DNA of 41,458 nucleotides from Lachnospiraceae bacterium (GTDB lineage Bacteria > Bacillota > Clostridia > Lachnospirales > Lachnospiraceae). The stretch lies in NCBI GenBank assembly GCA_017479285.1, contig JAFVCL010000101.1:1-41458 (forward strand), written 5' to 3'. The translations under genes and the position numbers were made by a program. The notes below the pieces were generated by a model. It was not told the DNA's origin. It did not search any database and worked only from the letters and a program-made list of their open reading frames with translations. This document shows positions 1 through 41,458 of the stretch, in pieces (within the stretch, counting starts at the first letter, position 1; every line of letters begins with the position of its first letter).

Positions 1-5
1 ATAGT

Positions 6-34
6 TTCATACAAACATTATATCACAATATAAT
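6..34 (+). promoter_or_regulatory. Candidate rightward promoter overlapping the leftward one
   Basis: A weak -35 TTCATA (6-11) is followed after 17 bases by a perfect -10 TATAAT (29-34). The -10 is one arm of the palindrome ATTATAT-CACA-ATATAAT (17-34); the other arm is the -10 of the leftward promoter. Transcripts would start near 41 and run into the hairpin and terminator at 184-229. The weak -35 keeps confidence moderate. Confidence 0.4.
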
Positions 35-45
35 GATAAATACAA
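17..45 (-). promoter_or_regulatory. Sigma-A type promoter firing off the left edge
   Basis: On the minus strand a -35 box TTGTAT (plus positions 40-45) is followed after exactly 17 bases by TATAAT (17-22), with TG one base upstream giving an extended -10. This is the best promoter match in the first 250 bases. It points out of the window, so it should drive a leftward gene that cannot be seen here. It overlaps a rightward promoter built on the same palindrome. Confidence 0.6.
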
Positions 46-229
46 CACCATACAACACAAAATGTTGAAAAATTTGACAAAAAAATAGCGCTTTTACGCG
101 CTTTGAATTAATTTAGGCTGCTATAAAGTGTCGAAGACCCGGCAGATGACCGGCGACGGAAAAGCGGGGCATACGAAATAAATGATCGATCCTCATGGTA
201 CGGAGGTACTGTGGGGATTGATTTTTTTT
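41..229 (+). other. Structured leader or small RNA candidate, class unknown
   Basis: No gene lies between 1 and 259. This stretch holds a small inverted repeat AGCGC/GCGCT (about 87-101), a GC-rich part with CCGG repeats (about 140-160), and a strong terminator at its end. It could be an sRNA driven by the promoter near 6-34, an attenuator leader for the operon starting at 260, or simply the end of an upstream transcript. I could not match it to a known riboswitch class by eye: T-box, SRP RNA and THF signatures are absent. Confidence 0.3.
184..229 (+). terminator. Strong intrinsic terminator
   Basis: An approximately 18-bp stem (184-201 with 206-223, including several G-U pairs) closes on a GGAG tetraloop and runs straight into eight Ts (222-229). 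This is a textbook Rho-independent terminator. It sits 30 bases before the first gene, so it either isolates the tsa operon or attenuates it. Confidence 0.85.
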
Positions 230-259
230 GTGTTTTATACTAAAATTAATTGAATTACT

Positions 260-790
260 ATGAAAAAATGGTTGGACTATGTCTTGTGGTCACAGCCTGC
301 GAAAGTGGTATATATGGTAGAAGTAGAGGTAAAACTGACTCCCGGGGACTTATATGATTTTAATTTAAGACACTCATATTCAAGTGTCTCCGGGATCCTT
401 GCGACGGCGGTAGGTCTTGTGGGAGTTGCTTATGGTTTATACGCAAAATACTGGCTCCTGCTCATAGTCGGAGCAATACTCGTGGTCTATACGCCTCTCG
501 TGCTCCTTTTAAAGGCCAACCAGACCTACAGTCTGTCGCCCGCCATGAAAAAGCCCCTTAAGTACACTTTAGATGAAAAAGGGCTTACGATAGGTCAGGA
601 CGAAAGCAGCCAGACATACCCCTGGGCAGATATCGTCAAAGCCGTATCCACCGGCAGGAGTATAATTATTTATACGACAAGGTACAACGCCACGATAATA
701 CCCAAGTCACAGGTAAGAGAAGAGCTTCCGCTCATAATAAAAGAGATAGCGGCAAATCTTGAACCCGGGAAAAACAGGATCAGGAGTTAA
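260..790 (+). CDS. YcxB-like membrane protein
   Basis: A 176-residue protein with two adjacent membrane segments (about residues 45-85), followed by a soluble C-terminal part with the pattern of YcxB-like proteins: a short beta-rich domain with a YPWADIVKAV motif and a final IIPKSQV segment. The family's function is unknown. The gene ends 3 bases before tsaE, so it is probably the first gene of that operon. The start is uncertain: the ATG at 260 has no clear ribosome binding site, and an in-frame ATG at 314 would also keep both membrane segments. Confidence 0.75.
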   Translation: MKKWLDYVLWSQPAKVVYMVEVEVKLTPGDLYDFNLRHSYSSVSGILATAVGLVGVAYGLYAKYWLLLIVGAILVVYTPLVLLLKANQTYSLSPAMKKPLKYTLDEKGLTIGQDESSQTYPWADIVKAVSTGRSIIIYTTRYNATIIPKSQVREELPLIIKEIAANLEPGKNRIRS

Positions 791-793
791 GAT

Positions 794-1243
794 ATGCCGG
801 AGCGGATCTTTGAGACAAATTCTCCTAAGGAGACATACGAGTTTGCAAGACAAATGGGGGAAAAAGCCTTTCCGGGGATGATAATCGCCCTCTCCGGGGA
901 CCTCGGGGTGGGAAAGACCCTGTTCACCCAGGGCTTTGCCGAGGGGCTCGGCGTAAAGGAGAGCGTAAGCAGCCCGACCTTTACGATATTGCAGGTATAC
1001 GACAGCGGAAGAATGCCTCTGTTTCACTTTGATGTTTACAGAATCGCCGAGCTGGAGGAGATGGACGAGATCGGCTTCGAGGATTATATATTCGGAGACG
1101 GGGTGTCCATGATCGAATGGGCGGAGCTTATAGATGAACTTATTCCGGAAGAAGCGCTTCGGGTAAGGATAGAGAAGGATACCGAAAAGGGCTTTGATTA
1201 CAGGAAGATCACAGTAAGTAATTATGAAGATAATAGGAATTGA
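794..1243 (+). CDS. tsaE: TsaE, ATPase of tRNA t6A synthesis
   Basis: A 149-residue P-loop protein. The Walker A motif GDLGVGKT is at residues 35-42, followed by the SSPTF segment and the HFDVYRI and IEWAEL motifs that mark the TsaE family. TsaE hydrolyses ATP to recycle the TsaB-TsaD complex, which transfers threonylcarbamoyl to A37 of ANN-decoding tRNAs in the cytoplasm. A ribosome binding site (CAGGAG) lies just upstream. Its 3' end overlaps tsaB by 20 bases, which suggests translational coupling. Confidence 0.95.
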   Translation: MPERIFETNSPKETYEFARQMGEKAFPGMIIALSGDLGVGKTLFTQGFAEGLGVKESVSSPTFTILQVYDSGRMPLFHFDVYRIAELEEMDEIGFEDYIFGDGVSMIEWAELIDELIPEEALRVRIEKDTEKGFDYRKITVSNYEDNRN

Positions 1244-1925
1244 CAGCTCGGGGCTGGTTGCGAGCGTGGCGATCTTAGAGGATGGGATCGTAACGGCGGA
1301 GTACACGACAAATTACAAAAAGACCCACTCGCAGACACTTCTTCCGATGCTTGAGACAATAAAAGATATGACACAGCTTGATATGGGCAGTATAGACGCG
1401 ATAGCGACAGCCTCCGGCCCGGGCTCCTACACGGGGCTCCGTATCGGCAGTGCCACCGCCAAAGGACTTGCCCTCGCCCTTGACAAGCCAATCGTGGAGG
1501 TCCCGACCCTTGAAGGGCTGGCATACAACCTCTGGGGGACGGGGGAGCTCGTCTGTCCCATTATGGATGCGAGAAGAAACCAGGTTTACGCCGGGGTATA
1601 CGAGTTTGATCCGGAACTTAAAACTGTAATAGAAGGATGCGCTATCGGAATAGAGGAGATTGTCGAAAGGCTCAATGAATTCGGGGCGGATACGATATTT
1701 CTCGGGGACGGGGTTCCCGTCTACAGGGAGATAATTGAGAGCAGGGCAGGATTTAATTATAAATTTGCTCCGGCCCACAGAGCTTACCAGAGCGCGGCAA
1801 GCATAGCGACCCTCGGGGCTGAATATTTCAAGGCGGGTAAAGCCATAAAGGGTGATGAACACGCGCCGGTCTATCTTAGAAAGAGTCAGGCTGAAAATGA
1901 GGGACCGAAGCATTTTGAGGTTTAA
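1224..1925 (+). CDS. tsaB: TsaB, scaffold subunit of the t6A complex
   Basis: A 233-residue member of the actin-like (ASKHA) TsaB/TsaD group. The N-terminus starts with IIGIDSSG and later shows the SGPGSYTGLRIG motif that is diagnostic of TsaB. TsaB lacks the catalytic iron site of TsaD and instead dimerises with it to make the active t6A transferase. It starts inside tsaE and precedes rimI, an arrangement very common in Firmicutes (tsaE-tsaB-rimI-tsaD). Its length is normal for the family. Confidence 0.95.
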   Translation: MKIIGIDSSGLVASVAILEDGIVTAEYTTNYKKTHSQTLLPMLETIKDMTQLDMGSIDAIATASGPGSYTGLRIGSATAKGLALALDKPIVEVPTLEGLAYNLWGTGELVCPIMDARRNQVYAGVYEFDPELKTVIEGCAIGIEEIVERLNEFGADTIFLGDGVPVYREIIESRAGFNYKFAPAHRAYQSAASIATLGAEYFKAGKAIKGDEHAPVYLRKSQAENEGPKHFEV

Positions 1926-1952
1926 ATATCCGGGATAAGACGGAGCTTGGAA

Positions 1953-2402
1953 ATGTCATTTCTTATTAGAAAAATTGACGAAAAAGATATGAAAAGGCTT
2001 GCCGAGATCGAGAGCGCGTCTTTCAGCACTCCCTGGTCGGAAAACTCCTTCAGGGAGCTTCTGGACATTCCCTATGCGAGATACCTTGTCGCCGAAGAGG
2101 AGGGGCTCGTTGTGGGGACTGCGGGTATGCGGGTCATCGCCGGCGAAGGAAATATAGATAATGTGGTGGTGGAGGAGGCGTACAGAAACCGCGGCATCGC
2201 CGGAAAGCTTATGGAGGAGCTTATAAAGCTCGGCGAGAGCGAGGGGGTATATGATTACACTCTCGAGGTAAGAGTGGGAAACGCTTCCGCCATCCGGGTG
2301 TATGAAAAAGCCGGATTTAAGGGAGAGGGAGTACGCCCGGGCTTCTATGAAAAGCCAACGGAGGACGCGCTTATAATGTGGAGGCGCGGAAATTATGCTT
2401 GA
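1953..2402 (+). CDS. rimI: RimI-type ribosomal protein alanine acetyltransferase
   Basis: A 149-residue GNAT acetyltransferase. It opens with IRKIDEKDMKRLAEIE, carries FSTPWSENSF typical of RimI, the acetyl-CoA loop YRNRGIAGKL, and the closing NASAIRVYEKAGFK motif. RimI acetylates the N-terminal alanine of ribosomal protein S18 in well-studied bacteria; the substrate here is inferred. I chose the ATG at 1953, seven bases after CGGAG, over an in-frame TTG at 1947. Its stop overlaps the next gene by 8 bases. Confidence 0.92.
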   Translation: MSFLIRKIDEKDMKRLAEIESASFSTPWSENSFRELLDIPYARYLVAEEEGLVVGTAGMRVIAGEGNIDNVVVEEAYRNRGIAGKLMEELIKLGESEGVYDYTLEVRVGNASAIRVYEKAGFKGEGVRPGFYEKPTEDALIMWRRGNYA

Positions 2403-3303
2403 TATTTGTTTATTGGGAACCGGCGGAATGATGCCGCTTCCATACAGATGGCTCACATCTCTTATGATGAGATACAACGGACACAGTATTCTCATCGACT
2501 GCGGAGAGGGAACCCAGATAGCCATGAGGGAGAAGGGCTGGAGCCCCAATCCCATAGATATAATATGCTTTACCCATTACCATGCGGACCATATTAGCGG
2601 ACTTCCGGGTATGCTCCTCAACATGGGGAACGCGGACAGAACCGAACCGCTGCTTCTTATAGGACCAAGGGGTCTTGAAAGAGTGGTGGGGAGCCTTAGA
2701 GTCATAGCTCCGGAGCTTCCCTTTGAGCTAAAGTTTATGGAGATAGAGGGGGACAGGCAAAGCTTTGAATTCGAGGGATTTCGGCTGAAGGCCTTCAAGG
2801 TAAACCACAGTATGCTCTGCTATGGCTACACCATGGAAATAGACAGAGGGGGCAGATTTGACAAGGACAGGGCCGAGGCTCTTGAAATACCGGTAAAGCT
2901 GTGGAGCAGGCTCCAAAAGGGGGAGACTGTCAAAGAGGACGGAAGGACATTTACTCCGGATATGGTTCTCGGTGAGAGCAGAAAGGGAATCAAGGTAACC
3001 TACTGCACGGATACGAGACCGACGGATTCTATCCGCGAAGCCGCCCGGGACACGGATCTTTTGATACTTGAGGGGATGTACGGGGATCCGGAGGAAGCGG
3101 AAAAAGCAAGACAGAAGAAGCACATGACGATGCAGGAAGCCGCGCAGATAGCCAAAGAGGCGGATACAAAGGAATTGTGGCTTACGCATTACAGTCCGGC
3201 GATGAACTGGCCGGATAATTACAGGGATGCGGTCAGGGCCATATTTGACAGAGCACATATTTCCAGGGACGGAAGAAGTAAAGAACTCAATTTTGAGGAT
3301 TAA
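2395..3303 (+). CDS. rnz: Ribonuclease Z-type metallo-beta-lactamase fold nuclease
   Basis: A 302-residue MBL-fold protein. The N-terminus is LLGTGGMMPLP, the metal-binding motif HYHADH occupies residues 61-66 (His61, His63, Asp65, His66), and the C-terminal part has the KKHMT and LTHYSPAM motifs of the RNase Z/ElaC family. RNase Z trims the 3' trailer of tRNA precursors lacking an encoded CCA. The neighbours are tRNA-modification genes, which fits. It overlaps rimI by 8 bases. A related phosphodiesterase role cannot be excluded from sequence alone. Confidence 0.85.
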   Translation: MLDICLLGTGGMMPLPYRWLTSLMMRYNGHSILIDCGEGTQIAMREKGWSPNPIDIICFTHYHADHISGLPGMLLNMGNADRTEPLLLIGPRGLERVVGSLRVIAPELPFELKFMEIEGDRQSFEFEGFRLKAFKVNHSMLCYGYTMEIDRGGRFDKDRAEALEIPVKLWSRLQKGETVKEDGRTFTPDMVLGESRKGIKVTYCTDTRPTDSIREAARDTDLLILEGMYGDPEEAEKARQKKHMTMQEAAQIAKEADTKELWLTHYSPAMNWPDNYRDAVRAIFDRAHISRDGRSKELNFED

Positions 3304-3326
3304 AAGGATTTAAGAGGAACCTTTAG

Positions 3327-3929
3327 ATGAAGTTTAAGCCACGCGCTACAAGAATTACAATTATAATAGTGCTGCTTGTTATGGCCGTGGTGGGTTACTA
3401 TGCCTTTTTGACCGGGCGTGCCAAGACAAGTAAGGCAGAGGCGAGCATGACTGCCATCGAGGCGGCGCTTTCCCGTAATCTTGACAGAGATTATCCACCG
3501 ACACCGAAAGAGGTCATGAAGTACTATAATGACATTATAAAATGTTATTACAATGAGGAGTGCTCTGATGACGATATCGAAGCATTGGGGCTCAAGGCAA
3601 GGGGACTCTACGACGAAAAGCTGCTGGAGGCAAACGAAATGGGAGGTTATCTCATAAATCTCAAGGATGAGGTCAAGGGATACCGTGAATCAAAGCGCAA
3701 GATAACCAACGCTGCGGTGGCATCGAGTACCAATGTGGATTTCTATGACAGAGACGGATATTCCTTCGCGAGACTTCTCTGCACCTATAATGTCAATGAA
3801 AACGGAAAGAGCGAGACGCAGAGGATAGTGTACCTCCTGCGAAAGGACACTGATAAGCACTGGAAGATATACGGCTGGGATTTCGAGGCGAATGTAGATC
3901 TTAACGGAGACGGGATCCCGGGTGACTGA
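3327..3929 (+). CDS. Unrecognised single-pass membrane protein
   Basis: A 200-residue protein with a basic N-terminus and one membrane segment (about residues 10-28), after which about 170 mostly charged residues would face outside. The tail includes a helical part with many Asp/Glu and a C-terminal beta-like part ([31 protein letters not shown]), ending in the acidic NGDGIPGD. It has two Cys in CYYNEEC. I do not recognise a family with certainty. It overlaps tsaD by one base, so it is co-transcribed with the t6A genes. Confidence 0.8.
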
Positions 3930-4990
3930 TGATGGATATAAAGAAGGATATAAAGAAGGATATTAAGTTACTTGCGATAGAGAGCTCCTGTGACGAGACT
4001 GCCGCCGCGGTGGTGGTAAACGGAAGAAAAGTTCTCTCAAATACGATCTATTCCCAGATAGATCTTCACACCCTCTACGGAGGAGTCGTTCCGGAAATCG
4101 CTTCGAGAAAACATATAGAAAAGATAGATCAGGTCATAAGGCAGTCCTTAAGCGAGGCAGGATGCGGTCTCGGCGATATAGACGCGATCGCGGTGACATA
4201 CGGACCCGGGCTTGTGGGAGCTCTGCTCGTAGGAGTTGCCGAAGCCAAGGCAATAAGCTTTGCGAGGGGCATACCCCTTGTGGGCGTGCATCATATAGAG
4301 GGTCATATAAGCGCAAATTACATCGAGCATCCGGATCTCGAACCGCCCTTTATGTGTCTTGTGGCTTCCGGAGGACATTCACATCTTGTTATGGTGAATG
4401 ACTACGGGGACTACGAGATAATCGCAAGGACAAGGGATGACGCTGCGGGGGAGGCATTTGACAAGGTGGCGAGAGCCATCGGGTTAGGATATCCCGGAGG
4501 CCCGAAGATAGATAAGATATCCCGGGAGGGAAACCCCGATGCAATCGATTTTCCCCGGGGAAAGGTTGAGGGGAGCGACCTTGATTTTTCCTTCAGCGGA
4601 CTTAAATCCTCGGTACTTAACTACCTTAACGGCTGCCGGATGAAGGGGGAGGAATTCTCCCAGGCAGATGTGGCGGCTTCCTTCCAGAAAGCGGTCGTGG
4701 ATGTGCTTGTGGAGCATTCAATGCACGCGGCTGCCTTACGTGGGGTAAAGACCTTTGCCATCGCCGGGGGAGTGGCATCAAATTCACACCTTCGCGAAGC
4801 ATTTGAAAAGGCCTGTGGGGAGAGAGGGATCCGTTTCGTCCATCCGTCCCCCGTGCTCTGTACGGACAATGCCGCGATGATCGGGGCGGCAGGATATTAT
4901 GAATATATAAAGGGATACAGAAGCGGCAATGATCTTAACGCCGTTCCGGGACTTCGTATCGGAGAAAAAACCGGAGTATACAGGCTGTAA
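3929..4990 (+). CDS. tsaD: TsaD, catalytic subunit of tRNA t6A synthesis
   Basis: A 353-residue Kae1/TsaD protein. The N-terminal [13 protein letters not shown] motif, the metal-binding HHIEGH segment (His122 and His126), the SGGHSHL loop and the IAGGVASN motif are all present. It transfers threonylcarbamoyl from threonylcarbamoyl-AMP to A37 of tRNA together with TsaB and TsaE, both encoded just upstream; tsaC is not in the window. The start is odd: before the conserved LLAIE lies a run reading [11 protein letters not shown], made by a 12-base repeat at 3935-3967, and no later start codon would fit. The ATG at 3929 or 3932 is used. Confidence 0.95.
3935..3967 (+). repeat. 12-bp tandem repeat in the tsaD start region
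   Basis: GATATAAAGAAG occurs twice in a row (3935-3946 and 3947-3958) and is followed by a partial copy, GATATTAAG (3959-3967). Read in frame it adds DIKK units to the N-terminus of TsaD. A slippage-prone in-frame repeat at the start of an essential gene may vary between strains. Confidence 0.9.
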
Positions 4991-4995
4991 TTTGT

Positions 4996-5793
4996 ATGAG
5001 TGAATGTTTTAGCAATAACGGGGAAAACAAAAAGCCCCACTGTACCGCGATCCTGCTTGCGGGAGGACAGGGAAAGAGACTTGGTGGGAAGGTTGCCAAG
5101 CAGTATATCGAGATAGGCGAAAAGCCTGTTTTGTGGTACAGTCTTATGGCAATCGAGAAATCTGAATATATTGATGAGTGCATTCTTGTAATAAGACCGG
5201 ACGATGCGGATTTTGTAAGGGATGAGCTTCTCTCAAAATACTTTTTTACAAAGGTCACAAGAATCGCGGATGCGGGAGTGGAGAGATATGAGTCCGTCTG
5301 GAGCGCTCTGGTAAGCCTTAAGGGGTACAACTGGATGGCTCTCGGGAGCGAAAAGCAGGAGGAGCTTCTGGAGGATACAGGCCTCTCAAAGGACCTTCCG
5401 ACGGATTATATTTTTATCCATGACGGAGCGAGACCTTTTCTTACAGAGGATATACTCCGGAACAATTACGAGACGGTCCTCAAATACGGAGCCTGCGTGA
5501 CGGCGGTTCCGAGCAAGGACACCGTAAAGATTGTGGGAGAGGATATGGAGGTCGTATCTACACCGGAGCGAAAGACGGTGTACGCCGTGCAGACGCCCCA
5601 GACCTTTAAGGCGGAGCTTATTTTCGAGGCGTACAGGAGAGCTCTTTATGACGAGACGGAAGGGCTTACGGATGACGCGATGGCGGTGGAGGCAACCGGG
5701 CTTTCAAAGGTTCATATAGCCGGGGGAAGCTACAGGAATATAAAGATAACCACGCCGGAGGATCTTACGATAGCAGAGATCTTCGTAGATTAA
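4996..5793 (+). CDS. ispD: IspD, 2-C-methyl-D-erythritol 4-phosphate cytidylyltransferase
   Basis: A 265-residue nucleotidyltransferase. The N-terminal LLAGGQGKRLGG loop with a following KQY, the central HDGARPF motif, the AVPSKDTVK segment, the VQTPQTF motif and the final NIKITTPEDL are the IspD signature. It couples CTP to methylerythritol 4-phosphate in the non-mevalonate isoprenoid pathway. Insertions near residues 110-130 and a roughly 15-residue N-terminal extension make it longer than the usual ~230. It starts 5 bases after tsaD. Confidence 0.93.
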   Translation: MSECFSNNGENKKPHCTAILLAGGQGKRLGGKVAKQYIEIGEKPVLWYSLMAIEKSEYIDECILVIRPDDADFVRDELLSKYFFTKVTRIADAGVERYESVWSALVSLKGYNWMALGSEKQEELLEDTGLSKDLPTDYIFIHDGARPFLTEDILRNNYETVLKYGACVTAVPSKDTVKIVGEDMEVVSTPERKTVYAVQTPQTFKAELIFEAYRRALYDETEGLTDDAMAVEATGLSKVHIAGGSYRNIKITTPEDLTIAEIFVD

Positions 5794-5842
5794 AAACGAT
5801 CAATTGTTCATATGAATATTTTTTTTACAAAGGAGAACTAAA

Positions 5843-7138
5843 ATGGTAAAGGCAGTAGTAGGCGCTAACTGGGGAGATGAAGGAAAGGGCAAGATCACCG
5901 ATATGCTTGCGGAAAAGGCGGATATCATAATCCGTTTTCAGGGCGGAGCAAATGCGGGGCATACTATCGTAAACAATTACGGTAAGTTCGCTCTTCACAC
6001 ACTTCCCTCCGGTGTTTTTTATTCACACACCACGAGTATAATCGGAAACGGAGTTGCACTCAATATCCCCAAGCTCTTTGAGGAGATACAGTCGATCGTA
6101 AAGGAGAATGTTCCCATGCCGAAGATCCTTGTGAGCGATCGCTGTCAGATAGTAATGCCTTATCATATTCTCTTTGACGCATACGAGGAGGAGAGACTCG
6201 CCGGAAAATCATTCGGCTCCACAAAGTCGGGAATCGCTCCCTTCTATTCGGACAAGTATGCAAAGATCGGATTCCAGGTAAGCGAGCTTTTCGACGAGGA
6301 AGTCCTTAAGGAGAAGGTACAGAGAGTATGCGACCTTAAGAATGTGCTGCTTGAGCATCTTTACCACAAGCCTGCCATTGACCCCGCGGAGCTTCTCGAG
6401 ACCCTTCACGGCTACAGGGATATGGTTGAGCCTTATGTGTGTGATGTTTCATCCTTCCTCGACAAGGCTATAAAGGAGGGCAAAACGATCCTTTTGGAGG
6501 GACAGCTCGGTACTCTTAAGGATCCTGACCACGGTATCTACCCGATGGTTACTTCCTCCTCGACTCTGGCCGGATACGGCGCGGTGGGAGCGGGAATACC
6601 TCCCTACGAGATAAAGCAGGTGGTTACTGTGTGCAAGGCATATTCCTCAGCTGTCGGAGCCGGTGAATTTGTATCAGAGATACTTGATGAAAAGGTTGCC
6701 GGCGAGCTTAGAGAGAGAGGCGGTGACGGCGGAGAGTACGGCGCCACCACCCACAGACCGAGAAGAATGGGATGGTTTGACTGTGTTGCGTCAAGATACG
6801 GCTGCCGCCTTCAGGGAACAACGGATGTTGCGTTTACCGTGCTTGATGTTCTGGGATACCTCGACGAAATCCCTGTATGCGTAGGATATGAGCTTGACGG
6901 AGAGGTTATAGACGACTTCCCTGTTACCTCAAAGCTGGCAAAGTGCAAGCCGGTGCTCAAGAATCTCCCCGGATGGAAGTGCGATATCAGGGGGATAAAA
7001 AAGTATGAGGAGCTGCCGGAGAACTGCCGCGGTTATATCGAATTTATCGAGAAATCCATAGGATATCCCATTACCATGATAAGCAACGGACCCGGAAGAG
7101 AGGATATCATTTACAGAGAATCTCCCCTTAAGAAATGA
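5843..7138 (+). CDS. purA: PurA, adenylosuccinate synthase
   Basis: A 431-residue adenylosuccinate synthetase. The P-loop GDEGKGK is at residues 11-17, followed by NAGHTIV, the GVALNIPKLF segment, LEGQLGTLKDPDHG, and the substrate-binding TTHRPRRMGWFD. It joins IMP and aspartate using GTP, the first step from IMP to AMP. An AAAGGAG ribosome binding site at 5829-5835 is well placed. The 49-base gap after ispD contains no recognisable purine riboswitch, so it may be read from the upstream operon. Confidence 0.97.
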   Translation: MVKAVVGANWGDEGKGKITDMLAEKADIIIRFQGGANAGHTIVNNYGKFALHTLPSGVFYSHTTSIIGNGVALNIPKLFEEIQSIVKENVPMPKILVSDRCQIVMPYHILFDAYEEERLAGKSFGSTKSGIAPFYSDKYAKIGFQVSELFDEEVLKEKVQRVCDLKNVLLEHLYHKPAIDPAELLETLHGYRDMVEPYVCDVSSFLDKAIKEGKTILLEGQLGTLKDPDHGIYPMVTSSSTLAGYGAVGAGIPPYEIKQVVTVCKAYSSAVGAGEFVSEILDEKVAGELRERGGDGGEYGATTHRPRRMGWFDCVASRYGCRLQGTTDVAFTVLDVLGYLDEIPVCVGYELDGEVIDDFPVTSKLAKCKPVLKNLPGWKCDIRGIKKYEELPENCRGYIEFIEKSIGYPITMISNGPGREDIIYRESPLKK

Positions 7139-7177
7139 TCGAAAGAGAAGAGAAATTTTGAGAGGCCGATCCAAGCT

Positions 7178-10100
7178 ATGAGTAAAGTAGTGTCCCGTTT
7201 TTTGTGTAAAATTTTATTTAAGATGCAGGATTGTGTGAAAGCCGGAGCTGCGGGGGCAGCTCTGGTTTTTGCACTTTTTTTGATCTTTGCGCTTAATGCC
7301 GGAAGCGTTTCAAACGCGGCGGATTATGCTTCGGAGTACGGCGGCATAGTATATAATCTTGAAAACAAACTCGGAGTCAGCGAGGTAAATGCGGTAACGC
7401 AGATTGACGCGGGATATATATGGGTCGCTACATATACCGGACTGTATCAGTATAATGGCAATACCTTTACGAAGCTTGAGCTGGATGAGAGGATCAGAAA
7501 TGTAAAGGCTCTTCTTCCCAACGGAAGGGACGGGGTATGGATAGGCACTAACGATTCGGGACTGGCGTATTATTCCTTCAGGACAGGAGAGATAAAATTT
7601 TATACGACGGAGGACGGACTCGGCTCCAATTCCGTAAGGGTACTCTGCTACGGAAGGTCGGGAGAGCTTTATGTGGGAACAAATTCCTATCTTTCAGTAA
7701 TATCCGAAAACGGCGTACTTTCCACATACACCGGAAGCGAGGATATGTACTATATCCGGGGGATAAGCTGCCGCGCCGACGGCACGATCGCGGTTGTCTC
7801 AAACGGGGGAACCGTATTTGTAATAAAGGATGGCATTGTGAGCCAGACCTTTAACCGCGAGGATTCGGGGGAGAATTACACCGCTGTTAAATATGCATCC
7901 AGCGGGGACCTAATCATAGGAAGCTCGGACGGAAAGCTCTATACCGGAAAGCTTTCCGGGAGCAAGGTAACCATCAGCGCATATAAGGATACGAATTCCG
8001 TGGGAAGTATCGCCTATATGTATGAAAACAGCGAAGGAAATCTTATCATAGCCGGGGAAAACGGGATCGGCTATTTTGATGACAGAGGGAGATTTTATAC
8101 CATATCAAGGTTGGATTTTAACAATTCGATCTGTGATCTTTATGAGGATTATCAGGGAAATCTCTGGGCGGCTTCATCGAGGCTCGGACTTTTGAAGCTC
8201 TCAAAGAATCCCTTTACGAATGTCTTTTCCGTGGCGGGAATAGAGGACAGGATAGTCAATTGTATACTGATGTCAAAGGGAAAGCTTTATGTGGGCTGTG
8301 ACGACGGGCTTGTGATACTTAACGGGATTTCCTACAGACCGACAGCGGATGCCAAGCTCGATTTTTTATCCGGGGTAAGGATAAGACATATCCTCGAGGA
8401 CTCAAAGGGAAACCTCTGGATATCGACCTACGGGGAGGGGCTTTTCTGCTACGACGGGAATGAAGTGACTTCCTTCGCCGAGGAGGATGGGCTTTGCGGT
8501 GACAGGATAAGGCTGACCCTTGAGATGTCTGACGGACAGCTTGCCGTTGCCTCGTCCACAGGTATTTCCTTCATTAAGGACGGGAAGATCACGGGAAGCC
8601 TCGGAGCCGAGGACGGACTGAATGTTGAGCAGATACTTTGTCTTTACGAGACCGGCGACGGAAAGCTCTTTGCCGGAAGCGACGGGGACGGAGTTTATAT
8701 AATAGAGAACGGGAAGATAACCGGAAATATCGGATTGGAGCAGGGACTCGACGGACTCGTTGTCATGAGGATCGTGGAGACCGGGGAGCATTTTTATCTT
8801 GTGACCGGAAGCGACCTTTTTGTGTATGAGGACGGGGTCTGCAGGGCACTAAAGAATTTCCCGCACAGCAATAATTACGATATAATCGTTTCTTCCGACA
8901 ATAAGGCATGGGTCACCTCCAGCGCGGGGGTTTACATCCTTAAAGAGAGAGAACTTGCGGCAGATACGAATTATGTGGCGGACCTTTTAAACAGCGCGAG
9001 AGGTCTTAATGCCTCTCTGGTTGCAAATTCCTGGAACTATGTTGACGGCGGGGACAATCTGTATCTTTGCTGCTCCACGGGTGTAAAGTCGATACAGATG
9101 CAGAGCTACTCCGAGATCAATAATGATTTTGATGTTGATATAAGGGAGGTTAAGCTGGACGATACGGTTATCGAGCCGGATGAGGAGGGTGTTTATCATA
9201 TAACCTCCGATACAAAGAGGGTTACCTTCACGCCGGCTATACTTAACTACAGCCTCTCAAATCCTTTTGTAAGAATGTACCTCGAGGGCTTCGAGGAGGA
9301 CGGTGTTATACTCGGTCAGTCCGAGCTTAGGGAGCTAAGCTATACAAACCTCGCCTTCGGTAATTATATTTTCCATATACAGGTTCTTGATAATAAGCAG
9401 AATGTTGTCAAGGAAAAGACCGTGGAGCTCCACAGGGATGCGAAGATCTATGAGAGATCTCTTTTCTGGATAGGTGTTGCCGCCGCCGCGATAATTATGA
9501 TAATGGCGATAACATGGGCGCTTACCGAGAGAAGAAACGCAAGGATAATAAAGAACCAGTACGGACAGATCGAAAAGGCCAAGGAGGATGCGGAGAGGAC
9601 CAGTGAGTACAAGACGCTCTTTCTCGCGAATATGTCCCATGAGATAAGAACACCCATCAATACCATTATGGGTATGGATGAGCTTATACTGAGGGAGGAC
9701 ATTTCGAACCAGGTAAGACAGTACGCCAACGATATCTACATATCGAGCGAATCTCTCCTTAATATCGTAAATGACATTCTCGATCTTTCAAAGATAGAGT
9801 CCGGGAAGATGAACATTGTTCCGGTGGAGTACAGTATGTCGGAGATGCTCCGGGAGCTGGGAACGACTCTGCGGATGAAGGCTGAGGAGGCAAAGCTGCA
9901 GGTAATACTGGATTTCGACCCCGACCTTCCAGAGGGGCTCTACGGGGACAACAACAGGTTTAAACAGGTTATCACCAACCTTCTTACAAATGCCGTAAAG
10001 TATACCCAGAAGGGCTCCGTAACATTTAAGGCGGCGCTTCTGGACAAGCACGACTGCATGGCGGATATTGAGATATCCGTTATTGATACGGGAATCGGTA

Positions 10101-11161
10101 TCCGCAAGGAGGATATGTCAAGGCTCTTCAAGGAGTTTGAGAGGCTCGACGAGGAGAGAAACCACAGAGTGAGCGGTACGGGGCTGGGACTTCCGATAAC
10201 AAAGCAGCTTCTTGAGCTTATGGGCTCAAAGCTTGAGGTGGACAGCATCTATGAGGAGGGCTCCAATTTCCACTTTGTAATAAGCCAGAAGATAATCAGC
10301 GATGAGCGTATCGGCGAGCTGGATATGGAGGCCGCGCAGGACAGTGGCTTCGCGGTTTACAAGCCCTCCTTCATAGCGCCGGATGTAAGCATCCTCGTTG
10401 TGGACGATACGCCTCTTAACCTTGCGGTCATAAGGGGACTGCTCCGCTCCACAAAGGTACAGATAGACACCGGTGAAAGCGGACTTGTGGCACTTGAAAA
10501 AGTAAAGCAGAAAAAGTACGACCTTATCCTGCTTGATCATATGATGCCGGAGATGGACGGTATCGAGACCCTCGAGCAGCTTGGCAATATAAACCATAAA
10601 TGCATGGGTGTTCCCATCATCGTCCTTACCGCAAATGCCATCGCGGGAGCGAGGGAAAACTATATAAAGCTCGGATTTACCGATTATCTCTCAAAACCCG
10701 TTTCCGGAAAGGATCTTGAGACAATGCTTCTCAAGTATCTGCCGGCAGGCAAGCTCCTTCCGCCGGAGGGCGAGACCGCAAAGCCCGCCCCTGCGGAAAA
10801 GACACAGAACAGCGGATATTCGGGGCTTCATCTTGTGGATCCCGGGAGAGGTATCTCGTTCTGCGCAGGGGACGAAGAGCTATATAAGAGCGTGCTCGGA
10901 ATGTTTGTGGATGAGTATGATGAGGAGACAAGGGCTCTTCAGGATTATATCAATCTAAAGGACTCAAAGAAATTTGTCACTCACGCCCACAAGCTTAAGA
11001 GCTCCGCAAGAACCATAGGAGCCGATGAACTCTTTGAGAAGGCAAAGGATCTTGAGACTGACGGAAAAGAGGAAAACTGGGAGTCCATACAGAGAAAGTT
11101 CAGCTCTGTTATGCAGCTTTATCTTGATGTCGTTATGGAAGTAAAGACCAGGATGCTCTAA
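7178..11161 (+). CDS. Hybrid sensor kinase: propeller, Y_Y_Y, HisKA, HATPase, REC, Hpt
   Basis: A 1327-residue membrane sensor. A signal peptide (hydrophobic residues about 23-42, likely cut after SNA) leads into a long extracellular region of propeller repeats (about 45-640) with motifs such as IWVATYTGL and LWISTYGEGL. A Y_Y_Y-type beta domain (about 660-755) and a membrane helix (about 763-786) follow. The cytoplasmic part has the HisKA box NMSHEIRTP with His821, an HATPase domain (GTGLGLPI), a receiver with Asp1120 in LLDHMMPEMDG, and an Hpt domain with His1271 in HKLKSS. The sensor half resembles Bacteroides-type hybrid systems for polysaccharide sensing, but there is no DNA-binding domain, so the output protein must be elsewhere. 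The ligand is unknown. The start is not well supported by a ribosome binding site. Confidence 0.93.
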   Translation: MSKVVSRFLCKILFKMQDCVKAGAAGAALVFALFLIFALNAGSVSNAADYASEYGGIVYNLENKLGVSEVNAVTQIDAGYIWVATYTGLYQYNGNTFTKLELDERIRNVKALLPNGRDGVWIGTNDSGLAYYSFRTGEIKFYTTEDGLGSNSVRVLCYGRSGELYVGTNSYLSVISENGVLSTYTGSEDMYYIRGISCRADGTIAVVSNGGTVFVIKDGIVSQTFNREDSGENYTAVKYASSGDLIIGSSDGKLYTGKLSGSKVTISAYKDTNSVGSIAYMYENSEGNLIIAGENGIGYFDDRGRFYTISRLDFNNSICDLYEDYQGNLWAASSRLGLLKLSKNPFTNVFSVAGIEDRIVNCILMSKGKLYVGCDDGLVILNGISYRPTADAKLDFLSGVRIRHILEDSKGNLWISTYGEGLFCYDGNEVTSFAEEDGLCGDRIRLTLEMSDGQLAVASSTGISFIKDGKITGSLGAEDGLNVEQILCLYETGDGKLFAGSDGDGVYIIENGKITGNIGLEQGLDGLVVMRIVETGEHFYLVTGSDLFVYEDGVCRALKNFPHSNNYDIIVSSDNKAWVTSSAGVYILKERELAADTNYVADLLNSARGLNASLVANSWNYVDGGDNLYLCCSTGVKSIQMQSYSEINNDFDVDIREVKLDDTVIEPDEEGVYHITSDTKRVTFTPAILNYSLSNPFVRMYLEGFEEDGVILGQSELRELSYTNLAFGNYIFHIQVLDNKQNVVKEKTVELHRDAKIYERSLFWIGVAAAAIIMIMAITWALTERRNARIIKNQYGQIEKAKEDAERTSEYKTLFLANMSHEIRTPINTIMGMDELILREDISNQVRQYANDIYISSESLLNIVNDILDLSKIESGKMNIVPVEYSMSEMLRELGTTLRMKAEEAKLQVILDFDPDLPEGLYGDNNRFKQVITNLLTNAVKYTQKGSVTFKAALLDKHDCMADIEISVIDTGIGIRKEDMSRLFKEFERLDEERNHRVSGTGLGLPITKQLLELMGSKLEVDSIYEEGSNFHFVISQKIISDERIGELDMEAAQDSGFAVYKPSFIAPDVSILVVDDTPLNLAVIRGLLRSTKVQIDTGESGLVALEKVKQKKYDLILLDHMMPEMDGIETLEQLGNINHKCMGVPIIVLTANAIAGARENYIKLGFTDYLSKPVSGKDLETMLLKYLPAGKLLPPEGETAKPAPAEKTQNSGYSGLHLVDPGRGISFCAGDEELYKSVLGMFVDEYDEETRALQDYINLKDSKKFVTHAHKLKSSARTIGADELFEKAKDLETDGKEENWESIQRKFSSVMQLYLDVVMEVKTRML

Positions 11162-11173
11162 AAACAAAAAGTT

Positions 11174-12433
11174 ATGACAGGAAATCTACTGGATTATCTA
11201 ATTGAATACGGGGATACCCCCTTTTCGGAGATGCGCTTTACCGAGGTGGACGCGGCAGTACTTTGCAGGCTCTCGTATTACAATTTCGAGGGGATCGTCC
11301 CGGATATAAAGAGCGATATGCCCTCAGTCTCCCTTGCGAATATCATGCTTATGGAGGATCACGATGATATTTTTGAAAAGGGGAAATACGAGGAAGTCTC
11401 GAGGCAGATGGTCGGGCTTATGCTAAAGGGCCGGAGATTTAAAGGATTGCGTCTTGCCTGCTTTTCTTCCTGTCTCGACAGGGAAACGCAGACACAGTTT
11501 GCGGCCATAACCTTTATGACGGGACCGAGGCGTATGTTCGTCGTATTCAGGGGGACGGACAGGACCCTTATCGGGCTTAAGGAGGACTTTAACCTTCTGT
11601 ACACGGATCACGCAAAATGCCATGACTATGCGGTGGAGTATCTCAAGGTAATAAGCAGGAGGTATTCGCACAAGATATATGTCGGAGGGCATTCAAAGGG
11701 TGGACATCTTGCGGTATATGCCGCGATGCAGATGCCTCCGGAGATAAGCGGCCGGATCCACCGTATATACAGCATGGACGGGCTTGGACTGAGGCCATCG
11801 CTTATGAGGGACGGAAAATTCAAGGCAATCGAGGATAAGCTTTACAAGCTGCTTCCGCAGTCCTCGCTTATCGGCATGATGCTCGAGGATGACGGGCATT
11901 ACGAGGTTGTAAGCAGCACGGGACTTGCCCTTATCCAGCACAACCTTCTTACATGGGAGGTTGACGGGAAGAGATTTGTGCGGAGAAGGAAGCTGGCAAA
12001 CAACGCGGTCTTCGTGGAGCATACATTTAACGGCTGGGTCGAGAGCCAGGACGATTACAACAGAAAAAGATTTATCGACGGGATCTACAGTCTTATCGAC
12101 GCCTGCGAGGCGGAGCACCTGAGCAATCTTATATCCGACGGTGGAAGGAAGCTTGTTATGATCCTCGAGAATATAAAGGAACTCGATGACGAGAGCAAAG
12201 AGCAGATAAAGACTGTTTTAAAGGCCTTTGTTGTGGTGGCTAAGTTTTATCTGCGCTCCGATGTGGGAGAGGGCATAAAAAAGAGCGCGAGGACGGAGAC
12301 AAAAAAGCTTATAAACGGGAGCAAAAAGGCACTCAACAGCGGAATGAAAGCAATAAGCAGCGGGAAAAAGGCATTGAGCACCAGCAGGGAAGTACTTAAG
12401 AAGGGTACTGCAGCAATAAAGAGGGTGCTGTAA
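11174..12433 (+). CDS. Mbeg1-like (DUF2974) alpha/beta hydrolase
   Basis: A 419-residue protein of the Mbeg1-like lipase-fold family. It starts with NLLDYL and an FTEVDAAVLCRLSYY segment typical of the family, has an FRGTDRTLIGLKEDF oxyanion region, and a nucleophile elbow GHSKGG with Ser174. The substrate is unknown; lipase or esterase activity is inferred. The last ~45 residues are an unusual Lys/Ser-rich repetitive tail with repeated SGKKAL-like units, probably an amphipathic, positively charged helix that could bind membranes or cell-wall polymers. It lies 12 bases after the sensor kinase and is probably co-transcribed. There is no signal peptide. Confidence 0.88.
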   Translation: MTGNLLDYLIEYGDTPFSEMRFTEVDAAVLCRLSYYNFEGIVPDIKSDMPSVSLANIMLMEDHDDIFEKGKYEEVSRQMVGLMLKGRRFKGLRLACFSSCLDRETQTQFAAITFMTGPRRMFVVFRGTDRTLIGLKEDFNLLYTDHAKCHDYAVEYLKVISRRYSHKIYVGGHSKGGHLAVYAAMQMPPEISGRIHRIYSMDGLGLRPSLMRDGKFKAIEDKLYKLLPQSSLIGMMLEDDGHYEVVSSTGLALIQHNLLTWEVDGKRFVRRRKLANNAVFVEHTFNGWVESQDDYNRKRFIDGIYSLIDACEAEHLSNLISDGGRKLVMILENIKELDDESKEQIKTVLKAFVVVAKFYLRSDVGEGIKKSARTETKKLINGSKKALNSGMKAISSGKKALSTSREVLKKGTAAIKRVL

Positions 12434-12439
12434 TAACCG

Positions 12440-12461
12440 CCGGCACTGGAATTATTGCCGG
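12440..12461 (+). terminator. Weak hairpin after the lipase gene
   Basis: CCGGCA (12440-12445) pairs with TGCCGG (12456-12461) across a 10-base loop. Only a short T run follows, so this would be a weak terminator at best. It lies between the lipase gene and the ATP synthase promoter. Confidence 0.4.
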
Positions 12462-12486
12462 ATTTGTGGAAAAACAGGATAAATTG

Positions 12487-12495
12487 TGGTATAAT
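12487..12495 (+). promoter_or_regulatory. Promoter of the ATP synthase operon (extended -10)
   Basis: TGGTATAAT (12487-12495) is a perfect -10 with the TG extension. No good -35 is found at the usual distance; the nearest, TTGTGG at 12464-12469, is about 20 bases away. Extended -10 promoters often do without a -35. It lies 65 bases before atpB and after the preceding gene. Confidence 0.6.
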
Positions 12496-12559
12496 CTTAA
12501 CTTAAGCGCAATATGTAGATACAAGGGATATCTGATACTGCAAGGAAAGGAAGACGGAT

Positions 12560-13249
12560 ATGGTTGATATAGCGGCCGAGCTGCAGGAGCAGCTTAATAT
12601 CGAGACGGTTTTTACGGCGCGTATCGGTAATCTTGAGATTCCCTTCAGTGAATCGACGGTGGCGACATGGATTATAATAGGAATCGTTCTTGTCGTCTGT
12701 CTGATCCTCGGGACAAATCTCAGGGTAAGAGGCATTTCAAAAAGACAGGCTGCGGCAGAGTTCATCGTAACAAAGCTGGAATCACTGGTCGGAGATATGG
12801 TGGGTGAGGAAGGAAAGGCATTCGTGCCGTATCTTCTGGCGGTCTTCATATTTCTGCTTTTCTCCAACACCTTCGGGATATTCGGATTCAAGCCGCCGAC
12901 AAAGGACTTAAATGTTACCGCCGCGCTTGCGATACTGAGTATAATAATCGTCCAGATAGCGAATATAAGGGCAAACAATCCCTGGGGCTGGATAAAGAGC
13001 TTTGCAAAGCCTATCGCGGTCGTTACGCCGATAAACATACTCGAACTCGTCATAAAGCCACTCTCTCTGTGCATGCGACTTTTCGGTAATGTACTCGGAG
13101 CCTTCATCATAATGGAGCTTATAAAGTCCGTTGTCCCGGTGGCGCTGCCGGCGGTGTTCTCGCTTTATTTCGATCTCTTTGACGGAATACTTCAGGCGTA
13201 TGTATTTGTGTTTCTCACATCTCTTTACATAAAAGAGGCTGTTGAATAA
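12560..13249 (+). CDS. atpB: ATP synthase F0 subunit a
   Basis: A 229-residue multi-pass membrane protein and the first gene of the ATP synthase operon. The final third has the conserved half-channel helix LSLCMRLFGN with the essential Arg at residue 173, followed by the ALPAVFSLYFDLFDGILQAYVF helix pair. With the c ring it forms the ion path. An AAAGGAAG ribosome binding site precedes the ATG. No atpI or atpZ gene lies upstream. The 3' end (GGCTGTTGAATAAAA) is the source of a tandem repeat that fills the gap to atpE. Confidence 0.96.
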   Translation: MVDIAAELQEQLNIETVFTARIGNLEIPFSESTVATWIIIGIVLVVCLILGTNLRVRGISKRQAAAEFIVTKLESLVGDMVGEEGKAFVPYLLAVFIFLLFSNTFGIFGFKPPTKDLNVTAALAILSIIIVQIANIRANNPWGWIKSFAKPIAVVTPINILELVIKPLSLCMRLFGNVLGAFIIMELIKSVVPVALPAVFSLYFDLFDGILQAYVFVFLTSLYIKEAVE

Positions 13250-13310
13250 AAAGCATTTGTAAATAGGCTGTTGGATAAAAGGCTGTTGGATAAAAGACTG
13301 TTGAATAATC
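13237..13310 (+). repeat. 15-bp tandem repeat derived from the atpB 3' end
   Basis: The unit GGCTGTTGRATAAAA is found at 13237-13251 (the last codons and stop of atpB), 13266-13280, 13281-13295 and, diverged, at 13296-13310. The last three copies are directly adjacent, with an exact 15-base period. They fill the atpB-atpE gap and end 9 bases before the atpE ribosome binding site. Confidence 0.92.
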
Positions 13311-13332
13311 ATATAAAACGGAGGAAAAGAAA

Positions 13333-13548
13333 ATGTTAGCAATTGGAGCAGGAATCGCAGCACTTGCATGTATCGGAGCCGGACTCGGCATCGGTATCGC
13401 AACCGGAAAGGCAGTTGACGCTACTGCGCGCCAGCCCGAGGCAAACTCAAAGATAATGACGACCCTTATCCTTGGAGGTGCTCTTGCGGAGGCAACCGCG
13501 ATCTACGGATTCGTTATCGGTATCCTTATCATATTCATGCTTAAGTAA
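13333..13548 (+). CDS. atpE: ATP synthase F0 subunit c
   Basis: A 71-residue hairpin membrane protein that forms the rotor ring. The polar loop ARQPE is intact and the ion-carrying carboxylate is Glu53 in [10 protein letters not shown]. Compared with Na+-type c subunits such as that of Ilyobacter tartaricus, the position of Gln32 is Ile20 and that of Ser66 is Ala54. Two Na+ ligands are therefore missing and proton coupling is more likely. It has the strongest ribosome binding site of the operon (CGGAGG, 8 bases before ATG), fitting the high copy number of c. Confidence 0.96.
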
Positions 13549-13558
13549 AGGAGAGGAA

Positions 13559-14038
13559 ATGCTTAAGGTAGATATAAATTTACTGTTTACGGTAATAAAT
13601 CTTTTTATTCTCTTTTTTGTGATTTGGAAATTTCTCTTTAAGCCTGTAAAGAAGATCATAGCGGAGAGACAAAAGGAGGTTGAGGCCGGGTATGCCGAGG
13701 CGGACAAAGCCAAAGCGGATGCTGAGGAAACAAGGATTAAGCTGGAAGAACAGCTTAAGACTGCCGAGAGCGAGAAGGCCGAAATCTTAAAGGAAAGCCG
13801 TGTGAAGGCGGGCGAGGAGTACGACCGCATTATCGCCCAGGCTAACAGCGAGGCTTCCGGGATCCTGGAGGATGCAAAAAAGAACGCGGCAGAGGAGTCC
13901 GAGCGTCTTAAGAAGAAAGCGAACGAGGAACTCAGCGACCTTGTTTCAAAGGCCGCCGCTAAGATCGCGCTTACAAAGGAAGATCCCGATACGGACAGAA
14001 AGCTCTTTGATGAGTTTATAACAAAAACAGGTGAGTAA
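13559..14038 (+). CDS. atpF: ATP synthase F0 subunit b
   Basis: A 159-residue protein with one N-terminal membrane helix (about residues 6-26) followed by a long charged coiled coil rich in Ala, Glu and Lys, the classic peripheral stalk. An ATG at 13559 follows AAAGGAGAGG, so I start there rather than at upstream in-frame codons inside atpE. Length is normal. The expected atpH (delta) gene does not follow: atpA begins two bases after the stop. Confidence 0.95.
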   Translation: MLKVDINLLFTVINLFILFFVIWKFLFKPVKKIIAERQKEVEAGYAEADKAKADAEETRIKLEEQLKTAESEKAEILKESRVKAGEEYDRIIAQANSEASGILEDAKKNAAEESERLKKKANEELSDLVSKAAAKIALTKEDPDTDRKLFDEFITKTGE

Positions 14039-14040
14039 AA

Positions 14041-15810
14041 GTGGCCAGAAAGAAAACTTTTGAATGTACTCTCCGGTATGTTACAAAGCCCACAGACGAG
14101 CAGCTGGAGAAGATAAAAAATTTTGTATATAAAAAATATGCCTCTGAGGATATCCCCGAGGAGATAATAACCTTTGAGACCATAGAGGATAAAAGTCTCG
14201 GAAGCGGATTTATCTTAAAGTGCGGAAACGAGCAGTACAACTGGAGCAGCGAGGGGCGCACAAGGCAGTTTACGGAGGCAGTCGAGAAGGTAAGAAGGAG
14301 CCTGACCGGAGGAATGGATGTGGTATCCGTTCTCCGGACGACGGTGGAGGAATTCGAGCTTGCCGCCGCCCACAGACATGTGGGGACGGTATCCTATGTC
14401 GGCGACGGTATAGCGACCGTTACAGGGCTTCCCCACGCCGCATACGGGGAGATACTCCTCTTTGAGTGCGGCATAAAGGGAATGGTTCAGGATATAAGAC
14501 AGGACGAGATTGCCGCGATACTTTTCGGACCGGACAGGGAGATAAGAGTCGGCAGCAGGGTAACGAGAACCGTAAGAAGCGCGGGCGTTCCCGTGGGCGA
14601 AGGGTTCCTCGGCAGAGTCGTAAACGCACTGGGAGAGCCCATAGACGGCCTTGGAAGGATAGATGAGGCGGATTACCGTCCGATAGAAAATGCGGCTCCC
14701 TCCATAGTTGACAGAAAATCCGTGGATACCCCGATGGAGACGGGTATCCTGGCGATAGATTCCATGTTCCCGATAGGCAGGGGGCAAAGAGAGCTTATAA
14801 TCGGCGACAGGCAGACAGGAAAGACCTCCATAGCCCTTGATACGATAATAAACCAGAAGGGCAAGGGAGTTATATGCGTCTATGTTGCCATCGGACAGAA
14901 GGCTTCCACCATAGCGAAGCTTGTGGGAAATCTGAAAAAGCATGAGGCGATGGATTATACCATCGTTGTAAATGCCTCGGCATCGGAACCCGCGCCCTTA
15001 CAGTATATCGCGCCTTACGCGGGCTGTGCTCTGGCTGAGTACTTTATGTACAAGGGCAGGGATGTTCTTATCGTGTATGACGACCTGTCCAAGCATGCGG
15101 TAGCTTACAGAGCGCTCTCGCTTCTTTTGGAGAGACCGCCGGGAAGAGAGGCATATCCCGGAGATGTATTTTATCTCCACTCAAGACTTCTCGAGAGAAG
15201 CGCCAGATTAAATGAGAAAAACGGCGGCGGCTCCATAACCGCCCTTCCCATAATCGAAACCCAGGCTGGGGATGTATCGGCATATATCCCGACCAATGTT
15301 ATCTCCATAACCGACGGTCAGATCTATCTCGAGAGTACGCTCTTTAATCTCGGAATGAGACCCGCGGTAAATGTGGGACTTTCCGTTTCGAGAGTCGGCG
15401 GAGCCGCCCAGACAAAGGCGATGAAGAAGGCGGCGGGAAGTATAAGGATCGATCTTGCCCAGTTCAGGGAGATGGAGGTATTTACACAGTTCTCCTCCGA
15501 CCTTGACGCCACAACGAAGGCTCAGCTTGCCCACGGAAATATCCTTATGGAGCTTTTAAAGCAGCCCCTCGGAAAGCCTTTAAGCATGGCGGAGCAGGTA
15601 ATAACCCTTTGCGCGGCAAACGGAAGGGTCATGGAAGATATAAGGATCGACAGGATAAAGGAATTCCAGAACGGTCTCCTTGAATATATTGGCAGGGAGC
15701 ACCCGGAGATAATAAGTATTTTAAGGTCCTCGGGAAATCTTGACGACGGACTTAAGAGCCAGATACTTGAGGCCGCGAAGGAGTATAAGGAAATTTATTC
15801 GGAGGCATAG
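14041..15810 (+). CDS. atpA: ATP synthase F1 alpha with fused delta C-terminal domain
   Basis: A 589-residue protein. From about residue 86 it is an ordinary alpha subunit: helix VLRTTVEEFE, the VGDGIATVTGL crown barrel, Walker A GDRQTGKT at 255-262, and the arginine-finger region SVSRVGGAAQTK. The Walker A sits 86 residues further in than in E. coli alpha. Residues 1-85 are extra and resemble the C-terminal domain of the delta subunit: a CTLRYVTKPT strand, a helix, then IEDKSLGSGFILKCGNEQYNWSS, matching the delta pattern around its conserved LiGGf turn, and a last helix. The N-terminal six-helix domain of delta is missing, and no separate atpH lies in the operon. The start codon is GTG, two bases after atpF. 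The fusion is seen; the functional meaning is inferred. Confidence 0.93.
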   Translation: MARKKTFECTLRYVTKPTDEQLEKIKNFVYKKYASEDIPEEIITFETIEDKSLGSGFILKCGNEQYNWSSEGRTRQFTEAVEKVRRSLTGGMDVVSVLRTTVEEFELAAAHRHVGTVSYVGDGIATVTGLPHAAYGEILLFECGIKGMVQDIRQDEIAAILFGPDREIRVGSRVTRTVRSAGVPVGEGFLGRVVNALGEPIDGLGRIDEADYRPIENAAPSIVDRKSVDTPMETGILAIDSMFPIGRGQRELIIGDRQTGKTSIALDTIINQKGKGVICVYVAIGQKASTIAKLVGNLKKHEAMDYTIVVNASASEPAPLQYIAPYAGCALAEYFMYKGRDVLIVYDDLSKHAVAYRALSLLLERPPGREAYPGDVFYLHSRLLERSARLNEKNGGGSITALPIIETQAGDVSAYIPTNVISITDGQIYLESTLFNLGMRPAVNVGLSVSRVGGAAQTKAMKKAAGSIRIDLAQFREMEVFTQFSSDLDATTKAQLAHGNILMELLKQPLGKPLSMAEQVITLCAANGRVMEDIRIDRIKEFQNGLLEYIGREHPEIISILRSSGNLDDGLKSQILEAAKEYKEIYSEA

Positions 15811-15812
15811 CT

Positions 15813-18135
<2,323 letters not shown>

Positions 18136-18138
18136 ATT

Positions 18139-18558
18139 ATGGGCGACAGCTTTTATTTAAAAATCTTGGCAGTTGACAAGGTTCTCTATGACGGTAACGC
18201 GGTATCCCTTATTTTTCCCGCGCCGGACGGGGAATTCCAGATAATGGCTCATCACGAAAATGTTGTTGTCGCCATAACCGAAGGCACTGTTAAGATAAAG
18301 CCCGAGAAGGGCGCAAACTGGGTGGAGGCCATCGTCGGCAAAGGTTTTGTGAGCATGGAGTCAAATATCGTCTCCGTGCTTGTTGACAGCGCGAACTGGC
18401 CGGATGAGGTTCTGGAGGCAAGGGCAAAAGAGGCGATGGAGAGGGCAAAGGAGCAGCTCCGTCAGGACAGGAGTATTCAGGAATACAATATCTCCCGCGC
18501 AACGATAGCGAGGGCAATGGTAAGACTTTCACAGGGAGAGAAGGCACCTCTGGAGTAG
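18139..18558 (+). CDS. atpC: ATP synthase F1 subunit epsilon
   Basis: A 139-residue protein with an N-terminal beta sandwich (LKILAVDKVLYDG, FPAPDGEFQIMAHHENVV) and a C-terminal helical pair (ARAKEAMERAKEQL, ATIARAMVRLSQ). Epsilon links the gamma shaft to the c ring and can inhibit ATP hydrolysis through its C-terminal helices. It begins 3 bases after atpD. It is the last ATP synthase gene, but a membrane protein gene follows after only 9 bases, so transcription probably continues. Confidence 0.95.
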   Translation: MGDSFYLKILAVDKVLYDGNAVSLIFPAPDGEFQIMAHHENVVVAITEGTVKIKPEKGANWVEAIVGKGFVSMESNIVSVLVDSANWPDEVLEARAKEAMERAKEQLRQDRSIQEYNISRATIARAMVRLSQGEKAPLE

Positions 18559-18567
18559 AGTAGTTTT

Positions 18568-19668
18568 ATGCAGACTGATAACGCAAGGGCAAAACAGGTA
18601 TTACAGATTGTATCCTGCATATTGATTATTATTTTTACCGGACTTATGTTTTATATGCAGGTCAGGTTTGCTTTTATTCTCGAAGATTTCGACTACATGA
18701 AGAATCTTTCAACGGGGGAAAAGCTTTATTCCGTAGGAGATATTTTTGAGAGCGTTTCCGGTATTATGGCTTATGGGGGAAGCCTTCTGTCAGGGGTTAT
18801 CCTCCAGTTTATTCTCCTCATGGGTAATGGAGCCGCAAATGTGATAAATACTCTTGCGGTTTTACTTATCGCTTTTCTTATCGGTCAATGCAGCGGCGCA
18901 AAGAAGACAAATATGCTTTATATGGCTATGCCGCTGTTTTTCATGTTTTCCCTTAACAGCGACTGGAAGTATTCCTACCTTTGGGAATTCGGGATCACGG
19001 GCTATGTGTTCCCGGCAATACCCTTTCTGGGATTTCTTTTCATAGTTTTCCATGAGATAGCGGAAGCGGATGAAAAAAAGAATAAAGGATCTGTAAGGAC
19101 TGTTTTTATGTGCATTTTTGCGCTTACAGCCGGCTGGGCTAACGCGGCTTACGGTCTTGTAATACTGTTTGTAAGCATTTTGGCCTTTGTTCTCTGGACC
19201 GGCGTACTGCGTCTGGGTAGAAAGAACAGCATGCTTCTTGGCGGCTTTTTTGCAGGTCTGGGGATTCTTCTCTATATGATACCGGGGGGGAATTTTAAGT
19301 CCGAATCGGTTATGAGCGGACAGTATATCGCGTTCAGCATTTTCCCGGCGGTTGTGCTTTCGCTCCTTATGCTGGCGGTGGTTCTCCGCTGCGGCGGATG
19401 GCTGAATACGGTTCATCTTCTTTTGGTGGGAACCATGTGCTTTTGCGTGGCGATACGGTTTATCCTCCAGTGGATCCCGGGAGTCAGCGTCAACGGGATA
19501 CAGGTTGCTACCCTGATAGTTTCGATAATTCTTTTCTGTTCGCTTATAAGAAGCTTTAACCTTATAAGCGGAAAACGGGCGGTTCATATATGGAGCGGCA
19601 TAATCACGCTGTGTTCATTTTTGTATATTGTCCTTACAATGCTTGAAGATCTGGGAGGTGTAAGCTGA
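18568..19668 (+). CDS. Multi-pass membrane protein, DUF6056-like
   Basis: A 366-residue protein with about ten membrane helices. It has an acidic ILEDFDYM segment after the first helix and a GWANAAYGLV segment between later helices, a layout like DUF6056/polysaccharide-polymerase-type membrane proteins. I infer a role in export or assembly of a surface glycan, because a glycosyltransferase gene follows two genes later. It begins 9 bases after atpC and overlaps the next gene by one base. The family call is by overall pattern only. Confidence 0.7.
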   Translation: MQTDNARAKQVLQIVSCILIIIFTGLMFYMQVRFAFILEDFDYMKNLSTGEKLYSVGDIFESVSGIMAYGGSLLSGVILQFILLMGNGAANVINTLAVLLIAFLIGQCSGAKKTNMLYMAMPLFFMFSLNSDWKYSYLWEFGITGYVFPAIPFLGFLFIVFHEIAEADEKKNKGSVRTVFMCIFALTAGWANAAYGLVILFVSILAFVLWTGVLRLGRKNSMLLGGFFAGLGILLYMIPGGNFKSESVMSGQYIAFSIFPAVVLSLLMLAVVLRCGGWLNTVHLLLVGTMCFCVAIRFILQWIPGVSVNGIQVATLIVSIILFCSLIRSFNLISGKRAVHIWSGIITLCSFLYIVLTMLEDLGGVS

Positions 19669-20393
19669 TGAAGAACAGATTTCCCTCCTTTTTAAAGACA
19701 AATCCCTTTGAGCTATTTGATAAAATAAGTATGCCTGTCTATGTTCTGGTTATAGTCGGGGCTATCTTCCTAAGAGCATGGAACTTTGCGAAGAGCGGCG
19801 ACGCAGAGCTTATCGCGGTATACACTCTGGAAAGCATATTCGTGCTCGAACTGATACTTATTTCGATATTCCTTATACTCGGCGGCAGGAGAGTGTCCCA
19901 GTTTTCGAGGTTTACCGTACTGTACCTTGCTTTTGTGCCGAAGCTTAAATATACTTATATTGCAAGGATACTTGATATCAATATAATATTCTCCATAAGA
20001 GAGGATCTTACTAACGGAAAAACAAAGAATGCCATTGCGATGTGGTATCCGTCGATAACAAAATACCTGCTCCTTCTTGTGCCTTTTATTGTAATACTTA
20101 TCATGGCGGTCAAATCAGGAGATGAAAGTCTTAAAGAGGTCAAGCTCGTAAGGAAGAGATATATAATCTGGTTTGCGGTTGCGGCAATGATCGGACTTCT
20201 TGAGCTGCCCTTCGGAAATCTTGAAAATATCGGGTCGTACTTTATCTCGCTTATACTTATTTGCGCGATATGGAAGCTTTGGGAGGCTATAAGAAAGAGG
20301 AAGTCCTATGAGCCGATGCCCGTTGTGGCGTGGGCGGAGATACTTTTATTCATTGCTTTACTTCTTAAGGGAATTGTGGAGATCGTGGAATGA
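19668..20393 (+). CDS. Multi-pass membrane protein of unknown function
   Basis: A 241-residue protein with about six membrane helices and short charged loops. A cytoplasmic-looking central part (about residues 90-130) contains YIARILDINIIFSIREDLTNG. I do not recognise a family. A GGGAGG ribosome binding site lies inside the end of the previous gene; its start overlaps that stop, and its own stop overlaps the next start (ATGA). The three genes are therefore tightly coupled and probably work together on a surface glycan or glycolipid. Confidence 0.75.
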   Translation: MKNRFPSFLKTNPFELFDKISMPVYVLVIVGAIFLRAWNFAKSGDAELIAVYTLESIFVLELILISIFLILGGRRVSQFSRFTVLYLAFVPKLKYTYIARILDINIIFSIREDLTNGKTKNAIAMWYPSITKYLLLLVPFIVILIMAVKSGDESLKEVKLVRKRYIIWFAVAAMIGLLELPFGNLENIGSYFISLILICAIWKLWEAIRKRKSYEPMPVVAWAEILLFIALLLKGIVEIVE

Positions 20394-21646
20394 AGAGACT
20401 GATATTTATCGTCGGTTCGACGGAAACATTGGAATACTTCTCATTTCAGGTGGCGGAATACTTCCTTGCCGCGGGCAGGGAAGTTTTTTTGTGGGATATG
20501 AGACATCCGGTGAGCAGCATAAACGCTTTTGAAGCGCTGGAGGATCCGGAAAATTCCATTCTTATAACATTCAATTTTATCGGACTTTGCGGCGAGGGGC
20601 AGTTTGGAGAAGGACTGGGGAATATCTGGGATGTTAACGGTATAGAAAAGATATGTATCATGGTTGACTCACCCGTGTATTATTACCGGCAATTATCCTC
20701 CAATATGGAGAACCTGAAGCTTTTTTGCATAGACAGATACCATCAGGAATTTGTTGAAAGGTATTATCCCTTTTACGGAAAAGCCGGCTTTTTGCCGCTG
20801 GCGGGAAATAAGCCCTTGTGCAGCTTCTTTGCAAAGCCCGGAATACTAAAGCCCGGCGATATAACCTGGTTTGAGATTGGCGGAAAGGAAGAGAACTTTG
20901 AGGAGTGGAATTCAAGGAGCATAGATGTCCTTTTTACCGGAAACTATGTTCCGCCGGAGAGCCTTGAGCCTTCCATAAGCCATCTCGGACCGGAATATAA
21001 GGCATTTGTAAAGGATGTGGCACGGGAGGTAACGGAGAGATACAGTGAGCCCTTTGAGAGAGTGATCACAGAAAGGCTCACGGGAGAATTTCCGGAAAGC
21101 AGCGAGGATGAGCTTTTGCAGGCACTACACGGAATGGTATATGTAGACCTGTATGTAAGAAATATTTACCGGGGGAAGATCGTTACCGCTCTGGCAGACA
21201 GGGGCTTAAAGGTATACTGTACCGGAAAGGACTGGGATAAAGCGCCGTGTAAGCACCCGGAGAATATTATCCATACCGGGGACAGTGTGGTAAGTCTTCA
21301 GTGTCTGGAGGCGATGTCCAGGGCTAAGATCTCACTTAATATGATGCCCTGGTTTAAAGCCGGAGCGCATGACAGGGTATTCAGTTCGATGCTGTCGGGA
21401 TGTGTATGCCTGTCCGACAGCTCGGAATATCTTGATGAAGTGATCGGAGGAAGAGGCGTTTTCTGTGAGTATAAACTTAAGGATCCGGAGAGCAGCGCCG
21501 CTTTGGCGGCAGACCTGGCAGCAGGTCTTTTGGCGGATCCCGAAGGAGCTTATGGGATAGCGTTTGCCGGAAAAAAACTTGCCTCGGAAGACCATACATG
21601 GAAAGAAAGGGCAAAATTCTTAGAACTGTTCACAAATAATTCATAA
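20390..21646 (+). CDS. CgeB-like family glycosyltransferase
   Basis: A 418-residue cytosolic protein with a GT-B-like layout. The N-terminal part begins RLIFIVGSTETLEYFSF, with an MVDSPVYYY segment. The C-terminal part has YCTGKDWDK, a SLNMMPWFKAGAHDRVF loop and SGCVCLSDSSEYLDE, the pattern of CgeB and Glyco_trans_1_2 C-terminal domains, where the conserved Glu region binds the sugar nucleotide. The donor and acceptor are unknown. It is coupled to two membrane proteins upstream. A terminator follows about 85 bases after its stop. Confidence 0.85.
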   Translation: MKRLIFIVGSTETLEYFSFQVAEYFLAAGREVFLWDMRHPVSSINAFEALEDPENSILITFNFIGLCGEGQFGEGLGNIWDVNGIEKICIMVDSPVYYYRQLSSNMENLKLFCIDRYHQEFVERYYPFYGKAGFLPLAGNKPLCSFFAKPGILKPGDITWFEIGGKEENFEEWNSRSIDVLFTGNYVPPESLEPSISHLGPEYKAFVKDVAREVTERYSEPFERVITERLTGEFPESSEDELLQALHGMVYVDLYVRNIYRGKIVTALADRGLKVYCTGKDWDKAPCKHPENIIHTGDSVVSLQCLEAMSRAKISLNMMPWFKAGAHDRVFSSMLSGCVCLSDSSEYLDEVIGGRGVFCEYKLKDPESSAALAADLAAGLLADPEGAYGIAFAGKKLASEDHTWKERAKFLELFTNNS

Positions 21647-21676
21647 AATGGACATACTTTATTCACTAATTGAATA

Positions 21677-21712
21677 TATAATCTTAGCAAATAGGTGATG
21701 AAAATCATCTAT
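21677..21712 (+). promoter_or_regulatory. -10 box and hairpin between glycosyltransferase and terminator
   Basis: A TATAAT at 21677-21682 stands 30 bases after the glycosyltransferase stop, without a well-spaced -35 (TGGACA at 21649-21654 is 22 bases away). It is followed by an imperfect hairpin (AATA..GATG/CATC..TATT, 21688-21712). The short distance to the terminator at 21729-21768 would allow only a tiny transcript. Tentative. Confidence 0.25.
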
Positions 21713-21728
21713 TCTCCCCCCCTCATAA

Positions 21729-21768
21729 GAAGCATAGTAGCACTTCGGTTCTGCTATGTTTTCTTTTT
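21729..21768 (+). terminator. Intrinsic terminator after the glycosyltransferase operon
   Basis: CATAGTAG pairs with CTGCTATG (21733-21740 with 21751-21758) around an inner TTCG tetraloop, followed by TTTTCTTTTT. It should end the long atp-glycosyltransferase transcript. The 240-base gap from 21647 to 21887 otherwise contains only a -10-like box, one more hairpin and purine-rich sequence with an AGGATAGAG direct repeat. Confidence 0.85.
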
Positions 21769-21887
21769 ATGGAAAAATATCTCAAAGTATGAGAGAATAG
21801 GATAGAGCACAGGATAGAGAACCGGGGCTTAAAGAGAGAGAAACAAGGAAGAGAAAACCAAAGGAGAAAAAAGAAAGGACGAGATTT

Positions 21888-23267
21888 ATGAGAAGAAAAT
21901 TTGCAGTACCTGTACTTATTGCGTCTCTTTTACTCGGCGGCTGCAGCTTTGTTCCGGGGGAACAGACCCAGTCCGGCCCGGTAAACGCAGGCTCCGGCAG
22001 CGGGGATGAAACCGGAGAAGGCGGAGAAACATCCGCGGACGCGGAACCGGAAGAGCAGGTTCCGGCTACTGCCGGAGACACAGAAGAGACGTTTTTGCAG
22101 GGTGAGGAGGGAAATACCTTACCGGATGCCGGAGATACAGACAGCGGGGACAGTACGCCGGAAGCCTTTGATATGGACTATCAGAAACAGATCGATCTTT
22201 TGTATTCCGCAAAGGATGAGTGGATCTACGAGGAGGGCGGAGATGACGGATACCACTATTACGCAATAACCGATCTTGACTCAAACGGAAGACTTGAGAT
22301 CATCGCTCTTGTTTCGGCATACATTGACGGAAGTGAGTATACCCAGTACACGATCCATGAGGTCAACGAAAGCGGTGACGGCATTGAACCGGTGGTAAAT
22401 GATATTAAAGCCGGTGTGAGTATGCCCGATCTTTTGAATAATAACTGTGTTGCCTGCGCAATCGATAAGGATTCAAAAGCATTGGGATATATATTTACCG
22501 ATGTTGTTTCGGATACGATTGGTAAGAGCTCGGAGACTAAGCTTTTAGTCACGATAAGTGACGGCCGTATGCATAATGAGGCTGTAGCATATGCAAATTA
22601 CACCTATGGCGATCAGGAGACGACCTCTACATTTATGGATGCCGACGCTAATTTCATAACCGAGGATGAATATATTGCTATGGAGGCTGATGTCTTAAAA
22701 AAGACTTTTGCGGATTGCGCCGTCGTGTATCAGACCATTGAGTTTTACCATATTGATTTCGAAGAGCCGGATGTACAGCGTGAATACCTCGGATATTCAT
22801 GGAGTGATTTTGCAAGATACGAATCCAGGGAGGCTTATTACGATTATTATTACGGGTATGAAGAAAACGGATTCCCCGTGGGTACGGAATCGGATGGTTT
22901 TGTTTCAAGACACGGATACCTTGAGAGCACCGAGGTAGAGGCAGCGGATCTTAATTATACCCAATGGGTATCGTTCCAGTCCTATAATATTATAAATTAT
23001 CAGTACAAGGACTACGAAAAGGATGCCGACTTTGAGACGGTTTCGCTGAACTTCGGGGATATGGGAAAAGGCGAATTTTACCGCGGAGACGAGAAGATTG
23101 ACTTTACTTATACTCTGGCCGAGTATCCGGATTTTGCGGAAGGAAAAGCCGGAACCGGAGATGATATCTTTATGTATTTCTACACCTTCTATTATGAGGG
23201 AAGCGAGTTCAGGGTTATAGAATTTGAGATCGGAGCATGGTCATATATGCTCTGGTCACTGGGATAA
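21888..23267 (+). CDS. Secreted lipoprotein of unknown function
   Basis: A 459-residue lipoprotein. The signal peptide ends in the lipobox LLGGC with lipidated Cys19. Residues about 25-95 are a low-complexity, Glu/Gly/Asp-rich linker that would hold the protein away from the membrane. The folded part (about 100-459) begins YQKQIDLLYSAKDEW, has an EF-hand-like YYAITDLDSNGRLEI segment that could bind calcium, and many Tyr and acidic residues. No enzyme motif was recognised. Similar calcium-type segments occur in Lachnospiraceae surface lipoproteins. Confidence 0.85.
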   Translation: MRRKFAVPVLIASLLLGGCSFVPGEQTQSGPVNAGSGSGDETGEGGETSADAEPEEQVPATAGDTEETFLQGEEGNTLPDAGDTDSGDSTPEAFDMDYQKQIDLLYSAKDEWIYEEGGDDGYHYYAITDLDSNGRLEIIALVSAYIDGSEYTQYTIHEVNESGDGIEPVVNDIKAGVSMPDLLNNNCVACAIDKDSKALGYIFTDVVSDTIGKSSETKLLVTISDGRMHNEAVAYANYTYGDQETTSTFMDADANFITEDEYIAMEADVLKKTFADCAVVYQTIEFYHIDFEEPDVQREYLGYSWSDFARYESREAYYDYYYGYEENGFPVGTESDGFVSRHGYLESTEVEAADLNYTQWVSFQSYNIINYQYKDYEKDADFETVSLNFGDMGKGEFYRGDEKIDFTYTLAEYPDFAEGKAGTGDDIFMYFYTFYYEGSEFRVIEFEIGAWSYMLWSLG

Positions 23268-23333
23268 GATTAAGATACGGAAACGGGAAGCCGGTAAATA
23301 CGGTAAAAAATATAGAATTAAAGAGGGCAGGAA

Positions 23334-23810
23334 ATGGGAAAGAGATCAGTAAAGGAAAACAAGAACGCTTATCAGCTTGCGAGGGAGGAGCAGGGACTTA
23401 CCCGGGAGGCAGCCGCCGAGCGTATGCAGTACATATCGGATGACCGCATAGAAAAGATCGAGAGTGAGAAATCTCTGCCCCATCCGGACGAGATACTTCT
23501 TATGGCAAAGGCATACAAAGCGCCGCACCTTTGCAATTATTTCTGTTCCCACGAATGTCCCATCGGACAGGAAAATGTACCGCAGCTTGAGTACAAGAGT
23601 CTTGCGGAGATAACCCTGGCGATGCTTTCCTCCCTCAATACCATGGAGAATTACAAGAACAGGCTTATCGAGATAACCTCGAACGGTCATGTGGATGAGG
23701 ATGAGGTCGAGGACTTTGAGACCATAAGGTCTCACCTCGACCAGATATCCATCATGACGCAATCCCTGAAGCTCTGGGTGGATAAGGCCATTGCGGACGG
23801 GAAGATGTAA
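23334..23810 (+). CDS. Small XRE-type helix-turn-helix protein with Cys motif
   Basis: A 158-residue protein. Residues about 10-65 fit a lambda-repressor-like HTH (AYQLAREEQGLTREAAAERM, then IEKIESEKSLPHPDEILLMAKAY). Immediately after come three Cys in CNYFCSHEC, which could bind metal or sense redox state. The last part (about 85-158) is predicted helical, possibly a dimerisation domain. Targets are unknown. The Cys cluster next to the HTH suggests a redox- or metal-responsive regulator, which is inference. Confidence 0.75.
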   Translation: MGKRSVKENKNAYQLAREEQGLTREAAAERMQYISDDRIEKIESEKSLPHPDEILLMAKAYKAPHLCNYFCSHECPIGQENVPQLEYKSLAEITLAMLSSLNTMENYKNRLIEITSNGHVDEDEVEDFETIRSHLDQISIMTQSLKLWVDKAIADGKM

Positions 23811-23825
23811 AAGATAAAAGGGCTT

Positions 23826-23851
23826 GAATACTGCGATTTTTTGTAGTATTC
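23826..23851 (+). other. Hairpin after the HTH gene
   Basis: GAATACTGC (23826-23834) pairs with GTAGTATTC (23843-23851) around a T-rich loop. No T run follows, so it is a poor terminator. It may be an operator or an mRNA end structure. Confidence 0.35.
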
Positions 23852-23870
23852 TAATGTCCTGTGTGAAATA

Positions 23871-23920
23871 AGAGGAGTTCGGCCTCTAAATCCTCATCTA
23901 TAAACAATAAAACCAAGGAG
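23871..23920 (+). promoter_or_regulatory. Possible preQ1-type riboswitch before the VUT transporter
   Basis: The leader has a 5-bp stem GAGGA/TCCTC (23872-23876 with 23891-23895), a 14-base loop starting GTTC, then a long A-rich tail (ATAAACAATAAAACC) running into the AAGGAG ribosome binding site. This is the general form of preQ1-I riboswitches, whose tail and SD pair into the loop; the Thermoanaerobacter element ends AACAAAACAAGG. The downstream gene is a queuosine-precursor transporter, which is the expected context. The loop and tail lengths differ from the standard and an alternative hairpin AGAGG/CCTCT is possible. Confidence 0.35.
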
Positions 23921-23927
23921 AAAACAA

Positions 23928-24764
23928 ATGAAAAGAATCAAAAATCTTGCACAGGAGACAAGGATACTCCTGCGCTCTGTTCCGTCACTCGTCGTTGCGG
24001 CATATATCGTCGCGCTTGTTTCAATGAATCTGCTTGCAAATAAGCTTGTACCGCTGAATATCGATTATCTGCTTCTGGATTGCGGATTTTTCATATCATG
24101 GGCGGTTTTTCTTACAATGGATGTGGTAACGAGGCATTTTGGACCCCGTGCGGCCACGATCCTTTCGGTTGTTGCCCTCTTTTGCAATCTGTTTTCGGCA
24201 ATGCTTTTCTTCTTTTGCGCAAAGCTTCCGGGAATCTGGGGAGAATCCTATGTACCCGGCTCGGAGGAGATCATCAACAATGCCCTCGACAACACACTGA
24301 GCGGCAACTGGTTCGTGGTGTTCGGAAGCTCGGTGGCCTTCATAAGTTCAGCGGTCGTAAATAATTTCCTTAATTTCTTTATCGGGAAGGGAGTCGAGGG
24401 GAGTGTCGCCGGACAGAGAGGCTTTAATGCAGCCCCTGCCGAAACTGATAAGAAAGCCGGAAAGAGAAAAAAGAATTTCGGAACCTTTGCGATAAGGAGT
24501 TATGTATCTACATTTATCGGTCAGTTCGTGGATAATCTTGTATTTGCGCTTATCGTAAGCCACACGCTCTTTGGGCTTTCACTTTTACAGTGCTTTATCT
24601 GTGCCGTTACCGGGGCTGTGGCGGAGCTTTTGTTTGAGGTTGTATCTTCCCCCGCAGGCTACGCCATAACGAAAAGCTGGGAGAGGGACGGAGTCGGCGC
24701 GGAGTATTTCGCGTTTCTTGAGAAGAACTATGCCGATAAGCAGGTATGCAGGAGCAGATCTTAA
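23928..24764 (+). CDS. VUT family transporter, probable queuosine precursor importer
   Basis: A 278-residue membrane protein with about six helices, of the COG1738/Vut_1 family. Motifs include VAAYIVALVSMNLLANKL, a central LTMDVVTRHFGPRAA segment, and a C-terminal RSYVSTFIGQFVDNLVFALIV helix, where family members show a conserved SxxxQxxD pattern. The E. coli relative YhhQ imports preQ0/preQ1 or related queuosine precursors, which is the probable role here. A clear AAGGAG ribosome binding site precedes the ATG. The insertion at about residues 155-185 is longer than usual. Confidence 0.85.
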   Translation: MKRIKNLAQETRILLRSVPSLVVAAYIVALVSMNLLANKLVPLNIDYLLLDCGFFISWAVFLTMDVVTRHFGPRAATILSVVALFCNLFSAMLFFFCAKLPGIWGESYVPGSEEIINNALDNTLSGNWFVVFGSSVAFISSAVVNNFLNFFIGKGVEGSVAGQRGFNAAPAETDKKAGKRKKNFGTFAIRSYVSTFIGQFVDNLVFALIVSHTLFGLSLLQCFICAVTGAVAELLFEVVSSPAGYAITKSWERDGVGAEYFAFLEKNYADKQVCRSRS

Positions 24765-24784
24765 GATACTCAATTAAATAGTAG

Positions 24785-24801
24785 TTTATATAATAAACTT
24801 T
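24785..24801 (+). promoter_or_regulatory. Palindromic -10 region upstream of the SDR gene
   Basis: AGTTTA-TATAA-TAAACT is an inverted repeat containing TATAAT (about 24789-24794). It lies 37 bases before the SDR start. No -35 is evident at the proper spacing, so this is only a candidate promoter or operator. Confidence 0.3.
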
Positions 24802-24837
24802 ACAGAACGACAAGCATATGAAATGGAGAAAGTGTAT

Positions 24838-25488
24838 ATGCACATTTTGGTAACAGGCTCTGCGAGGGGGATAGGAAAGGCTATAGCCGAGAAGTTTCTT
24901 GCGGAGGGACACAGAGTATCCGGCTTTGATATCAACCCGGGTACGATAAAGGACAAAAATTACGCCCACTATATCGTGGATGTACGAAAGAAAAGTATGT
25001 ATCCAAAGCTTGATCCGGTTGATATCCTTGTAAATAACGCGGGAGTACAGAATGCCGACGATATCGGCGTAAACCTTAAGGGAACCATCGATATTACAGA
25101 GGAATACGGAATCCATCCGGATATAAAGGCGGTGCTTATGATCGGCTCGGCCTGCGTGCACACGGGCTCCGAGTTTCCGGAATATGCTGCGAGCAAGGGG
25201 GGAATGGTTACCTATTCAAAAAATGTGGCCCTGAGGATAGCGCCCTTCGGGGCTACTTGCAACAGTCTCGATTTCGGCGGGGTTATCACAGAACTCAATG
25301 CTCCGGTCATAGATGATGAAGAGCTTTGGAATGAGATAATGGAACTCACTCCGCTTAAGAGATGGATGAGCGTTGAGGAAGCTGCGGACTGGGCTTATTT
25401 TATGACCGTGACTAACCGTTTCTGCACCGGCCAGAACATCCTTATAGATGGTCTTGAAGCGGGAAATGCCCATTTTGTGTGGAAGTAG
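24838..25488 (+). CDS. Short-chain dehydrogenase/reductase (SDR)
   Basis: A 216-residue classical SDR. The Rossmann motif TGSARGIG is at residues 6-13, NNAG follows in the middle, and the catalytic Tyr116 and Lys120 occur in YAASK, preceded by a SACVHTG segment with the catalytic Ser. It should oxidise or reduce an alcohol/ketone with NAD(P)(H). The substrate is unknown. I take the ATG at 24838, eight bases after GGAGA, over an in-frame ATG at 24823. It is slightly shorter than the usual ~245, losing part of the helices between NNAG and Ser. Confidence 0.88.
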   Translation: MHILVTGSARGIGKAIAEKFLAEGHRVSGFDINPGTIKDKNYAHYIVDVRKKSMYPKLDPVDILVNNAGVQNADDIGVNLKGTIDITEEYGIHPDIKAVLMIGSACVHTGSEFPEYAASKGGMVTYSKNVALRIAPFGATCNSLDFGGVITELNAPVIDDEELWNEIMELTPLKRWMSVEEAADWAYFMTVTNRFCTGQNILIDGLEAGNAHFVWK

Positions 25489-25551
25489 GGCTTTAAGAGA
25501 ATACGGCGAGCCATCGGACTTTATCCGGCATATCAAAAGAGAAAATCTTTT

Positions 25552-25569
25552 ATTGAAAAAATTTTCAAT
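25552..25569 (+). promoter_or_regulatory. Perfect palindrome upstream of feo promoter
   Basis: ATTGAAAA-AA-TTTTCAAT is a perfect 8-bp inverted repeat ending seven bases before the -35. It loosely resembles Fur/PerR-type boxes (TGAAAAT...ATTTTCA), although the spacing differs from the 7-1-7 form. It could be an activator or repressor site; a weak terminator of the SDR gene is less likely because no T run follows. Confidence 0.45.
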
Positions 25570-25575
25570 GAGTTG

Positions 25576-25604
25576 TTGACAACTATCAAAAGATAGAGTA
25601 ATCT
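25576..25604 (+). promoter_or_regulatory. Promoter of the feo operon
   Basis: A perfect -35 TTGACA (25576-25581) is followed after 17 bases by TAATCT (25599-25604). This is the best -35/-10 pair on the plus strand of the window. The -35 sits in the inverted repeat AGTTG-TTGA-CAACT (25571-25584), and the spacer holds CTATC-AAAA-GATAG (25583-25596). The promoter serves feoA1, feoA2 and feoB. Confidence 0.8.
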
Positions 25605-25608
25605 ATGA

Positions 25609-25630
25609 AAGGTTAGAAAAAACTAACCTT
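25609..25630 (+). promoter_or_regulatory. Operator-like palindrome at the feo start site
   Basis: AAGGTTAG-AAAAAA-CTAACCTT is a perfect 8-bp inverted repeat starting four bases after the -10, over the expected transcription start. The half-sites AGGTTAG/CTAACCT are those of DtxR-family iron repressors (consensus TTAGGTTAG-S-CTAACCTAA), though the spacer here is 6 rather than 1. Position and sequence fit an iron-dependent repressor; the spacing is unusual. Confidence 0.6.
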
Positions 25631-25674
25631 ATTATCGATAATATTTTATTTTGAGATTGAGAGAAAAGAGAATC

Positions 25675-25887
25675 ATGATGCCATTAACCTTAGCTGAATC
25701 CGGTGAGGAGAATATCGTAAGAAAGGTTGGCGGTTCCCCCGAAGTTAAAAAGCATTTAGAGGACCTGGGATTTGTTCCGGGCAGCAGCGTTATGCTTATT
25801 ACGACCAACGGCGGAAACGTCATCGTCAACGTAAAGGAGTCAAGGATTGCCATAAGCAGAGAAATGGCGATGAAAATTATGGTTTAG
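25675..25887 (+). CDS. feoA: FeoA, first copy
   Basis: A 70-residue SH3-like FeoA protein (LTLAESGEENIVRKVGG, HLEDLGFVPGSSV, then NVKESRIAISREMAMKIMV). FeoA is a small cytosolic protein needed for Fe2+ import by FeoB, probably contacting its transporter part. I use the ATG at 25675 instead of the upstream in-frame TTG. It is followed after 11 bases by a second feoA, and both are distinct in sequence, so they may act as a pair. Confidence 0.9.
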   Translation: MMPLTLAESGEENIVRKVGGSPEVKKHLEDLGFVPGSSVMLITTNGGNVIVNVKESRIAISREMAMKIMV

Positions 25888-25898
25888 GAGGCTGAAAA

Positions 25899-26129
25899 AT
25901 GACACTTAAGGAAGCAAAGATAGGCCAAACCGTCAAAGTCTTAAAGCTTACCGGTGAGGGCGCTGTCAAAAGAAGGATCATGGACATGGGCATTACCAAG
26001 GGCGTTGAGGTGTATGTTCGAAAGGTAGCTCCTCTCGGAGACCCCGTTGAAGTAAATGTACGCGGATACGAGCTTTCACTTCGTAAGGCCGATGCCGAGA
26101 TGATCGAGGTAGAGCTTGTAAAAGGATGA
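25899..26129 (+). CDS. feoA: FeoA, second copy
   Basis: A 76-residue FeoA protein. TLKEAKIGQTVKVLKLTGEG, the MDMGITKGVEVYV turn and GYELSLRKADAEMIEV are typical. It resembles standard FeoA more closely than the first copy does. A TTAGGAGG ribosome binding site overlaps the end of the first copy. About 110 bases separate it from feoB; no hairpin terminator is obvious there. Confidence 0.92.
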   Translation: MTLKEAKIGQTVKVLKLTGEGAVKRRIMDMGITKGVEVYVRKVAPLGDPVEVNVRGYELSLRKADAEMIEVELVKG

Positions 26130-26241
26130 TTCCGGACATCGGGGCTTATAACCGGCGACCGGAATACGGACTTTAAAGCTTTACAGTAATTTTGTTTTGA
26201 GAGAAGCTCCGCAGAAAGCTGCACGAGCACAAGGAGAAAAA

Positions 26242-28623
26242 ATGGAACTTAAGATAGCACTTGCGGGTAACCCAAACTGTGGTAAAACCACATTATTCAA
26301 TGCTCTCACCGGTTCGAACCAGTTCGTGGGAAACTGGCCGGGAGTAACCGTTGAGAAGAAGGAAGGAAGATTAAAAAAGCATGACGATGTAGTCATCACC
26401 GACCTTCCCGGTATTTACTCACTTTCTCCCTACACCCTTGAGGAGGTTGTAGCGAGAAATTATCTTGTCGGCGAGCGCCCCGATGCGGTATTGAACCTCG
26501 TTGACGGAACAAACCTTGAGAGAAACCTTTATCTCACGACCCAGCTTATCGAGCTCGGAATACCTGTTGTAATTGCCATCAATATGATGGATGTTGTGAG
26601 AAAGAACGGCGATAAGATCAATATCCCCGAGCTTTCAAAAGCTCTCGGATGCAAGATAATGGAAATTTCAGCCTTGAAGGGCGAGGGTGTTATGGAGGCT
26701 GCAGAGGCTGCAATCGAAGCCGCAAAAGCAAAGACCGAGATCCCTCACCACACCTTCTCCGGACCCGTTGAACACGCGCTGGCTCACATTGAGGAGGCCG
26801 CTATTCACGATATGGATCCCCGGAAGCAGAGATGGTACTCTATCAAGATCTTCGAGAGAGACGAGAAGGTCATAGAGCAGTTAAAGATCGACAAGAGTGT
26901 TATCGACCATATCGAGACCGATATCCAGGCTGCGGAGAAGGAGCTTGATGATGACGCGGAGTCGATAATCACAAACGAAAGATATGTATACATTGCGGAG
27001 CTTATGAAGGGCACTTACAAGAAAAAGTCCCAGAGCAAGCTTACCGTATCAGACAAGATCGACAAGATTGTTACAAACAGATGGCTTGCGCTCCCCATTT
27101 TCGCAGTTGTCATGTATATTGTTTACCTTATTTCCGTAACCACAGTCGGAACATGGGTAACCGATTTTACGAACGACGGACTTTTCGGTGACGGCTTCCA
27201 TCTCTTCGGAATAGGTAACGGAGCTTATGAAGAGGCGGCTACCGCATACGCGAAGGAAAATGTTTGGACAGACGATGTTGTGCAGACTGTGGAAGCCGCA
27301 TCAGAGGCAGGAGTTATCGGAGCGGACGACATCCTCGGAACCATTGAGGACGAGGACTTCGGCGGATTTGAGGAGGCTTACGGCTCCTTTGCAGAGTCAC
27401 TTACAGCAGAAGGATATGACATCTCGGAGACTGTTGACGCCGCACTTGAAGGGGCACCCGATACAGCCGAGTACGGCGTGTGGGTTCCCGGAATCCCCGT
27501 ACTCGTAGAGGGACTTCTCGACGCGATCGGATGTGCAGAGTGGCTTAAGGGACTTATCCTTGACGGTATTGTAGGCGGTGTCGGAGCGGTTTTGGGCTTC
27601 GTTCCCCAGATGCTGGTACTCTTCATCTTCCTTGCATTCCTTGAGTCCTGCGGTTACATGGCAAGAGTTGCATTCGTTATGGACAGGATATTCAGACGTT
27701 TTGGTCTTTCAGGAAAATCCTTTATCCCGATGCTTATCGGCTCAGGCTGCGGAGTTCCCGGTGTCATGGCATCGAGAACCATCGAGAACGAGAGAGACCG
27801 TCGTATGACGATCATGACCACGACCTTCATCCCCTGCGGAGCAAAGCTTCCCATTATAGCGCTTATCGCTTCCGCACTTTTCGGAGGATCGCCGTGGATC
27901 GCTCCTTCGGCTTACTTTATCGGAGTTGCGGCAATCATTATTTCCGGTATCATGCTTAAAAAGACAAAGATGTTCTCCGGTCAGCCCGCTCCCTTTGTTA
28001 TGGAGCTTCCCGCCTATCACTGGCCTACATTCGGAAACATAATGCGTTCCATGTGGGAGAGAGGCTGGTCCTTCATTAAGAAGGCAGGAACCGTTATCCT
28101 TATTTCATCCATCATTATCTGGGCAGGCAGCTGCTTCGGTATGACAGAAAACGGATTCGGCTTCTCAACTGAGCTTGAGCTTGAGGCCAGCGTTCTCGGA
28201 ATCATAGGTAATGCCATTTCCTTTATCTTCAAGCCTCTCGGCTTCGGCAACATCCGCGCGACGGTTGCCACCATCATGGGACTTGTTGCTAAGGAAGAGG
28301 TTGTCGGAGTATTCGGAGTTCTTGATTTCGAGGGACTTACAAAGCTTGCGGGATATTCATTCCTTATCTTCAACCTCCTTTGCGCACCCTGCTTCGCAGC
28401 CATCGGTGCTATCAAGAGAGAGATGAACAGCGCAAAGTGGACATGGTTTGCCATTGGTTATCAGTGCATATTCGCTTATGCGATCGCACTTATCGTTTAC
28501 CAGATCGGAAGCATTTTCACCGGAGGAATAAATGTATTCGGCGTGATCGTTTCCGTAGCACTTATCGCATTTATATGCTTCATGCTCTTTAAGCCTTACA
28601 AGGAGGCTACAGAGCTTAAGTAA
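26242..28623 (+). CDS. feoB: FeoB, ferrous iron transporter
   Basis: A 793-residue Fe2+ transporter. The N-terminal G domain has GNPNCGKT at residues 9-16, DLPG at 54-57 and NMMD for guanine recognition. The membrane part carries two Gate motifs with Cys (GSGCGVPGVMASRTIENERDRR and the later FNLLCAPCFAAIGAI). Between the first membrane helix and the next lies an unusually long, strongly acidic segment (about residues 320-412, roughly 23 Asp/Glu and one Lys), expected on the outside. I use the ATG at 26242, after AAGGAG, instead of an earlier in-frame codon at 26197. Confidence 0.96.
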   Translation: MELKIALAGNPNCGKTTLFNALTGSNQFVGNWPGVTVEKKEGRLKKHDDVVITDLPGIYSLSPYTLEEVVARNYLVGERPDAVLNLVDGTNLERNLYLTTQLIELGIPVVIAINMMDVVRKNGDKINIPELSKALGCKIMEISALKGEGVMEAAEAAIEAAKAKTEIPHHTFSGPVEHALAHIEEAAIHDMDPRKQRWYSIKIFERDEKVIEQLKIDKSVIDHIETDIQAAEKELDDDAESIITNERYVYIAELMKGTYKKKSQSKLTVSDKIDKIVTNRWLALPIFAVVMYIVYLISVTTVGTWVTDFTNDGLFGDGFHLFGIGNGAYEEAATAYAKENVWTDDVVQTVEAASEAGVIGADDILGTIEDEDFGGFEEAYGSFAESLTAEGYDISETVDAALEGAPDTAEYGVWVPGIPVLVEGLLDAIGCAEWLKGLILDGIVGGVGAVLGFVPQMLVLFIFLAFLESCGYMARVAFVMDRIFRRFGLSGKSFIPMLIGSGCGVPGVMASRTIENERDRRMTIMTTTFIPCGAKLPIIALIASALFGGSPWIAPSAYFIGVAAIIISGIMLKKTKMFSGQPAPFVMELPAYHWPTFGNIMRSMWERGWSFIKKAGTVILISSIIIWAGSCFGMTENGFGFSTELELEASVLGIIGNAISFIFKPLGFGNIRATVATIMGLVAKEEVVGVFGVLDFEGLTKLAGYSFLIFNLLCAPCFAAIGAIKREMNSAKWTWFAIGYQCIFAYAIALIVYQIGSIFTGGINVFGVIVSVALIAFICFMLFKPYKEATELK

Positions 28624-28641
28624 AGACAGGTCAGAATTTTG

Positions 28642-28675
28642 TGCCGGCTGCTGAAATACAGTGGCCGGCATTTTT
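28642..28675 (+). terminator. Intrinsic terminator between feoB and the Cys-rich gene
   Basis: TGCCGGC (28642-28648) pairs with GCCGGCA (28664-28670), with inner CTG/CAG pairs, and TTTTT follows (28671-28675). It lies between feoB and the Cys-rich gene, whose ribosome binding site begins right after. It probably lowers expression of that gene relative to feoB. Confidence 0.75.
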
Positions 28676-28688
28676 AAGAGGAATCATT

Positions 28689-29147
28689 ATGGCTGATTTT
28701 TTTAGTCAAAACTGGGGAACACTCCTTGCGGGGGGAATAGTTCTCTTGATCGTGTTTTTTATCGTAAGAAATATGGTCATCCGTAAAAGGAACGGAGAGC
28801 ATATCGTGGACTGCGGAGGGGACTGCGGAAGCTGCGGAGGCAGCTGCGGCAGCGCCCAAAACAAGGGCGGAAAAGCCGGGAAAACGGCAAAGGGCCTCGT
28901 GCCTAAAAAGGGGGAGACCGGGCTTATTAAGACGGTTCTTTCCATTGACGGAATGATGTGCGGAATGTGTGAGACCCATATAAATGACGCGGTAAGAAAC
29001 AATTTTAAGGTTAAGAATGTATACTCCTCCCACAAAAAGGGGGAGACTGTGATCCTTTCAAAGGAGGCTCCGGATGAGGGCGAGCTTAGGAAGGTGATAG
29101 AGAACACCGGCTATGAGCTTAAGTCGGTTGTAAGTGAAGCTCTGTAA
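28689..29147 (+). CDS. FeoB-associated Cys-rich membrane protein fused to an HMA domain
   Basis: A 152-residue protein. One membrane helix (residues about 11-27) and then a Cys cluster (Cys42, 46, 49 and 53 in CGGDCGSCGGSC) fit FeoB-associated Cys-rich membrane proteins, usually only about 50-70 residues long. After a Lys/Gly linker, residues about 79-150 form a heavy-metal-associated domain with the motif MCGMC (Cys91, Cys94), as in copper chaperones. It probably handles metal next to FeoB. The start ATG follows AGAGGA. The combination of the two domains is unusual to my knowledge. Confidence 0.88.
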   Translation: MADFFSQNWGTLLAGGIVLLIVFFIVRNMVIRKRNGEHIVDCGGDCGSCGGSCGSAQNKGGKAGKTAKGLVPKKGETGLIKTVLSIDGMMCGMCETHINDAVRNNFKVKNVYSSHKKGETVILSKEAPDEGELRKVIENTGYELKSVVSEAL

Positions 29148-29195
29148 AAATAAAATAAAAAAGGTATTTTGTAGCTCAATAGAAGACTATTATTT

Positions 29196-29233
29196 AAAAA
29201 AGCCGGCAGGGGAATTCCTTTGCGGGCTTTTTT
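29196..29233 (+). terminator. Strong, probably bidirectional terminator
   Basis: A6 (29196-29201) and GCC pair with GGC and T6 (29225-29233), with inner GCA/TGC and AGG/CCT pairs. A and T runs on both sides make it work in either direction. It ends the feo/Cys-rich transcript. The rest of the 29148-29310 gap shows nothing else definite. Confidence 0.9.
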
Positions 29234-29310
29234 GTGGTAAAATTTAGGGATGATGGGAAAATGTTTGCTGTTTCCCGCACTTGCCCAAAATAAGTAAAAC
29301 GGGGTGAAAT

Positions 29311-29706
29311 ATGACAGAAGAGCAGAAAAGAGCGTTTGATGCGCTTCATAATTTTGTAAAGAACCTTTCAGAAAAAGCCGGAAGGGATGAGAAATACGCG
29401 GAAGAGCTCTGGGGGAGGATATTAAGCTCCGAGGGTGTGCTTAAGGAACTTGCGTATTACCATGATACCGGCAGTTTTTGGGACGGATATGAGGTGGCGG
29501 GATTCCATCTTACGGATATAATCGTATGGCAGGTGGACCATTTCAAGGCATATATGGACAGACGCGAGGAGATGAACCGTTACCACACTGAGAGGCTTTT
29601 TTTGGACTCAATAAGTGTTATGCTCGATATGGAAAACGATCCGCAGCCCTATATCAATAAAATGCGGGATGAGAGCGGAACGGATTTTGACCAGAGGGTT
29701 GTTTAG
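29311..29706 (+). CDS. Unrecognised 131-residue cytosolic protein
   Basis: A 131-residue acidic, mostly helical protein without a signal or membrane segment. It begins MTEEQKRAFDALHNFV and has an aromatic central part (ELAYYHDTGSFWDGYEVAGFHLTDIIVWQVDHFKAYMDR). I recognise no domain. A GGGGTG ribosome binding site precedes the ATG. The aldo/keto reductase starts 43 bases downstream, so they may be co-transcribed. Confidence 0.75.
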   Translation: MTEEQKRAFDALHNFVKNLSEKAGRDEKYAEELWGRILSSEGVLKELAYYHDTGSFWDGYEVAGFHLTDIIVWQVDHFKAYMDRREEMNRYHTERLFLDSISVMLDMENDPQPYINKMRDESGTDFDQRVV

Positions 29707-29749
29707 CTTTTTGGATAGCTGCAGGCAGGAAGGACAGCGAGGCGATAAT

Positions 29750-30928
29750 ATGCAATACAGGAAAGACAGGTACGGCAACGATATTTCACTTCTCGGCTTT
29801 GGATGTATGAGATTTACGACAAAGGCGGGAAAGATAGACTTTGAAAAGGCTGAAAGAGAGATAATGCGGGCGATAGAGCTTGGCGTTAATTATTTTGACA
29901 CGGCCTATGTTTACAGCGGCAGTGAGGCGCTTATAGGCGAGATATTCGAAAAGAACGGTGTCCGTGACCGTATTAGGATAGCAACAAAGCTTCCGCATTA
30001 CCTTATAAAGGCAAAGGACAGCTGTGATAAATTCTTTAACGAGGAATTAAAGCGCCTCCGCACGGACCATGTGAATTATTATCTTATGCACATGCTGACG
30101 GATGTAAAGACATGGGAGAGACTCTGTGAGCTGGGAGTAAAGGAATGGCTCGCGGATAAAAAAGCATCCGGCGAGATTGAACAGGTCGGTTTTTCATACC
30201 ACGGAAATTCCGATATGTTCATAGAACTTTTAAATGCTTACGATTGGGATTTTTGCCAGATACAGTACAATTATCTCGACGAGAATTCCCAGGCGGGAGT
30301 CACGGGCTTAAAGGCGGCGGCCGAGAAGGGAATCCCCGTTGTTATAATGGAGCCCTTAAGAGGCGGCAGGCTTGTTAATAACCTTCCAAAGGCGGCGAAG
30401 GATGCCTTTGAGAAGTACCCGGTAAAACGCAACGCGGCAGAATGGGCGCTTCGCTGGCTCTGGGAACAGCCCGAGGTTACCTGCGTGCTTTCCGGTATGA
30501 ACTCTACGGATATGGTGGAGGAAAACTGTCGTATTGCCTCTGAGGTTAAGGAACACGAGCTTACACAGGAGGACAGAAAGCTTTATGCGGATGTCATCAA
30601 AGCAATCGAGTCCAAGATGAAGGTGGGATGTACGGGCTGCAGATATTGTATGCCCTGTCCGAAGAATGTCGATATCCCGGGGGTGTTCTCGGCGTACAAC
30701 CGGCGCGCCTCGGATGGATACGCGAATTCCCTCCGGGAGTATTATATGTGTACCGCCCTCAGAAAGGATTACACCGGACCGGCGAACTGCGTGGAGTGCG
30801 GTAAGTGCGAGCAGCATTGCCCACAGCATATCGAGATACGAAAGGAACTTAAAAATGCGAGGAGGGCGCTGGAGGATCCGATATATCTTATCGCCAAAAA
30901 GTTTGCGCCTCTTTTTATGAAATACTGA
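29750..30928 (+). CDS. Aldo/keto reductase with two 4Fe-4S clusters
   Basis: A 392-residue protein. Residues 1-290 are an aldo/keto reductase barrel (SLLGFGCMRF near the start, NYFDTAYVYSGSE containing the Asp and Tyr active-site residues, then CVLSGMNSTDMVEEN). The C-terminal part adds two ferredoxin-type motifs, CTGCRYCMPCP and CVECGKCEQHCP, for two 4Fe-4S clusters. Such proteins are common in anaerobes; the substrate is unknown. I start at the ATG at 29750 rather than at 29615, which would overlap the previous gene and add residues foreign to the family. Confidence 0.93.
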   Translation: MQYRKDRYGNDISLLGFGCMRFTTKAGKIDFEKAEREIMRAIELGVNYFDTAYVYSGSEALIGEIFEKNGVRDRIRIATKLPHYLIKAKDSCDKFFNEELKRLRTDHVNYYLMHMLTDVKTWERLCELGVKEWLADKKASGEIEQVGFSYHGNSDMFIELLNAYDWDFCQIQYNYLDENSQAGVTGLKAAAEKGIPVVIMEPLRGGRLVNNLPKAAKDAFEKYPVKRNAAEWALRWLWEQPEVTCVLSGMNSTDMVEENCRIASEVKEHELTQEDRKLYADVIKAIESKMKVGCTGCRYCMPCPKNVDIPGVFSAYNRRASDGYANSLREYYMCTALRKDYTGPANCVECGKCEQHCPQHIEIRKELKNARRALEDPIYLIAKKFAPLFMKY

Positions 30929-30990
30929 TGTAAAAAAATACACTTAATCCGTGATCTGCAAAAACTGTACAGACATCAGAAGGAAGAATT

Positions 30991-32976
30991 ATGAGCGGAA
31001 ATACGATTGCAGTCTGCATAGTAAAAATGGAAGAAAATTTTCAGTCGGACGCCATTAAGTCCATCACAAGGCGTGCGGAGGAAAGAGGGCTGTATGTTGA
31101 GATATACAACAGCTTTGAGGAACTTGTGAATAATGATCTTCACGACAAGGGAGAGGAGAGTATATTCGAGGTCATCGATTACAGGCATCTTTACGGGATA
31201 ATATTTTTCCCCGAAAAGATAAAGAGCAGCCGTATAAACGAGAAGATCGTCAATTACGCAAATGAACACGGACTGCCGGTTGTGGCCGTTGACCGGAAGG
31301 TGGACGGATGCATAAGCCTTACCTTTGATTACAGGAAGGCTTTTGAGGATATTGTCGAGCACCTTATACTCGTCCACAAATGCAGGACCTTTTTTATGAT
31401 GGCGGGAATGCGGAACAATTCGTTTTCAGATGAGAGAATAGCGGCCGCAAGAAGAATAATAGAAAAGCACGGCTATGAGCTGCCGGAGGAAAATGTGGGG
31501 TACGGAGACTTCTGGGATATGCCGACAAAAAGGGTCATAACGGAATATCTCGAGAGCGGAAGACCTTTGCCGGACGCTTTTATCGCTGCCAATGACACAA
31601 TGGCGATGGTGATCTGTGACGAGCTTATAAAGAGGGGCTATAAGGTACCGGGAGATACGATAGTTACCGGCTTTGACGGGATAGAGGCGGAGAGATATGC
31701 TTCGCCGAGGCTTACAACAGCCGAGACCGATCTTGAGCGGGCGGGAGCAATCGCCATAGACTCGATACTTTCATACTACAGCTCGAATAAACCAATATCC
31801 CATATCATTGTCCCCTTTCATACAAGGTACTCCCAGTCCTGCGGATGCAGCGTACCGATGCCGGGAAGCACCAACGGAGCGCTGCAAAAGCTCCACAATG
31901 ATGTAAACCTGATAAAGCTTTATGTCAATATGATGGCATCGATGCTTACAAAAATGTCGACGACGGACAATCTTCTCGACATGGTAAAGCTTACAGACAG
32001 GTACAGGAAATTTTTTGAGGATTTTAAGGACTGCTTTATTTGTGTCCGAAAGAGTATAGTCGTTCTTGATGACAGTATAAAGGACAAGCTTGTATTTCCG
32101 GAGGGGATATCCAAAGGGGCGGACGGGGATAACGACCGCCAGATGGTGCTTCTCTATGAGAACCATGTGGACAGGGGGACGGAATATCCGCTTACGGTGT
32201 TCAGAGCAAGGGATGTGCTCCCCAACAGGTCGAATATCATAGAAAGCTGCAGAAACCTTATTTTCGCACCGCTCCATGTCCAGGATAAGGTGTACGGATA
32301 TGTCGCTTTCAGCGCAGAACCCCACAGAGTGGAGTACAATTATTACCAGCTCTCCTTCTTTACAAGAAACCTCTCACAGGCAATCTCTGAGGTGGTCTAC
32401 ACCATAAGGATAAACAAGTCCACCGAGAAGCTGAAGGCCGCAAATCAAAAGCTGGAGGCTCTGTCGGCGACGGATTACCTTACCGGCGTTAACAACAGAC
32501 GGGGATTTTTTAACACCGTGGATTATATGGCAAGGATTCCCAAATACGATTCCTTTATTGTTGCGTCCATAGATTTAAACGGACTTAAAAAGATCAACGA
32601 CAAATACGGGCATAACGAGGGAGACAGAGCGATATGCCTTATAAGCTCGATACTTGAGAAGATGCTTGACGAAAACTGTGTGTGCGCGCGCTTTGGCGGA
32701 GACGAATTTGCATTCTGCCGTTTTTGCGAGGGGGATGCGGAACTTAAGAAAAAAGAATTTCTTGAGGAGTTCAGGAGCAGGGTAAGCGAGGTAAACAATA
32801 AAGAAAAGTTCGAGTATCTATTCAGCGCAAGCTGCGGCGCCATAATAGCTCCGGTTGGAGAGGTGTACAATCTCGACAGGCTGCTCATAGCCGCAGACGA
32901 GAAGATGTATGCGGAGAAAGAGGAATTTCACCGTACTCATAAAGAATATGACAGAAGAAAGGCTGACAGAAAATAA
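30991..32976 (+). CDS. Cytosolic LacI-type ligand sensor fused to GGDEF diguanylate cyclase
   Basis: A 661-residue protein without a signal or membrane segment. Residues 1-280 look like a LacI-family sugar-binding domain without its DNA-binding part (PDAFIAANDTMAMVICDEL, IVTGFDGIEAERYASP, LTTAETDLERAG). A middle region (about 290-480) ends in a coiled coil (STEKLKAANQKLEAL). A GGDEF domain follows from ATDYLTGVNNRRG, with GGDEF at 569-573, so cyclase activity is likely. The usual inhibitory RxxD site is replaced by DENC, so product inhibition is probably lost. It would link an intracellular ligand to cyclic di-GMP. It overlaps the next gene by one base. Confidence 0.92.
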   Translation: MSGNTIAVCIVKMEENFQSDAIKSITRRAEERGLYVEIYNSFEELVNNDLHDKGEESIFEVIDYRHLYGIIFFPEKIKSSRINEKIVNYANEHGLPVVAVDRKVDGCISLTFDYRKAFEDIVEHLILVHKCRTFFMMAGMRNNSFSDERIAAARRIIEKHGYELPEENVGYGDFWDMPTKRVITEYLESGRPLPDAFIAANDTMAMVICDELIKRGYKVPGDTIVTGFDGIEAERYASPRLTTAETDLERAGAIAIDSILSYYSSNKPISHIIVPFHTRYSQSCGCSVPMPGSTNGALQKLHNDVNLIKLYVNMMASMLTKMSTTDNLLDMVKLTDRYRKFFEDFKDCFICVRKSIVVLDDSIKDKLVFPEGISKGADGDNDRQMVLLYENHVDRGTEYPLTVFRARDVLPNRSNIIESCRNLIFAPLHVQDKVYGYVAFSAEPHRVEYNYYQLSFFTRNLSQAISEVVYTIRINKSTEKLKAANQKLEALSATDYLTGVNNRRGFFNTVDYMARIPKYDSFIVASIDLNGLKKINDKYGHNEGDRAICLISSILEKMLDENCVCARFGGDEFAFCRFCEGDAELKKKEFLEEFRSRVSEVNNKEKFEYLFSASCGAIIAPVGEVYNLDRLLIAADEKMYAEKEEFHRTHKEYDRRKADRK

Positions 32977-34340
32977 TGGGAGATTTATTTAAGGACATCG
33001 CATTTTCACCTGCGGATATTCTCTTACCGGAAAATACGGATATGGAGAAATGGGCGGTAGTGGCATGCGATCAGTTCACCTCCGAGCCCGAATACTGGGA
33101 GGAGGCGGAAAGGCTGGTGGGAGATGCGCCTTCCACATTAAACCTCATCCTTCCGGAGGTTTATCTTGAATCGGAGGGGGTAGAGGAGCGTATCGAAAAG
33201 ATAAACGCGAATATGTCGGATTACCTTGAAAAAGGGGTTTTCAGGACTGTGGAAAATTCCCTTGTCTATGTCGAGCGAACCCAGTCGGATGGTAAGGTAA
33301 GAAGAGGCATCGTCGGAAAGGTTGACCTTGAGGATTACGAGTTTAAGCCCGGAAACAATGCCCTTATAAGAGCCACGGAAGGCACGGTCCTATCGAGAAT
33401 ACCTCCCAGGGTAAAGGTAAGGGAAAATGCGCCTGTTGAACTGCCCCACATCATGCTTTTGATAGACGACCCGGATAAAACCGTCATAGAACCATTGGTT
33501 AGTCAGACCGCATCGATGGAGAAACTGTACGATTTTGACCTTATGGAGGGCGGAGGACATATAAGGGGCTACAAGCTGGGAGAAAAACAGCTTGCCTCGG
33601 TGAGCGACGCGCTTGAGGATTTAAAATCACCATCGGTTATAGAGAAAAAATACGGAATGAAGGGAGCCGCTCCGCTGCTTTTTGCGGTAGGCGACGGAAA
33701 CCATTCCCTTGCCACCGCAAAGCAGTGCTATGAAAACCTTAAAAAGGTAACGCCAAAGGAGCAGTGGAAAGACCTTCCCGCGAGATATGCTCTTGTGGAG
33801 GTTGTAAACAACCACGATGATGCGCTTAAATTTGAGCCCATTCACAGGACACTCTTCGGAGTTGATCCCGGTGATGTTATTTCCGGATTTTTAAAGTATT
33901 ATCCCGGAAGCTTTGAGATAAGGCTTGATGATATAACCGATGGTTACGAAGGACATCTGTCCCCCGGGGAGGCTTCGCTTATAAAGGACAACTCCCAGTT
34001 TATAACATACTGCTACGGCAGCTTCACGGGAAGCCTTGTAATCCCTGCTCCGGATAAGCAGCTTGCCGTCGGTTCACTGCAGAGCTTCCTCGATTCTTAT
34101 CTTGAGGGTAAGGATGTACGGATAGATTATATCCATGAGGACGAAACCTGCGAGAGGCTCGGACGCAAGGAGGGAAATATGTCCTTTCTTCTCCCGGCGA
34201 TGGGCAAGGAGCAGCTCTTTAAAACGGTAATGGCCGACGGTGTCCTTCCGAGAAAGACCTTCTCTATGGGGCACGCACAGGATAAGAGATATTATATTGA
34301 AGCGAGAATGATCAAAGGAGGAGAATGCAATGATCAGTGA
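32976..34340 (+). CDS. DUF1015 family protein
   Basis: A 454-residue cytosolic protein of the DUF1015 family: the opening DIAFSPADILLPE, WAVVACDQFTSEPEYW, FAVGDGNHSLATAK and EPIHRTLFG are characteristic. The function is not established; in many genomes members sit beside serine biosynthesis genes, which are not present here. The GDGNHS motif suggests a metal- or phosphate-binding site, which is inference. It is coupled to the GGDEF gene on one side and to a Hpt gene on the other (11-base overlap). Confidence 0.9.
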   Translation: MGDLFKDIAFSPADILLPENTDMEKWAVVACDQFTSEPEYWEEAERLVGDAPSTLNLILPEVYLESEGVEERIEKINANMSDYLEKGVFRTVENSLVYVERTQSDGKVRRGIVGKVDLEDYEFKPGNNALIRATEGTVLSRIPPRVKVRENAPVELPHIMLLIDDPDKTVIEPLVSQTASMEKLYDFDLMEGGGHIRGYKLGEKQLASVSDALEDLKSPSVIEKKYGMKGAAPLLFAVGDGNHSLATAKQCYENLKKVTPKEQWKDLPARYALVEVVNNHDDALKFEPIHRTLFGVDPGDVISGFLKYYPGSFEIRLDDITDGYEGHLSPGEASLIKDNSQFITYCYGSFTGSLVIPAPDKQLAVGSLQSFLDSYLEGKDVRIDYIHEDETCERLGRKEGNMSFLLPAMGKEQLFKTVMADGVLPRKTFSMGHAQDKRYYIEARMIKGGECNDQ

Positions 34341-34674
34341 TTTACAGGATGTTCTTAACACTCAGCTCGGACTCGAGTACTGCGGTGAGATGGAGGACCT
34401 CTATGAGGATATGCTAAGAGACTATGTGGAGGGAGACCATGTAGCGGAGCTCGAAGAGTATTACGGCGCGGAAAACTGGGTTGATTACCGTGTTACGATC
34501 CACGGGGTCAAGAGTACGACACTTATGATAGGCGGGGAGGAGCTTTCGGCGAAGGCGAAGGAGCTGGAGCTTGCCGCTGCGGACTCGAATGTAGCTTTCA
34601 TAAAAGAAAATCATGCCAAGGTACTTGAAGAGTACAAGCAGCTTCTCGGAAGGATAAAAGAGGCAATCGGTTAA
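34330..34674 (+). CDS. Stand-alone Hpt phosphotransfer protein
   Basis: A 114-residue helical protein. The motif IHGVKSTTLMIG, with His58 as the phospho-acceptor, fits histidine phosphotransfer domains. It would carry phosphate between a receiver domain and another protein. The hybrid kinase gene starts 3 bases later and already has its own Hpt, so this extra one probably branches the relay. AAAGGAGGAG precedes the start inside the DUF1015 gene. Confidence 0.85.
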   Translation: MISDLQDVLNTQLGLEYCGEMEDLYEDMLRDYVEGDHVAELEEYYGAENWVDYRVTIHGVKSTTLMIGGEELSAKAKELELAAADSNVAFIKENHAKVLEEYKQLLGRIKEAIG

Positions 34675-34677
34675 TCT

Positions 34678-37437
34678 ATGGGCGATCTGATCAATACCGG
34701 GCTGGTTATTTTCGGTGTGCTGGGGCTTGTTGTGGGCGTCAGCCACTTTATAAAGGAAAAGCTTGTAGGAAACATAAGATACATCGTTTTGTTTTTAGGC
34801 ATATTTACCTGTATCTGGTGTGCTTCCTACGGAATAATGGGGTTTACCGAAAATCTTAAGCTTGCATACTACTTCAGAAATGCAGGCTTATTTGGTCTGC
34901 TCGGTTTTATTACCACCGAGGCCGTGCTGCTTCTTGACCTTGTAAAGATGAACAGGAGTCTTCGGAATTTGTGCGCCGGTATATATATTATTGTTGCGGT
35001 GTCGGATCTGTTTATTTTCGGGCAGCCCGGAACCAATATCTATGTAAGGGTCGGGGACCGGACCTCCTTTTATTCCGTTGCCTGTTTCCAGAGAGAGTAC
35101 CACTATGTTTATCTTGCCATATTCGCTGTGAGCTTTGTTATTCTTGATGTTTTCTGGTTTTTGAAAAAGAAGCCCAAAAGAGAGCTTGCCTTCCAGATCG
35201 AGGCGTCGATAGGCAATCTTTTGATGCTGCTTATGGCAATCCCGGATACCGTGCTTCCGGAGCTTATGGAAACCTCAATCCCCACCTCCGGAGTCGGCGG
35301 CTTTATCTGTCTTTTCATTATCTGGAGAGCCGCAAACGAGACAAACACCTTTAATATAACGATAAAGAACCTGGGTACATATATTTACGAGTCGGTAAAC
35401 ACCGCGGTCCTTTTGTTCGACCAGTACGGAAGGCTCGAGATGGCAAACCACTTTGCGACAAATCTTTTCGAGGAAAAGATAGTAAAGGGCTGCAGTCTCG
35501 ATGATATTTTTGATTATGACGCAAACGATATCCCAAAGGGGGACAGCAACCTTAATACCTTCAAGGCAATTTCCAAAAAGAACAGGGTTATTTGCGAGAT
35601 TGATGTTACATCGGTGCTGGACAGATATGGGGAGCCGTATTGCGTGATCTATGTGATCCACGATATGACGGAGACGGAGAAGCTGATAAACGAGGCGAAT
35701 GAGGCAAACGAGGCAAAGAGCAATTTCCTCGCGAATATGTCGCATGAGATAAGGACTCCCATTAATGCAATCCTCGGTCTTAACGAGATCATAATGAAGG
35801 AGACCGACAATAAGGAAATCCTCGGTTATTCAAGCCAGATTGTCAGCGCCGGTACGATTCTTTTAAGCATTGTAAACGATGTCCTTGATCTGTCGAAGAT
35901 AGAGTCCGGAAAGATCGAGATAAACGATGCTCCCTATAAGCTTCGGGGGCTTTTGAACGAGTGCTATAATCTTATCGCGGTCAAAGCCTTCGATAAGAAC
36001 CTGGAGCTGAAGATAGATGTGGACAGTTCGCTTCCCTCGGGTTATGTGGGTGATGTTATAAGAATCAGACAGATACTTGTAAATCTTTTAAGCAACGCGG
36101 TTAAGTACACTCCAACGGGAACCGTAAGGATGAAGGTCACGGGATACACTAAGGACTCGGAGTTTTATCTTAAGGTGGCGGTAAGCGATACCGGTATCGG
36201 CATAAGAAGCGAAGATATAAACGGACTCTTTGAAAGCTTCAAGAGAATAGACGAGCTCAGAAACCGGAGGGTGGAGGGAACCGGGCTCGGTCTGTCGATA
36301 TGTAAGAATCTTGTTGATATGATGTCCGGAAAGCTCTCGGTTACCAGTGAATACGGGGAGGGGTCGACCTTTACCGTGGAGATTCCCCAACAGATAGAGG
36401 ATATGACGCCCGTCGGGAAATATGATCCGACGGGGGCGGCAAACAGAAGAACCATAAGAGTAAGCACATTTGAGGCGCCGGATGCAAGGCTTCTGGTGGT
36501 GGATGATGTAGACACGAACCTTGTGGTGTTCTGCGGACTTCTTAAGAAAACTAAGGTCAAGATAGACATGGCCTCGGACGGATACGAAGCCATAAGACTT
36601 GCCCAGAGAAACAAATATGACATCATATTTATGGACCATATGATGCCGGATATCGACGGCGTGGAGACAATGCGCAGGATAAGGAGCGACAATATCGGCA
36701 TGAATAACGACACGCCGGTAATAATGCTTACTGCGAACGCGATATACGGTGTTAAGGAGGAGTATCTGCGCCAGGGCTTTAATGACTATATAAGCAAGCC
36801 CTTAAGAGGCGAAGTCCTTGAGGATATGGTCCGGAAATATCTCGAAAAAGGGGCTAACGGGAGGCTTTTGAAGCGTCTTACCCGGGAGGTGGATTACGGA
36901 AAGGGTGAGAGCAGAAAAGATGCCAATGTATATTCCGGGTTGGAGATATATGAGGGGACTGACACGCATATTATAGGCGCGAAGAACGAGACGGAGGACC
37001 CGGAACCTGACCCGCAGGGCGGATATGAACCGGGTTCGGGGACAGCGGAAGGCTTCGATGCCATCATAGCCGAGCCGGAAGAGGTAAAAAAGCTCCGTGC
37101 AAAGTTCGGGGAATTTCTTGATATCGACACCGCGCTTATGTACAGCGGTAACGATGCCGAGCTCTTTATCGAGATCGCACAGTCATATCTTAAGAATGAC
37201 CTTACGAAAAAGCTGAATGACTTTTACGAAAATGGCGATTATGAGAATTACCGGATAAAGGTACATTCATTAAAGAGCTCCTCTCTCAACATAGGCGCCA
37301 TCAATATGTCGAAGCTTGCAACCGAGATGGATGCGGCTATAAAGAAGGGCGATACCCACTATGTCATCCTTAACAATGAGGCACTTATGAAGGAGTATGG
37401 ACATATCATAAGGGGATTGCGGGAGAGGCTCGGATAA
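34678..37437 (+). CDS. Hybrid histidine kinase: 7TM sensor, PAS, HisKA, HATPase, REC, Hpt
   Basis: A 919-residue membrane sensor. Seven or so helices (residues about 5-225) match the 7TM histidine-kinase sensor type. A PAS-like region follows (about 235-340, TAVLLFDQYGRLEMAN). The HisKA box NMSHEIRTP has His356; the HATPase domain has DTGIGI and GTGLGLSI; the receiver has Asp653 in FMDHMMPDIDG; the Hpt domain at the end has His863 in HSLKSSS. The catalytic part closely resembles that of the propeller kinase at 7178. There is no output domain, so signals must leave through Hpt proteins, perhaps that encoded at 34330. Confidence 0.94.
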   Translation: MGDLINTGLVIFGVLGLVVGVSHFIKEKLVGNIRYIVLFLGIFTCIWCASYGIMGFTENLKLAYYFRNAGLFGLLGFITTEAVLLLDLVKMNRSLRNLCAGIYIIVAVSDLFIFGQPGTNIYVRVGDRTSFYSVACFQREYHYVYLAIFAVSFVILDVFWFLKKKPKRELAFQIEASIGNLLMLLMAIPDTVLPELMETSIPTSGVGGFICLFIIWRAANETNTFNITIKNLGTYIYESVNTAVLLFDQYGRLEMANHFATNLFEEKIVKGCSLDDIFDYDANDIPKGDSNLNTFKAISKKNRVICEIDVTSVLDRYGEPYCVIYVIHDMTETEKLINEANEANEAKSNFLANMSHEIRTPINAILGLNEIIMKETDNKEILGYSSQIVSAGTILLSIVNDVLDLSKIESGKIEINDAPYKLRGLLNECYNLIAVKAFDKNLELKIDVDSSLPSGYVGDVIRIRQILVNLLSNAVKYTPTGTVRMKVTGYTKDSEFYLKVAVSDTGIGIRSEDINGLFESFKRIDELRNRRVEGTGLGLSICKNLVDMMSGKLSVTSEYGEGSTFTVEIPQQIEDMTPVGKYDPTGAANRRTIRVSTFEAPDARLLVVDDVDTNLVVFCGLLKKTKVKIDMASDGYEAIRLAQRNKYDIIFMDHMMPDIDGVETMRRIRSDNIGMNNDTPVIMLTANAIYGVKEEYLRQGFNDYISKPLRGEVLEDMVRKYLEKGANGRLLKRLTREVDYGKGESRKDANVYSGLEIYEGTDTHIIGAKNETEDPEPDPQGGYEPGSGTAEGFDAIIAEPEEVKKLRAKFGEFLDIDTALMYSGNDAELFIEIAQSYLKNDLTKKLNDFYENGDYENYRIKVHSLKSSSLNIGAINMSKLATEMDAAIKKGDTHYVILNNEALMKEYGHIIRGLRERLG

Positions 37438-37458
37438 GCCTGCTCAGGGTGCCTGTAT

Positions 37459-38169
37459 ATGAATAACAATATGAACCAGGAAAAAATCTTTTTGAATAAG
37501 ATAGGGGAAGTCAGATGCCCCATGACGGAGAAGTTCGGCCTGCCGAGGCAGAGCAATCTGGCTGAGGATTTAAGGGGAACTGTGGTCTTTAAGAAGGAGT
37601 ATTCGGTTCCGGAAGCCTTTGAAGGTCTGGCGGATTATGAGTATATCTGGATAATCTGGGGCTTTGACGGAATCGGGGAAAAGGAAGGGACATTTCGCCC
37701 GAGGGTAAGACCGCCAAGGCTCGGAGGAAACGAATTTGTCGGGGTATTTTCCACGAGATCGCCCTTCAGACCGAACCATATAGGGCTTTCCTGCGTAAGG
37801 CTTGAAAGCGTTGAGATAACTGATAAGGGAACGGTTTTACATATTTCCGGGCTTGATATGAGGGATAAAACTCCGGTTTACGATATAAAGCCTTATCTGC
37901 CGTATGTGGAGGCGCATCCGGGGGCGAGGGGAGGCTTTACGGATAAGGTCGGGGAGCACAGGCTGGAAGTCGTCTTTGAAAACACGGTTTCGTACTTGAC
38001 CGAAGGGGATATTAAGGCAATCACGGAGCTCATATCCCAGGACCCCAGACCGGCATATCAGGACGATCCACAGCGGATTTACGGTATGAAATACGGCGGG
38101 GTTAATGTGAAATTCCGCGTAGAAGGAAATAAGGCAATCGTGGTGGCGACAGAGCCTTGCCCGGGCTGA
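37459..38169 (+). CDS. trmO: TrmO, tRNA m6t6A37 methyltransferase
   Basis: A 236-residue TrmO (formerly TsaA/YaeB) protein. It opens with KIGEVRCPMTEKFGLPRQ, has the SAM-binding beta-barrel part with YIWIIWGFD, RPRVRPPRLGG, and the signature STRSPFRPNHIGLS, then ISGLDMRDKTPVYDIKPY. TrmO methylates N6 of t6A at position 37 of certain tRNAs, so it acts on the product of tsaB/D/E encoded about 33 kb upstream. It follows the kinase by 21 bases. Confidence 0.93.
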   Translation: MNNNMNQEKIFLNKIGEVRCPMTEKFGLPRQSNLAEDLRGTVVFKKEYSVPEAFEGLADYEYIWIIWGFDGIGEKEGTFRPRVRPPRLGGNEFVGVFSTRSPFRPNHIGLSCVRLESVEITDKGTVLHISGLDMRDKTPVYDIKPYLPYVEAHPGARGGFTDKVGEHRLEVVFENTVSYLTEGDIKAITELISQDPRPAYQDDPQRIYGMKYGGVNVKFRVEGNKAIVVATEPCPG

Positions 38170-38210
38170 TCATTCACAGGTGATGTTATCGACCCATACC
38201 TTTTAGAAGA

Positions 38211-38239
38211 TTGTATTTTTATTGTTGATTTGTTATATT
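38211..38239 (+). promoter_or_regulatory. Promoter of the AAA/nuclease gene
   Basis: TTGTAT (38211-38216) is followed after 17 bases by TATATT (38234-38239), about 40 bases before the next gene. The surrounding 108-base gap is AT-rich compared with the genes. Confidence 0.5.
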
Positions 38240-38277
38240 GTAAAGTAAGGATAAACTTAATCTGAGGTGAAAGGCTT

Positions 38278-39846
38278 ATGGAAATACGAAAGCTGCCGAT
38301 AGGGATACAGGACTTTGAGCGCCTTATAAAGGGAAAATATATCTATGTCGATAAAACAGAGTATGTCTATAAACTGGCAAAGAGCGGACTTCCTTACTTC
38401 TTAAGCCGTCCGAGGCGTTTTGGAAAGAGTCTTTTTCTCTCAACTCTAAGGGCATATTTTGAGGGGAAAAAGGAGCTTTTTAAGGGGCTTAAGATAGAGG
38501 AGCTTGAAAGGGAAGATCCGGATGCGTGGCAGGAATACCCGGTGTTCTATTTTGATTTCAACAAGGATGAATACAGGAGAGCTGTCGCCCTTGAGGATGT
38601 GCTGAAAACCCATCTTGAAAAATGGGAGAGCGAGTACAATGTAGAGCCGGGGGAGCACTCACTGGCAGCGAGATTTCAGAACCTTATCGTAAAGGCTGTA
38701 GAGACAACCGGCAGAAACGCGGTAGTCCTTGTGGACGAATACGACAAGTCGCCCCTTGAGGTGGGGAACGAGGAAAGGCTTGAGCACAATGAGGCAGTAT
38801 TCAAGGGCTTTTTCAGTACACTAAAGAGCTATGACAGGTATCTTAAATTTGTTTTTCTTACCGGGGTTACGAAGTTCTCAAAGGTAAGCATATTCAGCGA
38901 TCTTAACCATCTGAATGATATCTCCCTTGACCGGGAATACAGTGGGATTTGCGGTATAACCCAGGGAGAACTCGAAGAGACCTTCGGACCGGAGATAGAA
39001 ATGCTCGCGGATTCGCAGGGGCTTGACAGGGAGAGATGTCTTGCGGAGCTGAAGAAGATGTATGACGGCTACCATTTCAGCCGTAGCAGTGAGGGAATAT
39101 ATAACCCATTCAGCCTTATAAATGCATTCGGAAAAAAAGAATTCGGAATGTACTGGTTCTCCACGGGGACGCCCACCTTTCTTATCGAGAAGCTGAAAAG
39201 CTCCGGCTTTGATGCCAAGCAGATAACATCGGGAGAGCTCTACGCGTCGGAGAGTGTCCTTACGGATTACAGGTATGACAACCCTAATCCCATACCGCTT
39301 TTCTACCAGACAGGATATCTTACGATTACAGGTTATGACAAAAAGTATAGGAGCTATCAGTTAAACTATCCGAATGACGAGGTTAAATACGGCTTTCTTG
39401 AAAGCCTTGCGCCCCTGTTCCTAAATGAAGAAAAAGAGCCCGATCCCCTTGATATACGCTCCTTTGGAAGAGATATAGACACCGGTAACACGGATGGACT
39501 CCGGGACAGGTTCACAGCCCTCTTTTCAAGGCTTCCGTATCCAAATGAAGAAAAGACGGTGGAGAACAACTTCCAGAATGTTATCTATATCGTATTTATG
39601 CTCCTTGGACAGTACACCCGGGCGGAGGTTCATTCCTCAAAGGGCAGGGCGGACTGCATCGTCGAGACGGATGACTATGTATATATCTTTGAGTTTAAGA
39701 GGGATAAGACCGCCGAGGAAGCGCTGAAGCAGATAGAGGATATGGGGTATGCGAAGCCTTATGCGGCGGATAGGAGAAAGCTTATAAAGATAGGCGTAAG
39801 CTTTGACTCAAAGGAGCGCAGCGTAAGCGGCTGGATTGTGGAGTAA
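38278..39846 (+). CDS. AAA-ATPase-like protein with C-terminal PD-(D/E)XK nuclease
   Basis: A 522-residue protein of the AAA_ATPase-like (PF09820) plus PDDEXK_9 type. N-terminal LPIGIQDF and YVDKTEYV precede Walker A RPRRFGKS (residues 44-51); Walker B is LVDEYD with Asp153 and Glu154; the GVTKFSKVSIFSDLN segment is typical. The C-terminus has a nuclease core with Asp459 and Glu472-x-Lys474 in EFKRD. The family is common and multicopy in gut anaerobes; its role is unknown, though defence or genome-dynamics functions are suspected. It appears intact, with a good GAGGTG ribosome binding site and its own promoter. Confidence 0.9.
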   Translation: MEIRKLPIGIQDFERLIKGKYIYVDKTEYVYKLAKSGLPYFLSRPRRFGKSLFLSTLRAYFEGKKELFKGLKIEELEREDPDAWQEYPVFYFDFNKDEYRRAVALEDVLKTHLEKWESEYNVEPGEHSLAARFQNLIVKAVETTGRNAVVLVDEYDKSPLEVGNEERLEHNEAVFKGFFSTLKSYDRYLKFVFLTGVTKFSKVSIFSDLNHLNDISLDREYSGICGITQGELEETFGPEIEMLADSQGLDRERCLAELKKMYDGYHFSRSSEGIYNPFSLINAFGKKEFGMYWFSTGTPTFLIEKLKSSGFDAKQITSGELYASESVLTDYRYDNPNPIPLFYQTGYLTITGYDKKYRSYQLNYPNDEVKYGFLESLAPLFLNEEKEPDPLDIRSFGRDIDTGNTDGLRDRFTALFSRLPYPNEEKTVENNFQNVIYIVFMLLGQYTRAEVHSSKGRADCIVETDDYVYIFEFKRDKTAEEALKQIEDMGYAKPYAADRRKLIKIGVSFDSKERSVSGWIVE

Positions 39847-39892
39847 GGACAGGGTAATGCATTTGAATGTAGCAGAGTTCTATTTATGACTT

Positions 39893-40453
39893 TTGGCTGC
39901 GGGGTGTTTGAAACGGAATACCTGGATTCATGTTGAAAAAATACGCTTGATATTTATCACGGTGACAGTGTTCTTATCGGATGAGAAGTGGGATGGACCG
40001 CTGGATCTCCATGAGATGCTGGATGTAAAGGATAAGGGACTGCTTAGGTTCATACCAAATTATCCGATTAATCTTGTCTCGCCGGCAAATATGTCCGATA
40101 ATGATTTTGAGAAGTTTCATACTGATCTTGGACTTGCGTTGAAGGTTTATAAATACTTGAAGGCAGGTGCTGTTGAGGTTATAGAAGCGACCAATCATGA
40201 GAAGATCGACAGAGATACGGCAATATTTTTAAATACTACAGCGAAACTTGGTCTCGAATTTGATGAAAATGAGGAGGCAATCGATATGTGTAAGGCGATG
40301 GAAGATAATAACAGAAAGATGAAGATCATAGGTACTATTGATTATATGCGTGATGAGGGCAAATCGGAGTCTGACATAATAGACAAGATAATTGATAAAT
40401 ATCACGTTACCAAAGACTATGTCCTTGCACTGCTTGCCCCGCAAAAGGCATAA
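39893..40453 (+). pseudogene. C-terminal fragment of an Rpn family nuclease
   Basis: The open frame holds about 165 residues matching the C-terminal half of Rpn/transposase-like PD-(D/E)XK proteins: EKWDGPLDLHEML, LLRFIPNYPINLVSPANM, FHTDLGLALKVYKYL and a C-terminal helix ending YVLALLAPQKA. The first ~20 residues, before FLSDEKWDG, partly fit the ITLV strand but the nuclease half itself is missing. No ribosome binding site or plausible start is evident; a GTG at 39962 is the only candidate. The fragment probably remained after deletion. Confidence 0.75.
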
Positions 40454-40466
40454 AAAGCCTCTAATG

Positions 40467-40489
40467 ATATCGCATGGAAATGCCGATAT
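40467..40489 (+). other. Small hairpin between fragments
   Basis: ATATC and GCAT (40467-40475) pair with ATGC and GATAT (40480-40489) around GGAA, with one bulged C. It lies just after the Rpn fragment. No T run follows. Confidence 0.35.
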
Positions 40490-40517
40490 ATTATATAGAC
40501 TGTAAAATAAGCGAACT

Positions 40518-40640
40518 ATGATCACCAGAAATTATCAGAAAGGACTTGACATACCGATGACGATGCGACACGACTTTTCAGCCAGCCAGGATAATCGCGC
40601 CCTTTTTGCGGATAAAACAGCATATATTCGTGATGGATAA
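40518..40640 (+). pseudogene. N-terminal remnant of a second AAA-ATPase-like gene
   Basis: A 40-codon frame too short for usual gene calls. Its residues LDIPMTMRHDF and LFADKTAYIRDG line up with KLPIGIQDF and YVDKTEYVYKL at the start of the intact AAA protein at 38278, in the same order and similar spacing. It stops (TAA) just where Walker A would follow, at the edge of a long hairpin. It is therefore best read as the start of a related gene whose remainder was deleted. Confidence 0.6.
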
Positions 40641-40687
40641 CCGCCTTACTTGACGGGGTATTATGCCCTGTCATGTAAGGCGGTTTT
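40639..40687 (+). terminator. Long hairpin, likely terminator
   Basis: AACCGCCTTAC (40639-40649) pairs perfectly with GTAAGGCGGTT (40675-40685), and inside it TGACGGGG pairs with CCCTGTCA. TTTT ends the arm. This is a very stable structure at the joint between the AAA remnant and the GC-rich gene; it could be a terminator or part of a mobile-element end. Confidence 0.75.
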
Positions 40688-40732
40688 ATACGCGATGATA
40701 TCAAAAAAATAATCTCAAGGAGGTTTAAAAAA

Positions 40733-41326
40733 ATGAAACAAAAAATAAAATTAGGAAGGAAGCTGCTGAGCTTTTTGCTCACGCTGGCGATGGTCGTCGT
40801 GCTGATGCCGGGGATGAGCCTGACGGCGCTGGCGAATGGAGGGCACACCCACGACGACATCACCTTCACCGCAGGGACAAGCGCCGACAGCCTGCCCACC
40901 ACAGCGGGCAGCTACTACCAGACGCAGGACGTGACCATCAGCGGAACATGGACCGTCCCAGAGGACACCACCAACCTCTGCCTCAACGGGAAAAGCATTA
41001 CTTACAACGGCGATGACAACCCCGCAATCGAGATTCTCAGCGGCAGAACGCTGAACCTGTACGACGAAGGAGAGGGAGCGCATAGATATACCCTCGAAGC
41101 GCGAGGCACAACTTCCACGTTCGGTCAGGTGAACGACGCGGCAACCGGGGACACTGTAAAGACCTTCAACGGCGGCTACATTGCCGCCAGTGTCGACCGT
41201 ACGATTGTGCGCCTTTCCTCAAACAGCGTCTTTTCTATGAACGGCGGCACCCTGATCGGCGGAAGTAAAGGTGTGTATAACTCCGGCGGTACGTTTACCA
41301 TGAACGGCGGCAATATCCTAGCGTAA
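40733..41326 (+). pseudogene. Truncated secreted surface protein with foreign composition
   Basis: A 197-residue frame with a classic signal peptide (KLLSFLLTLAMVVVLMPGMSLTALA, cut after ALA) and then a right-handed beta-helix-like region with repeats (SMNGGTLIGGSKGVYNSGG, TMNGGN). Proteins that begin this way in Lachnospiraceae are usually many hundreds of residues long; this one stops right after a repeat. Its codons are richer in G and C (GAC, CTG, GGC, ACC) than those of its neighbours, suggesting recent transfer. An AAGGAGG ribosome binding site is present, so the short product may still be made and secreted. Confidence 0.65.
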
Positions 41327-41340
41327 GTTTACAAGTTATC

Positions 41341-41384
41341 TGCCCTGTATCTGTAAAACGCAGATATTTCCTGGCTTCAGGGCA
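41341..41384 (+). other. Nested inverted repeats downstream of the surface gene
   Basis: TGCCCTG (41341-41347) pairs with CAGGGCA (41378-41384), enclosing TATCTG/CAGATA (41348-41353 with 41361-41366). No T run follows. The final 130 bases carry no gene that I can see. Confidence 0.5.
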
Positions 41385-41441
41385 CTTTGGGTGTATAACC
41401 TAACTAAATATGCAATATATGCCCACAAACGCAACAATATA

Positions 41442-41450
41442 TGGTATAAT
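41442..41450 (+). promoter_or_regulatory. Extended -10 promoter at the right edge
   Basis: TGGTATAAT is a perfect -10 with TG extension, pointing out of the window to the right. The region 17 bases upstream (CCCACA) is not a -35. It may drive a gene beyond the right edge. Confidence 0.45.
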
Positions 41451-41458
41451 ACAGTCAT

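What the first reader, a model, noticed from the sequence alone, without database searches (positions are those of the whole stretch)
14041..15810. ATP synthase without atpH: delta C-terminal domain fused onto alpha
Seen: atpF and atpA are two bases apart with no delta gene, and alpha has about 85 extra N-terminal residues whose SLGSGFIL...NEQYNWSS stretch follows the pattern of the delta C-terminal domain. The Walker A is displaced by 86 residues relative to E. coli alpha. Known: delta's N-terminal domain sits on the three alpha N-termini and its C-terminal domain holds the b dimer; mycobacteria fuse delta to b, but I know of no described fusion to alpha. Inference: the adaptor domain is lost and each of three alphas carries a b-binding domain, so the enzyme could have up to three possible stalk sites or leave two unused.
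Basis: partly seen in the sequence, partly recalled or inferred. Interest (0 to 1): 0.87.

Follow-up and report, generated by a model that had tools for sequence, protein, structure and literature searches.

The report
Delta-to-alpha fused ATP synthase
This Clostridia bacterium carries a second ATP synthase in which half of the clamp protein that anchors the stator stalk is built onto the alpha subunits, as in a 2025 laboratory design that assembled up to three stalks, so multi-stalk ATP synthases may exist in nature and can now be tested.

Summary
The window encodes an F-type ATP synthase (atpB-E-F-A-G-D-C) without atpH, and alpha begins with about 85 extra residues homologous to the delta/OSCP C-terminal domain (hhalign 98.9%, E 2e-17; fold). 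It is no assembly error: 29 of 31 genomes of the genus, own included, match it. Two corrections. The genome does hold a full atpH, in a second, canonical F-ATPase on other contigs whose c subunit has a Na+-type pattern; the window's c is H+-type. And delta-to-alpha fusion is in print: PMC12229609 (2025) engineered it (deltaΔN-alpha), saw up to three stalks and three a subunits, and noted natural cases in Acidaminococcus. The junction profile's best PDB hit is that engineered protein (9JC1). New here: of 196 sampled Clostridia genomes, 121 have a delta match and 28 of these carry such a fusion, 20 without a separate full delta found; full-length delta-alpha fusions and stand-alone C-terminal-domain genes also occur; a single origin is rejected on a subset tree (p-AU 0.001, post hoc). 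Most likely each alpha carries a b-binding domain and the enzyme can mount more than one stalk; stalk number is untested.

The parts
12560..13249 (+). atpB, subunit a
   Evidence: Pfam PF00119 145 bits; NF004486 305 bits over cut-off 272
13333..13548 (+). atpE, subunit c, H+-type ligand pattern (no Gln in helix 1, Ala after the Glu of helix 2)
   Evidence: Pfam PF00137 67 bits; ligand columns (reference sequence and rule recalled)
13559..14038 (+). atpF, subunit b (159 aa); C-terminal LFDEFI-like tail also seen in b of some operons with separate delta
   Evidence: Pfam PF00430 62 bits; ten tails printed
14029..14035 (+). Shine-Dalgarno-like AGGTGAG before the GTG start
   Evidence: read; 68 of 80 fused genes have an SD-like site before the delta part
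14041..14310 (+). delta/OSCP C-terminal domain and short linker, fused in frame to alpha (OSCP match residues 2-79)
14311..15810 (+). alpha subunit body, including its own N-terminal helix (DVVSVLRTTVEEF) and Walker A
   Evidence: TIGR00962 750.6 bits over cut-off 484 on residues 93-586
15813..16733 (+). atpG, subunit gamma
   Evidence: PF00231 295 bits
16726..18135 (+). atpD, subunit beta
   Evidence: TIGR01039 812.9 bits
18139..18558 (+). atpC, subunit epsilon with both domains
   Evidence: PF02823 61 bits and PF00401 28 bits

Best explanation
This is an H+-type F1Fo ATP synthase in which the delta (OSCP) clamp has been cut down to its C-terminal, b-binding domain and joined to the N-terminus of alpha. 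Shown here: the domain's identity, the loss of the N-terminal domain from the operon, conservation in the genus, and no conserved internal start, so all three alphas should carry it. Inferred: each copy can hold the C-terminal end of a b dimer as delta does; with the axial N-terminal domain gone, nothing blocks threefold symmetry, so the enzyme can carry more than one peripheral stalk, each with its own a subunit, raising the H+/ATP ratio and letting it run at low proton motive force. In this genome it works beside a separate canonical enzyme of Na+ type. My odds: identity 0.97; working without any delta N-terminal domain 0.9; more than one stalk in a good part of the molecules 0.55; direction of work (synthesis at low pmf, or an ATP-driven pump moving many H+ per ATP) open.
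For: Homology and fold. The junction profile's top PDB hit is the engineered PS3 deltaΔN-alpha chain 9JC1, aligned across the junction with a one-residue gap (profile 9-120 to chain 4-114; model 8-122 to 6-115). Engineered precedent with up to three stalks and three a subunits and H+/ATP 5.8 (PMC12229609, passages and whole Discussion). Working without free delta: of 41 genomes reached through loci, 13 have one gamma and, as their only OSCP match over or near the cut-off, a C-terminal-domain-alpha fusion (G075 G078 G080-G083 G086-G090 G092 G095); in the class sample, 20 of 28 fusion genomes show no separate full delta at E 0.001. Internal starts: 19 of 64 and 4 of 16 fused genes against 241 of 830 and 63 of 208 control windows; SD-like sites at the real start in 37 of 43 separate alphas and before the delta part in 68 of 80 fused genes. 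Ion types: own canonical c QVETTY, window c ILEATY. Repeated origin suggests that it is useful or well tolerated.
Against: No stoichiometry, structure or activity was measured for any natural member. The Pfam score of this one protein is below the gathering cut-off. A single stalk with two idle domains fits every sequence fact. Full-length delta-alpha fusions keep the N-terminal domain that, in the 2025 paper's reading, limits stalks to one, so fusion alone does not imply several stalks. The model's pLDDT is moderate (mean 63; 72-85 over residues 1-60) and under 50 over residues 87-123; the Z margin over unrelated folds is 8.6 against 5.8. Same-genus genomes do keep a canonical delta as well (29 of 31). 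The window itself has an SD-like site before an internal GTG.
Confidence: 0.6

Rival explanations
1. Single-stalk enzyme: one of the three fused domains holds the only b dimer; the other two are idle because a and b are made at the usual ratio or because a second a does not fit the c-ring.
For: [quoted passage not shown] Full-length delta-alpha fusions (16 of 136 classed rows) would have three N-terminal domains for one axial site, so surplus copies seem tolerated. The engineered enzyme had about two stalks on average, not three.
Against: Engineered deltaΔN-alpha took up extra stalks; the N-terminal domain that is held to block this is missing in the window.
Confidence: 0.38
2. The fused polypeptide is processed: an internal start or a protease makes plain alpha, so only about one alpha in three keeps the domain and the enzyme is ordinary.
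For: The window itself has GGAGG seven bases before an in-frame GTG near the native alpha start (sequence; L009 row).
Against: Not conserved: 19 of 64 and 4 of 16 fused genes show such a site, like control windows, 241 of 830 and 63 of 208. Protease processing cannot be tested here.
Confidence: 0.08
3. The canonical delta from the second operon joins the fused enzyme and supplies the N-terminal domain.
For: 29 of 31 genomes of the genus also carry a full-length delta.
Against: That delta sits in its own operon with b and alpha (L111); other genomes with the fusion show no full delta.
Confidence: 0.06
4. Assembly artefact or chance similarity.
For: Single-sequence Pfam score below cut-off.
Against: Match in 29 of 31 genomes of the genus and fusions in many named assemblies, hhalign E 2e-17, fold match.
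Confidence: 0.01

Closest known systems
Engineered Bacillus PS3 deltaΔN-alpha FoF1 (PDB 9JC1/9JC2, PMC12229609)
   Same: delta C-terminal domain on the alpha N-terminus, N-terminal domain deleted, native alpha helix kept, near-equal linker length
   Different: Man-made; epsilon C-terminal domain also removed; stalk number measured there, unknown here
Natural delta-alpha fusion of Acidaminococcus fermentans and UniProt G4Q3K6, A0A1I2C5T3 (reported in PMC12229609)
   Same: Fusion with missing N-terminal domain
   Different: Another lineage (Negativicutes, recalled); its sequence was not obtained, so kinship is untested
Mycobacterial/Gordonia b-delta fusion
   Same: Stator clamp fused to a neighbour subunit
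   Different: There delta is fused to b (PMC5709465 passages), with its N-terminal domain kept (recalled); fold rows match only its last part, about residues 370-443
N-ATPase
   Same: No atpH gene
   Different: Other gene order and longer b (passages of PMC5709465 and PMC5706428); TIGR03324, taken as its alpha model (recalled), scores 611.8 under its cut-off 750.5 here
H+- and Na+-dependent ATP synthases of butyrivibrios
   Same: Two F-ATPases of differing ion type in one genome; the P. xylanivorans operons L031 and L070, with H+-type c, carry a full delta-alpha fusion
   Different: The review passage seen (PMC11026938) mentions no fusion; P. ruminis itself was not examined here

Membership tests
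F-type ATP synthase | alpha, beta, gamma of F type | tested here: met
   TIGR00962 750.6/484.5, TIGR01039 812.9/462.9, TIGR01146 257.3/194.5 bits against cut-offs
F-type ATP synthase | a, c, b, epsilon in the operon | tested here: met
   Pfam over cut-off for all four; b misses the NCBIfam cut-off TIGR01144 narrowly, 64.2/65.5
F-type ATP synthase | separate delta (atpH) gene | tested here: not met
   two bases between atpF and alpha; no delta N-terminal domain found in the window
delta/OSCP subunit (PF00213) | C-terminal domain fold and motif | tested here: met
delta/OSCP subunit (PF00213) | gathering score for this protein | tested here: not met
   20.9 (90 aa) and 16.3 (whole) against 22.3
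delta/OSCP subunit (PF00213) | N-terminal helical domain | tested here: not met
deltaΔN-alpha fused FoF1 (PMC12229609) | delta C-terminal domain joined to alpha, N-terminal domain missing | tested here: met
deltaΔN-alpha fused FoF1 (PMC12229609) | more than one peripheral stalk and a subunit | not testable with these tools
   needs purified enzyme
N-ATPase | gene order starting with beta-epsilon and the alt_F1F0 alpha model | tested here: not met
   order a-c-b-alpha-gamma-beta-epsilon; TIGR03324 611.8 against 750.5
b-delta fusion | delta joined to b | tested here: not met
   b is 159 aa and ends before the fusion starts
Na+-type Fo | Gln in helix 1 and Ser/Thr after Glu in helix 2 of c (rule recalled) | tested here: not met
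   window c ILEATY; own second operon QVETTY (reference sequence recalled)

The most novel reading that the evidence does not exclude
[quoted passage not shown] They would break the one-stalk rule of F-type ATP synthases.
Probability: 0.45. Interest if true: 0.93.

Novelty: new member of a known kind. Interest (0 to 1): 0.7.

Why it matters
The known enzymes have one stator stalk, in the 2025 paper's reading because one delta sits on the threefold axis. If natural enzymes lack that block and carry a clamp on every alpha, H+/ATP could vary by stalk number as well as by c-ring size, which changes the energy budget of anaerobes living at low proton motive force. That paper predicted natural multi-stalk enzymes from a few sequences; this survey gives dozens, some in cultured species, plus intermediates and genomes where the fusion is the only F-ATPase found, so the prediction can be tested directly.

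Tried and rejected
Assembly error: rejected by conservation. Chance match: rejected. Internal start giving plain alpha: no enrichment; the separate-alpha control (41 of 65) also counted some beta genes, and one search repeated it on alpha alone (37 of 43). One single origin: rejected on a 36-row subset picked after seeing the 128-row tree, so those p values are post hoc. Ech as partner of the H+ enzyme: PF00346, used as its marker (recalled), was found in 0 of 31 genomes of the genus, and in 8 of 35 genomes reached through loci, both P. xylanivorans among them, so it is not a general partner; Rnf is present in the own genome. Foldseek 'pdb' could not be run; the VIA second look rests on Foldseek's list. 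Not done: the second structure job, any estimate of stalk number from ribosome-site strength, the Acidaminococcus sequence. Literature: ten answered searches of the open-access library, listings seen; passages of PMC5709465, PMC4478896, PMC6131620, PMC5706428, PMC4154653, PMC11026938, PMC7793690 and passages plus the Discussion of PMC12229609 read. In what I saw only PMC12229609 describes a delta-alpha fusion, and none tells of it in Clostridia; subscription papers and preprints are mostly not held.

Full report
What is in the window. The operon reads atpB 12560-13249, atpE 13333-13548, atpF 13559-14038, alpha 14041-15810, atpG 15813-16733, atpD 16726-18135, atpC 18139-18558. Two bases separate atpF from the GTG of alpha, and there is no delta gene. 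Alpha is 589 aa; GDRQTGKT starts at residue 255.

The genome. The window is contig C42 of a 2.67 Mb, 102-contig assembly, 87.5% complete. A second F-ATPase lies on C99, whose first bases fall inside b (b, full-length delta of 182 aa, alpha, gamma, beta, epsilon). An a and a c gene stand at the end of contig C18, which breaks off about 130 bases after c; I take them for its missing half (inference). Their c has the ligand pattern Q-V-E-T-T-Y, the Na+ pattern; the window's c has I-L-E-A-T-Y, the H+ pattern (the rule and the reference sequence are recalled). Of 68 c rows in C-terminal-domain-fusion loci none shows Gln at that place (one has a gap there; duplicates included). Rnf is present; PF00346, my marker for Ech, was not found in the own genome nor in any of 31 genomes of the genus, while the same search finds it in both Pseudobutyrivibrio xylanivorans genomes and in 8 of 35 overall. 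One same-genus locus, L020, lies within a record named uncultured Lachnospiraceae bacterium RUG638 (L046), and L036, also named Lachnospiraceae, sits in the genus clade.

Spread. In the genus 29 of 31 genomes match the extension (one cut by a contig end), and 29 of 31 hold a full-length delta. Reading the frames of 80 named loci and of 38 fetched stretches showed five states: I, separate delta; II, full-length delta joined to alpha, 671-691 aa (for example Lachnospiraceae GAM79, P. xylanivorans, Ruminococcus); III, C-terminal domain joined to alpha, about 580-655 aa where not cut; IV, a stand-alone gene of 81-113 aa for the C-terminal domain between atpF and atpA (L124, L125, L126, L137); V, the C-terminal domain on the end of b in N-ATPase-like operons (L134, L135). 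Of 136 classed alpha rows, duplicates and same-genus rows included, 70 are III, 45 I, 16 II, 3 IV and 2 V; L124 was added by hand.

Census. In 196 genomes of the class (the own genome plus an even draw at 90% completeness or more) 121 have an OSCP match at E 0.001; in 28 of these, own included, the match lies in an alpha-length frame: 5 of state II and 23 of state III (my count from the rows). Twenty-three of the 28 were checked gene by gene (and the window), G168 with alpha cut by a contig end; G190, G143, G270, G217 and G254 rest on frame length alone. Eight of the 28 also show a separate full delta; 20 do not. In 41 genomes reached through loci, hence no random sample and of untold completeness, 13 have one gamma and only a state III fusion, and 6 have one gamma and only a state II fusion. 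So the fused enzyme is often the sole F-ATPase found, and the N-terminal domain seems dispensable there.

Origin. On an alpha-core tree of 128 rows the states interleave: state III needs 11 changes, at least 5 of them forced by well-supported branches. On a 36-row subset one clade of all III rows is rejected (p-AU 0.0012) and one clade of all fused rows too (p-AU 0.008); L032 (III) pairs with L033 (II) at 98/90, and L127 (III) groups with L029 and L030 (II) at 95/96. The subset was chosen after the first tree. The likely path is fusion of whole delta, then repeated loss of its N-terminal domain; transfer between lineages is not excluded.

How it works. In known enzymes delta's N-terminal domain sits on the threefold axis of F1 and its C-terminal domain binds b. 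PMC12229609 (Nat Commun 2025; passages, and the whole Discussion) removed the former, joined the latter to alpha, and saw up to three stalks and three a subunits, H+/ATP 5.8 against 3.0, and ATP synthesis at lower pmf. The natural protein of the window matches that design across the junction. No conserved internal start would make plain alpha, and an SD-like site sits before the delta part in 68 of 80 fused genes, so three clamps per F1 are expected. The C-terminal tail of b looks alike in the fused and several separate-delta operons among ten printed. What is inferred is that more than one clamp is used. A single stalk with two idle clamps remains possible, and the full-length fusions suggest that surplus copies can be tolerated.

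Against what is known. The same paper reports a natural fusion lacking the N-terminal domain in Acidaminococcus fermentans and two further UniProt entries and predicts multi-stalk enzymes there. The window is therefore a further member of a kind already named, in another lineage. What the searches named under Tried and rejected did not turn up is its spread in Clostridia, the intermediates, its repeated origin, and the pairing of a fused H+-type enzyme with a canonical Na+-type one. A review passage says butyrivibrios encode one H+ and one Na+ ATP synthase and that both activities were detected in P. ruminis (PMC11026938); in P. xylanivorans the operon with H+-type c is a full delta-alpha fusion, so a biochemically studied group may already hold one.

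Noticed in passing
L124 4970-5254 (-), L125 4676-4948, L126 4795-5037, L137 4305-4643: Stand-alone genes of 81-113 aa coding only the delta C-terminal domain, between atpF and atpA, in four genomes of the class; Pfam OSCP 43-60 bits, over the cut-off, for the three scanned. A delta without its N-terminal domain and not fused.
   Followed up: partly
L134 1367-2125, L135 4221-4982: In N-ATPase-like operons the C-terminal end of the long b subunit matches the delta C-terminal domain (PF00213 32 bits over cut-off 22.3 for L134), whereas a published passage compares that b with the A-type E subunit.
   Followed up: partly
L132 6064-8454: In genome G211 gamma and beta form one open frame of 797 aa with no stop between rotor and stator subunits; beta keeps its own ATG with an AAGGAAGG site before it. 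One draft genome; could be a base error.
   Followed up: partly
L143 4560-4985 (-): A 142-aa frame matching only the delta N-terminal domain (60 bits), in a genome that also has a normal delta operon (L142).
   Followed up: no
L136 4010-4864: A 285-aa frame with delta N- and C-terminal matches set apart by about 130 residues, in the genome that also has the stand-alone C-terminal gene of L137.
   Followed up: no
L078 3844-4197, L086 3500-3955, L144 2623-3785: Two or more c-subunit genes, or a double c protein, in one operon.
   Followed up: no
G076 (genome of L055): Three OSCP matches in fusion-like frames and four gamma matches on separate contigs; mixed assembly or several copies.
   Followed up: no
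window 7178-11161: Hybrid sensor kinase of 1327 aa with propeller repeats, Y_Y_Y, HisKA, HATPase, receiver and Hpt domains, next to an Mbeg1-like protein (11174-12433) just upstream of the operon.
   Followed up: no
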